Source of the DNA: Janthinobacterium sp. 344
Lineage (GTDB): Bacteria > Pseudomonadota > Gammaproteobacteria > Burkholderiales > Burkholderiaceae_D
Direction of reading: 5' to 3'
Length of the DNA stretch: 64,000 nucleotides
NCBI RefSeq assembly: GCF_900112025.1
Contig: NZ_FOKL01000002.1
Span: 520,339 to 584,338 of the forward strand
The notes under the pieces were generated by a model. That model was not told the origin of the DNA, did no database searches, and saw only the letters and a program-made list of their open reading frames with translations. The position numbers and the translations under genes are program-made. Below, one piece after another: positions 1 to 64,000 of the stretch (its first letter is position 1; each line of letters begins with the position of its first letter).

Positions 1-45
1 CCGAATTCCGATTTCAAGTTAAATCGCTAAATATCGCAGCTTATC

Positions 46-684
46 TCAGGTCAGGTAATTTAAAGCAACACGCACCAGTTCATCCTCCAGCGCCGCACCC
101 GACAAAAAGGACAAGGAACCCGTCAAGGTATGCTGGTTCAGGATGCCCAGCAGCACGGGCGGCACCACCATCATCGCCTGCGTGGGGTTCGGGTGGCGGA
201 TGCTGGAAGACTTGCTGGCCAGCACGGCCACCGTGCGCTGCGAGATCAGATGATTGATCTGGTGCACCCGGTCGCGGAATTGCGCATCCTGCGAGGCGCG
301 CGTGATGAGCGCCCGCAGGACGCCGCTGCGCCCCCCGTTCACGGCCACGAACATGGCCACCATGGCGCGGATGAACTCTTCCAGGCTGCGCCCTTCCCAC
401 TGGCGCAGTTCCGTCAGGGTCTCGACTTTTTCCACCATATCGGAAAAAAAGCGCTGCAGCAGCAGGCGGCTCAGGGTGTCCTTGTCGCCCAGCAGGCGGT
501 AAAACGTGCCCACCGAGGTTTCCGCCAGCCGGGCCAGGTCGGCCACGCCGATTTCATCGAAACGGTTTTCCGCCAGCAACTGCTCGCCCACCAGCAGCAG
601 GCGCTCGAACGCCTGCTTGCTGCGCGCCTGGGTGGGCTCGGGTGGAACGATCATCTGCGGGAAGGGCATCGGGAAGGAAGGCAT
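46..684 (-). CDS. TetR/AcrR family transcriptional regulator
   Basis: A 212-residue protein of normal TetR size. The N-terminal helix-turn-helix lies at about residues 40-70, with the typical run GVADLARLAETSVGTFYR followed by a lysine-aspartate pair, as in TetR recognition helices. The C-terminal ligand and dimer domain is not assignable to a known ligand. No clear Shine-Dalgarno precedes the ATG. A 14-bp perfect palindrome 25 bp upstream could be its own operator. It is a single gene, divergent from nothing obvious; target genes are unknown. Confidence 0.85.
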   Translation of the reverse strand: MPSFPMPFPQMIVPPEPTQARSKQAFERLLLVGEQLLAENRFDEIGVADLARLAETSVGTFYRLLGDKDTLSRLLLQRFFSDMVEKVETLTELRQWEGRSLEEFIRAMVAMFVAVNGGRSGVLRALITRASQDAQFRDRVHQINHLISQRTVAVLASKSSSIRHPNPTQAMMVVPPVLLGILNQHTLTGSLSFLSGAALEDELVRVALNYLT

Positions 685-708
685 GCGGCGTCGGCGTCTT
701 TCGATAGT

Positions 709-722
709 GGAACCATGGTTCC
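709..722. promoter_or_regulatory. Perfect palindrome upstream of the TetR gene
   Basis: GGAACCATGGTTCC is a perfect 14-bp palindrome placed 25-38 bp before the TetR start codon. TetR repressors usually bind such sites and regulate themselves; that this one does so is inference. Confidence 0.45.
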
Positions 723-769
723 GTTATGGGTGCGCGTATTGTAACGCGAGCGGCGGCCAATAGGGGCGT

Positions 770-1735
770 TCAGCTGCGTTGCCTGCCCTGCCATTCCATG
801 TACACATCGGCGCGCTGGTAATGCGCCTCGCCCGCCGGCCGCGCCACGTGGACAAAACCGCTGCTTTCATACAGGCCGATGGCGGGCGCCAGCTTGCTGT
901 TCGATTCCAGGAACAGCAGCCTGGCGCCGCTGGCCTCGAAGGCGTCGAAGGCCCGTTCGATCAGCCGGCGCGCAATGCCCAGTCCCTGGCACTCGGGCGT
1001 GACGGCCATCTTCGACAATTCAACAGCGTCACCGCCGGCGCGGATCAGGGCGCAGGTGCCGACGATACGGCCATCGAGGCGCGCGAGGAAAATCCGCCCG
1101 CCGGCGTCGAGGATCGAGCTTTGCGGATCGGACAGCACCTGGTCGTCGAGCGCCTCGACATAAAAGTATCGTTCCAGCCAGGCGATATTCAGGCGCTTGA
1201 AATCGGCCGCGTGGGCGGCGTCATAGTCGATGATGTCGACGGCGGCCCGCTCGCGCTGGCGCCGGCACGCGGCGATGGTCTCGCCGAAACCCTGCGCCTG
1301 CAAGCGCGCCTCGGCCCGGTCCAGGCTGGCCATCAGCTGCGGCGTGCCTTGCTCGAAGACGGCATCGACGGCCACGCGCACATCGTCCCACAGGGGGGCC
1401 ATGTTGCGCAGCAGCGCCAGCCCGGCGTCGGACAGCGCCAGCAGGCGGCGCCGCTCGTCTTTCGGGTCCTGCATCTCCACCACGACACCGGCGTCGAGCA
1501 GCTTGCGCCCCAGCTGCACCACCACGGGATGCGTCTGCCCGATCTGCGCGGCCAGCGCCGTGATCGAGGTGGGCCCGTTGTCGCGCAGCAGCAGTAACAG
1601 GGGGAAACAGCGCGACGTCAGTTCGACGCCGGCCGCCAGATAGCTGGCATCGACACCGGCATACAGTTGATCGGAAAGACGGCGCAGGCGGCTGGCCAGC
1701 ATCAGGGAGCCGTAGGTTTGCAGATTGGAAGACAT
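770..1735 (-). CDS. MarR-GNAT fusion protein (regulator plus N-acetyltransferase)
   Basis: This 321-residue protein has two parts. Residues about 10-150 are a MarR-type winged helix (text such as TSITALAAQIGQTHPVVVQ and the wing DPKDERRRLLALSDAG). Residues about 160-310 are a GNAT acetyltransferase, with the acetyl-CoA loop seen as VTPECQGLGIARRLIERAF. Such bifunctional proteins are a known family; substrate unknown. The ATG at 1735 is preferred over an upstream in-frame GTG because it starts the MarR domain and leaves the upstream dyad outside the gene. Transcribed alone. Confidence 0.85.
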   Translation of the reverse strand: MSSNLQTYGSLMLASRLRRLSDQLYAGVDASYLAAGVELTSRCFPLLLLLRDNGPTSITALAAQIGQTHPVVVQLGRKLLDAGVVVEMQDPKDERRRLLALSDAGLALLRNMAPLWDDVRVAVDAVFEQGTPQLMASLDRAEARLQAQGFGETIAACRRQRERAAVDIIDYDAAHAADFKRLNIAWLERYFYVEALDDQVLSDPQSSILDAGGRIFLARLDGRIVGTCALIRAGGDAVELSKMAVTPECQGLGIARRLIERAFDAFEASGARLLFLESNSKLAPAIGLYESSGFVHVARPAGEAHYQRADVYMEWQGRQRS

Positions 1736-1747
1736 GAGATCGGGATA

Positions 1748-1765
1748 TATGTAAGTAGTTACGTA
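1748..1765. promoter_or_regulatory. Candidate MarR operator
   Basis: TATGTAA-GTAG-TTACGTA is an inverted repeat with one mismatch, 13 bp upstream of the MarR-GNAT start codon. The AT-rich dyad in an otherwise GC-rich region suggests autoregulation (inference). Confidence 0.45.
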
Positions 1766-1817
1766 TACCCTAACGCAAACCAACTTTCGGTGTCAAGCGT
1801 CGGCGCCTGTTCATCGC

Positions 1818-2249
1818 CTATTCATCATCCTCATCGACCAGCGCCGCCTGCAGCCTGACCTGGAATACCGTCTCGACGACCTCCCCCAGCCCCGGCCACA
1901 CCTGCATCAGCCAGCGCTTGCCGTCCTCGCTCACCGCCACATACGGCGCGTCGCGCGTGGCGCAGGCCCGGCCAATCGCGATGACTTGCCCCGCATCGTC
2001 CTGGCCGCCGGCGATCATGGCGGCGATGGGCAAGGCGATCAGTTCGGCGGTCAGATGCGGACGCAGCACGCAGGCGGGCGCGATGATGGCGAACGACGCC
2101 TCCACGTAACTCCAGCAGTTGGTGGGCCAGTGGGCAGCCTTGACGGCCTCGATGAAGGCCGCGTCGCTGATCGTTTCAGGATGGGCTTGCGCCCGCGCAT
2201 ACAAGGCGGCCAGGGCGACGAGTTGGGGCGGGGAAGTCCAGGTGGGCAT
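1818..2249 (-). CDS. Hypothetical protein
   Basis: 143 residues, mostly helical, not recognised. The start at the ATG (2249) is preferred to a TTG 13 codons upstream because GGAT lies about 8 bp before it. The C-terminus is acidic (ends VDEDDE). No signal peptide or membrane segment is evident. Codon use matches the neighbours, so it is probably a real gene, but no function can be proposed. Confidence 0.6.
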   Translation of the reverse strand: MPTWTSPPQLVALAALYARAQAHPETISDAAFIEAVKAAHWPTNCWSYVEASFAIIAPACVLRPHLTAELIALPIAAMIAGGQDDAGQVIAIGRACATRDAPYVAVSEDGKRWLMQVWPGLGEVVETVFQVRLQAALVDEDDE

Positions 2250-2377
2250 CAACTTGATCCAGATAGTGCCGCGCGAGGCTGGCGGCAAAGGCGGACTGTA
2301 GCATGTTCAATCAGCACGCTGAAATACCGATGAACGGGGCATAATCATGGCCGACGCCACTCTCGCCAGCCACCGCC

Positions 2378-2890
2378 ATGCCAACCGCCTTTGAATTCTG
2401 GAAAGCCGAATTGCTAATTGTGGGCAACATCATCCAGGATGGCGACGCCGCCACGCCGCCCGAGGACGTCCAGCGGCGTTTCCAGCGCTATTGCGCCATG
2501 CTCGATGCCTTGACGGGCACGGAAGGCCCGCACTACGCGCTGGCCATTATGCAATCCGTGCAGGCCGAACACGATTACGGCGCCTACCAGACGGCCAGCC
2601 GCGCCGCCTGGCGCTTCGGCGAACACGCCTACTGCGCCGCCCTGCTGCACGAACTGCCGCGCCTGATCGCCGACTTGCCCGACTGGGCAGGAGACTTTCT
2701 CGTCGGCATCGCCAACGGCGCCGGCACGGCCCACGCCTCGGCGATTAGCTGCTTCAACACCTTGCTGGCCGCCGCGCCGCCAGCGCAGCAGGCGCTGATC
2801 GCCAGCTTCATCGCCCGGGAAGAGGACGATGGCTGGTTCGAGCATTGCCCGGGCGTGCTGGGGCATCTGCACGGCCAGAGCAGCGCCTGA
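2378..2890 (+). CDS. Hypothetical protein
   Basis: 170 residues, soluble, alpha-helical in appearance, with many Ala/Trp/His residues and no recognised motif. The start is MPTAFEFWKAELL. It heads a run of three same-strand small genes (this one, a DUF1993 protein 56 bp downstream, and another unknown 10-28 bp after that), which may be one transcription unit. Size and helical repeats recall small contact-immunity-like proteins, but nothing in the sequence proves that. Confidence 0.6.
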   Translation: MPTAFEFWKAELLIVGNIIQDGDAATPPEDVQRRFQRYCAMLDALTGTEGPHYALAIMQSVQAEHDYGAYQTASRAAWRFGEHAYCAALLHELPRLIADLPDWAGDFLVGIANGAGTAHASAISCFNTLLAAAPPAQQALIASFIAREEDDGWFEHCPGVLGHLHGQSSA

Positions 2891-2946
2891 GTACAAGCGC
2901 CGCACCGCCTCCTTTTCTTGTCGAAATAATTACTTGAGGAATATCC

Positions 2947-3468
2947 ATGTCGGTCTACGCGATCACCATCCCCTGCTTTGCGCAGATGCTGCATTCCCTG
3001 ACGACACTATTGAGCAAAGGCGAGGAGCGCGCCCAGGCACTGGGTTTCGATGCACAAAACCTGCTCGAGTCGCGGCTGGCGCCCGACATGCACAGCTTGG
3101 CGCGACAGGTGGAGTTTACGTGTACCCAGGCGGAGGAAGCCGTATGCCGGCTGACGCAGCAGCCGTTGCCGACACTCGACACACCCGCCAGCATGCAAGC
3201 AGCCAGGGCATTGATCGCACGCACGCTGGAGCTGCTGGCCGCCGCGGACCGCGCCGCGATCGACGCCAGCGCGCAGCAGCCGGTCGCCATCACCCTGGGC
3301 GGCGGCCTGACCTTCGACATGACGGGCCAGGAATACGCGGTGAACTGGGTCACGCCGCAGTTCTATTTTCATCTGGTAACGGCATACAACATCCTGCGGC
3401 ACAACGGCGTGCCGCTCGGCAAGGCCGAGTATGTGCAGCATATGTTTGCGTATGCGCGCCAACAATAA
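2947..3468 (+). CDS. DUF1993 (DinB-like fold) family protein
   Basis: 173 residues. The opening MSVYAITIPCFAQMLHSLTTLL and the C-terminal stretch NWVTPQFYFHLVTAYNILRHNGVPLGK are characteristic of DUF1993 proteins, a four-helix bundle group related to the DinB/YfiT superfamily; biochemical role unknown. A good Shine-Dalgarno (TTGAGGA) lies 8 bp before the ATG. Sits in the middle of a three-gene run on the plus strand. Confidence 0.8.
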   Translation: MSVYAITIPCFAQMLHSLTTLLSKGEERAQALGFDAQNLLESRLAPDMHSLARQVEFTCTQAEEAVCRLTQQPLPTLDTPASMQAARALIARTLELLAAADRAAIDASAQQPVAITLGGGLTFDMTGQEYAVNWVTPQFYFHLVTAYNILRHNGVPLGKAEYVQHMFAYARQQ

Positions 3469-3496
3469 CTACTAGTCCATGAAAGAAAGGAAGGCA

Positions 3497-4015
3497 ATGC
3501 TGCTGACACTCGACGATCCCATCTGGCCCACCCTGGAAGGCGGCTACCGCCAGCCCTATGACGTTGCCGAGGCACTCAAGGCCATGCAGGCGGGCGAGGA
3601 CATGTGGCATGAGCTATGGGAAGAGCTGCACCACCAGGGCGACGTGGGCGTCGCCTCGTATGCGGCCGTGCCCCAGCTCGTCCACCTGCTGGGAACGGCG
3701 GAGCCGCGCGAGGAGGATTTCTATGCGCTCATCGCCTTGATCGAGCTCGAGCGCCACCGCCCGCACAATCCGCCGCTGCCGGACTGGCTGGCCGTCAGCT
3801 ACCAGGCGGCCTGGGCCCAGCTGCCCGCCATCGCCGCGCGCGACCTGCAGGGCCAGCTTGACCCCGTCATGCTCGAATCCGTGTTCGCCGTGCTGGCCCT
3901 GGCCAAGGGCCAGCTGCGGCTGGGCGCGCTGCTACTGCACATGGACTCGTCCGAAGCGGACGAGTGGCTGGAAGAACGGCTCGGCTGGAGCACAGTCTAC
4001 GGCGACGACGCCTAG
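3497..4015 (+). CDS. Hypothetical protein
   Basis: 172 residues, not recognised, rich in Leu, Ala, Trp and Glu and probably all-helical (HEAT-like helices such as VASYAAVPQLVHLLG are visible). The ATG at 3497 is preferred to the one at 3479 because AGGAAGG immediately precedes it. It follows the DUF1993 gene by 28 bp and its stop lies 3 bp from the convergent SDR gene. Confidence 0.6.
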   Translation: MLLTLDDPIWPTLEGGYRQPYDVAEALKAMQAGEDMWHELWEELHHQGDVGVASYAAVPQLVHLLGTAEPREEDFYALIALIELERHRPHNPPLPDWLAVSYQAAWAQLPAIAARDLQGQLDPVMLESVFAVLALAKGQLRLGALLLHMDSSEADEWLEERLGWSTVYGDDA

Positions 4016-4018
4016 GAG

Positions 4019-4732
4019 TTAAAAGCGCTCGTCGCGCAGCGCCGGCATCACCAGTTCGCGCACGAAGGATACGTTCGACAGGCTCAGCAGCATGCGCACG
4101 ACGGCGACGACGTCATGCACGGGGATCAGCTCGCCCTCGCCCCGCGCGGCGGCGTCCGCCAGCGGCACGGACAAGCCGTCGTAGGTATTCAGATAGCCCA
4201 GTTGCAGCGCCGTCACGGCCAGTCCCTGTGCGCGGAAACTTTCGCGCAAGGCGTCGGCAATGCCGTTCAGGGCGAACTTCGAGGCGCTGAACGCCACTTC
4301 CGGGCGGCCGCTCTGGCGCAGGCCGGAAGTGGAGCCCGTCAGTATCAGCAGCGGCTTGGGGCTGGCCAGCAAGCGCGGCACGAGGCGCTTGAGCAGCAAT
4401 ATCGTGGCCGTGATGTTGATATTGATCATGTCGACGATGGCCTCGTCCCCATCGTCGAGGAAAGCGTAGTCATCGGTGAACGCCTTTTCTTCCCACACGC
4501 CCAGGTTGTAGATCAGCACGTCGAGGTCGGACGGCGCTTCGCGCGCGATCTGCTCGACCGCCGCCATGGGGTCGGCCATGTCCGCCGCGATCCACTGCAC
4601 GGCGGCACCATCGCCCGCATCGGCACCCGCAGGCCGCTGGCGCGACACGCCGACCAGCTCGTTCCCCTCGCTCAGCCCGTCGACGAGCGCGCGTCCCAGG
4701 CCCCGGCTGGCGCCCACGATCATGATTTTCAT
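4019..4732 (-). CDS. SDR family NAD(P)-dependent oxidoreductase-like protein, catalytic Tyr replaced
   Basis: 237 residues with a Rossmann fold: the cofactor motif GASRGLG is at residues 7-13 and the catalytic serine region ILTGSTSG is normal. The usual YxxxK active site reads FSASK, so phenylalanine (TTC codon) stands where the tyrosine general acid should be while the lysine is kept. It may be a poor or non-catalytic dehydrogenase or a binding protein. Substrate unknown; the gene stands alone, convergent with the preceding hypothetical. Confidence 0.8.
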   Translation of the reverse strand: MKIMIVGASRGLGRALVDGLSEGNELVGVSRQRPAGADAGDGAAVQWIAADMADPMAAVEQIAREAPSDLDVLIYNLGVWEEKAFTDDYAFLDDGDEAIVDMININITATILLLKRLVPRLLASPKPLLILTGSTSGLRQSGRPEVAFSASKFALNGIADALRESFRAQGLAVTALQLGYLNTYDGLSVPLADAAARGEGELIPVHDVVAVVRMLLSLSNVSFVRELVMPALRDERF

Positions 4733-4884
4733 GCGATGTCCTTTCCAATGAAGTCAACGCGGATGATAGCGGCGTTGTATTAAGCACAGCTGAGGCTGAT
4801 CCCCATACGCGCCGCGTTTACTCATACGGTGGAAATGCGTATGCTAGATCTGGCAATCTCCGATAACACACAAGAACGAGACAC

Positions 4885-6189
4885 ATGCCTACTTCCAACA
4901 CCGCCGCCAGCCACGCCGCAAGCCGTCCCCTCACCCAACAAGACTATAAAACCCTGTCGCTGGCCGCCCTCGGCGGCGCGCTGGAATTCTACGATTTCAT
5001 CATCTTCGTCTTCTTCGCCAACGCCATCGGCCAGTTGTTCTTCCCGCCGGAAATGCCTGAATGGCTGCGTCTGCTGCAAACCTTCGGCATCTTCGCCGCC
5101 GGCTACGTGGTGCGCCCGCTGGGCGGCATCGTCATGGCCCACTTCGGCGACTTGCTGGGCCGCAAGCGCATGTTCACCCTGTCCATCCTGATGATGGCCG
5201 TGCCGACCTTGCTGATCGGCCTGCTGCCCACCTATGCCACCATCGGCCTGGCGGCGCCATTGCTGCTGCTGCTGATGCGCATTTTCCAGGGCGCGGCCGT
5301 GGGCGGCGAGGTGCCGGGCGCCTGGGTCTTTGTGTCCGAACACGTGCCCAGCCGTTTTACGGGCTTCGCCTGCGGCGTGCTGACGGCGGGCCTGACGGTG
5401 GGCATTTTGCTCGGCTCGCTGGTGGCGACGGGCTTGAACACCGTCTATACGCCGGCGGAGATCAGCGACGGCGCCTGGCGCTACCCGTTCCTGCTGGGCG
5501 GCATCTTCGGCTTCGGCGCCATGTATCTGCGCCGCTGGCTGCATGAAACGCCCGTGTTCGCGGAAATGCAGCAGCGCAAGGCCCTGTCCACGGAAATGCC
5601 GCTGAAATCCGTGCTGCGCAGCCACCGCGGCGCCGTTGCCGTGTCGATGCTGCTGACCTGGATGCTGTCGGCCGGCATCGTCGTCGTCATTTTGATGACG
5701 CCCGCCCTGCTGCAAAAGATCCACCACATCGCGCCGCGCACCACGCTGGTGGCCAATACCGTGGCCACCCTGTGCCTGGCCTTCGGCTGCATCATCGCCG
5801 GCATGCTGGCCGACCGCCTGGGCGGCAAGCGCGTGATCTTCGTCGGCTCCGTGCTGCTGGCCATCAGTACGTATATCTTCTACACGACGATCGGCAGCCG
5901 CCCAGACCTGCTGCTGCCCCTGTACGCCATGACGGGCCTGTGCGTCGGCGTCGTCGGCGCCGTGCCCTACGTGCTGGTGCAGGCCTTCCCGGCCCAGGTG
6001 CGCTTTTCGGGACTGTCGTTTTCCTACAACTTGTCGTACGCGATTTTCGGCGGCCTGACGCCCGTGGTCGTGACCCTGATGCTGAAGAACAATGTGCTGG
6101 GTCCCGCCTATTACGTGATCGGCGTATGCATGGTCGGCATGCTGACGGCGCTGTTCATCAAGGATCAGCGGCGCACCGTGGGCCGTTAA
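4885..6189 (+). CDS. MFS transporter, metabolite:H+ symporter (MHS) type
   Basis: 434 residues with 12 predicted membrane segments. The sequence after helix 1 (ALEFYDFIIFVFF) and the loop 2-3 motif HFGDLLGRKRMF are typical of the MHS subfamily (ProP, ShiA, KgtP relatives), which import organic acids or osmolytes with protons. RIFQGAAVGGEVPGA in helix 4 also fits. Substrate cannot be told. Monocistronic: it is followed after 19 bp by a strong hairpin terminator. Confidence 0.88.
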   Translation: MPTSNTAASHAASRPLTQQDYKTLSLAALGGALEFYDFIIFVFFANAIGQLFFPPEMPEWLRLLQTFGIFAAGYVVRPLGGIVMAHFGDLLGRKRMFTLSILMMAVPTLLIGLLPTYATIGLAAPLLLLLMRIFQGAAVGGEVPGAWVFVSEHVPSRFTGFACGVLTAGLTVGILLGSLVATGLNTVYTPAEISDGAWRYPFLLGGIFGFGAMYLRRWLHETPVFAEMQQRKALSTEMPLKSVLRSHRGAVAVSMLLTWMLSAGIVVVILMTPALLQKIHHIAPRTTLVANTVATLCLAFGCIIAGMLADRLGGKRVIFVGSVLLAISTYIFYTTIGSRPDLLLPLYAMTGLCVGVVGAVPYVLVQAFPAQVRFSGLSFSYNLSYAIFGGLTPVVVTLMLKNNVLGPAYYVIGVCMVGMLTALFIKDQRRTVGR

Positions 6190-6208
6190 AAACGCCCGCT
6201 TCAGCCAC

Positions 6209-6233
6209 AGCCACCTTCGGGTGGCTTTTTTTT
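6209..6233 (+). terminator. Rho-independent terminator of the MHS transporter gene
   Basis: AGCCACC-TTCG-GGTGGCT forms a 7-bp stem with a UUCG tetraloop, followed by eight T residues. Confidence 0.9.
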
Positions 6234-6398
6234 CGCCCGATTTGTCGCGCTGCACCAAAATCTGAAAAGACGTTTCACATCGCGGAACTCAACGGTTGGA
6301 GCAGCCGCCTCAGCGCTCTCACTTTTTGAAAATTCATTTCATATCATGAAAAACAATATTTAATCCCTTGAAAAACAAAGACTTAATTTAAGTTATAT

Positions 6399-6412
6399 GT
6401 CTTATATAAGAC
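6399..6412. promoter_or_regulatory. Perfect palindrome next to the aceA -35 box
   Basis: GTCTTATATAAGAC is a perfect 14-bp palindrome that ends exactly where the aceA -35 hexamer begins. Palindromes of this CTTATATAAG type are, as far as I recall, seen before TCA and propionate genes of betaproteobacteria with GntR-type regulators; that assignment is from memory and unproven here. Confidence 0.55.
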
Positions 6413-6441
6413 TTGAAGATCAGGGCGAATCGGCCTACTAT
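6413..6441 (+). promoter_or_regulatory. Sigma70-like promoter of aceA
   Basis: TTGAAG (6413-6418) and TACTAT (6436-6441) are separated by 17 bp. The expected transcription start is near 6448, giving a leader of about 78 nt to the aceA start codon. The region upstream is AT-rich. Confidence 0.6.
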
Positions 6442-6525
6442 TTAGTCATGCAGTTTGCTTCGACAAGACGTTGTGGCGCACTCGGCGATTTTCTCAAACA
6501 TTGCTTTTCTTTTTAGGAGATTCAC

Positions 6526-8106
6526 ATGTCCCAATATCAAGACGACATCAAGGCTGTTGCTGGTTTGAAAGAGCAACAAGGCAGCGCCTGGAACGCCATC
6601 AATCCCGAGTCCGCCGCCCGCATGCGCGCCCAGAACAAATTCAAGACCGGCCTGGACATCGCCCGCTACACGGCGAAGATCATGCGCAACGACATGGCCG
6701 CCTACGATGCGGACCCGTCCAAGTACACCCAGTCGCTGGGCTGCTGGCACGGTTTCATCGGTCAACAGAAGATGATCTCCATCAAGAAGCACTTCAACAG
6801 CACCGACCGCCGCTACCTCTACCTGTCGGGCTGGATGGTTGCCGCGCTGCGCTCGGAATTCGGCCCGTTGCCGGACCAGTCCATGCATGAAAAAACCGCT
6901 GTCTCGGCATTGATCAAGGAGCTGTACACCTTCCTGCGCCAGGCCGATGCGCGCGAACTGGGCGGCCTGTTCCGCCAGCTGGACGCGGCCCAAGGCGCCG
7001 ACAAGCAAGCGATCCAGGCCAAGATCGACGGCCACGTGACCCACGTCGTGCCCATCATCGCCGACATCGACGCCGGCTTCGGCAATGCCGAAGCGACCTA
7101 TTTGCTGGCGAAACAGTTCATCGAAGCGGGTGCCTGCTGCATCCAGATCGAAAACCAGGTATCCGACGAGAAGCAATGCGGCCACCAGGACGGTAAAGTG
7201 ACGGTGCCGCACGAAGACTTCCTGGCCAAGATCCGCGCCATCCGCTACGCCTTCCTGGAACTGGGCGTGGACGACGGCATCATCGTCGCCCGCACCGACT
7301 CGCTGGGCGCCGGCCTGACCAAGCAGATCGCCGTGACCAATGAACCAGGCGACCTGGGCGATCAATACAACTCCTTCCTCGACTGCGAAGAAGTGTCGGC
7401 CGACGCGCTGGGCAATGGCGACGTCATCATCAAGCGCGAAGGCAAGCTGCTGCGTCCGAAACGCCTGCCGAGCAACCTGTTCCAGTTCCGCGCCGGTTCC
7501 GGCGAAGAGCGTTGCGTGCTCGATTGCATCACCTCGCTGCAAAACGGCGCCGACCTGCTGTGGATCGAAACGGAAAAACCGCATATCGCGCAAATCGGCG
7601 GCATGGTCAGCGAAATCCGCAAGGTCATCCCGAACGCCAAGCTGGTGTACAACAACAGCCCGTCGTTCAACTGGACCCTGAACTTCCGCCAGCAAGTCTA
7701 CGATGCGATGAAAGCGGCAGGCAAGGACGTGTCCGCCTACGAACGCGCCCAGTTGATGAGCGTGGAATACGACCAGACGGAACTGGCCGCCACAGCCGAC
7801 GAGAAGATCCGTACCTTCCAGGCCGATTCGGCCCGCGAAGCGGGCATCTTCCACCACCTGATCACCCTGCCGACCTACCATACGGCAGCCTTGTCGACCG
7901 ACAACCTGGCCAAGGAATACTTCGGCGACCAGGGCATGCTGGGCTACGTGGCCGGCGTGCAGCGCAAGGAAATCCGCCAGGGCATCGCCTGCGTGAAACA
8001 TCAAAACATGTCCGGCTCGGACATCGGCGACGATCACAAGGATTACTTCAGCGGCGAAGCGGCGCTGAAGGCGGCCGGCAAAGACAACACCATGAACCAG
8101 TTCTGA
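6526..8106 (+). CDS. aceA: Isocitrate lyase
   Basis: Cleaves isocitrate to glyoxylate and succinate, the first step of the glyoxylate shunt, in the cytoplasm. The 526-residue protein belongs to the longer isocitrate lyase group (the E. coli enzyme is about 434). The active-site cysteine is in the motif KQCGH (Cys at about residue 218), and Mg-binding/substrate segments such as IADIDAGFGNAEAT and IVARTDS are present. AGGAGA sits 5 bp before the ATG. The gene is alone, with its own promoter and palindrome upstream and a strong hairpin downstream; malate synthase is not in the window. Confidence 0.97.
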   Translation: MSQYQDDIKAVAGLKEQQGSAWNAINPESAARMRAQNKFKTGLDIARYTAKIMRNDMAAYDADPSKYTQSLGCWHGFIGQQKMISIKKHFNSTDRRYLYLSGWMVAALRSEFGPLPDQSMHEKTAVSALIKELYTFLRQADARELGGLFRQLDAAQGADKQAIQAKIDGHVTHVVPIIADIDAGFGNAEATYLLAKQFIEAGACCIQIENQVSDEKQCGHQDGKVTVPHEDFLAKIRAIRYAFLELGVDDGIIVARTDSLGAGLTKQIAVTNEPGDLGDQYNSFLDCEEVSADALGNGDVIIKREGKLLRPKRLPSNLFQFRAGSGEERCVLDCITSLQNGADLLWIETEKPHIAQIGGMVSEIRKVIPNAKLVYNNSPSFNWTLNFRQQVYDAMKAAGKDVSAYERAQLMSVEYDQTELAATADEKIRTFQADSAREAGIFHHLITLPTYHTAALSTDNLAKEYFGDQGMLGYVAGVQRKEIRQGIACVKHQNMSGSDIGDDHKDYFSGEAALKAAGKDNTMNQF

Positions 8107-8167
8107 TAGCAGCAACACCGGGTACGCCCTGCAGGCATCACGCTGCAGAGCGCACCCGCCGCACTTT

Positions 8168-8197
8168 CCACAGCCAGGCCCACCGGCCTGGCTGTGG
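8168..8197. terminator. Long hairpin after aceA
   Basis: CCACAGCCAGGCC and its exact complement form a 13-bp stem with loop CACC. The T-run afterwards is weak on the plus strand (CATTTCTG), so it may act as a bidirectional or RNA-stabilising hairpin between aceA and the convergent gene. Confidence 0.7.
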
Positions 8198-8251
8198 CAT
8201 TTCTGCTCCGCGCTGCTGCCGGCGGCATCCGGGCGCGCATGCCACCGCCGC

Positions 8252-9673
8252 TTACTGCAGCTTGAGCTCGATCCTGTCGTCGTTCAGCAAGACCACCGAC
8301 GCATCGATCAATTGCTGGCTGGTGATATCCTTGTCCTTGTACTTGTCGACGGCCTGCTTCGGCAAGTAAAAGCGGTACACCTTGGCCGTCACATTGCGGT
8401 AATTCTCCGACCTGTCGGCCACTTGCGTCTCGACGCTGATGTCGTAGCCATCGACAGGCAGCTTGCCATAGAACTTGGTGACGTCCAGGATCTTGCGCAC
8501 CAGCTCGTCAAAAACAATGGATCCCAGCTGCGTATTGCTGTATCGCTGCCGGCCCGGCTCAAGCGGCTGCAGCACGGGCAGCGACAGGTATTTCTTGTTC
8601 TTGAAAGTGGAGAGGCAGATGCTGCCATATTCGAATGTGGCCTCCTTCTGTGCAACGATATTGCGCAGCAATTCGACCGAAGGCAATACCTGCTTGCCCA
8701 GTGCGGTCAAGGCTGGCGTCGTCAACCTGCGGCACAAATAATCGTCGTCCCGCGTCATGGTCACGTCGAAGGTTTTTTTCGGCTGGCTCAGTTGCTCGAC
8801 AAAATAGGCGGTCGCGTCATGCATGCCTGGCGCGCGCGCTTTCACCGTCATGCGGAAATTCGGCTCCGTCAGGGCAAACTGCACCTTGCCAGGACACATC
8901 CCATTGACGTCCGTCAGGCAACGCAGTTCCGGACCGCCAGGAAACACCTGCAAATCGATGGTGGCGCCGGCCACCGGCTTGCCCTTGCTGTCAAGCACGG
9001 TCACTGGCGCCAGCGTGCGCACTTGCCGGTACAGCGTCACCGCCAGCGCATAGGATTGTCCGCCCGCCGCTTCCGCCGTCAAGTAGCCAGCCTTGCTGAC
9101 ATCGGCCCACACGTTCGGCCCCAGCTTGGCATAGTTGACGCACACGGAACAGCTGCCCTGCGCATTGGTGTTGCAAACAGGCGCGAGTCCGGAGCGCAGA
9201 TCCAGTTCCGAATGGGCCGGACTCAATATCTGGGCGCGTGCGTCGGCCAGGGGCAATCCAAGCTCGTCCTTGACGGATAACCGCACCGGCAAGCTCCGGC
9301 TCAGGGTCAACGAGGTGTCCAGCCGGTCTTCATTGACGAAGAAGGAACTCTTGACAGACAGCACGCCAGATTCCGCATAACCATCACAGCCGCCGGCGAC
9401 GGCTGCGACGATCCCCGCGTTGACGGGGCTGAACGAGGTGAAGGTAATGCCACATCGGCCGTCCGGCCCGGTGATGCATTCGCCCCCGGCCTGATCATAG
9501 CCAACGGCCTCGATGGTATACACTCGGGCATTGGCAACGGGGCGCTGTGCATCATCAAGCACCGCGAAATTGTAGTGGTGAGTGCGCGTCAGGGCTTGCG
9601 CCAGGCCGGGCGCTATGGCCAGCGCTGCCGTCAGCATCAATAAAAAGGGGAAACGTCGGATATCAGGGCGCAT
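8252..9673 (-). CDS. Secreted protein of unknown function with Ig/transthyretin-like repeats
   Basis: 473 residues. An N-terminal signal peptide is clear (RR, then FPFLLMLTAALAIAPGLAQA, cleavage near residue 27). Three beta-rich repeats contain phrases such as DDAQRPVANARVYTIE, DELGLPLADARAQIL and DSKGKPVAGATIDLQV, typical of carboxypeptidase-regulatory-like or bacterial Ig-like modules of surface and secreted proteins. Several cysteine pairs follow each repeat. The C-terminal 150 residues have no recognised domain. Function unknown; the gene is convergent with aceA. Confidence 0.75.
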   Translation of the reverse strand: MRPDIRRFPFLLMLTAALAIAPGLAQALTRTHHYNFAVLDDAQRPVANARVYTIEAVGYDQAGGECITGPDGRCGITFTSFSPVNAGIVAAVAGGCDGYAESGVLSVKSSFFVNEDRLDTSLTLSRSLPVRLSVKDELGLPLADARAQILSPAHSELDLRSGLAPVCNTNAQGSCSVCVNYAKLGPNVWADVSKAGYLTAEAAGGQSYALAVTLYRQVRTLAPVTVLDSKGKPVAGATIDLQVFPGGPELRCLTDVNGMCPGKVQFALTEPNFRMTVKARAPGMHDATAYFVEQLSQPKKTFDVTMTRDDDYLCRRLTTPALTALGKQVLPSVELLRNIVAQKEATFEYGSICLSTFKNKKYLSLPVLQPLEPGRQRYSNTQLGSIVFDELVRKILDVTKFYGKLPVDGYDISVETQVADRSENYRNVTAKVYRFYLPKQAVDKYKDKDITSQQLIDASVVLLNDDRIELKLQ

Positions 9674-9873
9674 GGATCGTTGTAGGATGATGTGGAATGT
9701 CTCCGGATGACATCATCGCGCGCACGGCAACGCCATGCCTTCCGGGTCTGTGCTGGCCATGGTACGCGTTTCGCCTGCCTTCGTGGGGGACGACATGGCG
9801 AGCATGGCCCCGCCGGCGCGGCGCTGGGCGCCTCTTCTGCACAAGAAAGGATGGTGCGGGCGCAACATTCCTC

Positions 9874-9904
9874 TTGATGACATGCCGCAGCCGGCGGGTA
9901 TAAT
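9874..9904 (+). promoter_or_regulatory. Likely promoter of the M13 peptidase gene
   Basis: A perfect TATAAT (9899-9904) has TTGATG (9874-9879) 19 bp upstream. The long spacer is a weakness; transcription would start about 60 nt before the GTG start codon. The remaining ~200 bp back to the convergent/divergent secreted-protein gene shows no credible gene. Confidence 0.45.
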
Positions 9905-9972
9905 CTTCGGCCACATGCTTGGACACAGCATGTTTTCCAACATGAAGTCAGATTAAAATTAAAGGAATCTTC

Positions 9973-12021
9973 GTGCACCGTTCCCTGATCAGCGCCGCCT
10001 GCTGCGCCTTGCTCGCCTTATCGTCTCCGTCGCTGTACGCCCAGCAAGCCGCCAATGTGGCGGCCCCCGTCTCCGGCATCGACCTGAACACCCTCGACCC
10101 GGCCGTCAGCCCGAAAGAGGATTTCTATGGCTACGTCAACGGCGTCTGGACCCGCAATACGCAAATCCCGGCCGACAAATCCGTCTGGGGTACCTATATT
10201 GAATTGCGCGAAATCGCGCAAGGCCAGCTGCGCGGCCTGATCGACGCCACCCTGAAAAACCCGGGCAAGCCGGGCAGCGAAGCGCACAAGATCGCCGACC
10301 TGTACACCAGCTTCATGGATGAGAAGGCGCGCAATGCCGCCGGCTTCAAGCCCGTGAAAGCGGATCTGGCCCGCGTCGCCGCGCTCAAGGACAAGAAGGA
10401 CTTGCCGGCCCTGTTCGCCTACCTGCAAGGCAATGGCATCGCCACGCCGTTTTCCGCCTATGTCGCGCCCGATGCGCAAGACCCCGAGCGCTACACCATC
10501 AACATCAGCCAGTCCGGCCTGGGCCTGCCTGACCGCGACTACTACCTGAAGGACGACGACGCCAAGCTGCAAGCCGTGCGCGCCAAGTACCTGAAACACA
10601 TCGAAACCATGCTGGCCATGAGCGGCGACAAGCAGGCCGCCGACCATGCGGCGCAGATCCTCGACGTCGAGACGCGCCTGGCCGCCGTGCAATGGACGCG
10701 CGTGCAGATGCGCGATCCCGTGAAATCCTACAACCGCGTCGCCTTCGACCAGTTCGCCGCCATGGCGCCAGCATTCGACTGGAAAGCCTACTTTGCCGCC
10801 GCCGGCATGGCCAAGAAGGAAACCTCGGCCGTCGTGCGCCAGCCCAGCTTTATGACAGGCTTCTCCGAAACCGTGGCCGCCGTGCCGCTGGAAGCGTGGA
10901 AGAGCTACCTGAACTGGCGCGTCATCGAAAGCTATGCCTCCTTCCTCGACAGCGCCGCCGTCAAGGAGCGCTTCGCCTTCGAAGGCACGGTGCTGCGCGG
11001 CGTGCCGCAAAGCGAACCGCAATGGCAGCTGGCCCTGCGCTTCACGGACGGCGCCCTGGCCGATGCCGTCGGCAAGCGCTACGTGGAAATGTATCTGCCG
11101 CCGGAAACCAAGCCGCGCGTGATGGCCATGTTCGACAACTTCGTCGCCTCGTTCAAGGATGGCATCGAGCAACTGGACTGGATGGGCCCGGAAACCAAGA
11201 AGGAAGCCCAGCTCAAGCTGGCGGCCCTGAAACCGAAGATCGCCTACCCGGACAAATGGCGCGACTACAGCAGCATGACAACGCAGCCGCACGATCTGAT
11301 CGCCAACGTGCGCGCGTCGCGCGTCTGGAGCCAGCGGCAAAACCTGGCCAAGCTGGGCAAGCCGGTCGACCGCGACGAATGGTCGATGACGCCGCAAACC
11401 GTCAACGCCAGCTACAGCCCGTCGCTCAACGCGATCACGATTCCGGCCGCCATCCTGCAGCCGCCATTCTTCAACGTCAAAGCGGAAGACGCCGTCAACT
11501 ACGGCTTGTTGGGTATCACCTTCGGCCATGAAATCAGCCACGCCTTCGACGACTCGGGCAGCCAGTACGACGCCAAGGGCCGCCTGCGCAACTGGTGGAC
11601 GGCAGAAGACCGCGCCGCCTTCAAGGCGCTGGCCGCCGGCCTCGTCAAGCAATACGGCGCCTACAGCCCCGTGCCCGGCTACCATATCAATGGCGAGCTG
11701 ACCCTGGGCGAGAACATCGGCGACAACTCCGGCCTGTCGATCACCTATAAGGCGTACCAGCGTTCGCTGCATGGCAAGCCATCGCCCGTGCTCGACGGCC
11801 TGACGGGCGAACAGCGCCTGTACATCGGTTTCGCGCAGAAATGGCGCGCCAAGCTGCGTCCGGAGGCGGCGATTGCGCAAATCAAGAGCGATCCGCATTC
11901 GCCGGGCGAGTTCCGCGCGAAAGGCACCGTGAAGAACCAGCCGGGATTTTATGAGGCGTTTGACATCAAGCCGGGCGACGCCATGTATCTGGCGCCGGAG
12001 CAGCGCGTGATCATGTGGTAA
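9973..12021 (+). CDS. M13 family zinc metallopeptidase (neprilysin/PepO-like)
   Basis: 682 residues with a signal peptide (about residues 1-23, ending SLYAQ), so the enzyme acts in the periplasm or outside. The zinc site HEISH is at residues 519-523 and the third ligand is in ENIGD near residue 580; NAxY-type substrate binding text (NASYSPSLNAITIPAAIL) precedes it. The M13 family degrades peptides. A GTG start is used, preceded by AAAGGAA. The C-terminal end, lacking a CxxW box but ending in AMYLAPEQRVIMW, matches bacterial members in length. Confidence 0.93.
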   Translation: MHRSLISAACCALLALSSPSLYAQQAANVAAPVSGIDLNTLDPAVSPKEDFYGYVNGVWTRNTQIPADKSVWGTYIELREIAQGQLRGLIDATLKNPGKPGSEAHKIADLYTSFMDEKARNAAGFKPVKADLARVAALKDKKDLPALFAYLQGNGIATPFSAYVAPDAQDPERYTINISQSGLGLPDRDYYLKDDDAKLQAVRAKYLKHIETMLAMSGDKQAADHAAQILDVETRLAAVQWTRVQMRDPVKSYNRVAFDQFAAMAPAFDWKAYFAAAGMAKKETSAVVRQPSFMTGFSETVAAVPLEAWKSYLNWRVIESYASFLDSAAVKERFAFEGTVLRGVPQSEPQWQLALRFTDGALADAVGKRYVEMYLPPETKPRVMAMFDNFVASFKDGIEQLDWMGPETKKEAQLKLAALKPKIAYPDKWRDYSSMTTQPHDLIANVRASRVWSQRQNLAKLGKPVDRDEWSMTPQTVNASYSPSLNAITIPAAILQPPFFNVKAEDAVNYGLLGITFGHEISHAFDDSGSQYDAKGRLRNWWTAEDRAAFKALAAGLVKQYGAYSPVPGYHINGELTLGENIGDNSGLSITYKAYQRSLHGKPSPVLDGLTGEQRLYIGFAQKWRAKLRPEAAIAQIKSDPHSPGEFRAKGTVKNQPGFYEAFDIKPGDAMYLAPEQRVIMW

Positions 12022-12393
12022 AGGTGTAAGATAGCCGGCATGCCTTTGCGTGGCCTCAGGTGGAGCCGCGCACAGGAGCCGGTGTTGCATGTGCGGGCAA
12101 CTGCCGCGCTGGACGCCGTGCAATCGGGTTCAGCCGGCAGCCGATGGGCGCGATGCCGCCAGTTCCCGGCACACGGGCAGCACACGGCGCAGACTTCGGC
12201 GTGATTGTCCCAGCGTGAAGGTCACGCCAAGCCGGCCAGCCTGTCCAGTTCTGGCTGCGCCCGATCAGCGCCGCGATGCGGTCCTGGCCAGCGCGCAAGG
12301 ACCCCGTCACCTATGTCGACACCCGCCGCGCGCACTGAGGCTGCGTCTTGAGCGAGCGATCGTCACTACCAATGTAAGGAATGTACTTCCAAA
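12022..12393. other. Intergenic stretch without a credible gene
   Basis: 372 bp between the M13 peptidase and the next gene. Open frames exist on both strands but have no ribosome site, unlikely amino-acid composition (Arg/Pro/Ala-rich shadows) and no recognisable domain. I see no clear promoter or hairpin. Confidence 0.5.
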
Positions 12394-13140
12394 ATGAAAG
12401 CTTTTATCTTTTGCACCAGCTTCGTCAAAGACGCCCAGGTATGGGAGAGCCGATACCAGCGCTGGCTTGACCACTACGAAAATATCCCCATCAACGCAAT
12501 CAAAAAAATAATGATTGATGATGGTTCACCATACCTGCCCCCCGCGCACAGCATCAACAGCGTTGCCCATGATGCGCCACTGGCAGCCAATACGGACAAA
12601 AACCTCATCCTCCGGTTCGATGACAACCTGGGCCGGCAAAGCGGCGCCGATTATCCGGGCTGGTGGCGGAGCTTTCTCCATTCGATCAAGGTCGCCAGGG
12701 AATTAGGCGCCGATAAAATCATCCATATCGAATCGGATGCCTTTATCTTGACGCCGCGCCTGGTCAAGTTCATCAATGACATCGAGTCGGGATGGCATGT
12801 CCTGTGGTCGCCGCGCCATCGCTTCCCGGAGACAGCGCTGCAAGTCATCTGCAAGGATCAATTTGACATTTTTGAGCAATTCAAGGACGCCAATCCAAGC
12901 TTATCCTTTCCCGACCTTGCCGAACGGCTGCTGCCCTTCACCGACGTGCACAAACAGTTCATCGGCGATCGCTACAGCGACATCAAGAAAAACCGGTGGA
13001 TATTCCGCTCGCAAAAATTCAACAAGATTCCACTTTTCAAAAGGGATTTTTTCTGGGCACAGATACCGGCGGATGCGGACTTCGTAACGCAGGGGATCAG
13101 CCGCCAGCAATTTGAATACCGGGCTCAAGAGAGCGCCTGA
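12394..13140 (+). CDS. Small glycosyltransferase-like protein (GT-A type)
   Basis: 248 residues. The N-terminus MKAFIFCTSF and the acidic motif KIIHIESDAF at about residues 109-118 resemble the nucleotide-sugar-binding DxD-like segment of small GT-A glycosyltransferases found next to polysaccharide genes. No signal or membrane segment. The acceptor and donor are unknown, and no polysaccharide genes adjoin it. GC content is lower than the neighbours (more Lys, Ile, Asn codons), which suggests later acquisition. A terminator-like hairpin follows. Confidence 0.6.
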   Translation: MKAFIFCTSFVKDAQVWESRYQRWLDHYENIPINAIKKIMIDDGSPYLPPAHSINSVAHDAPLAANTDKNLILRFDDNLGRQSGADYPGWWRSFLHSIKVARELGADKIIHIESDAFILTPRLVKFINDIESGWHVLWSPRHRFPETALQVICKDQFDIFEQFKDANPSLSFPDLAERLLPFTDVHKQFIGDRYSDIKKNRWIFRSQKFNKIPLFKRDFFWAQIPADADFVTQGISRQQFEYRAQESA

Positions 13141-13206
13141 TGTCGCACGGCGGCGGTGCCCGATGCGTGCCCAGCAATGGCCAACGGCTCTTGCCCCGTA
13201 CCGATG

Positions 13207-13236
13207 AAAAAAGCTGCTTGAGGGTGGCTTTTTTTT
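13207..13236 (+). terminator. Terminator after the glycosyltransferase-like gene
   Basis: AAAAAAGC ... GCTTTTTTTT pair around an inner wobble-containing stem (CTGC/GTGG), followed by eight T residues. Confidence 0.65.
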
Positions 13237-13381
13237 CGTCCAGCGCGAGGGAGACAGCGCATGCCGACACCCGTCTTTCTGCCAGGTGGCAATTTTCCTG
13301 TCCAGCCTGTTTCAAGTCATCAGAACGGATACCGACTTCGTTGAGAAATGCGCTGCCTGGCCATCAGGATGCCGCTCACCG

Positions 13382-14401
13382 TCAGGGCCGCGACCGGGCT
13401 GAATGGGAAGCCGCACAGACCTCATTGGCGGCCGAGACAGCATTGCGCCGTGCATACCGTTGTGCAAGCACCGCACACACCATCAGCTGCATCTGGTGAA
13501 AGAGCATCAGCGGCAGAATCACGGCACCGATTGTGTGGCTCGCAAACAGCACTTTGGCAATGGGGATACCGCTCGCAAGGCTTTTCTGCGAACCGCAAAA
13601 CACAATCGTCACTTCGTCTTCGCGCGGAAAGCCCAGACGTCGGGAAGCAAAACGGGACGTCATGAGTACCAGAGCCAGCAATACTCCAATCAGCACGACC
13701 AGGCCGACAAGCGCCAGCATCGGCAGCCGCTGCCACAACCCCTGATTGACCGAAGCGCTGAACGCCGTATACACGACGAGCAGGATGGAACCCTGGTCCA
13801 CGAATTTCAATACCGCCTTGTGCTTGTCCACCCATGGCCCAATCCAGCGGCGTGCAATCTGGCCGGCGATGAACGGCAGCAGCAATTGCATGACGATCGA
13901 CGATACCGATTTCAGCGAACCGCCGGCCGACGTTTCCGTCGCCATCAGCATGCCGGCAAGGGCAGGCGTCAGGAAGATGCCGATCATGGTCGAGGCCGAT
14001 GCGCTGCAGATACCCGCAGGCACATTTCCCCGCGCCATGGCTGTCAAGGCAATCGACGATTGCACCGTGGAGGGCAAGACGCACAGGAACAGGAAGCCCA
14101 GATAGAGATCGGGCGTGACGATCAGATTCGCCAGAGGCTTCAGGCCGAGGCCGAAGAGCGGAAAGATGACGAAGGTCATCGTCAACACGCACAGATGCAG
14201 GCGCCAGTGCATGGCACCCGCCTTGACCGCATCCCTGGACAGCTTGGCTCCGTGCAGGAAGAAGAGCAGGCCGATCGCGACTGCCGTGACCACGTCAAAC
14301 GCCTGGGCTACCTGCCCTGCACACGGCAGCACACTGGCGAGTGCTACCGTCAGCACCAGGCTGAGAGTGAATTTGTCCGGCAGGTAATTGGAGAGGGACA
14401 T
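13382..14401 (-). CDS. Bile acid:sodium symporter (BASS) family transporter
   Basis: 339 residues with about ten hydrophobic segments. Phrases such as GLLFFLHGAKLSRDAV, FIAGQIARRWIGPWVDKH and GSQKSLASGIPIAKVLF match the SBF-like/BASS branch common in proteobacteria, which carries organic anions with Na+. The ATG at 14401 is chosen because it begins the first amphipathic segment; the in-frame extension upstream has no hydrophobic logic. It is the last gene of the aromatic cluster, 100 bp after the AAHS transporter gene on the same strand, so it may supply substrate uptake or export. Confidence 0.85.
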   Translation of the reverse strand: MSLSNYLPDKFTLSLVLTVALASVLPCAGQVAQAFDVVTAVAIGLLFFLHGAKLSRDAVKAGAMHWRLHLCVLTMTFVIFPLFGLGLKPLANLIVTPDLYLGFLFLCVLPSTVQSSIALTAMARGNVPAGICSASASTMIGIFLTPALAGMLMATETSAGGSLKSVSSIVMQLLLPFIAGQIARRWIGPWVDKHKAVLKFVDQGSILLVVYTAFSASVNQGLWQRLPMLALVGLVVLIGVLLALVLMTSRFASRRLGFPREDEVTIVFCGSQKSLASGIPIAKVLFASHTIGAVILPLMLFHQMQLMVCAVLAQRYARRNAVSAANEVCAASHSARSRP

Positions 14402-14501
14402 ACGATACCTATAGGTGAAAGAATACGAAGGTTCAGTCGAGCACGCGCGGCACGCGCTCGATGAAGTCAATGGGATAGGCGCGCAGCGCGGCCGTGCACG
14501 C

Positions 14502-15883
14502 CTAGCGCGCAGAGCGGCGCATCACTTCCGGTTTGCCGGGAATGGCCGCATCGTGCGCGGCAAGCCCGCACGATGCGCGGTCGTGCGAATAGCGGTTTTG
14601 CACCATCGCGATAGCCAGGAAGGAACAAACCCCTGGAATCGCGAAGGCCGTGAACACAACCGAGATGGGCAGCGACAGCGACAGCAGATATCCCCAAGCA
14701 GGGGGCCCAGGATGGCGCCGATGCGGCCCAGCCCCATGATGGCGCCCAAGGCGGTCGAGCGGGCGTGCACCGGATAGAACTGGGCAATATAGACCTGCAC
14801 CAGGCTCTGTGCGCCGACCACGGCCGCACCGCCGACCGCCACCAGCACGTACAGCAGCACGGGATCCTTGTTAAAGCTCAACAAGAGCATCGTCACGGTC
14901 CCGGTCAGATACAGCGGCATCAGCAGGTTCTTGATGCCCCACTTGTCGGCCAGCCGCCCCAGCACCAGGGTGCCGATGATGGCGCCCGTATGCAGCACGA
15001 TCAGGAACTTGAGACCGGAGGTCATGTCAAACCCGTTTTCCATCATCAGCTTGGGCAGCCAGCTGACCAGCCCATAGTTCAGAATCAGGTGAAAGATGAT
15101 GGCCACGCTGAACATCACGGTGCTCAAGCCGCGGCTGCTGCGGAACAAATCCGTCAGCGGCAGCTTTGCATGCGATTTCTCCGTTTCGTACGGCTCGCTG
15201 TGCGGGTCGATCTTGCGGCTCGGATCGATCTTCGCCAGCAGCGTGTACAGCTCCGCCTTGCGGCCGCTGCGGATCAGGGCAAAGGTCGATTCCGGCGTGT
15301 AGCGAAACAGCAACGGCAACAGCAGCAGCGGCACGCCGGCCACCCAGAACACGGACTCCCAGCCAAAACGGGGAATCAGGGGAATGCTGAGCAGGGGCGC
15401 GAGAATGCCGCCCAGCGAGTAGCCGCACAGGACGACGGTGGCAATCGTGGCGCGCTTCTTGAGGGGAGAAAAATCCATCAGCATGGCGATCACGGTGACG
15501 GGAATGCCACCGAGCCCGAAGCCGGCAATGACGCGGTACACCGAGAATGAGGTGGGCCCGCTGGCAAAGCCGCATAGCACGGTAAACACGCTGAACATGA
15601 TGACGGCGGTGCAGATCACCTTTTTACGGCCCAGCCGGTCGGCCAACATGCCGAAGGTAATGGCACCGAACAGCATGCCGATCAGGCTGTAACTGGCGAT
15701 GGCGCCAGCCTGGATGGGTGTGAGCTGCCAGCTTTTCATCAAGGCCGGCACGATCGCGCCATAAATGGCCAGGTCGTAACTGTCAAAGACGATCAGCAGA
15801 AAGCCGATGATGGACAGGCGCAGGTGAAATGCGTTGAAACGGCTCTCTTGTATAAACTCGCTGATGTTCAGTCGTGTTGCCAT
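14502..15883 (-). CDS. MFS transporter, aromatic acid:H+ symporter (AAHS) type, frameshifted near the 3' end
   Basis: Import of an aromatic acid with protons is the family role (PcaK, BenK, MhpT relatives). From the ATG at 15883 about 396 codons read as a normal AAHS protein (LIVFDSYDLAIYGAIVPALM; GMLADRLGRKKVI). At the G4 tract (14692-14695) the frame breaks: as given, it continues as unrelated text to 14522. One extra G restores GGYLLSLSLPISVVFTAFA and the last membrane helix, ending at a TAG at 14502 with about 460 residues, the normal family length. This is either a sequencing error or a recent inactivation. Confidence 0.8.
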
Positions 15884-16128
15884 GCTTGTGTCTCCTAATG
15901 TCGCTACTTGCCGCGTCATGACGCGGTCTTTGGTTACGCCGCGCGCAACAGCCGCCGCACTCAATGTGCCCGCTGTGCAACGGCATGCTTGCGCTGACCG
16001 GCACCACCCGGCCATCGCCTGTGCAATCAAAGCGCACTGCCCTGCGCCGGCATGCCCATGTCCTCCAGTTTTTTATCTTTACTGTTTGAACTGGACCCTG
16101 TCCTATCCGGCCGCGGCGGGCGCTGCGC

Positions 16129-17037
16129 CTAGCCGCGCGGGTCCGGAATATTGCTGCGCACGAACTCAACGAGCCGGTCCACTGCCGCGATCGACGCCGG
16201 CAGGGTTGGATGAGCCGTCGTAAACATCGGCGGCGCATCGATGATTTCCGCTTGAAATTTGCCGCCTGCCTTGCGGTAGTTGAAAGCGAAGCGTTCGAGT
16301 TCGGTTCCCTTGAACGGCGAATCGGGATCGAGGTAGTTATGCACTTCATCGTTGCTGGCTTGTATCCACATGGCCGGCGGCGTTTGCACGTCCTCCCCGC
16401 GTTCGAGCATCAGCATGGGATTGCCCTCGGCCATGTCCGCCTCGCCCGGCCAGTAGCCGTCATGCAGGCCGATGATCTTCGCGCACCAGACCGGCGGATG
16501 CGCAGCGGCCAGCAGGCTCTTGGCGTAGCGGTAGCGGCCAAGCGGATTAATCACGGGCCAGAGCATCACGACGCAGCGCACGCTGGCATCGAACTGGGCG
16601 CCGTCCGGCAGGGCAATGGCGGCGAAGCGCGGATCGTGGGGCTTCATGGCGACCAGCATGGCCAGATGGCCCCCCGAGGAATTGCCGGAAATGCCAACGG
16701 CGTCCGGCGTCGTCTTCAGCTTCGCCGCATTCGCCTTGGTCCAGCGGATCGCATAATTGACGTCGGCGACGGAGCGTGGATAACGCCCTTCCTGCGCCTG
16801 CCTGAAATCGATGGCGACGACCGTGATGCCGTTGCGGGCCAGCGCCTCATGGACGTGCTTGCCGCGCAAGCGGTCAAAGTCGCTCCACGCGCCGCCGTGC
16901 ACTTCGATGATCGAGCGGAACGGTCCCGTGCCGCGCGGAATATAGACGCGCGCCAGCAGAGGCTTGCCGTCATGGCTGAGAAATTCGACATCATCGACAT
17001 CAAAGTCGCCCGTGCTCTCTTGCGTGTTATTTACCAT
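16129..17037 (-). CDS. Alpha/beta hydrolase, HSL-type esterase
   Basis: 302 residues. The oxyanion-hole motif HGGAW (about residue 48) and the nucleophile elbow GNSSGG (about residue 119) identify the hormone-sensitive-lipase/arylesterase branch; the likely acid and histidine lie in NDEVHNYLDPDS and FTTAHPTLP. It probably hydrolyses an ester in the aromatic pathway. ATG 17037 follows AGGAG by 9 bp; an adjacent GTG (17040) is also possible. It is 66 bp downstream of a ring hydroxylase gene and shares its strand, so it is very likely in the same operon. Confidence 0.85.
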   Translation of the reverse strand: MVNNTQESTGDFDVDDVEFLSHDGKPLLARVYIPRGTGPFRSIIEVHGGAWSDFDRLRGKHVHEALARNGITVVAIDFRQAQEGRYPRSVADVNYAIRWTKANAAKLKTTPDAVGISGNSSGGHLAMLVAMKPHDPRFAAIALPDGAQFDASVRCVVMLWPVINPLGRYRYAKSLLAAAHPPVWCAKIIGLHDGYWPGEADMAEGNPMLMLERGEDVQTPPAMWIQASNDEVHNYLDPDSPFKGTELERFAFNYRKAGGKFQAEIIDAPPMFTTAHPTLPASIAAVDRLVEFVRSNIPDPRG

Positions 17038-17102
17038 CACTGCTATCTCCTTGGTTCAAATTAAATTCCGCTGGGCCGCTGCCTGCTGCAACGGCCGCTT
17101 TC

Positions 17103-18719
17103 TCAGCCTGTCGAGGACGCTGACGGCGCCTCGCTGACGGGCTCGAAGGTAGTCTCGACCAGCGCGCGCACGCGCTGCGCCAGCTGCTCCGGGTTATGCG
17201 CGTAGGGCGCATCGAAGGCGACATAGCGGTCCGGGCGCAGCAGCAGCACGCGCGTATTCGCATCGGCGCCAAACGCGTCGTTGATATCGCGTCCGGCCCC
17301 CTGCGTCCAGATGCTGCGATGCAGGTTGTAATTTCTTGGCACGATCGCCAGCACCCGCACGCCGGGCAGTTTCCAGTCGGCGGCGGCAAGCGTGGCGGCC
17401 GCTTCCTGCGCATCGATGCCGATGACGAGGAGGGCAAAGCCGACGCCGATCAGCTCATCCATCAGGTGCAGCCGGCGGTCCAGCGTTTCCAGCGTCGGCT
17501 GCGGGGCAAGGCGGCCGACGCGCTCGGAGCTGCCGGCGCCGGCCAGGAAGCCCTGCGTGTAGCTGCCCTTCGGCTTGTTTTTCATCTGGGCGTAATGCTC
17601 GGCCACCGACGGTATCATCATCGCCAGGCGCGTACCCAGGTTGGCCAGGCGCGCATGCAGCCCTGGCTTGACCATGAAGTGCTTGCCATTCTTGACGGCC
17701 ATGTCGATCAGCGCGCGGGCATGCGGTTCGCGCTCGACCTGGTAGCTCGACAGCACGCCGGGTCCCATGTCACCGCGCACGACGGCGGCGATTTTCCACG
17801 ACAGGTTGTGCACGTCGCGGAAGGCGCTGTTGACGCCCTGCCCGGCAAATGGCGGGCTCAAATGGGCCGCGTCGCCGCACAGGAAGATGCGCCGCGTCTG
17901 CCAGCGATCGGCAACCCGCGCATGGAAGCCATATACCTGCTTGCGCACGATATGGGCGTCCTGGTCGGGGCCATAGCGCGACAGCAGCTCGCGTATCACC
18001 TTGTCGTCGAGGAAGTCGGTGTCTTTCTCATGCGGGTGCAACATGAATTCGAAGCGCCGCCGGCCATCGGGGCCGGGCAGATTGACTGCCGGACGGGCCG
18101 GATCGAAATAGCCGATCGACTCGCGGAAGCGGTCCTTGGTATTTTCAAGATCGATAATCAGCCAGCGCTGGTCGAAGGTCGCCCCTTCCAGCGTCGCGCC
18201 TATCGACTGGCGCACAAAGCTGCTGGCACCATCGGCGCCGATCACGAAACGGCTGCGCAGCTCGCGCTCCTTGCCATCGGCATCGACGACGCGCACATCG
18301 ACGTGCTCGCCGCTTTCGGAGATGCCGATGCACCTGGTGCTGAACAGGGTGGAGACACCCGCCTTGCTGACCAGGCTCCTGTTCAAGGCCCCTTCCAGCA
18401 GCGGCTGGACGAAGGCATTGCGGCGCGGAAATCCGTACTCGCGCGTCGTCGGGTGCACCGCCTGCAATTGCCGGCCAGAAGCGTCGAACGACGCCAGGCC
18501 ATAATCGAGCGCGACATCGGCCAGCACCTCCTGCAGGACGCCCGCCGCCTGCATGGTGCGCAAGGCCTCGTCGTCGATGGAGACGGCCCTGGGCTGGGCG
18601 ACGGTCTCCTTGTTGCGTTCGATGATCAGGGTGCGTATGCCCATTTTTCCCAGCAGGTGGCCCATCGTCAGGCCGGTCGGCCCCGCCCCGACAACGATCA
18701 CATCAAAATCAGATATCAT
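17103..18719 (-). CDS. FAD-dependent aromatic monooxygenase, MhpA-like (ring hydroxylase 1)
   Basis: 538 residues, close to MhpA (about 554). The FAD dinucleotide motif VVGAGPTGLTMG is at residues 10-21, the DG motif VIGADGASSFVRQ near 160, and the second FAD motif GDAAHLSPPFAGQG near 280, as in class A flavoprotein hydroxylases of the PheA/TfdB/MhpA group. These use NAD(P)H and O2 to add a hydroxyl ortho to a phenol. The C-terminal thioredoxin-like domain typical of this group is present. Followed by the esterase gene; preceded by the porin gene 168 bp upstream. Confidence 0.9.
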   Translation of the reverse strand: MISDFDVIVVGAGPTGLTMGHLLGKMGIRTLIIERNKETVAQPRAVSIDDEALRTMQAAGVLQEVLADVALDYGLASFDASGRQLQAVHPTTREYGFPRRNAFVQPLLEGALNRSLVSKAGVSTLFSTRCIGISESGEHVDVRVVDADGKERELRSRFVIGADGASSFVRQSIGATLEGATFDQRWLIIDLENTKDRFRESIGYFDPARPAVNLPGPDGRRRFEFMLHPHEKDTDFLDDKVIRELLSRYGPDQDAHIVRKQVYGFHARVADRWQTRRIFLCGDAAHLSPPFAGQGVNSAFRDVHNLSWKIAAVVRGDMGPGVLSSYQVEREPHARALIDMAVKNGKHFMVKPGLHARLANLGTRLAMMIPSVAEHYAQMKNKPKGSYTQGFLAGAGSSERVGRLAPQPTLETLDRRLHLMDELIGVGFALLVIGIDAQEAAATLAAADWKLPGVRVLAIVPRNYNLHRSIWTQGAGRDINDAFGADANTRVLLLRPDRYVAFDAPYAHNPEQLAQRVRALVETTFEPVSEAPSASSTG

Positions 18720-18887
18720 TAAAAATCCATGGTTAAGATAAGAATCCGGCTAGCAATAGCGGACTCGAAACAGTGGAGGCAACCACGCCGCCCAAGCCAA
18801 CGCATTGGCGGGATGGCTGCGCGGCCCGCCCTTGCGTTTTTGCCTAATAAGTTCACATGAGAAATATGGCGTTGCATGGGAACCTGG

Positions 18888-19961
18888 TCAGAAGTTGTGC
18901 ACCATGCCCAGACGCAGCCCGCTCATCGCATCCGACGAGGATACGGCCAGCGCGCCACCCGAGGGGCCGAAACTGGCCGGCACCACCGTGGGGTCGCTCG
19001 TCTTGACATGGGCCGCAATCGTATACAGCTCCGTGCGTTGGCTCAGCAGGTACTTCACGCCGACGAAAGGTTGTTCGATGCGCGCTTTTTGTCCGCTCGC
19101 GTTTCTCGCCCATGCATATCCCAAGCCGCCACCGACACGCCAGCGCTCAGTCGGCGCGTACAGCACGACCAGTTCCAGCGGACGATTCTGCGCGAGGGAG
19201 GTGTCATCCTTGCCGATGCCGTAGTTGGCGGCATAGGTGAAAGATCCGGTGTTGTATTGCGTCTTGATCAGCAAGGCCTGACGGGCAAAGACCGCCGTCG
19301 TGAAGTTGTCCCGGGTGTAGGCGGCGCCGACGATGAATCCGCCGGACGCGTAGCGCAGCATCGCCCCCCACATCTTGTCGTTGCCATCCTCGCGTCCCAA
19401 TGCATACATCAGACCGGCGCGGAAATGCCCCAGATCGCCCAGCCACTTGATGGCGTTGTTATAGCGGGCGCCACCATAATGAAGATCGACCGGCGGAGGG
19501 GGACCCGGTTGCCCCGCCGGCCTGCCGAAGCCCGTGTAGCCGGACTGCATGCCGCCTTCGATCATCGGCGTGCCGTCGAGCACGCCCAGGTCCGTGTAGG
19601 AGAGGTCAGGCATGCGGCCCATCTTAAGCGTACCCCAGGTCCGGCTGACCAGGCCTACGCTTGCCTCGCGGCTCCATAAGGTCGTGGCGTCAAACTGCAT
19701 GCCGGTATCCACAAGTATGCCGGCCTCGACGTTATAAATAGCCGCCAGGCCGCCGCCGAGGTCTTCGACGCCGCGCAAGCCCAAGCGTGAAGGCTTGCTC
19801 GGGCTGGAATCGACGGAGGTCCGCGAGCGGCCACCGGAATTGTCCAGGTAGGTGAGGCCCACATCGACGACGCCATAGAAAGAAACGGAACTCTGCGCTA
19901 CGGCCGGATGGGACAGCAAGGCTGTCATGGCCCCCAGGAAGATCGGAAATTGGATTTTCAT
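18888..19961 (-). CDS. Gram-negative porin, OmpC-like
   Basis: 357 residues. A signal peptide (MKIQFPIFLGAMTALLSHPAVAQ) is followed by SSVSFYGVVDVGLTYLDNSGG, the typical first strand of betaproteobacterial trimeric porins, and by LGLRGVEDLGGGLAAIYNVE. The C-terminus ends in phenylalanine (GMVHNF), the outer-membrane assembly signal. Start at 19961 rather than an upstream ATG because it begins the signal peptide. In the catabolic cluster it would let the substrate cross the outer membrane. Confidence 0.92.
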   Translation of the reverse strand: MKIQFPIFLGAMTALLSHPAVAQSSVSFYGVVDVGLTYLDNSGGRSRTSVDSSPSKPSRLGLRGVEDLGGGLAAIYNVEAGILVDTGMQFDATTLWSREASVGLVSRTWGTLKMGRMPDLSYTDLGVLDGTPMIEGGMQSGYTGFGRPAGQPGPPPPVDLHYGGARYNNAIKWLGDLGHFRAGLMYALGREDGNDKMWGAMLRYASGGFIVGAAYTRDNFTTAVFARQALLIKTQYNTGSFTYAANYGIGKDDTSLAQNRPLELVVLYAPTERWRVGGGLGYAWARNASGQKARIEQPFVGVKYLLSQRTELYTIAAHVKTSDPTVVPASFGPSGGALAVSSSDAMSGLRLGMVHNF

Positions 19962-20241
19962 ATGACCTTGTCTCATGGATATTTTAATTATCAGTTCGGC
20001 GCAAGCGCCCTACCCTGTCCGTCTGATGCGGAGTTGTCGGATAGCGGTGTTGCCAGCACCCTGTTGTATGTCGGCAGGCCTGACCATGCGCCTGCTGTAT
20101 GGCTACGCCGGCACTCGCTGCTAACCCAGCCGTGGAGCGCATGGGGAGCACGCTCTGCCGCCAGGGAAAACGGCCGGGATAAGGCCGTGTTCGGTTGGAT
20201 AAAGCTGGATAACTTCGTGAGCGACCACACTTTAAATATCT

Positions 20242-20313
20242 TATTATTTGCGACTATGTTACTTCCCGTATTTTTGACAGTCAAGGTAAATTATATTTTT
20301 ATCGCAAATAATA
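20242..20313 (-). promoter_or_regulatory. Promoter flanked by a 12-bp inverted repeat, upstream of the porin operon
   Basis: TATTATTTGCGA (20242-20253) and its exact complement TCGCAAATAATA (20302-20313) enclose a minus-strand promoter: -35 TTGACT (20279-20284), 17-bp spacer, -10 TAACAT (20256-20261). The AT-rich island stands out in GC-rich surroundings. Two arms around a promoter suggest a regulator binding both sides. The rest of the 546-bp gap (19962-20507) shows only a GGCCTG/CAGGCC hairpin and no gene. Confidence 0.5.
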
Positions 20314-20507
20314 GGATTTTTTGATTTTATGGTTCTGGCGAGAATGTTTGATCACGGGCGGCGTGACGACGCCCGAAACAGGCCTGCCTGCAGGCCATGC
20401 CTCGACATGCCGGCTTTATGCGGAAAAGCGGCGGCGGCCGTCGAGGGACCGCCGCAGTGGCGCGGTAAAAAGAGGCCTGGTCGCACGGCTCCCCTGCCGC
20501 TGGCATG

Positions 20508-21692
20508 TCAGCCCAGCGGGCCTTGACGGATGTGTCCGGCGAACGTCGCGGCCGTCGCGGGCAGCGTCTCGGGCCACGCGTTGCCGGGCACGGGCGCGGC
20601 GGGAGGACGCACCTCGCCATTCCAGCCGATCTGGTCCATGTCAAAGTACAGTTCGATGCGATGCATGTCATCAAGCATGAAATGGGCGGCATATTGCACG
20701 CCGGGGTGGAGCTCGGCGGGGAATGGCACCTCGACGAGGCCATTTGCGGCCAGAAACGCGCGCGCGGCCCGCAGCTGGGCGTAGGTCTGCACCTGCAGGC
20801 CAAGGCTCATCATGGTCGTCTTCGGGCTCATCTCCAGTTGCGCGCGCAGCGCCAGCGGAATCAGCGCCACGCTGTGATGCTCGCTGCCGGCGCGCAGGTA
20901 CACGCAACGATGGCCCTGGTACATCACTTCCTGCGTCTTTTCCAGGCCAACAATGTCCGTATAGAAGTGCTCCGAGGCGTCCAGGTCGGCGACGAAGATC
21001 CGTACCGGCCCCACGCGCGACACCTTGAATGGCCGCTGCAGCAGGACGCCGCCCACATCGTAGATGTAGGGCAGCTGCGACAGGCTGCCGAAACCCGAGC
21101 CGAGGTCGATGCCCTGCTCGCGCGCCTCGCGCACCTCTTCGGCCTCGGCGCGCTGGGGCAGCTGGAACTCCGTCTGCGGCAGGCGGTGATACATGGCTTC
21201 CGGCTTGCTCACGCCGCTCCAGCCGATCTGCTCCATGCCGTAGAACAGCTCGACCCGGTGGCCATCGGGATCGAAGGCGTAGACGGCCCAGTTACTGCCG
21301 GGAAGATCGCGGCCAATGCGGCTGATCTGGACGCCCTTGCTGATGAAGAAACTGTGGGCGTCGTTGATTTCGCGCAGGCTGTTGACCTGGAAGGACAGCT
21401 GATTGAGCGTGATGCCGGCATCAAAATACGATTTGCGCACCGGATCCGTGTCGGTCGGATCCATGGCGATCAGCGCATGATGGTCGGTATTGCAAGTGGT
21501 GAAAAAGCCCATCACGTCGCCATTCGGCGTGCGCACATTGTCCGTGTGGCGCAAGCCAAGCAGGTCGATGAAGTTGGTCTGGCAGCGGGCGATTGCCGGG
21601 TCCCACAAGCCCAGGTGCCCCAGGCGGACGAGCTTGAAGGGGCGCGGCATGGCAACACCGCCGACGTCGTAAGTTTTGCTGGATGGATTCAT
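20508..21692 (-). CDS. Two-domain VOC protein, type I extradiol dioxygenase-like
   Basis: 394 residues made of two similar halves: YDVGGVAMPRPFKLVRLGH begins the first and YDVGGVLLQRPFKVSRVGP the second, each ending in an QIGW motif. Ring-cleaving extradiol dioxygenases use a His-His-Glu triad for Fe(II). The first half shows H26, H71/H72 and E148; in the second half the first ligand position is proline (P229) while H272/H273 and E347 remain. Cleavage of a catechol-type ring produced by the hydroxylases is the likely job. It lies 31 bp after the IclR gene, same strand. Confidence 0.82.
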   Translation of the reverse strand: MNPSSKTYDVGGVAMPRPFKLVRLGHLGLWDPAIARCQTNFIDLLGLRHTDNVRTPNGDVMGFFTTCNTDHHALIAMDPTDTDPVRKSYFDAGITLNQLSFQVNSLREINDAHSFFISKGVQISRIGRDLPGSNWAVYAFDPDGHRVELFYGMEQIGWSGVSKPEAMYHRLPQTEFQLPQRAEAEEVREAREQGIDLGSGFGSLSQLPYIYDVGGVLLQRPFKVSRVGPVRIFVADLDASEHFYTDIVGLEKTQEVMYQGHRCVYLRAGSEHHSVALIPLALRAQLEMSPKTTMMSLGLQVQTYAQLRAARAFLAANGLVEVPFPAELHPGVQYAAHFMLDDMHRIELYFDMDQIGWNGEVRPPAAPVPGNAWPETLPATAATFAGHIRQGPLG

Positions 21693-21723
21693 GATGGTCA
21701 GTCAGTAAAAGGTTGAGGGGAAA

Positions 21724-22536
21724 TCAGGGTGAAAGGCTGTGCGCGGCGAGCGCGGACGGCTGCCGCAGGGCAGAAAAATAGGCGTCGCCGATGCCGCGCG
21801 CCGCCGCTTGCAGGGACGCCAGATGGCGCTCGATGATCGTCGCCATCTCGGCGGCGCTGTCGATCCAGTTGAGGGTGATGCAGGCGACCAGTTGCTCGCC
21901 AGCCATGATGGGCGCCGCGATACTCGACGTCTTCACCTGCGCCCCGCGGCGGCGAACGCCATAGCCGCGCTTGCGCGTGGCCTCAAGCTCGCGCTGCAGG
22001 AGCAAGGGGTGACGCATATCGTCACGCGCCGACAGGCCCGTATCGCCGAGCGTGTCGACGATGGCCTGGCGCTCGAACGCGCTGCAAAACGCCAGGTAGG
22101 CGCGGCCCGTCGCCGTCGTCAGCATCGGCACGAAGCGGCCGCTCGCAATGCGTTCGAGCGACAGCGGGCTGCGCCCGTGGGTGGTGGCGCGTATCACCAT
22201 GCCGCCGCCCTGGTAAGTGGCGATGTCGCACGGCCACACCACCTCGTTCGCCAGACGCGTCAGGTGCGGCTCGGCAATCTCGGCGAGCCAGTCGGTTTCA
22301 CGGCAAGCCGAGGCCAGCGCGCGCAGGCGCAAGGCCAGGCTGTAGCCGTCGCGTCGCCCTTCGCGCTGCACATAGCCCAGTTCGCAGAGCGTCTCGAGCA
22401 AGCGATAGGCGCTCGGACGGGGGATGGCGGTGGCGGTGGCGACCTGGGCGGCAGATGCCTTGCCCAGCTGGCCGACCGCTTCCATCACCGCCAGGCCCCT
22501 GGCCAGCGCGTGAACCGGGTGGTGCGTCACCGGCAT
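21724..22536 (-). CDS. IclR family transcriptional regulator (cluster regulator 1)
   Basis: 270 residues. Winged helix at residues about 8-70 (GKASAAQVATATAIPRPSAYRLLETL) followed by an IclR effector domain (ATTATGRAYLAF; RGYGVRRRGAQVKTSSIAAPIMAG). IclR proteins commonly control aromatic degradation. Its start overlaps the stop of the upstream hydrolase gene by one base (TAATG), so it is translated together with the catabolic genes it probably regulates. Confidence 0.92.
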   Translation of the reverse strand: MPVTHHPVHALARGLAVMEAVGQLGKASAAQVATATAIPRPSAYRLLETLCELGYVQREGRRDGYSLALRLRALASACRETDWLAEIAEPHLTRLANEVVWPCDIATYQGGGMVIRATTHGRSPLSLERIASGRFVPMLTTATGRAYLAFCSAFERQAIVDTLGDTGLSARDDMRHPLLLQRELEATRKRGYGVRRRGAQVKTSSIAAPIMAGEQLVACITLNWIDSAAEMATIIERHLASLQAAARGIGDAYFSALRQPSALAAHSLSP

Positions 22537-23426
22537 TATCCGTGCCCGAGCAAGAAGGCGATGCCGGCGCGGTTGAACGCAGCCGGATCTTCAAAGTGGC
22601 CCCAATGGCCCACCTGGGCAATCTCGACATAGCTGGCCTGGGGCAGCAGCGAGCGCAGGCGCTGCGCCGTTTCGAGATAGGCATCCTGCTCATCGATGGC
22701 GCCGATCAGCAGCACGGGGGCGGCCAGCTGGCGCCATTCGTCTTCGGTGATCGTGTTGCGCTGGCGGATCTCGGGGTCCTGCAGCACCAGGATATGCTTC
22801 ATGGCTTCCTTCGCGCCGGGCAGCGACACGATGGCGCGGCGCACGGCGACGATGTCGTCGATGCGGTTCTTTTCCAGCAGAATCAGCCGCGTGAAGACGT
22901 TCCTGATGTTCTCCCACGTGGGCGCGTCAGCCGCCTGGCTGCGCTGCGCGACGATGTGGGCCATGTTGGCGGCGTTGGAAATGAGGCCGGCCGGCGACAC
23001 CAGAATGAGCTTGTCGATCATCTGCGGATAGGTCAGGGCAAAACGCGCCGCAATCCAGGCGCCGAGCGAGACGCCGATGAAGCTGGCCCGTTCGATGCCG
23101 AACGCCGTCATCACGGCGCGCGCATGTTCGACATACACGCCGATCTCATAGTCCACGTCGGGCTTGTCGGTGTAGCCGCTGCCGACCATGTCAAAGGCGA
23201 TGCAATTGAACTGCGCGGCGAACGGGCCAAGGTTGCCGCTGAAGGTTTCCCAGCTGCCGCCCGTGCCATGCAGCATCAGCAATGCTGGCGCGTCGGCGGG
23301 GCCGGCCTGGACGTAGCGCGTGCGCAGGCCGCCGGCGTCGATATAACCCTGCCGGAAGGACGTGGTGGCCAGGTCGGTCCAGATGCTGCGGTAATCATCC
23401 ATGCTGCTGTTGTGTGGTGTTGTCAT
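22536..23426 (-). CDS. Alpha/beta hydrolase, MhpC/BphD-like (meta-cleavage product hydrolase type)
   Basis: 296 residues. The oxyanion region LLMLHGTGGSWETF, the nucleophile elbow GVSLGAW and the C-terminal histidine VGHWGHFEDP are those of carbon-carbon bond hydrolases that split ring-fission products. The second of two adjacent ATGs (23426) has the better distance from AAAGGAA. Flanked by a ring hydroxylase gene (20 bp upstream) and the coupled IclR gene; this order, hydroxylase-hydrolase-dioxygenase, supports a meta-cleavage pathway. Confidence 0.87.
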   Translation of the reverse strand: MTTPHNSSMDDYRSIWTDLATTSFRQGYIDAGGLRTRYVQAGPADAPALLMLHGTGGSWETFSGNLGPFAAQFNCIAFDMVGSGYTDKPDVDYEIGVYVEHARAVMTAFGIERASFIGVSLGAWIAARFALTYPQMIDKLILVSPAGLISNAANMAHIVAQRSQAADAPTWENIRNVFTRLILLEKNRIDDIVAVRRAIVSLPGAKEAMKHILVLQDPEIRQRNTITEDEWRQLAAPVLLIGAIDEQDAYLETAQRLRSLLPQASYVEIAQVGHWGHFEDPAAFNRAGIAFLLGHG

Positions 23427-23445
23427 CATATTCCTTTGCAAAGGG

Positions 23446-25032
23446 TCAGCTTGCCTGCGCTGGCTGCAGCAGGGAGTGCAGCGCATGCACCAGGCGGCAC
23501 AGTTCACTGGCGGTGGCGGCACTGCCGAACACCGTGCGGTCCGGGCGCACGATCAGCGCCGCAAAGCCATGCGCGAGCGCCATCGTTTCAAACAGGGGCG
23601 TGGTTTCACGCAATACCGGAGCAAATGCACAAGGCCCGCTCGCCGCTTCCGCGCCGGACAGCACCAGCCGCGCGCCGCCGATGGCGAGCCACTGCTGCTG
23701 CGCCGGCGCATCGAGCCAGGCCTGTGCCTGCGTGGTGGTGGTCAGCAGCACGAAGCCGTCCCCCAGACAGGTATCGAGCAAGCTGTCGGCAGCATCGCCA
23801 TCGTGCACGCGCGGCTGCACCAGTATCTGGCCGCTGGCAGGCGAGCGTTGCGGGTCGAGCACCCCGGAATCGAGCAACGGGATCAGGCTCTGCCGCAGTC
23901 GCGGCCGCGGCGCGACCGCCATCTCGGCCAGCATCGCCGCGTCGCGCGCACGGGCGCGGTGCACATCGAGTTCGCCGATGCGCTCGCCTATCGCCTTGGT
24001 GCGGGTGATCAATGTCGTGACATGCGGGCGGCGCTCCGCCTCATAGGTATCGAGCAAGGCGCTGGAAGCCCGGCCCTGGCGCACCATCTGCAGCTTCCAC
24101 GCCAGATTGACGGCGTCGCGGATGCCTGCACACAGGCCTTGCCCCATGAAAGGCGGGGTCTGGTGCGCGGCATCGCCGAGCAGCAGCACCCTGCCCTGCC
24201 GCCATTGCCTGGCAACCAGCGCATGGAAACGGTAGACGGCGCTGCGCCACACCTCGAGGGCGCCGGTATCGACATACGCATCGAGGGCAGCCAGTATGTT
24301 TTCAGTGTGCTTGAAGTGTTCGGCCTGCTCGTGCGGCATCACCTTCAATTCCCAACGGTACAGGCCTTGCGGTCCGGGAATGTAGGTGACGGGGCGCTGC
24401 GGGTGGCAGAACTGGCGGCCCGTCTCGGGCAACGACAGGGGGCGCTTCAGGAAGGCATCGAGCACGACCCACCATTCATCGAAGGCGTGGTCCTCCAGCC
24501 CGATGCCCAGTTGGCCGCGCACGGTGCTGCCGGCGCCATCGCAAGCGAGCAAATAGTCCGCCGCGAACGACAGCGACTCGCCCGATGCGCTGTCGCTGGC
24601 GCACACCGTCACTCCCGCCGCATCGTGCGCAAGCCCGGTCAGCTTGTGGGACAGGCGCACCTCGATCGTGGGCAGATGGCGGACGCGTTCGCGCAGCAAG
24701 GCTTCCAGCTGTGGCTGGATAAAAGTGAAATTGGGCGCCCAGCCGAGGGGAAACGGCCCCGGGTGCGCATCGATCTCTTCGATCACCTGGCCGTCGACGC
24801 CGATCCACTGGGCGCCACGGAAGGGACGGATCTTGTCGGCCAGCGCGTCGGCGATGCCGCACGCCTGCATCACCCGCATCGCCTCGTGGTCCATGCCGAT
24901 CGCGCGCGGCTTGTCGAAGGCCGCGCCGGCCTGCTCGAGCACCAGCACGCGCTGGCCCTGCTGCCCGAGCAGAATGGCCAGCGTGGCGCCAACCGGGCCG
25001 TAGCCGGCAATGATGACATCCCAGCGCTTCAT
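23446..25032 (-). CDS. FAD-dependent aromatic monooxygenase (ring hydroxylase 2)
   Basis: 528 residues of the same class A flavoprotein group. FAD motif IIAGYGPVGATLA at residues 7-19, DG motif LLACDGAGSTVRGQLG near residue 160, and GDAAHQTPPFMGQGLCAGIRD near residue 285. Distinct from hydroxylase 1 in sequence, so not a recent copy. It lies between the SnoaL-like gene (174 bp upstream) and the MhpC-like hydrolase gene (20 bp downstream), all co-directional. Confidence 0.9.
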   Translation of the reverse strand: MKRWDVIIAGYGPVGATLAILLGQQGQRVLVLEQAGAAFDKPRAIGMDHEAMRVMQACGIADALADKIRPFRGAQWIGVDGQVIEEIDAHPGPFPLGWAPNFTFIQPQLEALLRERVRHLPTIEVRLSHKLTGLAHDAAGVTVCASDSASGESLSFAADYLLACDGAGSTVRGQLGIGLEDHAFDEWWVVLDAFLKRPLSLPETGRQFCHPQRPVTYIPGPQGLYRWELKVMPHEQAEHFKHTENILAALDAYVDTGALEVWRSAVYRFHALVARQWRQGRVLLLGDAAHQTPPFMGQGLCAGIRDAVNLAWKLQMVRQGRASSALLDTYEAERRPHVTTLITRTKAIGERIGELDVHRARARDAAMLAEMAVAPRPRLRQSLIPLLDSGVLDPQRSPASGQILVQPRVHDGDAADSLLDTCLGDGFVLLTTTTQAQAWLDAPAQQQWLAIGGARLVLSGAEAASGPCAFAPVLRETTPLFETMALAHGFAALIVRPDRTVFGSAATASELCRLVHALHSLLQPAQAS

Positions 25033-25206
25033 GGCGCCCGCCTGGCAGGGTGGGCGGCGGACAGCGGGCTAGAGCGCTGCGGTTCTGACAATCGGGCCAT
25101 GACAATCTCCTTGTATTGAACGATGAAATGCAGTCTACGGGCCGCCCGCCCCGCCTGTCCGGATTGCATTCTGTTTGTCCGCCTGATGAACATCCGCATG
25201 GCCACG

Positions 25207-25575
25207 CTAGGGCAGTTTGCTGCTCTGGAAAGCGCAGAATTGCCAGGTGCCGCCACGGCGCAGCCATACGGCCTGGTAGCGGCTGGCGAGTTGCCGCACC
25301 TCGCCATCCTTGCAGATCGTCGCGTGCATTTCACCTGAAACGATGGCGGCATCGTCGTTCATCGTCACCACCAGTTGCTCGAAGGCGAGGTGCCGGTAGA
25401 CGACCTCCCCTGCCGTCAGCCTGCTCAGCAGGCTGTCGTGCGTATCGACGGCGCCCGTCGAATGACCATAGCGCAGGTCGGCAGCGAACAGCGCCCGCAG
25501 CGCCGCACCGTCGCCGGCCAGCATCGCCATGCGGCGTTGTTCCTCCAGCGCCACGATATGTGCTTTCGGGGTCAT
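25207..25575 (-). CDS. NTF2/SnoaL-like small protein
   Basis: 122 residues. The pattern HIVALEEQRRMAMLAGDGAALRALFAADLRYGHS...DTHDSLLSR is the usual start of NTF2-like (DUF4440/SnoaL) proteins, a cone-shaped fold used as isomerase, hydratase or accessory subunit. The ATG at 25575 begins the conserved helix; longer in-frame text upstream overlaps the VOC gene. Only 10 bp separate it from the upstream VOC gene. Its step in the pathway is unknown. Confidence 0.8.
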   Translation of the reverse strand: MTPKAHIVALEEQRRMAMLAGDGAALRALFAADLRYGHSTGAVDTHDSLLSRLTAGEVVYRHLAFEQLVVTMNDDAAIVSGEMHATICKDGEVRQLASRYQAVWLRRGGTWQFCAFQSSKLP

Positions 25576-25585
25576 GGCGGCTTCC

Positions 25586-26179
25586 TTACTCGATGCCCAT
25601 GCGGCGGGCCATTTCGGCGCGCCATTCGTGGCGGGGCTTGAAACCGGCCAGCGAGCGCGCATGGGCTTCGGCCAGGGCCAGGATGCGCTCGTCCGGCAGC
25701 GTCAGGTCGACCGGTTCGCGCAGCGGTTGCGAAACGTACCAGGGCAAGTCCCAGTACAGTTCGAGCCGGTTGCCTTCGGGATCCGGCACGTAGATCGACA
25801 GCGAGTTGCCGTGCGTCACAGGTGCAATGCCGGGCAAGCCTTCGGCCTGTATGCGGCGGTGCATCTCCTTCAGGGTGGGCAGGCTGTCGGCCTTCAGCGA
25901 AATCTGGTTGATGACGTTGAACGAGACATCGGCGGGACGCCCGCTCATGAGCACGATCTGGTGGTGCTCGGCCGGATCGCGGCTCATGAAGACGATATTG
26001 ATGGTGCCATTCGGTCCGGGCAGCTGGCCGCGGTCGGTGACGGTAAATTCGAGGACGCGCGTGTAGAAGTCCTCCATTTTGGCCATGTCGGTGGCAAACA
26101 TGCCGAAGTGGCTGAAGGCCAGGCCAGGCCGCTGCGCGACCGCTGCGGAGGACGTGGGAGTGAGGGAATTGGGCATCAT
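25586..26179 (-). CDS. VOC family protein (glyoxalase/extradiol dioxygenase superfamily)
   Basis: 197 residues, one VOC module pair plus a C-terminal helix. FSHFGMFATDMAKMEDFYTRVLEF gives the first metal histidine, AEHHQIVLMSGR the second and PDPEGNRLELYWD the glutamate, so the H-H-E triad is complete. It could be a ring-cleaving dioxygenase or an isomerase acting on the product. Two adjacent ATGs occur (26179 and 26176); neither has a strong ribosome site. Co-directional with the hydroxylase genes on both sides. Confidence 0.83.
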   Translation of the reverse strand: MMPNSLTPTSSAAVAQRPGLAFSHFGMFATDMAKMEDFYTRVLEFTVTDRGQLPGPNGTINIVFMSRDPAEHHQIVLMSGRPADVSFNVINQISLKADSLPTLKEMHRRIQAEGLPGIAPVTHGNSLSIYVPDPEGNRLELYWDLPWYVSQPLREPVDLTLPDERILALAEAHARSLAGFKPRHEWRAEMARRMGIE

Positions 26180-26233
26180 GGTCAGTCGATAGGATTCATA
26201 AGGACCGCCGAGCGCATCCTCGGCGGCCGGTGT

Positions 26234-27733
26234 TCACGCCGGGGCAAGTTGTTCGCAGAGCACTGCCGCGAATTGCAGCAGCCGCTTGACATCCTGCGGC
26301 GCGGCCGCTAGGCCGGCGACATAGCGATCCGGGCGCAGCAATACCGCCCCGGCGCCCAGCCGCCGCAGCCAGTCGCGCGCGCCCGGCGTATCGGCCCGTA
26401 TCAGCTGCACGCGCGGGTCCGCGCCGGCGATGTCCCACGTGGAGTCGACGAGCAGCGCAAACGCATAGCCGGCCTTGTCATCGAACAGCATGCCTTCGGC
26501 CAGTACCGGCTGTTCGCCGATGAGGCCTGCCGGGCCGCCGCCCGCGTGCACGCCTGGCCCCAGGCGTGGCTGTGGCGTGGCAAAGACCTGGGGATTGGCC
26601 AGCATCTCGCGGTCGCGGCGGCGGGCGTCTTCCGGGTCCTGGGTCTGGATCACGCCGCCGAGGCGCACGGCCGTCTCGATGAATTCCCGCACGTGCGGCG
26701 AACGCTCGGACTCGTACGTGTCGAGCAGTTCCTCACCGGCGTCACCGGCAATGACATCGGCCAGTTTCCAGGCCAGGTTGGACGCATCGCGTATGCCGGC
26801 GGCCATGCCCTGCCCCATGAACGGCGGCGTCTGGTGCGCGGCGTCGCCGGCGATCAGCAAGCGGCCCGAACGCCAGCCTTTGGCCACCACCGAGTGGAAG
26901 GTGTAGACCGCCGGCCGTTCGAGGACGGCGTCGTCCGGGGTAATCCAGCGCGACAGCAGCTGCCAGATCGACTCGGGCCGGCTCATGACGGCGGCGTCTT
27001 CTCCGGCCAGCAGCATGAACTCCCAGCGCCGCCGGTCGCCAGGTCCGCGCACGTAGGTTGCCGGGCGGGCCGGGTCGCAATACTGGACGGCGTGGTCGCC
27101 CAGGTCCGGGCGGTCGCGGCGCAAGATGACATCGACCACCAGCCAGCGCTCGTGCGAGCGCAGATCTTCCAGTTCGGTGCCGATGAAGCGCCGCACGGTC
27201 GACCGCGCGCCATCGCAGCCCACCACATAGCGGGCACTGGCACGCAGCAGGCGTCCGCTCGCGGTGTCTTCGAGACGCAGCGCGACATCATTGGCGCCCT
27301 CTTCGACGCTGAACACTTCGTGGCGCAAGCGCAGGTCGACGCCCGCCTGTTCGGCCAGGCGCGCGCGCAGCGCCCGCTCCAGCGTCGGCTGATGAAAGCG
27401 GTAACTGGGATGCCAGGCTTGCGGCCCCCGTTCGGTGGAGCGCTGCCAGTCGAGCAACAAGCTGCCATCGGCACCCAGGAACTTCATGCCAGGCGCAACG
27501 AACAGCCCCGGCATCAGCTGGTCGGCGATGCCGATGGTCTGGAATACGCGCATGCACTCGCCGTCGAACTGGATCGCGCGCGGCAGCTGGTAGATATCGG
27601 GCTCGCGGTCGAGCGCAAGCACGCGCAGGCCGCGCAAGGCGAGCAGATTGGCCAGCGTCGCGCCGACGGGGCCGATTCCAATCACTGCCACGTCATAGCG
27701 GTCGTTCAAAGGAAGGGAAGGCGTTATATTCAT
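26234..27733 (-). CDS. FAD-dependent aromatic monooxygenase (ring hydroxylase 3)
   Basis: 499 residues, class A flavoprotein hydroxylase: VIGIGPVGATLANLL at residues 17-31, DG motif VVGCDGARSTVRRFIG near 165 and GDAAHQTPPFMGQGMAAGIRD near 300. The third member of this family within 11 kb, and closer in motif wording to hydroxylase 2 than to hydroxylase 1. Its neighbours are the VOC gene (55 bp downstream) and the FAH-family gene (105 bp upstream). Confidence 0.9.
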   Translation of the reverse strand: MNITPSLPLNDRYDVAVIGIGPVGATLANLLALRGLRVLALDREPDIYQLPRAIQFDGECMRVFQTIGIADQLMPGLFVAPGMKFLGADGSLLLDWQRSTERGPQAWHPSYRFHQPTLERALRARLAEQAGVDLRLRHEVFSVEEGANDVALRLEDTASGRLLRASARYVVGCDGARSTVRRFIGTELEDLRSHERWLVVDVILRRDRPDLGDHAVQYCDPARPATYVRGPGDRRRWEFMLLAGEDAAVMSRPESIWQLLSRWITPDDAVLERPAVYTFHSVVAKGWRSGRLLIAGDAAHQTPPFMGQGMAAGIRDASNLAWKLADVIAGDAGEELLDTYESERSPHVREFIETAVRLGGVIQTQDPEDARRRDREMLANPQVFATPQPRLGPGVHAGGGPAGLIGEQPVLAEGMLFDDKAGYAFALLVDSTWDIAGADPRVQLIRADTPGARDWLRRLGAGAVLLRPDRYVAGLAAAPQDVKRLLQFAAVLCEQLAPA

Positions 27734-27838
27734 GGCACTTTGATCCAGCGCCGCGCTGGGAGGCGGCTTTAATTATTCGAAAGGAAGCGTGGCGGATAGC
27801 CGGCCATGCGCATGCATGGGCAGGCTATCCGCAGGCTG

Positions 27839-28693
27839 TTAATACTCGTCAACGATCGGATTGCGCAGGATGCCGAGGCGATCGACTTCCACTTCGACAA
27901 TGTCGCCAGGCTTCATCCACAGCGGCGGGGTGCGCTTGGCGCCGATGCCGCCTGGCGTGCCGGTCACGATCACATCACCGGCTTGCAGTGGCGCAATCGA
28001 GGAAGCGTAGGCAATCTGGCGCGGAATGCTGTGGATCAGCATCTCGGTGGTGGCGCGCTGCACCTCGACACCATTCAACCGCGTTACCAGCGTCATGACG
28101 GCGCCAGCGGGAATCTCGTCGGCCGTGACCATCCAGGGACCGAACGCGCCGGTGCGCCAGAAGTTCTTGCCCGGGCACCACTGCTGCGTGTGCATCTGCC
28201 ATGCGCGGATGGAGGCGTCGTTATAGCAGGCGTAGCCAGCGATGTGGTCCCAGGCGTCCGCCTCGGCAATGCGGCGGCCAGGCTTGCCGATGACAATGGC
28301 GATCTCGCCCTCGAAGTCGAGCGTCGGTGATTCCGGCGGGCGCGGGATCGCCACGCCGTGGCCGACTTGCGAATCGGCCACGCGCAGGAAGAACACCGGC
28401 TGCTCCGATATTTCGCGGCCCGTCTCGAGCACGTGATCAGCATAGTTCAGGCCGACACACCAGATCTTGCTCGGGTTGGGGATGACCGGCAGCAGCGTGG
28501 CATCGGCCAGCGCGAAGTCGGCAGCGCGGCCGAGCAAGGGGCGCACTTCCTCGACGGCATCCGCCGCAAGCAGGCTCTGCAGATCGCGGTAGCGATTGCC
28601 CAGGGCGGCAACCAGGTCGATGACGCCTTCGCCATCGGCCGTGACGACACCAAATCCGCTTTTACCTTGACGTTCAAAACTTACGAGTTTCAT
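27839..28693 (-). CDS. Fumarylacetoacetate hydrolase (FAH) family protein
   Basis: 284 residues. The order WCVGLNYADH, PTLDFEGEIAIVIGKPGRRI, YACYNDASIRAWQ and VIVTGTPGGIG is diagnostic for FAH-family acylpyruvate hydrolases/2-oxo-hepta-diene-dioate isomerases, Mg-dependent enzymes late in aromatic breakdown. The ATG at 28693 begins MKLVSFERQGKSGFGV, the usual family start; in-frame text upstream lies in the promoter. It is the first gene of the long minus-strand operon and diverges from the second IclR gene. Confidence 0.92.
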   Translation of the reverse strand: MKLVSFERQGKSGFGVVTADGEGVIDLVAALGNRYRDLQSLLAADAVEEVRPLLGRAADFALADATLLPVIPNPSKIWCVGLNYADHVLETGREISEQPVFFLRVADSQVGHGVAIPRPPESPTLDFEGEIAIVIGKPGRRIAEADAWDHIAGYACYNDASIRAWQMHTQQWCPGKNFWRTGAFGPWMVTADEIPAGAVMTLVTRLNGVEVQRATTEMLIHSIPRQIAYASSIAPLQAGDVIVTGTPGGIGAKRTPPLWMKPGDIVEVEVDRLGILRNPIVDEY

Positions 28694-28711
28694 CTTATCT
28701 CCATAATTAAA

Positions 28712-28730
28712 AATCTCAAAATGTGAGATT
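28712..28730. promoter_or_regulatory. Inverted repeat in the divergent FAH/IclR promoter region
   Basis: AATCTCA-AAATG-TGAGATT has perfect 7-bp arms and lies 19-37 bp upstream of the FAH gene start, between it and the divergent IclR gene. It is a natural candidate for the IclR operator controlling the whole catabolic operon. Confidence 0.6.
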
Positions 28731-28873
28731 ATTCTATGATCGAAATATTTTTCCGTCAAGAGATGGATGTAAATTCGTCGCAAATGGTAAGATTCACTGA
28801 CATGCAAGTTGCCACACTCCTACGTTCACCACGGTCCTGTTTCGCACCGGACTGAACCCGCACAAGATTTCCC

Positions 28874-29635
28874 ATGACCAGTTCAACCAAAGTTTTTGCC
28901 ATCCTTAACCTGTTCGATGAAGCGCACCCGGTCTGGCACGCCGACGAGATCAACGAGAAATTGAGCTATACGCGGGCCACGGGCTACCGCTATGTCAAGG
29001 ATCTGGTCGCGGCCGGCTTTTTGCGCAAGGCAGCGGCTGGCCGCTACTCGCTGGGGCCGCGCATCATTGAACTTGACTTCCTGCTGCGCCGCAGCGATCC
29101 GGTGCTGCTCGCTGCCGTGCCCGTCGTCGATGAACTGGCCAAGCGCGCCGGACTCGATGGCGTCCTGTCGACGATTCTGGCGACACGGCTCGTCGATACG
29201 TACCGGGCCAGCGCCGATCCCACCCTGCAGTTCAGCTATGGCCGAGGGCGTCCGCGTCCCCTGTTCAAGGGCGCCGCACCGAAGGTCATCCTGGCCTTCA
29301 CGCCACGCGCGCAATTGGTGAAAATCTATGAATCATGCGCGGCTGAGGCAGCGGCCGCCGGCCTCGGCGCGACCTGGCCCGAATTTCGCTCACGGCTCAC
29401 GGAGATACGCAACGAGCGTTTTTATTTCTCCCGAGGCGAACTCGACGAATGGCTCTCGGGCGCCGCCATGCCACTGTTCGACGCCGATGGCGATGTGGCC
29501 GCAGCCCTGACGCTGGTGGGGTTGCGCGACGCGATGGAGAAGTTGGGTGTCGACCACCTCAAATCCCTGCTCGAGGACGCTTGCAAGGAAATCCAGGCCG
29601 TCATCGCGCAAGGCGTGCCACCGGCCCAATCCTGA
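28874..29635 (+). CDS. IclR family transcriptional regulator (cluster regulator 2)
   Basis: 253 residues. N-terminal winged helix (TSSTKVFAILNLFDEAHPVWHADEI..., residues 1-65) and an IclR effector domain. The gene is divergent from the FAH gene with 180 bp between starts, the usual arrangement for a pathway-specific regulator. It is unlike regulator 1 in sequence, so the cluster has two independent IclR inputs. Confidence 0.9.
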   Translation: MTSSTKVFAILNLFDEAHPVWHADEINEKLSYTRATGYRYVKDLVAAGFLRKAAAGRYSLGPRIIELDFLLRRSDPVLLAAVPVVDELAKRAGLDGVLSTILATRLVDTYRASADPTLQFSYGRGRPRPLFKGAAPKVILAFTPRAQLVKIYESCAAEAAAAGLGATWPEFRSRLTEIRNERFYFSRGELDEWLSGAAMPLFDADGDVAAALTLVGLRDAMEKLGVDHLKSLLEDACKEIQAVIAQGVPPAQS

Positions 29636-30005
29636 TCACACGACAACGGATCGACACGGCGACGGGGCAAGCTCTGCGGCATCCGCAGTCACCGCAGCGC
29701 TGCCGCTGACATTTTTTGCGGCAAGGTGGAGGAAGACGGCGCAGGAATGGCAGATCCGGCCAGGCTGTGCACCCGGACTGCTGCGCTCGACGCAGGGGCG
29801 CCGTAGTAGCCCGTTCAGTCGGAAAGAGAACCAAGATCGCGCACCCGCGGTGCACGAGGCTGCCGCGCCGTGGTAGCAGTTGGGTGATACGGAAAGGGCG
29901 ACTTCCTCAGGCACGGCCCTTTCGGATCTTCGGATGCCCGGGCACGGCCGGCAGGGGGCGTGATTCTCTCTGGGAAGAAACGGGAAATGGGGGCCGAAGG
30001 GTGGG
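29636..30005. other. Gap between the catabolic cluster and the integrative element
   Basis: 370 bp without a credible gene. A 154-codon open frame on the minus strand has poor composition and no ribosome site. One copy of a stem-loop repeat (see 29836-29903) is the only structure I recognise. Confidence 0.5.
29836..29903. repeat. Stem-loop repeat, copy A
   Basis: From GGCTGCCGCGC onwards, 31 of 40 bases match a second copy at 36246-36312. GCTGCC/GGTAGC can pair (one G-U), and the same stem is perfect in copy B (GCTGCC/GGCAGC). The conservation of pairing despite base change suggests a selected hairpin. Confidence 0.5.
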
Positions 30006-30021
30006 GAGAGGGGGATTCGAA
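30006..30021 (+). repeat. Left attachment-site repeat (attL-like copy of the tRNA-Ser 3' end)
   Basis: GAGAGGGGGATTCGAA is identical to 40761-40776 inside tRNA-Ser(GGA), in the same orientation. The flanking GTGG is also shared, with a 3-bp indel. Confidence 0.65.
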
Positions 30022-30149
30022 TCATAGCTGGTAAAGCGCATGGGTGGCTGATTTCGACGGATGGTAGATTAAAGAATCCCCCCAACGATGCCCTTACCAA
30101 AAAGTTTCCTACCTACACCATGAATTAATGCAACAAAACATATCCATTC

Positions 30150-30204
30150 GAGCTAAGGATTGAAAATCCTTGTGTCGGTGGTTCGATTCCGCTCCGGGCC
30201 GCCA
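30150..30204 (+). pseudogene. Truncated tRNA-Phe(GAA), 3' 55 nt only
   Basis: Begins in the D-stem (GAGC), continues with the anticodon arm AAGGA-TTGAAAA-TCCTT (anticodon GAA), T arm GGTGG-TTCGATT-CCGCT, acceptor strand CCGGGCC, discriminator G and encoded CCA. The 5' acceptor strand and D-arm are missing, so it cannot be a working tRNA. It is followed by a terminator and is typical of a recombination scar of an element that uses tRNA-Phe. Confidence 0.8.
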
Positions 30205-30222
30205 AGAACATTCCTAGACAAT

Positions 30223-30249
30223 CGCCAACCCATGCAGGTTGGCGTTTTT
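30223..30249 (+). terminator. Terminator after the tRNA-Phe fragment
   Basis: CGCCAACC-CATGCA-GGTTGGCG with five T residues. It has the form and distance of a native tRNA terminator, so fragment and terminator moved together. Confidence 0.85.
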
Positions 30250-30539
30250 GTTTGTCGAACACAAAGTCCTGGTGTCCGGTTGATTTCCGGCCAGTCTCCA
30301 GACTCAATTTACCCAATCGTCCAACGCCCCTCCATACCCCTGTTACCGTTGCCGAGCAATTTCGTCCGACAGAATTGTCCAAGCGTCCACGTGCCGATTC
30401 CCGTAGTCAAAAAGTAACGTCAATTCTTACCTACTTGAAATTTACGACATAGATAGTTAGTGTTGATTTTTCAACTTCCTCGTGGCAACATGAAGTCAAC
30501 ACGCTACGATCGTCGAACGTCAATTTGCTAGGAGAAGTC

Positions 30540-31865
30540 ATGTCAGCGCTGGTCCCGAAACCCCCTGCACCAATTTTGCCAGCACTTCCAGCGACAATCC
30601 TCCCCTCCCTCTCATCGTTGACGGCTGCCCTTGGGATTCCTCGAACTGTACTAGCAAGTGATGAAGAAATTCAATATGCGTGGAACGATCTGCCGCGTGA
30701 ACTACGAGAGATTCCCCCTGCTTTACGAGGGGAACTAGTTGCCCGAATGTGTGTGGCAGTAAGTACTGGTTTATTTGACGGAGCAATGAACTATATCTGG
30801 AATGCAGCCATCTTGCAGTTACGAACAAAAGTTCGCAACTTTGGGTTGCCTATAGTTGCACAAATTCAACAAATGGATTTCGAGGAAAAGCATTTGCTGG
30901 AACTGCAGGACAGCCGCCTGTTAGATCTTTGCCTCAAGTTAAATTTGGTCGATGAGGACGGATTTTTCTTTCTTGATCAATGTCGAGACGTGCGCAACAA
31001 CTTTTCTGCTGCGCATCCGACCATTGGTACTATAAATGATCGCGAATTCACTACCTTTTTGAATAGATGCGTTCGCTACGCCCTCGCTGATGCTGCGTCG
31101 CCAAAAGGTGTTGATATTGGCGCCTTTATTTCCGCCGTAAAGGGAGCGAGATTTAATGAGAATCAAAAAATAATTTGGGTACAACGTCTTTCTGAGACGC
31201 ATGATGCGCAGCGTCAGATGCTAACCGGAATGGCATATGGAATCTACTGCGACTCCAACACATCCGAACCGTCCAGACTGAACGCACTAGATATCTGCAA
31301 TGCTCTCAAAGATCGTTTTACCGCCTCGCTTCGCTCTGATCTCATTAACAAGCACAGCGAATATGCTGCAAAAGGCGATGAACCGCGTCATACAGCATCA
31401 TTACAGTTTTTCGAAAAACTGGGACTGTTGACATTACTGAATGAATCCGAGCAGCATGTCGTATTTTATCGAGCAGTTGAGCGCCTATGGAATGTCCATA
31501 ATGCAACGAACAACTTTTACAATGAGCCACCTTTTGCAGAACGATTATTAGAGTTATCGCGTCAAGGCGCTATACCAGAAACAGTGCAAGAGCAATTTGT
31601 TCAAGTTGTTGTCTGCTGCAACATCGGCAATCAGTACGGTGTCTGTTGGGCTGCTTCGCCAAATTATGAGCAAATAATCAGGGCGTTTTCCCCAAGGGAA
31701 ATTGCGACAATGATACGGCTCGCCTCGCTACCAAATACTACCCTTGGTCAACGAGTAATGTCCTTTGCAAAATGCAGAGAGCGATTTAAAGCAACATTGG
31801 CCCTTATTGATCCTGCAAGTGTTCCTAGCGGTTTTAAAGCAGCATATGACCAATTTCTCAGATAG
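30540..31865 (+). CDS. HEPN-motif protein of unknown function
   Basis: 441 residues, not assigned to a named family. At residues 152-159 the text RNNFSAAH fits the HEPN ribonuclease signature (R-N followed by four to six residues and H), preceded by helix-rich sequence as in HEPN domains. The rest is helical with conserved-looking Cys/Trp patches. AGGAGA 5 bp before ATG 30540 sets the start; a TTG 15 bp upstream lies in that site. Lower GC than the chromosome and a location inside the element suggest a cargo gene, possibly antiphage or toxin-like (inference). Confidence 0.7.
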   Translation: MSALVPKPPAPILPALPATILPSLSSLTAALGIPRTVLASDEEIQYAWNDLPRELREIPPALRGELVARMCVAVSTGLFDGAMNYIWNAAILQLRTKVRNFGLPIVAQIQQMDFEEKHLLELQDSRLLDLCLKLNLVDEDGFFFLDQCRDVRNNFSAAHPTIGTINDREFTTFLNRCVRYALADAASPKGVDIGAFISAVKGARFNENQKIIWVQRLSETHDAQRQMLTGMAYGIYCDSNTSEPSRLNALDICNALKDRFTASLRSDLINKHSEYAAKGDEPRHTASLQFFEKLGLLTLLNESEQHVVFYRAVERLWNVHNATNNFYNEPPFAERLLELSRQGAIPETVQEQFVQVVVCCNIGNQYGVCWAASPNYEQIIRAFSPREIATMIRLASLPNTTLGQRVMSFAKCRERFKATLALIDPASVPSGFKAAYDQFLR

Positions 31866-32120
31866 CGCTTCGAGACTACATACAACCCGTATGTTAGCTA
31901 GCTTTATGCTTCGACGAAAGTCGTATACCTTCATGGGCTCGTTAAGGAAAGACTGATGAAGCAGCAACCGGGTAACCGAAAAGGAAACAAAGACCAAACT
32001 AACCCCAACATAACCCCGAAAATTTAATCAAAGAGTGGGTCAGAACTCGATGCAAATTCCGGGGCAGAATACAGTGCAATCTAACAACGACATTGGGCAA
32101 GCCTTTGGCGGCCATTACCG
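31866..32120. other. Convergent gap between HEPN gene and PIN operon
   Basis: 255 bp, AT-richer than the chromosome. No gene, no strong hairpin; repeated CCCC/AACCCC words only. Confidence 0.4.
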
Positions 32121-32741
32121 TCACTTCAACGACTTGCGCCGAACATGCCGTCTTAAGCTTGGACAGGCATCCACTTTCTCACTGCCGATAAGGCTGGACA
32201 CCCAATCGAACTGACAATCTCGAACCTGCATTCTCGCAAAGCGCAGTGCATCGAACGTCGCATCGGCAAGTTTTCCCGCTCCGAGCGCAGCTTGTACACG
32301 CTCATGCGCCAAGATGTCGATTGTAGTTACAAGTTTCAGCGCAGGAAATCGTTCAGCAGCAATCCGAGTAGCCTTTTTCTCATCAATTGCAGCAATGAAT
32401 CCAAATCCATCCGCTAGTGCAAGCGTCGCGGCCTCGCCGTCGCCGAGCGAGTTCGATGCATCACCCGACACCAGCCCGAAGAACGTCGCAAGAGCTGGCC
32501 CGTCGATAGTTTCCAATCGCAATATCTGATCGTTTATTGCCTTTGTCAACAAGCCAAATTCCGGACGACCTGCCGCCGCACCTTGCTCTATCTCCCGAAC
32601 AACACTATCGGTGACGAGCAACGGCACATTTAATGATTTGAGGATGGCATCGGATTGCCCAGTCACAAGTAGGTTGATCACGACGCTGGCATCAAGCACA
32701 AGCACTGAGCCTTGGTCAGTGAGATAATTTGAAAAGATCAT
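32121..32741 (-). CDS. PIN-domain nuclease-like protein
   Basis: 206 residues. The acidic PIN positions are all visible: D17 (VLVLDASVVINLL), E50 (SVVREIEQG), D101/E103 (LGDGEAATLALA) and D120 (AAIDEKKA), so a metal-dependent RNase fold is likely. It is the last gene of a four-gene operon and overlaps the XRE-ImmA gene by 26 bp. The ATG at 32741 is preferred to 32750 because GAGGAGG lies 9 bp before it. XRE-ImmA/PIN pairs are a known toxin-antitoxin-like arrangement; here they carry two extra genes. Confidence 0.82.
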   Translation of the reverse strand: MIFSNYLTDQGSVLVLDASVVINLLVTGQSDAILKSLNVPLLVTDSVVREIEQGAAAGRPEFGLLTKAINDQILRLETIDGPALATFFGLVSGDASNSLGDGEAATLALADGFGFIAAIDEKKATRIAAERFPALKLVTTIDILAHERVQAALGAGKLADATFDALRFARMQVRDCQFDWVSSLIGSEKVDACPSLRRHVRRKSLK

Positions 32742-33885
32742 CAACCTCATCCTCCTCAGCCTCGTCTAGCAACTCGCGCACTTTTTCTCGACCTATCTTC
32801 AACATTTCCGACATCTGACCTTCGCTTATAAAATCCTTCTTCCACGCCTCAATCGCCAGTAAAAAGAGACGCGACGACTGCGCTACGTCAGGATCGGGCA
32901 TTTCATCTGCGGAGGTTCCTAAAACCTGTTGGACTTGTTCGTCAGTGATTCCGCCGTTGTCCATGAACCAATCCCAAGTGCCTTTCTTCGTGAGTCCGAG
33001 GTCTTCCAAGCGCAGCACCATGGCCTGACGAGAGACTCCAAAAAAACTTGATAGCAAGATGATGTGACGACGAGTGAGATGAGTTCCACCAGTCGTTATT
33101 TCTTTAAATTTCTCCATTACTGCGCGAGTAGGAGTTAAGAATGCGCTTCCAAAAGCATTTGCATAGCGCTCCTCTCGTGAATTCTCATACTTCCCGTCCT
33201 GATAGATTTCTGGTTGCCTACGAGTAGCGATAAAATGGCCAAGTTCGTGCCCACCAGTTTGAGTTCGCCGGTCCTTCCGGTGGCTCGCATTAATAAGAAT
33301 GCAGGCGCCAACATTGTCATCATAGGCAAATAGTCCAGCAACTTTTGAATCAAGTTTTCGACTGTAAACCCGGACTCCTAGTTGAAGTTCAAGGATAGAA
33401 AATATGCTCTGGATCGGCCCTTCACCCAACCCTAACCAGTTGCGCAAATTCTGCGCGTCGTGCTCCGCCTGCTTGCGAACATCTCCTGGTAACAGGTTCA
33501 TTTCTGCTGGATAATTGTACGTTTTTTTGACGCCTAGAATATTCTCAAGCTCAACTTCGGCGCGGACGAGATCGTTCAGCAGCCGCGCAGCTTGCTCAAT
33601 GCCACTGTCACCAGTTTCCGGCAATGAGCGGAATCGTGGTACAAGATCGACGAAGACCGACTCTCGGCGCAGCAACGAGTTGATTGACACGCCATAAAGG
33701 CGGCTAAGCGCCTGGATTTCTTCGAGCCTCGCGGCGCGTTGTCCCTTCTCGATAGAAACAAGAGTAGTCCTTGCGATAAGGGCAGCCTTCGCTGCAATAT
33801 CTTGGGTAACATTCGCAGTTTCTCGCGCAACCTTTAGTCGCTCACCCAGCTGCACTGGGCTCAATTCAAAATCTGATTTGCTCAT
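32716..33885 (-). CDS. XRE regulator with ImmA/IrrE (COG2856) metallopeptidase domain
   Basis: 389 residues. An XRE helix-turn-helix lies at residues about 10-70 (LGERLKVARETANVTQDIAAKA) and a zinc peptidase domain follows with HELGH at 213-217 and the third acidic ligand in the helix NAFGSAFLTP. Such proteins repress their operon and release repression by proteolysis (ImmA, IrrE, DdrO-type logic). A 31-bp palindrome over the operon promoter is the likely site of this protein. Its ATG overlaps the QueC-like stop by 4 bp. Confidence 0.9.
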   Translation of the reverse strand: MSKSDFELSPVQLGERLKVARETANVTQDIAAKAALIARTTLVSIEKGQRAARLEEIQALSRLYGVSINSLLRRESVFVDLVPRFRSLPETGDSGIEQAARLLNDLVRAEVELENILGVKKTYNYPAEMNLLPGDVRKQAEHDAQNLRNWLGLGEGPIQSIFSILELQLGVRVYSRKLDSKVAGLFAYDDNVGACILINASHRKDRRTQTGGHELGHFIATRRQPEIYQDGKYENSREERYANAFGSAFLTPTRAVMEKFKEITTGGTHLTRRHIILLSSFFGVSRQAMVLRLEDLGLTKKGTWDWFMDNGGITDEQVQQVLGTSADEMPDPDVAQSSRLFLLAIEAWKKDFISEGQMSEMLKIGREKVRELLDEAEEDEVDDLFKLSH

Positions 33886-35255
33886 GATCTATTACCTATC
33901 CATTTCCGAACAAACGACTCTCGGCCAAGAGCGTCTTTAAATGCATACCATTCCAACGTATGCTGCTCCAGCATTCGGTCTAGACGCTGCGCAATAACTT
34001 GGGAATCCTCTGCCAGTGAGCGCGCTAGTTCGCCCGTGTGCCGGCGCTTGAAGAGTTCATACTCCATCGATTTTCTAATTAGGGCCAGATGTTCAAAATG
34101 AAGTACCCCAGCAATGGCATATTCACGTAAGGAGGTGGTTAAGCGCTTGAAATCTTTCGATGCGCCTTCCTCCCAAGTGGGAGCCTGCAGCGACTCCCAT
34201 ACATAAGTTTCTGGTGGTTCTTGTAACCCAGCTGCGTGAACGCTAAGCCGCCGAAGGACGCACGCCGCGCAAATACCGCATTGCCTTTGCGCCCCGGAAA
34301 CACCCACCTGCCTAGACTGCTGCCAGCACGATCTAGTCTTGATCCATTTCGCGCCGTCAGAACAATTGTTTGCAAACTCACGCAACGTCTCGGCTTTCGT
34401 CGTCCAAAGGCGAGGGAATTTGTACCGAATTTGATGCGCGAGGAGCACCTTTATAAACCGTTCCATTAGCACGGTAAAAACAGGGTGACTTCGATAGTCC
34501 TCATATCCTTGTCCAACGGGAAGAAATGCAGGTCCTATCGCGCCTTGCCCACTTTCCGGGACAATTATTTCGTGGGCGTCAATAAGATACGCCGCCATTG
34601 CAGACACAACGCTGAACTTGAACCCACGGCTCCGAGCGCTACTCTCCGCATTTCTTCCCCCATTGATACTCACAGAGTAGGGAATTGCTGCAAATGGCGC
34701 TTGCCTACGCTCCTTCAGCGGTACATCTTGCTGCTTATTACCAACTCTCACGCGTATTAGGCGCTGACCAAGCCGCTTACGCTCAAGCCCATCGACAGCA
34801 CGCGAATCCATCCCATCGCTAAATGCAATAACAGCCTCTGCATTGGAAGGAAACTCCATACGGAACTGTGCTGGTGGCTGCGCACTTACTTTGCGAGCCC
34901 GAAATTCGAAATGCCAGTCGTCTCCAGTTAGGAGATTCAGCGCCTGAACCAGTGCCGCAACAACGGACTTATCGGACCATCGGAAAGGCTCATGAACAGG
35001 GACGTGAACAACGAATCGTCGCCCCCAATTCATCGAACTACGGGACAAGCTACGATCACAGAACTCAACAACGGCAGCAACAACAAGGGCATCAAAGACA
35101 ACTGGTTGCCATTTCAACGACGAGAAGGATTCAAGAGCCGCGATATCGAACTTAATATTCTGCCCCAAGCGGCATGCAACTGCCCCCTTGCGTCGCCGCT
35201 CTTCCGGTTCGACTACATGAACAGTCAGTTCTTTCAGCGGAAGTAAGTTTGTCAT
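33882..35255 (-). CDS. QueC-like PP-loop ATPase protein
   Basis: 457 residues. The PP-loop reads AFSDGMDSRAV (residues 144-154), the pyrophosphatase motif of QueC/tRNA-thiolation enzymes. Four cysteines, C310 and C326-x2-C329-x2-C332 (CGICAACVLRR), match the QueC zinc site. True QueC (about 230 residues) makes preQ0 for queuosine; this enzyme is twice as long with an N-terminal extension and lies in a mobile element without queC/D/E partners. QueC-like proteins occur in the Qat and type IV CBASS defence systems; a similar role is inferred. ATGA overlaps on both sides. Confidence 0.82.
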   Translation of the reverse strand: MTNLLPLKELTVHVVEPEERRRKGAVACRLGQNIKFDIAALESFSSLKWQPVVFDALVVAAVVEFCDRSLSRSSMNWGRRFVVHVPVHEPFRWSDKSVVAALVQALNLLTGDDWHFEFRARKVSAQPPAQFRMEFPSNAEAVIAFSDGMDSRAVDGLERKRLGQRLIRVRVGNKQQDVPLKERRQAPFAAIPYSVSINGGRNAESSARSRGFKFSVVSAMAAYLIDAHEIIVPESGQGAIGPAFLPVGQGYEDYRSHPVFTVLMERFIKVLLAHQIRYKFPRLWTTKAETLREFANNCSDGAKWIKTRSCWQQSRQVGVSGAQRQCGICAACVLRRLSVHAAGLQEPPETYVWESLQAPTWEEGASKDFKRLTTSLREYAIAGVLHFEHLALIRKSMEYELFKRRHTGELARSLAEDSQVIAQRLDRMLEQHTLEWYAFKDALGRESFVRKWIGNRS

Positions 35256-35821
35256 AGTGGAACTCCTTCATCCAGGCTAGTGCTTTTCTTCAATCGGCTG
35301 GATCGAGTTAGCTGACGGTCAAGAAGCATAGATCCAAGGCTACTTTCTGATAATCCGCTGATTGCACTGTTTAAGCGTGCAGCAACGCCTTCCGCGCGAT
35401 GTTGGTTAGTTTCACGGAGCACATGCTCTTGAATAGAACGGGTGTTTGCAAACCCACGAGCTTTAGCGGCGAGGCCAATGGCGTCATAGACTGCTTTGGG
35501 TTCCAAGCGCCCCTCATTGACGAGTTGAATACTCCATTCAACGGCATTGCTCCCAAACACAGAACCGGCAGCTAATGACCGCAACTCTGAGAGTTGCTGA
35601 ATGGCGATTTCGGGGATCATAAGAGAATTATCAAGCCCAGCGAAAATTGACTTCAGGGCACTGATCAACGACCAGGAAACCTCATTCTTGAAATCGCTGG
35701 CGAGTGCGCTAGTTGCCGCCTCTGCCACTTGCTCAGAATCATAGGTAGATTGATCTCCGCGCTTTGCCAGTTCCTTCCATGGTTTTCGCATTGGCAGACT
35801 TCTATGTGGTCCATCGCTCAT
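35252..35821 (-). CDS. Unknown 189-residue protein, first gene of the QueC-like/ImmA/PIN operon
   Basis: Helix-rich, no recognised family, no signal peptide. The start MSDGPHRSLPMRKPWKELAKRG is preceded by AGGGAGG 7 bp upstream. Its stop overlaps the QueC-like start by 4 bp (ATGA), so the two products are probably made in fixed ratio and may interact. I considered QatB and found no similarity by eye. Confidence 0.65.
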   Translation of the reverse strand: MSDGPHRSLPMRKPWKELAKRGDQSTYDSEQVAEAATSALASDFKNEVSWSLISALKSIFAGLDNSLMIPEIAIQQLSELRSLAAGSVFGSNAVEWSIQLVNEGRLEPKAVYDAIGLAAKARGFANTRSIQEHVLRETNQHRAEGVAARLNSAISGLSESSLGSMLLDRQLTRSSRLKKSTSLDEGVPL

Positions 35822-35836
35822 CGCCAGCCCTCCCTT

Positions 35837-35867
35837 TTGTCATATTTTATAAAATAAAATACGACAA
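35837..35867. promoter_or_regulatory. 31-bp near-perfect palindrome, operator of the QueC-like/ImmA/PIN operon
   Basis: Arms of 14 bp (TTGTCATATTTTAT and ATAAAATACGACAA) flank AAA with a single mismatch. It overlies the -10 box and spacer of the operon promoter, so a bound repressor would block transcription. The XRE-ImmA protein of the operon is the obvious candidate ligand. Confidence 0.75.
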
Positions 35868-35873
35868 TGTCAA
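35846..35873 (-). promoter_or_regulatory. Promoter of the QueC-like/ImmA/PIN operon
   Basis: Consensus -35 TTGACA (35868-35873 on the minus strand) and -10 TATAAA (35846-35851) with a 16-bp spacer. The transcript would begin near 35838, leaving a leader of only about 17 nt. Confidence 0.75.
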
Positions 35874-36379
35874 ATCATATCTACTTTTTGACGAAAGAAC
35901 CGCACCACTTTGCGAATGCTCCGGGAAATGTTACCTCATGCATAAGCATCGGCTATCGCTCCCTCAGCTCGATAGAGCCCGGTCCGCCCCCCCCCCCCCT
36001 TATTCTTGAGGTGTCGCTGGTCGGGTGCTGGCCGGGTGCTGGCCGGGATTCTGGTCTTCCTGCACAGTCAGCGCCTGAAAAAAACCGTTGACTGAACGAT
36101 GTCCCTGACGCAACGGATTCACGGACCAGCCAATTGGCGGTCCGCAGCGGGTCTACGAGCCGCCAGGGTCAAGTCCGCCATTCGGACACAGACTGATGCA
36201 TTGAACGCCGTAAAAGCATGCTCAGTCGATACCTAATTAGAACCACGAACGCGCGCCGCAGGCGTGCGGGGCTGCCGCGCAGAGGCAGCAGTTAGACAAT
36301 TCGGAGAGGACCGGCAAGCCCGCCCCGTGACGTCTTACGAGGTGGGGGCACTTTTAATCCAGCCACTGTTAATTCCCAC
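35874..36379. other. Gene-free stretch between operon promoter and alpA
   Basis: Holds a run of 13 C (35987-35999), two tandem copies of GGGTGCTGGCC (about 36023-36044), inverted repeats CAGTCAGCG/CGTTGACTG (36065-36094), CGGACC..GGTCCG (36122-36144) and GTCCG-CCATT-CGGAC (36173-36187), and copy B of the stem-loop repeat (36246-36312). No credible gene. Confidence 0.5.
36246..36312. repeat. Stem-loop repeat, copy B
   Basis: Second copy of the element at 29836-29903; here the stem GCTGCC/GGCAGC is perfect. It ends with GCAGTTAGACAATTCGG just before alpA's 3' end. Confidence 0.5.
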
Positions 36380-36580
36380 TCAAGCGATTCCACGCCTAGC
36401 GTCAATACAGCGCTGCTGCCATTCGGCAATTTCGGCTGCGTCCCAGGCGACAGACTTGGGGCCGATGGGAATCGGTGCTGGCAACACACCCGCCTTCACC
36501 TTGCGCCAGATTGTGGCGCGCGACCAGCCGGTGGCCTCAATTACCGCAGGCAAGCGGAGGAATTTTTTAGTCGTGGTCAT
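36380..36580 (-). CDS. AlpA-family DNA-binding protein
   Basis: 66 residues: FLRLPAVIEATGWSRATIWR is the MerR-like helix-turn-helix of AlpA proteins, which switch on integrase/excision genes of P4-like and other elements. GGAG lies 7 bp before ATG 36580; an in-frame ATG upstream is not supported. Located between the operon and the second recombinase, same strand. Confidence 0.88.
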   Translation of the reverse strand: MTTTKKFLRLPAVIEATGWSRATIWRKVKAGVLPAPIPIGPKSVAWDAAEIAEWQQRCIDARRGIA

Positions 36581-36716
36581 AAGATTCTCCTTCGATTGAT
36601 GAACAGCAAACAATGGAGAGTCATGCCGACTCTCCGCGATAATTCCGGTAGCTCCAGCGCTGCCCCTTCTGCATCTCTTCTATTCCATGCGCTACGCCCC
36701 TGATAAAAGTGGGCGG

Positions 36717-37583
36717 TCATCTGCCCAGATAGATGGACGTGACCTGTTCACGGCCATGTCCCATCTCCGTCGAAATCTTTAACCTTGCAGCGTTATCCGC
36801 CAACTTTTGTGAAGCATCCAGCTGTCTGGACGTCGGGCCGCCACTGGCTGAGCAAGGTCGGCCAATCAACTCGGCATAGCGCCGCTGCGCGTACTCATGG
36901 CGTAGCCCATGCACGCCATGGATGCCAGCCTTGTCGCACTGCGCACGAAAGCGGTTCAACTGGTCCCGATACCGCAACTGCGCCGGAATCAAGCTGCCTT
37001 TTCCCGCCAGCGCCTTGGCCGCCTCCAGCACGGCGCGCTGATGCATGCTGGCAATCGGCACCTCCCGGTATTTGCCACCCTTGGTCCAGCTATCCTGCAG
37101 CCGCAGGATGTTCCCGCCATCGGCCCATCCCGGCTTGATCTTGATGCTTTCCTCGCGCCGCAAACCAAACGCCGCCTGCAGCTGCAGCGACATGCGCGTA
37201 TACGGATCGTTCACGCGGGCCAGCGTGTCGGCGTCCAGCACCTTCGCCTTCGAAACATTGGTGACAAACACCCGCTCCGCGATGCCGTATTCGCCGTTGG
37301 TGCGCGCAATGATGTTCTCCTTGCCGATCTTCTCGGCCCACCAGCGCAGGGCGCTCATGCGATTCTTGATGGTTCCAGTACTGACGCCATCCTGCTTCCA
37401 CTTATCGAGCAGCGCCGCCACATGCTTCGGTTTCAGACTGTCCACGCTCATATGCTGGAAGCCCCGTTCCGCCAGGTCGTTGGCGCACAGGTTTAATAAG
37501 CGCTCGCGGTCGGCCTGCGTCGCAAAGCTGCCATCCCGGTTGCGGTGACACAGTTGCTTGAGCTGGTAGTTCAAGTCGCGCAT
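36717..37583 (-). CDS. Tyrosine recombinase, integrase-domain (Integrase_1-like) type
   Basis: 288 residues. A SAM-like N-terminal DNA-binding part (LKPKHVAALLDKWKQDGVSTGTIKNRMSALRWW) precedes the catalytic domain: Arg in FGLRREESIKI, H-x-x-R in HGLRHEYAQ, a C-terminal histidine in MGHGREQ and the nucleophile tyrosine in TSIYLGR at the end. Different family from the P4-type integrase at the right end; probably works on another site or left from an older element. ATG 37583 chosen; a GTG at 37616 would add 11 residues. The gene starts 119 bp downstream of the hairpin-rich tract. Confidence 0.85.
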   Translation of the reverse strand: MRDLNYQLKQLCHRNRDGSFATQADRERLLNLCANDLAERGFQHMSVDSLKPKHVAALLDKWKQDGVSTGTIKNRMSALRWWAEKIGKENIIARTNGEYGIAERVFVTNVSKAKVLDADTLARVNDPYTRMSLQLQAAFGLRREESIKIKPGWADGGNILRLQDSWTKGGKYREVPIASMHQRAVLEAAKALAGKGSLIPAQLRYRDQLNRFRAQCDKAGIHGVHGLRHEYAQRRYAELIGRPCSASGGPTSRQLDASQKLADNAARLKISTEMGHGREQVTSIYLGR

Positions 37584-37701
37584 GGCAAAGTCATCCCTTC
37601 GATCTTTGGTTTTCACATCGATGCCGCGTGGTGTAATCCTGTCTGGTAAGTGTTTCTGGCCACCCTCACTGCCTCGGCAGAAAAGGTTGAATCAAGGGCC
37701 T

Positions 37702-38478
37702 CGGGACACCACTCCCGTGTATGCGGTTGCTGTTACTGCCTGCCCGCGCCGCATGCGCGTGTGGCACCGCTGCGCGCTCCCGGAGGAAGCTGCCGCAGCG
37801 GGGACCAATCACCCAGGGTCCATGGAGTGCACATCGTGCACGGATCAACTTCTACGAATCAGCCCGTAGCGGGCGAAGGAAATCGCAGGGCTTGCCTGCG
37901 ATGCGGGGCGCCTGGCCCCGTCACTGAACAACATCACGCGGTGGAATTCCGCTTGCCGCCAGGGCCTATGCCGTCGGCGGCGCGTCGTCACTGGCAGCAC
38001 GCCGCCAGTAACGACGCGCGCACGCAGCCATGGCATGCGACGGCATACAAGCCAGCATCGCACTCGCGGTGACGATACTGGCGACTCTGGAGCACATGCG
38101 CTGGCGGCAGCCGCGATGGCATCGCATCGCTGGCATTTCTGCTGACGGTGCGGCTTGCGGTAGAGCCATGCTGTGCTTCATACGGTGCGCTACCTCGCGG
38201 GCATGCGAACCAATCGGGGCAGGAGTCTTGCTCCTGTTTGAGGAAGCGCCCATCGGGCGCAATCGTCCAGGCAATCCGTCTTGCGGATTGTGGGATATGA
38301 AGACGCTGAAGGCAGCGCTTTATCGTGCCGAGATGTGCATGCTTCTGCATGGCCCGGCGATCTGTCTAGCAAAAACTGCTAAGTATCATGGTGGCGGGTG
38401 ACGACCGCAACGCCTATGCCGCTAAGCATAGGGACATGCTCGATGCATGCCCTCGTGGGAGCGATTCCCACATAAGAG
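37702..38478 (-). ncRNA. Candidate large structured RNA (hairpin-packed, gene-free tract)
   Basis: No frame on either strand looks coding, yet perfect hairpins follow one another. Those of six or more base pairs: 37767-37801 (8 bp), 37827-37841 (6), 37882-37902 (8), 37904-37920 (6), 37955-37981 (6, with an inner GGC-CTAT-GCC), 37982-38017 (7+6 with one C-A mismatch), 38220-38236 (6), 38246-38260 (6), 38272-38290 (7), 38413-38432 (7), 38455-38471 (6). Five-bp ones fill much of the rest (37702, 37745, 37862, 38304, 38338, 38367). On the minus strand several loops are CAAGA, CAAGA, CAAGC, CAGGC or GAT. A promoter lies at its right edge. Large mobile-element RNAs such as GOLLD and ROOL are a precedent; identity unknown. 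Confidence 0.45.
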
Positions 38479-38484
38479 AGCTTC

Positions 38485-38512
38485 ATTCTATGCCTGATAT
38501 CGACGTTTGCAA
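38485..38512 (-). promoter_or_regulatory. Putative promoter of the structured RNA
   Basis: On the minus strand TTGCAA (38507-38512) and TAGAAT (38485-38490) are 16 bp apart. A start near 38478 would place the first hairpin (38455-38471) at the RNA 5' end. Confidence 0.45.
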
Positions 38513-38580
38513 GCGGTTCGTTTCGTCAAGTGCGCTTTTCGTAGTACGCAGAATTGGAACCCGGTCAAAGACTCCGATAG

Positions 38581-39219
38581 CTACTGCATGTTGTCGCCCT
38601 GGCGACGTACCCGCCTCCTTGACTCCTTCATCGCACTAACCAATTGGTCCATGCTCATACCGTTACGTAAATAACTGGCAGCGAGCGCCGTCGCGACACC
38701 CTCCAGCTGACGGGAGACGACCTGCAAACCAGCCTGTTCAATTTGCCGAATGGCTGCTTGCTGGATACTGTGCTGTGCTTCACTGATGGAAATCCGCTGC
38801 AATGCCGGAAATAAGGCGGTTTCGAGGTGACGGATAGCGAGCAGGGTCGCCCGCCGAATACTGGTCTGCACATGGCCCCACTCCGGCTCATCGAATATTT
38901 CGTCGATTGGAATAGGCTTTGGCAGTGGATGCAATTTTTCTCGATTGAATTCTGTGTGCGGGTCCTGCTGCTGCTCCAGCAGCTGATGCGCTGCAAGCCT
39001 GTGTTCTCTCGCTTTGGCAATGGAAACTTCAGGGTACCGGCCAAAAGTCAGAACGCTTTCGCCACCGCTTTGCTGGAGATACTTCATGCGCCAGACCTTG
39101 CTGCCGCTGGGCTGCACTGCGATGTACAGACCAGCCCCATCGAATAGTTTGTATATTTTGTCCTTCGGAGCAGCTTGCTTGATAAGCTCATCCGTGAGGC
39201 GCAATACATACTTAGACAT
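38581..39219 (-). CDS. Stand-alone DUF4102 (integrase arm-binding domain) protein
   Basis: 212 residues. Residues 1-85 (MSKYVLRLTDELIKQAAPKDKIYKLFDGAGLYIAVQPSGSK split over positions 1-41) are the arm-type DNA-binding domain of P4-like integrases. The remaining 125 residues are helical and lack the catalytic R/H/R/Y domain. AGGAGGG is 5 bp before ATG 39219, and the gene overlaps the real integrase stop by 8 bp, so it is expressed with it. It may bind the same arm sites and modulate recombination (inference). Confidence 0.8.
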   Translation of the reverse strand: MSKYVLRLTDELIKQAAPKDKIYKLFDGAGLYIAVQPSGSKVWRMKYLQQSGGESVLTFGRYPEVSIAKAREHRLAAHQLLEQQQDPHTEFNREKLHPLPKPIPIDEIFDEPEWGHVQTSIRRATLLAIRHLETALFPALQRISISEAQHSIQQAAIRQIEQAGLQVVSRQLEGVATALAASYLRNGMSMDQLVSAMKESRRRVRRQGDNMQ

Positions 39220-40522
39220 GGTGCCCTCCTGTTCCGCCATCCCGGCTGAATTCGCCACTGACCAGCGTTAATCTTGGCGTCTGCGGCGGCGCTCCCTTGC
39301 CGCTGACGGCATCGATATAGTCGGCCCAATCCTGCATCATCCGGCGCCGCTCCGCCAGGAACTGGGCGCGGTCATAGGCGCTGGCCACCTTATCCTTCGG
39401 TGCATGTGCCAGCTGCCGGTCCACGACTTCATGCCGGTAGCCCAGGCGCTCCTTGATGGTGCTCATGGCCAGCGCCCGGAAGCCATGGCCGGTCATCTTG
39501 CCCTTGTATCCCATGCGTCCAAGCGCCACCAGTATCGTGTTATTGCTGATCGGCTTTTCGTGGTCGCGCTGATTCGGGAACAGGTACTTGCTGCGGCCCG
39601 TGATCGCGTGCAGTTCGCGCAGCAGCTCCAGCGCCTGGCGCGACAGACATACGTGATGGTTGGTCATATCCGGATTGACGGTCAGCTTGCCGCGCTTCAT
39701 GCGCTGCCATGGAATGATCCACTCGCCGCGCTCCAGGTCAATTTCACTCCAGGGCGTTTCAATCAACTCGCTGGTACGCACAAAGCACAGCAGCATCAGC
39801 CGCAGCGCAATGCGGGTCGGCGCGAACATACGTGCTTCGTTGCGGTCCAGAATGGCCAGGAACTGCGGTAGCTCGTCGGCGTTGATGGCGGCGAAGTGTC
39901 CGACGCGGACGGTCTTCAGCACATCCTTCATATCGGTGACCAGATTGCGCTCTGTGAATCCGCACTGAATCGCGTAGCTGAAAATTGACGCACATACCGC
40001 TCTCTGGCGATGGGCGACCTCGCTTGCGCCGCGCTCCTCGATCTTGCGCAGTGCGGCGATCACATCGAGGTGCTTGAGTTCATCGATGGGCTTGCGGCCA
40101 ATGGCAGGAAAGATATCTGCCTCCAGCCGTTGCAGGACGTTCTTGGCGGTGCGCTCGCTCCAGGTCGGAACCCTGTTGGCATGCCACTCGCGGGCGATTT
40201 TTTCAAAAGTATTGGCGGCGCGCTCTTTCAACAGTCGTTTGGCGTCGTCGCGATGCTTGGCCGGGTCGATCCCTTGCAGCATCAGGCGCCGCGCTGCCAA
40301 GCGCTTTTCACGCGCATCCTGCAACGTAATTTCCGGATAAGGACCAAACGTCAGTGCGTTCTCCTTGCCGTTGGCCTGGCGAAATTTCCAGCGCCAGATG
40401 CGAGACCCGCTCGGCATGACTTCTACGAACAGGCCGCCGCCGTCGGATAACTTGTATGGTTTATCCTTTGGTTTGGCGTTTTTGACCTGAAGTTCGGACA
40501 GCGGTACGATGAGCTTTGCCAT
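39212..40522 (-). CDS. P4-type tyrosine integrase
   Basis: 436 residues. DUF4102 arm-binding domain at residues 1-90 (AKLIVPLSELQVKNAKPKDK, GGLFVEVMPSGSRIWRWKF), core-binding domain, then the catalytic domain with Arg (FVRTSELIETPW), H-x-x-R (HGFRALAMST), His (QLAHAPKDKV) and Tyr (ASAYDRAQFL). GGAGG precedes ATG 40522. Adjacent to the 3' end of tRNA-Ser(GGA), its evident integration target. Confidence 0.95.
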   Translation of the reverse strand: MAKLIVPLSELQVKNAKPKDKPYKLSDGGGLFVEVMPSGSRIWRWKFRQANGKENALTFGPYPEITLQDAREKRLAARRLMLQGIDPAKHRDDAKRLLKERAANTFEKIAREWHANRVPTWSERTAKNVLQRLEADIFPAIGRKPIDELKHLDVIAALRKIEERGASEVAHRQRAVCASIFSYAIQCGFTERNLVTDMKDVLKTVRVGHFAAINADELPQFLAILDRNEARMFAPTRIALRLMLLCFVRTSELIETPWSEIDLERGEWIIPWQRMKRGKLTVNPDMTNHHVCLSRQALELLRELHAITGRSKYLFPNQRDHEKPISNNTILVALGRMGYKGKMTGHGFRALAMSTIKERLGYRHEVVDRQLAHAPKDKVASAYDRAQFLAERRRMMQDWADYIDAVSGKGAPPQTPRLTLVSGEFSRDGGTGGHHV

Positions 40523-40673
40523 GGTAGCCTCCTTCGCAAATGCGTCTGAAACCACTATAGGACAGTTATGCGGGAATGGTAGTCAAGGATGGGGGAATCC
40601 GGCCCGGCGCTTTCCCTCAAAAAAGTTAGACGTACTGAAACGTCTTGGCACATTTCGAGACGCCGAAAAACGA

Positions 40674-40709
40674 AAAAACCGCTTAGAATCAATGATCTAA
40701 GCGGTTTTT
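40674..40709. terminator. Bidirectional terminator between integrase and tRNA-Ser
   Basis: AAAAACCGCTTAGA and TCTAAGCGGTTTTT form a 14-bp stem with an 8-nt loop; A- and T-runs serve both directions. It probably ends the tRNA-Ser transcript. Confidence 0.85.
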
Positions 40710-40753
40710 GAGGGACTTCCTGAGACGTCCTGATCTTACTTAATTGCTATCCG

Positions 40754-40844
40754 TGGCGGAGAGAGGGGGATTCGAACCCCCGATAGGCTATGAACCTATA
40801 CACGCTTTCCAGGCGTGCGACTTCAACCACTCATCCACCTCTCC
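40754..40844 (-). tRNA. tRNA-Ser(GGA)
   Basis: 91 nt with encoded CCA. Acceptor GGAGAGG pairs with CTCTCC plus G; the anticodon loop CTGGAAA (anticodon GGA) closes on CGCACGC/GCGTG; a long variable arm and T arm GGGGGTTCGAATCCCCC are present, as in type II tRNAs. It is intact and is the integration site of the element. Confidence 0.96.
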
Positions 40845-41067
40845 TGCAGGCAATGTGTCTTACTTACATTGCGTACTATTTCTCGCTTGTCGCGAAGCCG
40901 CAGATTATAGCAAAGATTCTACGGACTGCCAAAGTTATTTACCGTGGGGTAAAACATTCAGGCATCGAAAGCAGCCCCGGAAGGACTGGGGCCGGCCCCT
41001 GAGGGGCCTGCCCCCGATGCTGATTGGGGTGTCGACGGCCCACGCATCGCCGGGCTACTTGGAACGC

Positions 41068-41093
41068 CCGCCCCCAGGTGCTGCCTGGGGCGG
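41068..41093 (-). terminator. Hairpin immediately after acs
   Basis: CCGCCCC(C)AGG pairs with CCTGGGGCGG across a 5-nt loop, starting directly at the acs stop codon. No T-run on the minus strand, so it may act as an RNA 3'-end stabiliser. Confidence 0.5.
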
Positions 41094-43100
41094 TTAAGAC
41101 GCTTCCTTCAACTGCTCCAGGATGGCCGGGTTTTCCAGCGTCGACACGTCCTGCGTGATCGTCTCGCCCTTGGCCAGCACGCGCAGCAGGCGGCGCATGA
41201 TTTTGCCGGAGCGGGTTTTGGGCAGGTTGTCGCCGAAACGGATTTCCTTCGGCTTGGCGATCGGGCCGATTTCCTTGCCGACCCAGTTGCGCAGCTCCAG
41301 GGCCAGCTTCTTCGCTTCCTCGCCGGTCGGACGGGCTTGCTTGAGCACGACGAAGGCGCAGATCGATTCGCCCGTCGTGTCGTCCGGACGGCCCACCACC
41401 GCCGCCTCGGCCACCAGCGGGTTGGCCACCAGCGCCGATTCGATTTCCATCGTGCCCATGCGGTGGCCCGACACGTTCAAGACGTCATCGATGCGGCCCG
41501 TGATGGTGAAGTAGCCCGTATCCTTGTTGCGGATGGCGCCGTCGCCTGCCAGGTACATCTTGCCGCCCAGCTCTTCCGGGAAGTAGCTGGACTTGAAACG
41601 CTCCGGGTTGTTCCAGATCGTGCGGATCATCGATGGCCATGGGCGCTTCACCACCAGGATGCCGCCCTGGCCGTTCGGCACGTCCTGGCCCGCTTCGTCG
41701 ACGATGGCGGCCATGATGCCGGGCAAGGGCAAGGTGCAGGAACCGGGCACCATCGGCGTCGCGCCCGGCAACGGCGTGATCATGTGGCCGCCCGTTTCCG
41801 TCTGCCAGAAGGTGTCGACGATCGGGCACTTCTCGCCGCCGATGTTCTTGTAGTACCACATCCACGCTTCCGGGTTGATCGGCTCGCCGACCGAACCCAG
41901 CAAGCGAAGGCTGGACAGGTCGTAGTTGCTTGGATGGACTTTCGGGTCGACGTCGGCGGCCTTGATCAGCGAACGGATGGCTGTCGGCGCCGTGTAGAAG
42001 ATGCTGACGTTATGCTTCTTGATGGTTTCCCAGAAACGGCCCGCGTTCGGGTAGGTCGGGATGCCTTCGAACACCACTTGCGTGGCGCCCACGGCCATCG
42101 GACCATAGGCGATGTAGCTGTGGCCCGTCACCCAGCCGATGTCGGCCGTGCACCAGAAGACGTCGTCGGGCTTGATGTCGAAGCTCCACTTCATCGTCAG
42201 CGCGGCCCACAGCAGGTAGCCGCCGCTCGAATGCTGCACCCCCTTCGGCGTGCCGGTCGAGCCGGAGGTATACAGGATGAACAGTGGATGCTCGGCATCG
42301 ACCCATTCCGGCTCGCATTGGGCGCTCTGGCCTTCCACCAGCTCGTGCAGCCAGGTGTCGCGGCCGGCCACCATCGGCAGGTCGCTGCCGGTGCGCTTGT
42401 ACACGATGACGTTTTTCACGGAATCGCAGCCGCCCAGCGCCAGCGCTTCGTCGACGATGGCTTTCAGCGGCAGTTTCTTGCCACCGCGCAATTGCTCGTC
42501 GCCCGTGATGACGGCCACGGCGCCCGCGTCGATGATGCGTTCCTGCAGGGATTTGGCCGAGAAGCCGCCGAAGACGACGGAATGCGTGGCGCCGATGCGC
42601 GCACAGGCTTGCATTGCGGCAACGCCTTCGACGGACATCGACATATAGATGATCACGCGGTCGCCCTTGGCGATGCCCTTGGCTTTCAGGCCATTGGCGA
42701 ACTTGCAGACTTTCTCGTGCAGTTCTTTATATGTTGCCTTGGTAACAGTGCCATCGTCCGCTTCGAAGATGATGGCGGTCTTGTCGCCCAGGCCATTTTC
42801 GATGTTGCGGTCGAGGCAGTTGTACGAGACGTTCAGCAAACCGTCTTCGAACCATTTGTAGAATGGCGCATTGTCTTCGTTCAGGGTGCGGGTGAACGGC
42901 TTTTTCCAGCTCAGGTTCTCGCGCGCCAGGCGGGCCCAGAAGCCCTCGTAGTCGGATTCCGCCTCTTTCACCATGGCGTGGTAGGCGGCCATGCCGGAAA
43001 TGGTGGCTTGTGCGGCAAAGGCCGCCGATGGTTCAAATACGCGCGCCTCTTCTGGTCCTTGCTGCTGCGTGCCCTGTCCTTGGTTTTCTGTAGCGGCCAT
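41094..43100 (-). CDS. acs: Acetyl-CoA synthetase
   Basis: Activates acetate to acetyl-CoA through acetyl-AMP, feeding the glyoxylate shunt with aceA. 668 residues, slightly longer than the usual 650 because of a Gln/Glu-rich N-terminus. Adenylation motifs are intact: [29 protein letters not shown], and the C-terminal acetylation lysine in TRSGKIMRR (K633). Monocistronic; convergent with nothing before tRNA-Ser. Confidence 0.97.
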
Positions 43101-43408
43101 GCTTGTCTCCAGTGTAGTAATTGTTTGCTAACACGATAAGCGCCATGTCTTACGGACGCCTTACATTGTGCATTTTGTGCAGCGTTTCCCTCTGTCCAGG
43201 CTAACCATAAGCGCCTTCCACGATGGGAGTCAAGGGGACGCCGTACAGTATTTTCGCTGGGAAATTGCCTCGCGCACCGAAGCTTCAATACCACTTTGTG
43301 TTTCATCAAACCCAATAATCCAGAGCCAGGTCATGCGCAGTGATCAACAGCAAGTGTAAAATGTCGGGCATGCCAAAAATTGGTATTTACTCCCCCAGGA
43401 CACTCCAC
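43101..43408. other. Divergent gap between acs and the YqhA-like gene
   Basis: 308 bp that must hold promoters for both genes. I see no convincing -35/-10 pair or palindrome and no small gene. Confidence 0.4.
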
Positions 43409-44023
43409 ATGATCGACCACCTACCACCGACCACCAAACATACCAAGCTGCATCCGCTGTCCGCCTTCATCTTCATGTCGCGCTGGCTGCAACTGCCGCT
43501 GTACCTGGGCCTGATCCTCGCACAATGCGTGTATGTATTCCATTTCTGGGTGGAACTGTCCGACCTGATCGGCGCCGTGTTCGGCAACGATGCGGCCCTG
43601 CAGCATGTGCTGACGGCCGTCGCCGTGCCGGGCAGCGCCCTGCCGACCAAGCTCAACGAAGCGACCATCATGCTGGTGGTATTAGGCCTGATCGACGTGG
43701 TCATGATCTCGAACCTCTTGATCATGGTCATTATCGGCGGCTACGAAACCTTCGTGTCGCGCATGCACCTCGATGACCACCCAGACCAGCCGGAATGGCT
43801 GTCGCATGTAAATGCTTCCGTGCTGAAGACGAAATTGGCGATGGCCATCATCGGCATCTCGTCCATCCACCTGCTGAAGACCTTTATCAACGCCAACTCG
43901 TACAAGATCGAAGTGATCATCGCGCAAACGGTGATCCACATGGTCTTCATCCTGTCGGCGATGGCGATTGCCTACACCGACCGCATCATGACGGTCACCC
44001 AGAACCAGGCACGAGCGCATTAA
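43409..44023 (+). CDS. UPF0114/YqhA family membrane protein (TIGR00645)
   Basis: 204 residues with four membrane segments. FMSRWLQLPLYLGLILAQ, IDVVMISNLLIMVIIGGYETFVS and ISSIHLLKTFIN match the YqhA family of unknown function. AGGA lies 8 bp before ATG 43409; the longer frame upstream has no ribosome site. Confidence 0.9.
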   Translation: MIDHLPPTTKHTKLHPLSAFIFMSRWLQLPLYLGLILAQCVYVFHFWVELSDLIGAVFGNDAALQHVLTAVAVPGSALPTKLNEATIMLVVLGLIDVVMISNLLIMVIIGGYETFVSRMHLDDHPDQPEWLSHVNASVLKTKLAMAIIGISSIHLLKTFINANSYKIEVIIAQTVIHMVFILSAMAIAYTDRIMTVTQNQARAH

Positions 44024-44043
44024 GGAGCATCCATACAAAAGTC

Positions 44044-44106
44044 CAGGGCGTTGTTGCCTTGCCTGGCCGCACAGTCGTACTGCTTTCGGCAAGGCGCCTG
44101 GCCCTG
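44044..44106 (+). terminator. Nested hairpin after the YqhA-like gene
   Basis: Outer stem CAGGGC/GCCCTG and inner stem GCCTTGCC/GGCAAGGC, followed by ATTTTTC. Large loop, so only moderately convincing. Confidence 0.4.
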
Positions 44107-44212
44107 AACATTTTTCTGGCGCGCCCGCACTACCATACTAATGAGCAAGCAGCACCAAGCATCAAGTAACTAGCATCAAAGTCTTACCCTTCTTATCTAC
44201 CGCGAGAACACC

Positions 44213-45754
44213 ATGACTGTCATAAAGCAAGAAGACCTGATCGAATCCGTCGCCGCAGCGTTGCAGTACATTAGCTACTACCACCCTGCTGATTACATCG
44301 AGCACCTGGCGCGCGCCTATGAGGCGGAGCAAAGCCCGGCGGCGAAAGATGCGATCGCGCAAATCCTGACCAACTCGCGCATGTGCGCGGAAGGCAAGCG
44401 TCCGATTTGCCAGGATACGGGCATCGTCAACGTCTTCCTGAAGATCGGCATGGGCGTGCGCTTCGAAGGCTTCTCCGGCACCGTCACCGACGCCGTCAAC
44501 GAAGGCGTGCGCCGCGCGTACAACTTCGACGACAACAAGCTGCGCGCCTCCATCGTGGCCGACCCGCACTTCGACCGCAAGAACACCAAGGACAACACGC
44601 CAGCCGTGGTGCACATGGAACTGGTCGAAGGCAATACCGTCGACGTGAAAGTGGCAGCCAAGGGCGGCGGCTCGGAAAACAAATCGAAGATGATCATGAT
44701 GAACCCATCCGACTCGCTGGTCGACTGGGTCATGAAGACGGTGCCGACCATGGGCGCCGGCTGGTGCCCGCCTGGCATGCTGGGCATCGGCATCGGCGGC
44801 ACGGCGGAAAAGGCCATGCTGATGGCAAAAGAGGTGTTGATGGAAGACATCGACATGTATGAGCTGAAGCAGCGCGGCCCGCAGAACAAACTGGAAGAAT
44901 TGCGTATCGAGCTGTGCGACAAGATCAACTCGCTGGGCATCGGCGCGCAAGGCCTGGGCGGCCTGACCACCGTGCTCGACGTGAAGATCATGATGCACCC
45001 GACGCACGCGGCATCGAAGCCTGTCGCCATGATCCCGAACTGCGCCGCCACGCGCCACGGCCACTTCGTGCTGGACGGCTCCGGCCCGGCCTACATGACG
45101 CCGCCACCGCTGTCGACCTGGCCGAACGTGAGCTGGGCGCCGGACACGGAAAAATCCAAGCGCGTCGACCTCAACACTTTGACGAAAGAAGAAGTCGCTT
45201 CGTGGACGCCGGGCCAGACCTTGCTGTTGAACGGCAAGATGCTGACGGGCCGCGACGCCGCACACAAGCGCATCCAGGACATGCTGGCCAAGGGCGAGGA
45301 ATTGCCGGTCGATTTTAAAAACCGCGTGATCTACTACGTCGGCCCCGTCGATCCGGTGCGCGACGAAGTCGTGGGCCCGGCCGGTCCGACGACCGCCACG
45401 CGCATGGACAAGTTCACCGACATGATGCTGGAGAAAACGGGGCTGATCGCCATGATCGGCAAGGCCGAACGGGGCCCGGTCGCCATCGAATCGATCCAGA
45501 AGCACCAGTCGGCCTACCTGATGGCCGTGGGCGGTTCCGCCTACCTGGTGTCGAAAGCCATCAAGGGCGCGAAAGTGCTGGGCTTTGCCGACATGGGCAT
45601 GGAAGCCATCTACGAATTCGACGTCGTCGACATGCCGGTCACGGTAGCCGTGGACTCGAAGGGCACCTCGGTGCACAACACGGGCCCGAAGGAATGGCAG
45701 GCGAAGATCGAGCAACTCAATAGCGTCAGCAAGATTCCCGTGACGGTTGCCTAA
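44213..45754 (+). CDS. Fumarate hydratase, class I (iron-sulfur)
   Basis: Interconverts fumarate and malate in the TCA cycle with a [4Fe-4S] cluster. 513 residues, with both the alpha-type N-terminal and beta-type C-terminal halves fused as in FumA/FumB. The cluster cysteines are in KRPICQDTG, GAGWCPPG and IPNCAATRHG; the C-terminal half has GPTTATRMDKFTD. Monocistronic with a good terminator. FumA versus FumB naming cannot be decided here. Confidence 0.96.
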   Translation: MTVIKQEDLIESVAAALQYISYYHPADYIEHLARAYEAEQSPAAKDAIAQILTNSRMCAEGKRPICQDTGIVNVFLKIGMGVRFEGFSGTVTDAVNEGVRRAYNFDDNKLRASIVADPHFDRKNTKDNTPAVVHMELVEGNTVDVKVAAKGGGSENKSKMIMMNPSDSLVDWVMKTVPTMGAGWCPPGMLGIGIGGTAEKAMLMAKEVLMEDIDMYELKQRGPQNKLEELRIELCDKINSLGIGAQGLGGLTTVLDVKIMMHPTHAASKPVAMIPNCAATRHGHFVLDGSGPAYMTPPPLSTWPNVSWAPDTEKSKRVDLNTLTKEEVASWTPGQTLLLNGKMLTGRDAAHKRIQDMLAKGEELPVDFKNRVIYYVGPVDPVRDEVVGPAGPTTATRMDKFTDMMLEKTGLIAMIGKAERGPVAIESIQKHQSAYLMAVGGSAYLVSKAIKGAKVLGFADMGMEAIYEFDVVDMPVTVAVDSKGTSVHNTGPKEWQAKIEQLNSVSKIPVTVA

Positions 45755-45770
45755 ACAGGCACGACCATAG

Positions 45771-45804
45771 ACGCCGCGCGGCAACCCCAGCGCGGCGTTT
45801 TTTT
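45771..45804 (+). terminator. Rho-independent terminator after fumarase
   Basis: ACGCCGCGC and GCGCGGCGT pair across a 10-nt loop and are followed by seven T residues. Confidence 0.92.
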
Positions 45805-45827
45805 ATTTTCATCGGCTTCGGCTTTAT

Positions 45828-46748
45828 ATGACTTTTACCTTAAGTAATAGCGCAAATCTGGGGTCAGTCCCTTCGGGATCGGGATCTGCTCCACTGGAGC
45901 AGATGCCCCCAGCGGGTCTGCCCCCGGCAGTCAAGCTGCCCATCGGCGTCTTCGACTCCGGTGTGGGCGGCCTGTCGGTGCTGCGCCATATCCGCGCGCA
46001 GCTGCCGCAGGAAGAGGTGATTTATTTTGCCGATTCCGCCTACGCGCCGTATGGCGACAAGACGGAGCAGCAAGTCATCGACCGCTCGCTGTCGATCGCC
46101 GCGTTTTTATTGCAGCAAGGCGTCAAGGCGCTGGTCGTCGCCTGCAACACGGCCACCGTCGCCGCCATCAAGGCCTTGCGCGCGCGCTACCCGGAGCTGC
46201 CCATCGTCGGCGTCGAACCGGGCTTGAAACCGGCGGCGGCCATCAGCCGCAACGGCAAGATCGGCGTGCTGGCCACGGAACGCACCTTGCGCGGCGACAA
46301 GCTGCTGGCCCTGCGTGAACAGGTCAGCAACGCGACGGGCGCCACCTTCATCTTGCAGCCATGCATCGGCCTGGCCGACCGCATCGAGCAGTGTGAACTG
46401 GGCACCGACCCGCGGGACGCCACCAGCGCCATGCTGGAGCGCTACATTGCGCCCGTGCTGGCGCAAGGCGTCGACACGCTGGTGCTGGGCTGCACCCACT
46501 ACCCCTTCGTGCAGGACGCCATCGTACGCACGGTGCGCGCGCATACGCAGGAGCCGATCACCCTGGTCGATACGGGCGAAGCCGTGGCGCGCCAGCTGGC
46601 CCGGCTGCTCGATGCCGCCGGCCTGCGCCGCACCGGCAACGAGGCGCCGCGACTGCAGGGCTACACGACCTCCACGGTCGAGTCGCTGGCCAAAGCCTTC
46701 GCCGGTTTGCTGGACTTGCAGCCGCCCGTCGCCCACCTGGAAGTCTGA
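45828..46748 (+). CDS. murI: Glutamate racemase
   Basis: Makes D-glutamate for peptidoglycan. The core is clear: IGVFDSGVGGLSVLR, first catalytic cysteine in VACNTATVAA, second in LGCTHYPF. The frame from 45828 gives 306 residues with a 35-residue N-terminal extension (Ser/Gly/Pro-rich) not found in MurI. That part overlaps a GGGGTCAGTCCC-type intergenic repeat and has no ribosome site, so the real start may be the ATG at 45903 (GGAG 3-7 bp before it), giving 281 residues. Small but real doubt about the start. Confidence 0.93.
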   Translation: MTFTLSNSANLGSVPSGSGSAPLEQMPPAGLPPAVKLPIGVFDSGVGGLSVLRHIRAQLPQEEVIYFADSAYAPYGDKTEQQVIDRSLSIAAFLLQQGVKALVVACNTATVAAIKALRARYPELPIVGVEPGLKPAAAISRNGKIGVLATERTLRGDKLLALREQVSNATGATFILQPCIGLADRIEQCELGTDPRDATSAMLERYIAPVLAQGVDTLVLGCTHYPFVQDAIVRTVRAHTQEPITLVDTGEAVARQLARLLDAAGLRRTGNEAPRLQGYTTSTVESLAKAFAGLLDLQPPVAHLEV

Positions 46749-46806
46749 GCGAAAACACCCGTTTTCATGCAATCTTTCGATTCTTTAAAAAAGACTGCAT
46801 TTAGAT

Positions 46807-46835
46807 TTGCCACTTTGCCGAGTTCTTTGTATAAT
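46807..46835 (+). promoter_or_regulatory. Promoter of tRNA-His
   Basis: TTGCCA (46807-46812), 17-bp spacer, perfect TATAAT (46830-46835), about 46 bp before the tRNA. Confidence 0.75.
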
Positions 46836-46881
46836 TCGGCACCTGTTCAGCAAAACAGCTAAACAGGCAAGTAAGACAGTG

Positions 46882-46957
46882 GTGGCTGTAGCTCAGTTGG
46901 TAGAGTCCAGGATTGTGATTCCTGTTGTCGTGGGTTCGAGCCCCATCAGCCACCCCA
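46882..46957 (+). tRNA. tRNA-His(GTG)
   Basis: Acceptor GTGGCTG/CAGCCAC, D arm GCTCAGTTGGTAGAGT, anticodon loop TTGTGAT (GTG), T arm GTGGG-TTCGAGC-CCCAT and encoded CCA. The extra G-1 typical of tRNA-His is the G at 46881, opposite C73. Confidence 0.96.
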
Positions 46958-46970
46958 CAGAATAAAGAAG

Positions 46971-46996
46971 AGCCCGGTTTTCGAACCGGGCTTTTT
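46971..46996 (+). terminator. Terminator of tRNA-His
   Basis: AGCCCGGTT-TTCG-AACCGGGCT with a T-run. Confidence 0.93.
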
Positions 46997-47138
46997 CTAT
47001 TCCGGCGCCAGTTTGCCATCGTCACCGATACCGCCCCAGGTATCGCTTCCCGCAAAAAATTCATTAGTGCAAATTTGACCATCGCCCTACTCTGGTGTGC
47101 GGCCCAGACCGCCATATAAAAATACACCGGAGACGACA

Positions 47139-48500
47139 ATGAAACATCTGCTGGCAGCACTCTGCCTGATGTGCTGCGCCCACGCGGCGCAGGCGCTCAA
47201 CCTGACGGGCGTACCCAACGCGCACGACCCCGGCACGCTGACCCGCGACGGCGACACGTATTTCAATTTCACCACCGGCAACGGCATCTGGTATTCCAGT
47301 TCGACGGACATGCTGAACTGGTCGGCCGGCCCGGCGCCCGTGTTCAGCACGCCGCCGGCCTGGATCGCCAATAAAATCCCCAACTTCAGCGGCTCGTACT
47401 GGGCGCCGGACGTGATCCACATGAACGGCTACTATTATCTGTATTACTCGGTGTCCACCTTCGGCACCTCCGTGTCGGCCATCGGCGTGGCCCGCTCGGC
47501 CTCGCTGAAGAATCCCGCCTGGACGGACCTGGGCATCGTGGTGCAATCGTATGGGGGCGGCGCGGAAATCAATGCCATCGACCCGGCCCTGTTCCGCGAC
47601 TATGACGGCAAGGTCTACCTGTCGTACGGCTCATTTTTCGGCGGCATCGGCGTGACGGAAATCAACCAGGCGACGGGCAAGACCAGCGGCAACGTGACGA
47701 CCATCCTCGGTGGCGGCGGCAAGGATATCGAAGCGCCCTACATCACGCGCGATGGCGAGTATTACTATCTGTTCGTCAACCGCGGCAAATGCTGCCAGGG
47801 CGCCGCCAGCACGTATTACGTGGAAGTGCAGCGCGCCAGCAGCGTGACGGGGCCGTACAGCGGCACGCGCACGGCGCTGCCCAACCTCGATGGCAAGTAC
47901 AAGGGACCGGGGCATATCGGCGTGCTCAAGCAGGATGGCTGCAACTACACCTCCGTCCACTATTACGACGTCAATGACAATGGCGCGGCCAAACTCGACA
48001 TTTTAAAGATGACGTACAGCGGCGGCTGGCCCAGCCTGACGCGCAATTTCACGGTGGCCAGCTGCGGCGGCATATCGGACGGCCCCACGGTGCTGCGTTC
48101 GCGCCTGAGCGGCAAGGCGATGGCCGTGGCCGGCGCCAGCACGGTCAATGGCGCGCTGGCGCAGCAGCAAACGTATACGGGCGCCAGACACCAGCAATGG
48201 TATGTCGTGGGACACGGCGATGGCTACTATAGCCTGATCAATGCGAACAGCCTGCTGGGCCTGGACGACTACAACAACTCGACCACGGCCGGCACGAACA
48301 TCGCGCAATGGAGCTACTGGGGCGGACTGGGCCAGCAATGGCGCTTCGCCAGTCCCGCGTCCGGCTACCAGACGATCACGAACCGCTACAGCAACCTGAC
48401 CCTGGACGTGTTGAACCTGAGCACGGCGGAAAACGCGCAGATCATCCAGTGGAACCTGACCAACGCGAATAACCAGCAGTGGTCGCTGAGCCGGCCATAG
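47139..48500 (+). CDS. Secreted GH43 family arabinanase-like glycosidase with ricin-type lectin domain
   Basis: 453 residues with signal peptide (MKHLLAALCLMCCAHAAQA). A five-bladed beta-propeller GH43 domain follows: AHDPGTL holds the catalytic base Asp, INAIDPALF the pKa-modulating Asp and DIEAPYI the acid Glu, closest in pattern to endo-1,5-alpha-L-arabinanases. The last 140 residues are a ricin B/CBM13-like domain with repeated QW motifs (HQQWYV, GQQWRF, NQQWSL). GGAGA precedes ATG 47139. Likely cleaves plant arabinan. Confidence 0.92.
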   Translation: MKHLLAALCLMCCAHAAQALNLTGVPNAHDPGTLTRDGDTYFNFTTGNGIWYSSSTDMLNWSAGPAPVFSTPPAWIANKIPNFSGSYWAPDVIHMNGYYYLYYSVSTFGTSVSAIGVARSASLKNPAWTDLGIVVQSYGGGAEINAIDPALFRDYDGKVYLSYGSFFGGIGVTEINQATGKTSGNVTTILGGGGKDIEAPYITRDGEYYYLFVNRGKCCQGAASTYYVEVQRASSVTGPYSGTRTALPNLDGKYKGPGHIGVLKQDGCNYTSVHYYDVNDNGAAKLDILKMTYSGGWPSLTRNFTVASCGGISDGPTVLRSRLSGKAMAVAGASTVNGALAQQQTYTGARHQQWYVVGHGDGYYSLINANSLLGLDDYNNSTTAGTNIAQWSYWGGLGQQWRFASPASGYQTITNRYSNLTLDVLNLSTAENAQIIQWNLTNANNQQWSLSRP

Positions 48501-48550
48501 CGGGGGCGGAGCAACGCGTGCATACTGGAAGACATTCACTGAAAGACACC

Positions 48551-48808
48551 ATGCGCGATACCGCCTATTTTCAAGCCGCAGGACGTTTCATCTATGCCTG
48601 CGAGCGGCTCAATGCCCTGATTGCCCAGCGGTCAGCGCCGGGGGCGGCGTCCACCGTGCTGCCAGCGGCCGTCCTGGCAATGCACGAGCACCTGGCGGCG
48701 CAGCAGGCACAGGTGACGGGTAGCGGCCTGCAGCCTACCGAAGAGGAGTTCGCTGCCTTGACGGCGCAGGCTGAAACCGCGATACGGATGGCACTGATGA
48801 CGGGCTGA
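48551..48808 (+). CDS. Small hypothetical protein
   Basis: 85 residues, alpha-helical, not recognised (MRDTAYFQAAGRFIYACERL...). Weak ribosome site (GAAAG), but composition and codon bias match real genes here. Its stop abuts the stop of the convergent response-regulator gene. Confidence 0.5.
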   Translation: MRDTAYFQAAGRFIYACERLNALIAQRSAPGAASTVLPAAVLAMHEHLAAQQAQVTGSGLQPTEEEFAALTAQAETAIRMALMTG

Positions 48809-49255
48809 TCAGCCTGCCAATACCGACTGCACCGTCGTCGCCAAATCTTCCATGCGCACGGGCTTGACGAGGAAGTGGCGAAAGCCCACGGCCAGCGCAT
48901 CGTCCATGTACATGGGCAGGCTGTGGCCGGTGACGGCGATCAGCGCGGCATTCGCCGTGTCGGGATTGTTGTGCAGGCGGCGGCCGATCTCGATGCCGCT
49001 AATGCCGGGCATTTCGATGTCGAGGTAGACGGCATCGGGCACGCATAGCTTGACTTGCTCGACGGCCATCTGCCAGTTGCGCACCACCACCACGTGGTGG
49101 CCCAGCGCTTCGAGCAGCATGGCCAGCGATTCGCCTACTTCCTGGTTGTCATCGACCACCAGCAGATTGAGTTTGCGCGCGGCGGCATTCGGCTGGTCGC
49201 CCTGGCGGCGTTCCACGGCGGAACTTCCTGCTATCGGTTCAGTTATCTGGCTCAT
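48809..49255 (-). CDS. Single-domain response regulator (CheY-like receiver)
   Basis: 148 residues. Receiver fold with the acidic pair VVDDNQ, phospho-acceptor Asp in VYLDIEMPG, conserved Thr in AVTGHS and Lys in LVKPV. No output domain. The ATG at 49255 precedes a 30-residue linker. No histidine kinase adjoins it. Confidence 0.88.
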   Translation of the reverse strand: MSQITEPIAGSSAVERRQGDQPNAAARKLNLLVVDDNQEVGESLAMLLEALGHHVVVVRNWQMAVEQVKLCVPDAVYLDIEMPGISGIEIGRRLHNNPDTANAALIAVTGHSLPMYMDDALAVGFRHFLVKPVRMEDLATTVQSVLAG

Positions 49256-49437
49256 TGTGCGTTCACGTCTGACGGCTGCAAAAGCGGGAGTATACAAGAA
49301 GCGCGCAAAATGCCGCCGCACCCGAGCAATGGTGCCAGGCGGCAATCCCGGTGCCGGCTGTACCGCGCCAACAACACATCTCCCTGTTCCTCCTGGCAAA
49401 GCCGGTGCTACGCAGTTTGCGCAATTGACGGATAAAA

Positions 49438-49452
49438 TGAGAATCATTATCA
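49438..49452 (+). promoter_or_regulatory. Fur box upstream of the TonB-dependent receptor
   Basis: TGAGAATCATTATCA agrees in 14 of 15 positions with the 7-1-7 Fur consensus TGATAATCATTATCA. Located about 90 bp before the receptor start, so the gene should be iron-repressed. Confidence 0.85.
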
Positions 49453-49541
49453 TTCATGTCCCCTTGCGCCGGATGCCTACGCCACGATGTTGTCGCGCCG
49501 CCTGACCGCCCGCGCAACCACTGTCATTCGGAGATTCATGC

Positions 49542-51653
49542 ATGGCCACCCTTTTTTCCCCCATCCCGTTTTCGCTGCGCCCGTGCGCGCTGGCCATCGC
49601 CCTGGCATGCCTGGGCACGCCATTCGCCGCGCAGGCGCAGGAAACCAGTACGGCCGATAATGCCGGCCCCATCCTGGAATCCATCCAGGTCAGCAGCAAC
49701 TTGCTGGGCACCAGCATGGCTGCCAGCACGAAGAATTTCGCCGGCGCCCGCACCGTGGTGCAAAAGGAAGACATCGACAATTCGGGTGCCGCCAGCATCA
49801 GCGACGTGATGCGCCGCATTCCCGGCGTGCAGATCAGCGACAACTCAGGCAGCGCCGGCAGCGCCGTGTCCCTGAATATCGGCGTGCGCGGCCTGGCGGG
49901 ACGCTATTCGCCACGCAGCACGGTCTTGCTCGATGGCATCCCGATGTCGGTGGCGCCGTATGGCCAGCCGCAACTGTCGTTCGCCCCCGTCAGCCTGGCC
50001 AACGTCGAGACGGTCGACGTGGTGCGCGGCGGCGGCGCCGTGCGCTTCGGACCGCAAAACGTGGGCGGCATCATCAACTTCAAGACGCGCCGCGTGCCCA
50101 CCACGCCTGGCATCACGGGCGACGCCAGCGTGCGCTACAACGCCTACAGCGAAGTGGGCCACAACACGCAGGCCAGCGTCTTTGCCGGCACCCAGCTCGA
50201 CAATGGCCTGGGCCTGGCCATCCTGTACTCGGGCATCCGCGGCAGCGACTGGCGCGTGGCCAGCGATGAAAAGGTCAACGACTTCGCCCTGAAATTCCGC
50301 TACGACCTGAGCCCTACTGCCGAGATCTACGGCAAGCTGTCCTACTACGACGTGACGTCGCGCACGCCTGGCGGCCTGACCGTGGCGCAATACCAGGCCG
50401 ACCCGTTCCAGAACACGCGCCGCGGCGACTTCTGGAGCGGCGAGCGCAAGGCCTTCGACATGGGCTACCTGAACGCCCTGTCCGGCACGCAGGAATTCGA
50501 GGTGCGCGCCTACTACAACAAGAGTTCGCGCCAGAGCACGCTCGTCAACGCCACCAATACGGGCATGGGCCACCAGCCGCGCAACTATGAAACCATGGCT
50601 GTCGAACCGCGCTACACGCAACGCTTCATCACGGGCAAGGTCTCGCAGGACGTCACCGTCGGCTACCGTTACCTGGCCGAGCGGGCCGACGAGAGCGTCT
50701 ATAACGTCGTCATCGCCACGGGCGTGCAGCAGGCGCCGACGCGCTTCGCCGACAACGCCACCGATGCGCAAGCCGTGTACATCGACAACAAGATCGCCAT
50801 CGATGCCTGGCGCATCACGCCGGGCGTGCGCTATGAACACATCAAGACCGAGCGCATCAATCACCTGCCTGCCGATGAAACCATCGAACTGCTCAACAAC
50901 AAGGCCTTGCCATCGCTGAACGTGGCCTACCTGCTGAACAACAATGTCACGCTGTTCAGCAACTACAACAGTTCGTTCGGCGCCGTGCAAAATACGCAGC
51001 TCAATTCGCAGTCGGGCAAGAACCCGCTGCAGCCGGAACTGGCAAAAACCGCCGAGCTGGGCGCCCGCTGGAAGAGCGGGGCATTGTCGGCCGAGGCGAC
51101 CTTGTTCAACATCAAGTTCGACAACCAGATCCAGTCCGTCGGCAGCGGCAGCAATGTCACCTTCTACAACGTGGGCGCCACGCATCACCGGGGCCTGGAA
51201 TCGGCCGTCGACTACCACTTCGACAAGTCCGGCCCGCTGGCGGGCTTGAATGCCTACGCCACCTACACCTATACCAAGGCCACATTGCAGGATGGCGTGA
51301 ACGCGGGCAACGACGTGCCGTTCTACTCGCGCAACACGGATACCATCGGCGCGCACTACCAGTTGGGCGCCTGGGGTTTCGACCTGTCGACCAGCCACCA
51401 GAGCCGCCAGTTCGCCGATGACGCCAATACCGTGGCGGAAAGCGCCAAGGGCGACGTGGGCGTGATTCCCGGCTTCCGCACCTGGAATACGCAGGCGAAG
51501 TGGAAAGTACCGGGCCAGGCCGGCCTGGAACTGGTGGCGGGCATCAACAACCTGACGGACAAGCGCTACTTCACGCGCACCTCCGACGCCAACCTGGGCA
51601 AGATGGTGGGCGCACCGCGCATGGTCTACGTGCAGGGCCGCCTGGCGTTCTGA
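49542..51653 (+). CDS. TonB-dependent outer-membrane receptor (FecA-like, iron siderophore type)
   Basis: 703 residues. Signal peptide (about 1-32, ending AAQAQ), plug domain with ISDVMRRIPGVQISDNSG and GVRGLAGRYSPRSTVLLDGIPM, VRGGGAVRFGPQNVGGIINFKT, then a 22-strand barrel ending in GRLAF (terminal Phe). No N-terminal signalling domain. It imports a ferric chelate; Fe(III) dicitrate-type is suggested only by the FecA-like plug wording. Followed by a strong terminator. Confidence 0.93.
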   Translation: MATLFSPIPFSLRPCALAIALACLGTPFAAQAQETSTADNAGPILESIQVSSNLLGTSMAASTKNFAGARTVVQKEDIDNSGAASISDVMRRIPGVQISDNSGSAGSAVSLNIGVRGLAGRYSPRSTVLLDGIPMSVAPYGQPQLSFAPVSLANVETVDVVRGGGAVRFGPQNVGGIINFKTRRVPTTPGITGDASVRYNAYSEVGHNTQASVFAGTQLDNGLGLAILYSGIRGSDWRVASDEKVNDFALKFRYDLSPTAEIYGKLSYYDVTSRTPGGLTVAQYQADPFQNTRRGDFWSGERKAFDMGYLNALSGTQEFEVRAYYNKSSRQSTLVNATNTGMGHQPRNYETMAVEPRYTQRFITGKVSQDVTVGYRYLAERADESVYNVVIATGVQQAPTRFADNATDAQAVYIDNKIAIDAWRITPGVRYEHIKTERINHLPADETIELLNNKALPSLNVAYLLNNNVTLFSNYNSSFGAVQNTQLNSQSGKNPLQPELAKTAELGARWKSGALSAEATLFNIKFDNQIQSVGSGSNVTFYNVGATHHRGLESAVDYHFDKSGPLAGLNAYATYTYTKATLQDGVNAGNDVPFYSRNTDTIGAHYQLGAWGFDLSTSHQSRQFADDANTVAESAKGDVGVIPGFRTWNTQAKWKVPGQAGLELVAGINNLTDKRYFTRTSDANLGKMVGAPRMVYVQGRLAF

Positions 51654-51712
51654 TCGGTGCTCGCCGCAGTGCCTATCGAATCGATATGCCGCGGCGCAAC
51701 CTCCCTGCCTGT

Positions 51713-51751
51713 AAAAAACCTGCATCGTTGTTGTTTCGATGCAGGTTTTTT
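51713..51751 (+). terminator. Terminator after the TonB receptor gene
   Basis: AAAAAACCTGCATCG and CGATGCAGGTTTTTT form a 15-bp stem with a 9-nt loop. Confidence 0.92.
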
Positions 51752-51983
51752 GACGTCCCGATGTCACAAAAATACTTTGATGCAAGCAGCTTCAACGCCG
51801 AGCTCCCCTTGGCACGTTATCGCCATTGTTTCAGCACGGAAAACAATTACAAAAAAGATACAAATGATTTCACATTTACAAATATTTTTAGCGAGCGCCC
51901 GTTTTCTGTGTGAGTTTTGGTGATATTCTTTAAATGTCATTTAAGAAATTAAATTATCCTTTAATCAACCAAAAGAGAGCCCC

Positions 51984-52643
51984 ATGAAAACGCCTGCCAC
52001 CCTCCTGAAGATCGCCGCACTGGCCACCCTGGTCACCGCCGGCGGCGCCAACGCCGCGACCGAGTTGGTGGTCAATGGCAGTTTTGAAAGCAACGTCATC
52101 GGCTCGTCCTGGGCCCCGCTCAGCAGCGTAACGGGCTGGACCTCCTCGGCCAGCGGCAACTCGGCCTTTGAAATCCAGAAAGGTGCCACGCAAGGCGGCC
52201 AGGGTGGCTTCAATCCCGTCGCCGCCAACGGCACGCAGTACCTGGAACTCAATACCGACCAGCTGACATCGGTATCGCAAGCCATCGCCACCACAGCGGG
52301 CGGCACATATGCGCTGTCGTTTGCCTACTCGGGCCGTCCCGACACGGCCGGCGGCGCGAACAGCCTGATGAACGTGTATTGGGGTTCGACCCTGTTGACG
52401 CCAACGGCACTGGTCGGCAACACGGGCGGCGTGTGGCAAAGCTACAGCCAGAACCTGACCGCGCTCGGCTCCTCGACCGTGCTGCGCTTCGAATCGATCG
52501 GCCCGGCATCCTCCCCGACATATGGTTCCTACCTGGACAATGTCTCGGTCATGGCTGCCGTGCCTGAACCGGAAACCTACGCCATGATGCTGCTGGGCCT
52601 GGGCTTGCTGGCCTTCATGGCGGGCCGCAAGCCCGCCGCCTGA
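51984..52643 (+). CDS. PEP-CTERM sorting-signal protein
   Basis: 219 residues: signal peptide ending GGANA, a beta-rich body starting ATELVVNGSFESN (a common CBM-like opening in this group), and the C-terminal tripartite signal VPEPETYAMMLLG, hydrophobic helix and RK tail. Such proteins are processed by exosortase and reach the exopolysaccharide/outside; exosortase is not in the window. GAGAG precedes the ATG. The AT-rich 330 bp upstream holds the TonB receptor terminator and presumably the promoter. Confidence 0.9.
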   Translation: MKTPATLLKIAALATLVTAGGANAATELVVNGSFESNVIGSSWAPLSSVTGWTSSASGNSAFEIQKGATQGGQGGFNPVAANGTQYLELNTDQLTSVSQAIATTAGGTYALSFAYSGRPDTAGGANSLMNVYWGSTLLTPTALVGNTGGVWQSYSQNLTALGSSTVLRFESIGPASSPTYGSYLDNVSVMAAVPEPETYAMMLLGLGLLAFMAGRKPAA

Positions 52644-52664
52644 TTCTTGCCGGAAGTCGTCGAA

Positions 52665-52698
52665 AGGCCGCCCCGCAGCACCGCCGGGCGGCCTTTTT
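52665..52698 (+). terminator. Terminator after the PEP-CTERM gene
   Basis: AGGCCGCCC and GGGCGGCCT with a 12-nt loop, followed by a T-run. Confidence 0.92.
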
Positions 52699-52897
52699 AT
52701 ATGCCAGCAGGCGTGCAAAGCTCAATGAAATGTTGCCCAAAAGAATTAAATTAGGACTACAATAGCGTGTATCAAGCAATGCCACGCATCGCTCCGCCAG
52801 GGCCCCTACCCCGCCCTGATCATCAGCACGCATTTATTGAACAGGATGGCTGGCGGTGCCGAGCTTGCGCTCCTCACACCACCACCAAGCACGCACC

Positions 52898-53347
52898 ATG
52901 TCTGAAGAAAAAACCATCACCGAAACGAGTTCCTACGGCAAGGAAACACCTGTAGGACGCCCCGACATCGATGGCCGCGCCGGCATTTTCGTCCCGACCG
53001 CGGAATTTGACATCGACAACACGACCACCATCCGCAAGGGTGCGGGCATTGTCGGCTTTGGCAACCTCGATGGCACCCTGACCGTGTATTTCGAAGCCAA
53101 CCGCTTCGATGAAAGCAACCTGCACAAATGGGAGCACAAGGCGCGCAAGGCCTACGACCGCATGGTCATGGGCGCGCCGACCGTATCGAAGGCGAAGATC
53201 GATGCGCGCATGCTGGAACAGGTGGGCATCATCGACGGCATGGGAATCAATCTCAAGCACCCGGAACGCCTGACGCACTGGCTGACGATCTCGAACGTGC
53301 TCGACACGGCACCGGAAGCGCCGATCGTGCGCTGGAAGAACCGCTGA
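52898..53347 (+). CDS. Hypothetical protein
   Basis: 149 residues, soluble, not recognised. Notable text: RPDIDGRAGIFVPTAEFDIDNTTTIRKG split around a possible beta-barrel, then helix LHKWEHKARKAYDRM. The ATG at 52898 is preferred; the ribosome site is weak. No partner genes nearby. Codon use is typical of the host. Confidence 0.65.
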   Translation: MSEEKTITETSSYGKETPVGRPDIDGRAGIFVPTAEFDIDNTTTIRKGAGIVGFGNLDGTLTVYFEANRFDESNLHKWEHKARKAYDRMVMGAPTVSKAKIDARMLEQVGIIDGMGINLKHPERLTHWLTISNVLDTAPEAPIVRWKNR

Positions 53348-53486
53348 TCGGCCGCAAAGCCAGGCGTGGTGCCAGTGACGAGGTGTTGTCCTACAAAGCG
53401 GCGGACAGTCATCCGATGCCTTCAAGCATCAACTCATCCTATGATGAAAGCATACCAACACACCACACACCACTCAGGAGTACGAC

Positions 53487-53603
53487 ATGTCCCGCCTCAT
53501 CCCGATCAGCTTTGGCGCCTTGCAAATAGGTCTGGCAGCGGCGGCGATGTATATCCTGTGCTCGGCGGACGTGCTGCACCAGAGCGCGGTCTATTTTCAC
53601 TAA
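53487..53603 (+). CDS. Small hydrophobic protein (38 residues)
   Basis: MSRLIPISFGALQIGLAAAA opens a single likely membrane segment continuing through AMYILCSADVLHQ. AGGAG is 7 bp before the ATG, which makes it a good small-gene candidate despite its size. Function unknown. Confidence 0.55.
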   Translation: MSRLIPISFGALQIGLAAAAMYILCSADVLHQSAVYFH

Positions 53604-53647
53604 TATGATGTTCGGCAAGCAGCGCTTGCCCAATGGCTGCCTGCTTG

Positions 53648-54031
53648 TTAACGCCGGCCGTGATACCTGCCATGCCCGCCCCAGCCGCCGCGGTGTCCAC
53701 CGTAGCGTCCGAAGCCAAACACGAAGTCCAGCCCGATCGATACGGGCGGGTTGTAGTAATACGGCTGTGGCGCGTAAACGGGCGTAGGCACATACACCGG
53801 TTGCTGTACGTACACCGGCTGCTGCTGCACATACACAGGTTCACTCGTATACTCCACGCGCGGCTCGCCAATCACGCGGCTCGATTGCACCGGCTCGGAC
53901 GACACCGTATGCCAGTCGTACGGATTGTAGGCTGCCTGTGGCGCGCGCGTGCCGTAATAGGCGGGACCGGGGGGCGCCACGGCGCAGCCGCCCAAGGCCA
54001 CCAGTGAAATGACTGCCAACAGGGTTTTCAT
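53648..54031 (-). CDS. Small lipoprotein with Pro-Val-Tyr repeats
   Basis: 127 residues. Lipobox LGGC at residues 13-16 after a short signal sequence. The middle repeats PVYVQQ/PVYVPTPVYAPQP and the end is Gly/His/Arg-rich (GGHRGGWGGHGRYHGRR), a composition seen in envelope lipoproteins of this family of bacteria. AGGAG precedes the ATG. Role unknown. Confidence 0.8.
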   Translation of the reverse strand: MKTLLAVISLVALGGCAVAPPGPAYYGTRAPQAAYNPYDWHTVSSEPVQSSRVIGEPRVEYTSEPVYVQQQPVYVQQPVYVPTPVYAPQPYYYNPPVSIGLDFVFGFGRYGGHRGGWGGHGRYHGRR

Positions 54032-54206
54032 CGCAATTCTCCTAATTTGTACTACTTCTAATTAAGTACTATAAGAAATTACGCCGTGCTTTGCTGTGCT
54101 TTTACCGATTGTTACACCCCTACGCACACTGCAACATGAAATGTGGCATAGCCGCCACAAGCGGCCTGGGCTACGCGTTTCCCCCGATAAATATTCACAT
54201 ACATGG

Positions 54207-54779
54207 TCAGATAAAGGGAATCTCGCACGTGTCGATGGCCTTGCCGCTGGCATCGTAACGCTGCGCGCACACCTGGTAGCGCACGCCGTAGTCCAGCTCG
54301 ACTTGCTCGACCTTGCCGTACTTCAATTTCCAGCTGGGCTGCACCTGCTGGCGGCCGGACAGCGCCGCCACATCCTGCGGAATGGCCATGGCCGTTTGCG
54401 TCTCGCCCTGGCGCGCATCCTGGCGCCGCGCCACGTCGATGGACACGCTCAGCGCCACGTCGACGCCGCCGTCCACATACGCCAGCTTCGGCGCGCTGCG
54501 CTGCGCGCGCATCACCCCCCAGCTGCAAGCCTTGCCGCCCGCATCGCATTGTTTCAGCTGCGCCAACGGAAAATATTCAGCGGCAATCTTGCCGTCCTTG
54601 ACAGGCCAGCTGGTGCGCACGCCATCGCGCTTGCCGCTCAGGGGATTGTCCCAGCTCAGGCTATTCACGATGGCCACCGTCTGGCCCTCCTGCAAGCCGG
54701 TGGGCGTGCCCACGGCAGCACAGGCGGACAGCAGCAGGCCGGCGGCGGCGAGCGTGGACAAGATCAGGGTGCGTTGCAT
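54207..54779 (-). CDS. Lipoprotein of unknown function
   Basis: 190 residues. The signal sequence MQRTLILSTLAAAGLLLSAC ends in a lipobox (LSAC, Cys 20). The rest is beta-rich, with two further cysteine pairs and no known domain. GAGG precedes ATG 54779. Same strand as the following small TonB-C genes but 170 bp away. Confidence 0.75.
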   Translation of the reverse strand: MQRTLILSTLAAAGLLLSACAAVGTPTGLQEGQTVAIVNSLSWDNPLSGKRDGVRTSWPVKDGKIAAEYFPLAQLKQCDAGGKACSWGVMRAQRSAPKLAYVDGGVDVALSVSIDVARRQDARQGETQTAMAIPQDVAALSGRQQVQPSWKLKYGKVEQVELDYGVRYQVCAQRYDASGKAIDTCEIPFI

Positions 54780-54948
54780 AATAAACCTCTTCTGGCGGAA
54801 AACCGCGATGGCATGCCCCGAGAGTAACAGAGTCGGGAACGGCAGCGCCGTTGGCTGGCGCACATAACAAGACGGGCAGCGCCTGTGCAAGCGCTGCCCG
54901 TCTTGGGTAAAACCGCATCCGGGAGGCAGGCTCCCGGCGCGACGTCGA

Positions 54949-55296
54949 TTAGTCCAGCTTCCAGGCGTAATCGACCTTGGTCCAGGTTTGCGCGGCGGCG
55001 CCATCCTTGGTGCCCGGCTTGAACTTGCACGCGGAAATGGCCTTGACGGCAGCCTTGTCCAGGTTCTTGAAGCCGCTGCTCTTCTCGACTTTCGAATCGG
55101 CAACACTGCCGTCCGCATTCACCAGGAAGGACATCGTCACCGTGCCCTGCTCTTCATTCATCAGCGACGCTTTCGGATAGTCAGCCTTGCAATTCTTGGA
55201 ATCGAACGACGCCGGCACCTCGGCCGCGAATGCCGCGGAAGAGACAGATACCAGCAAGGCTGCTGCAACACTCATAAAACGCTTATTCTCAAACAT
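54949..55296 (-). CDS. TonB C-terminal-domain protein, secreted (copy 1)
   Basis: 115 residues: signal peptide ending AAFA, then a single TonB C-terminal domain (GTVTMSFLVNADGSVADSKV, SSGFKNLDKAAVKAI). It lacks the membrane anchor and Pro-rich spacer of a working TonB, so it is probably a periplasmic protein using the fold for binding. Two cysteines (NCKADYP; ISACKF) may form a disulfide. GGGGAAG before ATG 55296 decides the start. Paralogous to the next gene upstream. Confidence 0.85.
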   Translation of the reverse strand: MFENKRFMSVAAALLVSVSSAAFAAEVPASFDSKNCKADYPKASLMNEEQGTVTMSFLVNADGSVADSKVEKSSGFKNLDKAAVKAISACKFKPGTKDGAAAQTWTKVDYAWKLD

Positions 55297-55326
55297 GTGC
55301 TTCCCCATGATTATCAGATACGGTAA

Positions 55327-55689
55327 TTACAATTTCCAGGAATAGCGGACCGTGGTCCAGCTTTCCACTGCGCTGCCATCCTTGCTCGCTGGCACAAAGG
55401 TGCAGCGGGCAACAGCTACGATCGCCGCCTTGTCCAGCTCGCGGAAACCGGTACTCTTTTCGATCTTGGCGTCCGCCACCTTGCCTTGCGCCGTCACCAG
55501 CACGGACAAGGTGATGTCACCGACTTCCTTGTTTTGGCGGGCGCGTTCCGGATAGCCCGCCTTGCATTGCTCGGCATCAAAAACCGGCGCTACCATGCCC
55601 TTTTTCACGGCACAGCCCGCGCTGCCCAGCAGTACGGCGGCCAGGACCACGCAACGCCATCGCTGCCGAACAATCAAAACTCTTCCCAC
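55327..55689 (-). CDS. TonB C-terminal-domain lipoprotein (copy 2)
   Basis: 120 residues, lipobox SAGC (Cys about 26), then the same domain as copy 1, including the paired cysteines (QCKAGYP; VARCTF) and [11 protein letters not shown]. It begins 16 bp inside the chemoreceptor gene's end. Only 30 bp separate it from copy 1, so the two are a tandem duplication in one transcript. Confidence 0.83.
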
Positions 55690-57434
55690 TCGTCATTGCT
55701 GGTGCTGCTGGCCGCAGCCGCCTTGCGTGGCGCCGCAGGGGCGGCAGGCGCGGCGGCTTCGGCCTTGCGCGTCAGCGACTTGACGGGACGCAATGCCGCA
55801 GCCGGCTTGCGCACGGCCACCGGCACGGCGGCCACGGGCGCCGGCACGTAGGCCGCCGGCTTCTCTTCGCCTTCGACCAGCTTGAAGATGCTGACCACGT
55901 GGGCCAGTTCGGCCGCCTGGTCCTGCAGGCTTTGCGCCGCGGCGGCCGCTTGCTCCACCAGCGCCGCATTTTGCTGCGTCATGCCATCCATCTCGATGAT
56001 CGACAGGTTGACCTGTTCGATGCCGGCGCTTTGCTCCTGGCTGGCGCTGGCGATCTCGCTCATGATGTCGGTCACGCGGCGCACGCTGTCGACCACTTCG
56101 CCCATCGTCACGCCGGCCTGGCCCACCAGGCGTGTGCCGCGTTCGGTCTTCTCGGCCGAATCATCGATGAGGATCTTGATTTCCTTGGCGGCGCCAGCGG
56201 AGCGCTGGGCCAGGTTGCGCACTTCCGACGCCACCACGGCAAAGCCGCGGCCTTGCTCGCCGGCACGCGCCGCTTCCACGGCCGCGTTCAGCGCCAGAAT
56301 ATTCGTCTGGAAGGCGATGCCGTCAATCACGCCGATGATGTCGACGATTTTCTTCGCCGACTCATTGATGGAGCTCATGGTGTCGACCACTTGCGACACC
56401 ACGGAGCCGCCCTTCAGGGCCACGTCCGAGGCGGTGGCGGCCAGCTTGTTGGCTTCGCGCGCATTGTCCGCATTCTGTTTCACGGTCGAGGTCAGCTCTT
56501 CCATGGCCGAGGCGGTTTTTTCCAGCGCGCTCGCCTGCATTTCCGTGCGCGAGGACAGGTCGATATTGCCGTCGGCGATTTCACGCGAGGCCGTGCCGAT
56601 GGTTTCCGTGCCAACGCGCACCTGGCCGACGATGCCCACCAGGCTGTTGCGCATTTCCTTCATTTCCGCCAGCAGGCTGGAAGTATCGGACGGCTGGGTG
56701 TGGATGCCGATCGACAGGTCGCCGTTGGCGATGCTGCCGGCGATCGATGCCGTGTAGTCCGGTTCGCCGCCCAGCTGCTTCAGCAAGCCACGCGTAATCA
56801 CCAGCGCCGCCGCCACGCCCATCGCCACGGCCAGCACGCCGAGGATGATCATGAACAGGCGCGCGCTGTCGAAGGCCTTGCGGGCATCCGACTGCATCTG
56901 CTCGTTCAGCTTGTCTTCCAGCGTGGCCAGCTGCTCCAGCGCTTCCATCCATTTTTTCTGTACCGGGCGGATTTCCTTGATCATCACGCGCGTCGCGCCT
57001 TCCGCATCGTTGGCCATCCACAGGGCGGACGCCTTGGCGATGGCCGGCATGGCGGCGGCTTCATATTCCTTGATCGACGTCAGCAAGGCCTTTTCTTCCG
57101 GCGTCGATTCAACGGCAAATTTCTCTTCGAGCTTTTTCTGTGTTTCCTGGTAGGTCGCCGTTTGCGTCTTGATACGCGCCATTTCCGGCTCCATATCGCT
57201 CGCGTCCGTCATCAGGGTCAGGATGCGCAGCGAGGTGATGCGGTCGCTGACGTTGCCACGCATGTCGATCACCAGGCGGGTGACGACGTTGTTAACATTG
57301 ATCACGTGATCGAGACGCTCCTGGATTTGCGCCATGCGCGCGATGCCGAGGACGGTCACGGCCACCAGCAGAACCAGTACCAGGGCGAATCCCAGGCCCA
57401 GGCGGGTACCAACCTTCATTTTTGCTAAATTCAT
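55674..57434 (-). CDS. Methyl-accepting chemotaxis protein
   Basis: 586 residues. First membrane helix at about residues 10-30, four-helix-bundle periplasmic sensor (30-190), second helix about 190-212, HAMP, then the signalling hairpin with the invariant tip text [20 protein letters not shown] and methylation helices. The C-terminus, Ala/Pro-rich linker then NDEWEEF, is the CheR/CheB-docking pentapeptide type, so this is a high-abundance-type receptor. Ligand unknown. No che genes next to it. Confidence 0.93.
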
Positions 57435-57952
57435 TTCGGCTCTTCGTAAATGAAACTATTGATAAGAATTTTGCCCGGCACGACAAGACGAAGGCTGCGG
57501 GACGCCGGTTTCCACCGTTGCCGACTGGTCAGCTGGTGGTATCCGGCCGCACGCAGCCTGGGGTGCTTCCTGGTCTACCGCAGCGCTGAAAAAACCAGTG
57601 ACTGCGAATGCAAATTTGTTCCACACACTGCCGTTTTTACACTGTTGATGGTGAGATCAACATCAAACATTCATATGAGAAATATTTGTCTATAATCAAT
57701 TATAGGTGTAAATTTTGCCTCAAAGCAAGCAATAAGTACCTGAATAAATGCCAGATTAACTTTCTTCGGGGAAATGGCAACAACGCCGTTTCTTGCCCCC
57801 TAGAAACGCCCCACGACAGTGCGGGCGTGCGCCGAAACAGCGCATTTACAACACATGGCATAGCCATATGACATCGTTTTGGGAAAGGTACGCAGAGGAA
57901 GGGGAAGTACGGCAATACCAGTGCGCCGTGGCAGCGGTATAGACAAGCTGGA
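57435..57952. other. Gap upstream of the chemoreceptor gene
   Basis: 518 bp, AT-rich around 57600-57770. It contains the palindrome CTATAAT-CA-ATTATAG (57690-57705), which reads as TATAAT on both strands. A few open frames on both strands have no ribosome site and unlikely composition. Confidence 0.5.
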
Positions 57953-58417
57953 TCAGCGGTCCCAGCTGCAATGCATCACATAGGCGTGGCACTCTGTGCC
58001 GAAGACAAAGACGCTCCAGATGGCGCCCAATTGCCCGGCCAGGCTGCGCTGGCCAGACAATACCAGTTGATACCAGCGGGGCTCGCCGCGCAGCAGGTCG
58101 GCCAGTTCGCGCTCGAAACCGTCGAACAAACGGGCGTCGAGCGGCGGGCGATCCGCTTCGTTCATCGGACCCAGGCGCTCGAGCAGCCACTGGCGCGGCG
58201 TGCACAAGACGCCGCTGCACACGACCGTCTCGATCGGCTGCAGGCGCAAGCCGTCGGGCGCCAGCCTCAGCGCGCGGCACAGGGCATCGAGCGCTGCCTG
58301 CGGCGCGACGGGACCCAGATACTCGCAAAGAAACAGGCTGCCGTCGTCCTTCAGGGCGCCGACGGCTTGCAGATAGCCATGCAGCTGCAGTGCATGGGCG
58401 TGGCCGCTGTCGCTCAT
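57953..58417 (-). CDS. Hypothetical protein coupled to dusA
   Basis: 154 residues, soluble, two cysteine-containing patches (CSGVLC, ECHAYVMHCSW); not recognised. Its start codon shares one base with the dusA stop (TGATG), so it is translated with dusA. Could be a small accessory protein; no function is visible. Confidence 0.65.
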   Translation of the reverse strand: MSDSGHAHALQLHGYLQAVGALKDDGSLFLCEYLGPVAPQAALDALCRALRLAPDGLRLQPIETVVCSGVLCTPRQWLLERLGPMNEADRPPLDARLFDGFERELADLLRGEPRWYQLVLSGQRSLAGQLGAIWSVFVFGTECHAYVMHCSWDR

Positions 58418-59412
58418 CAGGCCGGCAGCGACAGGCGCGCCGCCGCCTCCAGCAGCAGGCGCGGGTCGCCCGAGGCCAGCTTCTTCGAGTCCGACAAGGT
58501 CTGGCGGAAGCCGCGCGCGCCGGGCAGGTTTTGCATCAGGCCCAGCATGTGGCGCGTCACGCTGTTCAGCTTTAATCGCCCCGCTTCCTTCTCCAACTGC
58601 GCGCTGATGTACGGGATCATCGCCTCGAGCACCTGTTCGCGCGTTTTCACGGGCGCATCGTCACCGTAATAGCGCTGGTCGAACTGCGCCATCACATACG
58701 GGTTGTGGTAGGCCTCGCGGCCCAGCATCACACCGTCCAGGTGCTGCAAATGCAGGTCGATCTCGTCCAAAGTCTTGATGCCGCCATTGATGATGAACTC
58801 GAACTGCGGGAAGTCGCGCTTCAGACGATACGCATAGTCATACTTGAGCGGCGGCACCTCGCGGTTTTCCTTCGGGCTCAGGCCTTTCAGGATGGCATTG
58901 CGCGCATGCACGATAAACGTCTTGCAGCCGGCATCGGCCACGGTGCCGACGAAGTCGCGCACGAAGTCATACGACTCGCTGTCATCGATGCCGATGCGGT
59001 GCTTGACCGTGACGTCGATGTCGACCACGTCGCGCATGGCTTTCACGCAGTCGGCCACCAGTTGCGGTTCGGCCATCAGGCAGGCGCCAAACGCGCCCTT
59101 TTGCACGCGCTCGGACGGGCAGCCGCAATTGAGGTTGACCTCGTCATAGCCCCACTGCTGGCCCAGCTTGGCGCTGGTGGCCAGGTCGGCCGGATCGCTG
59201 CCGCCCAGCTGCAGGGCCACCGGATGCTCTTCCTCGTTGAAGCGCAGGTGGCGCTCCACGTCGCCGTACACCAGCGCGCCCGTCGTCACCATCTCGGTAT
59301 AGAGCCAGGTATGGCGCGTGATTTCGCGGTGGAACTTGCGGCAATGGCGGTCGGTCCAGTCCATCATCGGGGCGACGGACAGGCGGCGGGAAGGCAGAGA
59401 AGAGGAAGTCAT
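58417..59412 (-). CDS. dusA: tRNA-dihydrouridine(20/20a) synthase
   Basis: 331 residues, FMN TIM barrel. LSVAPMMDWTDRHCR is the DusA opening; the catalytic cysteine is in LNCGCPSERVQKGAFGACLM and RNA/FMN residues in KHRIGIDD and INGGIKTLDE. DusA reduces U20/U20a in tRNA D-loops. ATG 59412 chosen because it starts 11 residues before the conserved block; upstream text is unrelated. Confidence 0.94.
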   Translation of the reverse strand: MTSSSLPSRRLSVAPMMDWTDRHCRKFHREITRHTWLYTEMVTTGALVYGDVERHLRFNEEEHPVALQLGGSDPADLATSAKLGQQWGYDEVNLNCGCPSERVQKGAFGACLMAEPQLVADCVKAMRDVVDIDVTVKHRIGIDDSESYDFVRDFVGTVADAGCKTFIVHARNAILKGLSPKENREVPPLKYDYAYRLKRDFPQFEFIINGGIKTLDEIDLHLQHLDGVMLGREAYHNPYVMAQFDQRYYGDDAPVKTREQVLEAMIPYISAQLEKEAGRLKLNSVTRHMLGLMQNLPGARGFRQTLSDSKKLASGDPRLLLEAAARLSLPA

Positions 59413-59529
59413 GGTGTCTACAAAAAACAGGGCTGCAAATGACAAACCCGCTGCGCGCCCCACCAGTGATGGTGACGCGGCGCAGCGGGCCGGAAGCGGC
59501 ATGGCCCGCAGGCCATGCGCTACAACATA

Positions 59530-61362
59530 TTACGAATCACGCGACGCTTTTTTACGCTCGTGCTCTTTCAGGAAACGCTTGCGCAGACGGATCGATTTTG
59601 GCGTGATTTCCACCAGTTCGTCGTCCTCGATGAACTCGACCGCGTATTCCAGGGACATCTGGATAGGTGGTACCAGGCGCACCGCTTCGTCGGTACCCGA
59701 CGAACGCACGTTGGTCAGCTGCTTGCCCTTGATCGGGTTGACGACCAGGTCGTTGTCGCGCGAGTGGATACCGATGACCATGCCTTCGTAGACCGGGTCA
59801 TTGTGCGACACGAACATGCGGCCGCGGTCTTGCAGTTTCCAGATCGCGTAGGCAACGGCGGCGCCGTCGTCTTGCGAGATCAGCACGCCGTTGCGACGGC
59901 CAGCCATTTCGCCACGGGTGTTGTCGACTGGTGCGTATTCATGGAACACGTGGCTCATCAGGCCGGTACCGCGGGTCAGGGTCATGAATTCGCCCTGGAA
60001 GCCGATCAGGCCACGCGCCGGGATCAGGTACTCGAGACGCACGCGGCCCTTGCCATCCGATTCCATGTTTTGCAGGTCGCCGCGACGACGGCCCAGTTCT
60101 TCCATGACGCCGCCCTGGTTGGCTTCTTCCACGTCAACCGACAGGTTTTCAAACGGCTCGTGGCGCACGCCATCGACCATCTTGAAGACCACGCGTGGAC
60201 GCGATACGGCCAGCTCGAAGCCTTCGCGACGCATGTTTTCGATCAGAATCGTCAGGTGCAGCTCGCCGCGGCCCGATACTTCAAAGATCGTGTCGTCGTC
60301 GGTGGGGGCCACGCGCAGCGCAACGTTGGCTTTCAATTCTTTTTCCAGACGGTCACGCAGTTGGCGCGAGGTCACGAACTTGCCTTCGCGGCCAGCCAGC
60401 GGCGAGTTGTTGACCATGAAGTTCATGGTCAGGGTCGGCTCGTCGACGGTCAGCATCGGCAGCGCTTCAGGGGTGTCCACCGCGCACAGGGTCGAACCGA
60501 TGCCGATTTCGTCGATACCGTTGATCAGGCAGATGTCGCCGGCGACGGCCTCGTCCACCAGCACGCGCTCCAGGCCCTTGAAGTTCAGCACCTGGTTGAT
60601 GCGGCCTTTGATTGGCGTGGCGCCTGGACCGTTGATGACCAGCACGTCTTGACCAACTTTAACGGTACCGCGGTTGACGCGGCCAATGCCGATCTTGCCC
60701 ACGTACGACGAGTAGTCGAGCGAGGTGATCTGCATTTGCAGCGGGCCTTCCGGATTGTCGTCACGCACTGGAACGTGTTCCAGGATGGCGTCGAACATCG
60801 GCTTCATGTCGCCGCCGCGCACGTCTTCGGTCAGGCCGGCATAGCCGTTCAGGCCCGAAGCGTAAACGATAGGGAAATCCAGTTGCTCGTCGGTGGCGCC
60901 CAGCTTGTCGAACAGTTCGAACGTCTGGTTGATGGCCCAGTCCGGGCGTGCGCCTGGACGGTCGATCTTGTTGACGATGACGATAGGCTTCAGACCCAGT
61001 GCCAGCGCCTTGCGCGTGACGAAACGGGTTTGTGGCATCGGGCCTTCCTGTGCATCGATCAGCAGCAACACCGAGTCGACCATCGACAGAACACGTTCCA
61101 CTTCGCCGCCGAAGTCGGCGTGGCCTGGGGTGTCGACGATGTTGATGTGGGTGCCTTCGTACTCAACAGCGCAGTTCTTCGACAGAATCGTAATGCCGCG
61201 CTCCTTTTCCAGGTCGTTCGAGTCCATGACTCGGGTGTCGACCGCTTGGTTTTCACGGAAGGTGCCGGACTGGCGCAGCAGCTGATCCACCAGCGTGGTT
61301 TTGCCGTGGTCAACGTGGGCGATAATGGCGATATTACGAATTGCGCGTTTTGTATTTGACAT
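59530..61362 (-). CDS. typA: Ribosome-associated GTPase TypA/BipA
   Basis: 610 residues. G1 [10 protein letters not shown]2 region, G3 [13 protein letters not shown]4 [10 protein letters not shown], then the EF-G-like domains III and V and the TypA C-terminal domain. It assists 50S ribosome assembly and stress growth. ATG 61362 gives the normal N-terminus [16 protein letters not shown]. Ends 120 bp from dusA. Confidence 0.96.
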
Positions 61363-61547
61363 GGTCGTAGTAGTTACTGAAAAACTGCGGTGTGCGTACA
61401 AGATGTACGAGATACCCGAATGCTAATCTATTTCCGGAACCGCGTAGTATAGCATGTTGCGTTGCAACGCTATCTAAAAATGCTGGCGGCTCCCGCAGTC
61501 GGGGACGGATTGTTTAAAAAAGCGACACTGTTTGACGAGTGCATGCC

Positions 61548-61611
61548 GGGGTCAGACCCTCAATCCCGCCAACTCAGAGGCTTGCGCCAACGGTCGAGGG
61601 GGTCTGACCCC
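61548..61611. repeat. Inverted repeat of a GGGGTCAGACCCC-type intergenic element
   Basis: GGGGTCAGACCC (61548-61559) and its complement GGGTCTGACCCC (61600-61611) flank about 40 bp, directly downstream of truB. The same word family (CTGGGGTCAGTCCC) appears at 45858 in front of murI. Confidence 0.6.
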
Positions 61612-61616
61612 AGATT

Positions 61617-62552
61617 TTATTGATGTGCGGTCGCGATCAGGCGCTCTGGCGCCAGGATGCTGTACTCCTGCAACTGGCCCGTACCCAGCAGCTTGCTGTC
61701 GTGGTACACGCGCACCCTGCCCGGCTCGTTTGGTACGGCGACGTCTTCCTTGCCCAGCGCGATGCGCTGGCCATGCAGGAAACGCTTGGCCAATTCTTCC
61801 GTCAGTTGCACGGCGGGGAAGCTCGACAGCAAGGCATCGACGGGCGCCAGCAGGCTCAACGGCGTGGCATGCGCCGTCAGCTCGTCCAATGTGACGACGC
61901 CGTCCAAAGTCAGGTTGCCCACCTGCGTGCGGCGCAAGGCGTTCAGGTGCGCGCCACAGCCCAGGGCATGGCCGATGTCTTCGCCCAGCACGCGGATATA
62001 TGTGCCCTTGCTGCACATCACGGACAATTTCAGGAACGGGGCCGCGTAGCTCAAGAATTCCAGCTTGTGGATCGTCACCGGGCGCGCTTCGCGCTCCAGG
62101 GTGATGCCTGCCCTTGCATACTCATATAAGGGCTTGCCGTCTCTTTTCAAGGCCGAGTACATGGGCGGCGTCTGCAGGATCGGCCCGCGGAACCGCGCCA
62201 GCACGGCCTCGATCTGCTCCGGCGTGACGTTGACGTCGCGCGTTTCCAGCACTTCGCCTTCCGTGTCGCCCGTATCCGTCGTCTGTCCCAGGTGCACCAG
62301 GGTTTCGTAGGTTTTATCGGCTTCCAGCAAGTCCTGCGAGAACTTGGTGGCCTCGCCAAAGCACAGCGGCAGCAAGCCCGTGGCGAACGGATCCAGGGTG
62401 CCCGTATGGCCCGCTTTTTTGGCGTTCAGCACCCGCTTGGCCTTGATCAGGGCGTCGTTGCTGGACCAGCCCACGGGCTTGTCCAGCAGCAGAACGCCGT
62501 CCACGAGGTCGCGCACCCGCTTGATGCCGGGCGGTTTCTTCGGACCGGCCAC
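61617..62552 (-). CDS. truB: tRNA pseudouridine(55) synthase
   Basis: 311 residues. Catalytic Asp is in [14 protein letters not shown]; other TruB blocks are [24 protein letters not shown] and [15 protein letters not shown]. Makes the universal pseudouridine 55 in tRNA T-loops. It starts 3 bp after rbfA, the conserved infB-rbfA-truB order. Confidence 0.96.
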
Positions 62553-62554
62553 TG

Positions 62555-62977
62555 TTATTGCTCGTCCGCTTTGTCTTCCGGCTCGCCGTCCGGCTCGGCG
62601 TCAGCCGCGCGCGTGGCGTTGGCCTTGTCGATCAGCAGCGACATTTCCATGCCGCGCGAGGTCGAGCTGTCGTGCACGAAATGCAGCATCGGCAGGGTGT
62701 GGATGTGCAGGCGCTTGCCCAGCAAGCCACGGATGAAGCCCGATGCGGCCATCAGGCCTTCGGTGGTGTTCTTGATGGCTTCCTTGCTGTCTTTCAACAT
62801 CGTGAAAAACACCTTGGCGTGCGCATAGTCGGGCGTGATCTGCACTTCGGTGATGGTGATCATCGTGCCCACGCGCGGGTCTTTCAATTCGTAGGCGACG
62901 ATTTCGGCCAGATCGCGCTGGATCTGGTCAGCCACGCGCAAGCCGCGCGCCGGCATGGTTTTGCTATGTTTAGCCAT
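62555..62977 (-). CDS. rbfA: 30S ribosome-binding factor A
   Basis: 140 residues, KH-like fold: [30 protein letters not shown] split over the first 45 residues and [21 protein letters not shown] near the end. Needed for 16S maturation. The acidic tail ([13 protein letters not shown]) is common in betaproteobacteria. ATG 62977 is the family start. Confidence 0.93.
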
Positions 62978-63094
62978 GATAGTAAGTGCTGTCCTAAGTG
63001 CCGCAGGGCGCATGGGTCAAACGGTTGCCCGTTGACCAATGCGCCCCACGTGTTTGCGCGGACAACTCTGTCCGCGCCAATGTTCTTGCTGAGA

Positions 63095-64000
<906 letters not shown>

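What the first reader, a model, noticed from the sequence alone, without database searches (positions are those of the whole stretch)
37702..38478. Hairpin-packed, gene-free tract between two recombinase genes: possible large structured RNA
Eleven perfect inverted repeats with arms of 6-8 bp (one 7+6 with a single mismatch) and at least six of 5 bp follow one another over 770 bp, mostly with 3-8 nt loops. By hand, a random sequence of this length should give about one 6-bp stem with such loops. On the minus strand the loops recur as CAAGA/CAAGC/CAGGC and GAT. A TTGCAA-16 bp-TAGAAT promoter sits just before the first hairpin. Position in a mobile element recalls GOLLD/ROOL-type RNAs, but I cannot assign it.
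Basis: partly seen in the sequence, partly recalled or inferred. Interest (0 to 1): 0.85.

Follow-up and report, generated by a model that had tools for sequence, protein, structure and literature searches.

The report
Structured RNA beside plasmid-transfer origin
The hairpin-packed stretch looks like a DNA-transfer origin together with the gene for a folded RNA, next to an unusual DNA-nicking enzyme; the same trio occurs in mobile elements of many bacteria, which suggests that RNA-assisted DNA transfer may be commoner than the one published case.

Summary
In detail: 10 perfect stems (arms of 6 bp or more) against 2.3 expected; none of 20 shuffles folds as well on either strand. The tract lies directly 5' of a gene (37616-36717, minus) for a tyrosine-recombinase-like protein, a distant relative (31% identity) of MpsA, the proposed atypical relaxase of Salmonella Genomic Island 1 (SGI1). 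In SGI1 that region holds the oriT and an RNA essential for transfer (sgm-sRNA). Promoter, long hairpin, RNA domain, a CACTTACC motif and the gene stand here in the same order and direction. The ~190-nt RNA domain (37630-37823, minus) shows strong covariation, including a pseudoknot, and no Rfam match; its 3' core matches 79 of 80 mpsA-like loci (41 of them trained the model). By RNA alone, 26 further copies turned up in 12 of 368 other genomes of the class: 20 beside an mpsA-like gene or remnant, 6 not. I read the tract as oriT plus a structured mobilization RNA of a ~10.75-kb integrative mobilizable element at tRNA-Ser. It is not GOLLD or ROOL. The model does not find SGI1's own RNA, and mpsB is absent. 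Transcription and function here are untested.

The parts
38485..38512 (-). Promoter-like sequence of the putative RNA: -35 TTGCAA (38512-38507), 16 bp, -10 TAGAAT (38490-38485); start expected near 38478
   Evidence: position; kept in 8 aligned relatives with one change in each of L064 and L009; same layout as SGI1 P5 TTGACG-16-TAATAT. The transcription start itself is inferred.
37630..38478 (-). Predicted primary transcript, about 0.85 kb, running toward the mpsA-like gene
   Evidence: fold z -6.67 on this strand; SGI1 counterpart 650-700 nt. Both ends inferred.
37980..38019 (.). Long hairpin GCGCGTCGTTACTGG...CCAGTGACGACGCGC: candidate oriT core
   Evidence: TCACT..AGTGA in 44 of 91 upstream regions (the window's own arm reads TTACT and is not among the 44); 43 of 87 longest stems; 99.2% identity in same-genus relatives; SGI1's 12-bp hairpin lies in its mapped oriT
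37630..37823 (-). Conserved RNA domain (sgm-sRNA-like core), 194 nt
   Evidence: alignment A2 of 28 sequences, pair counts; 98.8% identical in 12 same-genus relatives against 97.4% for the adjoining mpsA stretch 37500-37616
37802..37821 (-). Hairpin H1, GGACC-(10-nt loop)-GGTCC
37767..37801 (-). Variable stem H2
   Evidence: 64.3% of cells paired on the MAFFT alignment, the weakest helix
37721..37765 (-). H-type pseudoknot: stem GCC..GGC (37742-37765), whose loop ATGCGG pairs with CCGCAT (37721-37726)
   Evidence: pseudoknot helix tested alone: 96.4% paired, 25 double changes against 6.1 shuffled
37702..37717 (-). Hairpin CGGGA-GTGGTG-TCCCG with strongly conserved loop
37663..37686 (-). Hairpin H7 with covarying stem; enclosed by helix H6 (GGCC/GGCC in the window)
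37642..37655 (-). Unpaired conserved motif AAACACTTACCAGA near the 3' end of the RNA domain
   Evidence: motif AACACTNACC or CACTTACC in 77 of 91 upstream regions, 0 of 14 control loci; position; the SGI1 deletion pMNI36 removes half of the SGI1 copy and the 30 bp after it
36717..37616 (-). MpsA-like tyrosine-recombinase-family protein (Phage_int_SAM_2 + Integrase_1), candidate relaxase; start GTG 37616 or ATG 37583
   Evidence: R153, K179, H236, R239, H240, H287, Y296 invariant in 11 of 11 aligned rows; 31% identity to SGI1 MpsA; tree
36380..36580 (-). AlpA-like 66-aa protein downstream of the mpsA-like gene; no mpsB-like ORF in the 136-bp gap
   Evidence: the AlpA name is my recognition, not scanned against a family library
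38581..39258 (-). 225-aa Arm-DNA-bind_3 protein without a catalytic domain hit
39212..40555 (-). Tyrosine integrase of the island
40754..40844 (-). tRNA-Ser(GGA), integration site
30000..30021 (+). 22-nt near-repeat of the tRNA-Ser 3' end (40755-40776, 90.9%), candidate far end of the island
   Evidence: E 0.002 within the window; empty sites in relatives
33882..35255 (-). QatC-like cargo gene (candidate anti-phage defence)
   Evidence: 118.8 bits, below the NCBIfam cut-off of 280

Best explanation
The tract is the non-coding part of a conjugative mobilization module of an integrative mobilizable element of about 10.75 kb at tRNA-Ser. Its hairpin 37980-38019 is the oriT or its core. The same DNA is transcribed from about 38478 toward the mpsA-like gene; the 3' part of that RNA (37630-37823) folds into a conserved pseudoknotted domain that works like SGI1's sgm-sRNA. 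The MpsA-like protein binds and nicks the oriT and, with the RNA, forms or delivers a transfer complex to the type IV secretion system of a conjugative helper. Shown here: conservation, covariation, position, association with mpsA-like genes. Shown elsewhere, for SGI1 only: oriT function, need for MpsA and for the RNA in trans (that MpsA is the relaxase is proposed there). Inferred: transcription here, the oriT role here, and that the RNA is a partner of the relaxase and not a regulator.
For: Geometry: promoter, transcript of similar length (0.85 kb here, 650-700 nt in SGI1), oriT hairpin, RNA core, CACTTACC and mpsA gene stand in the same order and direction as in SGI1. SGI1 map: mobSGI1 position c = L146 position 2794-c, checked by two landmarks. 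The published deletion that ends transfer (pMNI36) removes L146 1466-1499, that is half of CACTTACC (1462-1469) and 30 bp after it; pMNI71, which stops short of it, works. RNA: covariation 0.356 against 0.131 shuffled and at most 0.148 slid; 0.295 against 0.126 and at most 0.090; 0.460 against 0.153 on 88 distinct rows of an alignment fitted to the structure. Strand: G-U to A-C cells 32:17 and 32:12. Spread: 79 of 80 mpsA-like loci at E up to 0.01 (41 of the 80 are in the model). By RNA alone: 16 copies in 8 of 195 family genomes, window included, 12 beside mpsA, 1 beside a remnant, 3 neither; 26 further copies in 12 of 368 other class genomes, 20 beside mpsA or a remnant, 6 neither. Of these, 5 of 16 and 3 of 26 contain a model row letter for letter; without them the figures are 8 of 11 and 17 of 23. 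Controls: 0 of 14 ordinary Integrase_1 loci have the motif or TCACT hairpin, against 77 and 44 of 91; 0 of 12 of them hit the model at E up to 1. Of 9 copies without mpsA nearby, 6 keep the oriT-like hairpin and 7 lie in genomes with an mpsA elsewhere, as expected if oriT + RNA can be served in trans, which SGI1 plasmids without mpsAB are.
Against: No experiment exists for this element. The covariance model does not find the SGI1 RNA (only a 14-nt partial match, E 5.8), nor significantly those of pAeme4, pSIO1, the Acinetobacter and the Pasteurellaceae plasmids, so homology with sgm-sRNA rests on position, promoter and a short motif. The window protein is 31% identical to SGI1 MpsA, about as far as from an ordinary Integrase_1 control (28%), and the tree support for their grouping is weak (81/53). 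mpsB, essential in SGI1, is absent directly downstream. The catalytic residues are intact, so the protein could still be a recombinase. The G-U excess is modest and relatedness was not corrected for; in the 5' half of the tract one predicted fold has 110 broken against 1 doubly changed cells of 3192 within the genus. Two lone copies are in a genome without any mpsA found. No helper element was sought.
Confidence: 0.76

Rival explanations
1. Cis-regulatory leader: the RNA domain is the 5' leader of mpsA mRNA and controls its expression.
For: The domain stands directly before the gene in many copies; in many Gammaproteobacterial loci the motif lies 22-27 nt before the aligned start codon.
Against: Nine copies have no mpsA within 1.5 kb; the distance from motif to the aligned start varies from 22 to 216 nt, and further in two loci; in SGI1 the RNA works in trans and MpsAB expression does not replace it.
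Confidence: 0.1
2. Recombination site: the mpsA-like protein is a true site-specific recombinase (plasmid resolution, or hairpin recombination as in integrons) and the hairpins are its target.
For: Catalytic residues are invariant in 11 of 11 rows; long palindromes next to the gene; several hosts are small plasmids.
Against: Does not explain covariation with a G-U excess in a separate 190-nt domain nor the SGI1 genetics; the island has its own tRNA-linked integrase.
Confidence: 0.08
3. DNA-only structure: the conserved helices act in the transferred single DNA strand (an extended oriT), and no functional RNA exists.
For: oriTs are rich in inverted repeats; the tract is hairpin-rich on both strands.
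Against: G-U pairs exceed A-C pairs on the minus strand (32:17, 32:12); conserved promoter-like sequence; in SGI1 the domain next to mpsA acts as RNA and lies outside oriT.
Confidence: 0.06

Closest known systems
SGI1 mobilization module: MpsA/MpsB, oriT, sgm-sRNA (PMC6414798, PMC9299015; sections read)
   Same: order and direction of promoter, oriT hairpin, RNA core, motif CACTTACC, mpsA gene; similar transcript length; tyrosine-recombinase-type protein
   Different: 31% protein identity; no mpsB directly downstream; hairpin arms TTACTGG/CCAGTGA instead of GTCTCTGT/ACAGAGAC; RNA not detected across by the covariance model
EFASI RNA (RF02957) with STAXI (RF01728), Enterobacteriaceae, function unknown
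   Same: in L058 EFASI lies about 100 bp 5' of an Integrase_1-like gene, with a TCACT/AGTGA hairpin and a STAXI on its other side
   Different: its protein is only 25% identical and sits on a long branch; the window matches neither model
MobK (pIGRK) and TcpM (pCW3), tyrosine-recombinase-like relaxases
   Same: kind of enzyme (PMC8152469, abstract; PMC12857230, passages)
   Different: no associated RNA in the text I saw; sequences not compared here
GOLLD / ROOL large RNAs
   Same: long structured RNA in mobile elements (recalled)
   Different: no Rfam match; here the RNA is linked to a relaxase-like gene

Membership tests
SGI1-type mobilization module | tyrosine-recombinase-type MpsA with catalytic residues | tested here: inconclusive
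   catalytic residues kept; 31% identity to SGI1 MpsA against 28% to an ordinary Integrase_1 control; grouping with SGI1 MpsA weakly supported (81/53)
SGI1-type mobilization module | mpsB directly after mpsA | tested here: not met
   136-bp gap without such an ORF, then an AlpA-like gene
SGI1-type mobilization module | IR-rich oriT upstream of mpsA | tested here: inconclusive
   hairpin 37980-38019 in the right place; function not testable here
SGI1-type mobilization module | RNA from a sigma-70 promoter running toward mpsA, core between oriT and mpsA | tested here: inconclusive
   sequence and structure fit; no transcript data; R1 does not match the SGI1 RNA
GOLLD / ROOL (Rfam) | match to the covariance model | tested here: not met
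   no hit at gathering; at E up to 5 only three weak hits to other families
EFASI / STAXI / PAGEV (Rfam) | match to the covariance model | tested here: not met
   window: none; L058 (STAXI, EFASI) and L054 (PAGEV) do match
Integrative mobilizable element | integrase, att repeats, empty sites, no own secretion system | tested here: inconclusive
   integrase and tRNA-Ser, 20-of-22-nt repeat, about 50-bp empty sites in 6 genomes; excision and transfer untested; 9 ORFs of the island were scanned or read, none a secretion-system gene
IS110-type bridge RNA (programmable guide; recalled) | variable target-binding loops | tested here: not met
   loop GTGGTG and motif AACACTTACC vary little across hosts
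MOB_M (TcpM-like) relaxase | nicking of oriT through tyrosine | not testable with these tools
   needs biochemistry

The most novel reading that the evidence does not exclude
Tyrosine-recombinase-type relaxases of Beta- and Gamma- and probably Alphaproteobacterial plasmids and islands form a general class of RNA-dependent transfer systems: the relaxosome is a ribonucleoprotein with a pseudoknotted RNA cofactor, of which SGI1's sgm-sRNA is one divergent case, EFASI (with STAXI) possibly another, and oriT+RNA units without a relaxase gene are its satellites.
Probability: 0.4. Interest if true: 0.9.

Novelty: new variant of a known kind. Interest (0 to 1): 0.75.

Why it matters
How sgm-sRNA helps SGI1 transfer is left open in the paper that describes it (PMC9299015, discussion). 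A deep, covarying family with a defined pseudoknot, a conserved loop and a conserved single-stranded motif makes the question testable outside a drug-resistance island. It also points to a function for the orphan Rfam families EFASI and STAXI, and suggests that some plasmids typed as non-mobilizable carry a transfer module that typing does not know: of the 12 plasmid records that I fetched with such genes, 10 are typed non-mobilizable (not a random sample, and two of the ten also carry a MobA/MobL gene).

Tried and rejected
GOLLD/ROOL: no Rfam support. Protein-coding tract: rejected. DNA homologues of the tract on plasmids: none. RNA pairing of the CACTTACC motif with the oriT arm: the arm changes (TCACT in many, TCCCT in L091-type loci, TCTCT in SGI1) while the motif does not, so not supported. 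Second pseudoknot (loop GGTG with CACC at the 3' end): 96.4% paired but nearly invariant, so no evidence either way. SGI1 in E. coli genomes by DNA search: not found with the two queries used. Phage homologues of the mpsA-like protein: a single record, which by my reading is SGI1 sequence. Compensatory changes in the 5' half could not be judged within the genus: 1 double change and 110 broken cells among 3192 on one predicted fold. Structure prediction and a second covariance model were not run.

Full report
What is there. Window 37702-38478 holds ten perfect stems of 6 bp or more where dinucleotide shuffles give 2.34 +/- 1.48 (maximum 8 of 300), and is the densest such stretch of the window. 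Both strands fold better than all 20 shuffles, the minus strand more so (z -6.67 against -4.47). No Rfam family reaches its threshold; a permissive scan of 36500-39300 gives three weak hits, the best E 0.12. None of six mechanical ORFs has a Pfam hit at E up to 0.1, and all 22 indels counted in the tract over 12 same-genus relatives break frame; one overlapping ORF stays open in 11 of 12 of them.

The neighbour. The gene 37616-36717 (minus), just downstream of the tract, is Phage_int_SAM_2 + Integrase_1. Relatives, close and distant, occur on 205 plasmid records, of which 130 are typed non-mobilizable, 50 conjugative and 25 mobilizable. Papers found through one search report that SGI1's MpsA, a tyrosine-recombinase-like protein, is needed for transfer and is proposed as relaxase acting at an IR-rich 125-bp oriT (PMC6414798; abstract, oriT section and first part of the discussion read), and that transfer needs an RNA made from a promoter TTGACG-16-TAATAT, running toward mpsA, whose functional core lies between oriT and mpsA (PMC9299015; abstract, most of section 2.1, sections 2.2 and 2.6 and the discussion read).

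SGI1 as yardstick. A 3,144-base record filed as a Salmonella phage (L146, OR851053.1) carries exactly that promoter and is SGI1 mobilization sequence by my reading. Two landmarks from the papers fix the map (mobSGI1 c = L146 2794-c). SGI1's longest hairpin (1110-1147) then lies inside the mapped oriT, and the motif TTTCACTTACC (1459-1469) at the mapped 3' border of the functional RNA: the deletion that ends transfer removes L146 1466-1499 (half the motif and 30 bp after it), the one that stops at 1500 does not. The window has the same series: TTGCAA-16-TAGAAT (38512-38485), hairpin 37980-38019, RNA domain, AAACACTTACCAGA (37655-37642), mpsA-like gene.

The RNA family. Their upstream regions align over the RNA domain. 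A 28-sequence, mostly Betaproteobacterial alignment (A2; three partial or divergent groups were left out: L070, L079, L099/L101/L114, as were near-duplicates) supports nine helices, one of them a pseudoknot: 89.4% of cells paired, 130 double-change cells against 46.9 shuffled, covariation 0.295 against 0.126 shuffled and at most 0.090 slid. The pseudoknot helix alone: 96.4% paired, 25 double changes against 6.1. A 42-sequence Beta + Gamma alignment of the 3' core (A3, chosen from 53 non-redundant of 72 regions with motif and hairpin out of 91; oddly long, cut or N-holding ones dropped): 101 double-change cells against 32.7, covariation 0.356 against 0.131 and at most 0.148 slid. The weakest helix, H2, is 64.3% paired. 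On the MAFFT alignments G-U cells outnumber A-C cells 32:17 and 32:12 on the mpsA-sense strand (helix H2, the 3' pseudoknot candidate and poorly paired columns left out), as expected of an RNA of that strand; relatedness was not corrected for. In the genus the RNA domain (98.8%) and the oriT hairpin (99.2%) are more conserved than the adjoining mpsA stretch (97.4%).

Association. Model R1 (A3) hits the window once in 64 kb, at 37630-37723, minus. Of the 80 loci, 79 match at E up to 0.01 (41 of the 80 are in the model; L132, with 323 bases upstream, does not match). In one search, 36 of 60 sources matched at E up to 0.01 (three of them, L019, L023 and L052, are one place); the misses were 12 ordinary Integrase_1 loci, SGI1, pAeme4, five viral loci (two without upstream sequence), L132 and four plasmids (pSIO1, pAS78-3, and the Pseudolysobacter and Salmonella plasmids; the last two reach E 0.03 and 0.02 in the small unfiltered search). 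Shewanella and Shinella plasmids match at E 2e-4 there; two Pasteurellaceae plasmids do not match significantly. Searched by RNA alone, 195 genomes of the family gave 16 copies in 8 genomes, the window included: 12 beside an mpsA-like gene, 1 beside a remnant, 3 without. 369 genomes of the class (the window's own among them) gave 26 copies besides the window's, in 12 genomes: 20 beside an mpsA-like gene or remnant (one a 24-residue match, one 330 bp off), 6 without within 1.5 kb. Five of the 16 and three of the 26 contain a model row letter for letter; without these the figures are 8 of 11 and 17 of 23. Six of the nine lone copies keep the oriT-like hairpin; seven lie in genomes with an mpsA elsewhere, two (G485) in a genome without any found. 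The 14 ordinary Integrase_1 loci have neither motif nor TCACT hairpin upstream, against 77 and 44 of 91.

Limits of the SGI1 link. The window protein is 31% identical to SGI1 MpsA, and 28% to an ordinary Integrase_1 control. In a 41-row tree its clade of 24 rows is supported (96/95), its grouping with SGI1 + pAeme4 weakly (81/53). R1 does not find the SGI1 RNA. mpsB is missing directly downstream; an AlpA-like gene follows after 136 bp. So it works like the SGI1 module, most likely; it is not shown to be a member.

The element. tRNA-Ser and a tyrosine integrase stand at one end, a 20-of-22-nt repeat of the tRNA end at 30000-30021 at the other. In six genus genomes without the tract (G002, G004, G021, G024, G027, G033) the left flank (68-73% identical) lies 49-57 bp from the tRNA match, against 10.78 kb here. 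Cargo includes a QatC-like gene below the NCBIfam cut-off.

Rfam orphans. In the Salmonella plasmid stretch L058, STAXI lies 5' of the oriT-like hairpin of one mpsA-like gene, and EFASI about 100 bp 5' of a second, 25% identical gene, again with a TCACT/AGTGA hairpin and a STAXI. The Rfam text for EFASI, as given in PMC12370729 (passages), notes STAXI and integrases nearby and an unknown function. In 16 further loci scanned with Rfam, only tRNAs matched. This suggests, but does not show, that EFASI is the counterpart of the RNA described here.

In print. Searches of the open library for sgm-sRNA/MpsA/SGI1, MpsA with relaxase and small RNA, structured RNA with transfer origins, EFASI/STAXI/PAGEV, the integrase domain name with oriT and relaxosome with RNA listed no paper on such an RNA outside SGI1-family elements. 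Listings were capped, and subscription papers and preprints are not held, so this is a weak negative.

Noticed in passing
38581-39258 (-): Protein with Arm-DNA-bind_3 but no catalytic domain hit, 37% identical to the first ~217 residues of the adjacent integrase; its start overlaps the integrase end.
   Followed up: partly
L146 (OR851053.1): A record named Salmonella phage S.Kent 1-2-1 carries the SGI1 P5 promoter and mobilization region, so it is probably SGI1 sequence, not phage.
   Followed up: yes
L058:4287-4429, 10054-10183, 10405-10531: STAXI and EFASI RNAs beside integrase-type genes with TCACT/AGTGA hairpins.
   Followed up: partly
L054:348-565 (pSIO1): PAGEV RNA (RF03037) on the same 4.9-kb plasmid as an mpsA-like gene and a coupling-protein gene.
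   Followed up: no
30525-35821: Island cargo: QatC-like, HTH + ImmA/IrrE-like, PDC-S70-like and two unassigned genes; candidate defence genes.
   Followed up: partly
about 30136-30190 (+): Looks like the 3' half of a tRNA (anticodon arm, T arm, acceptor) that ARAGORN does not call; possible end of another island (my reading by eye).
   Followed up: no
G468 and G312 (class search): Seven and five RNA copies in one genome; three of the seven lack mpsA nearby.
   Followed up: partly
L058:4724-4834 and 4887-4986: Two successive copies of the CACTTACC motif before one mpsA-like gene.
   Followed up: no
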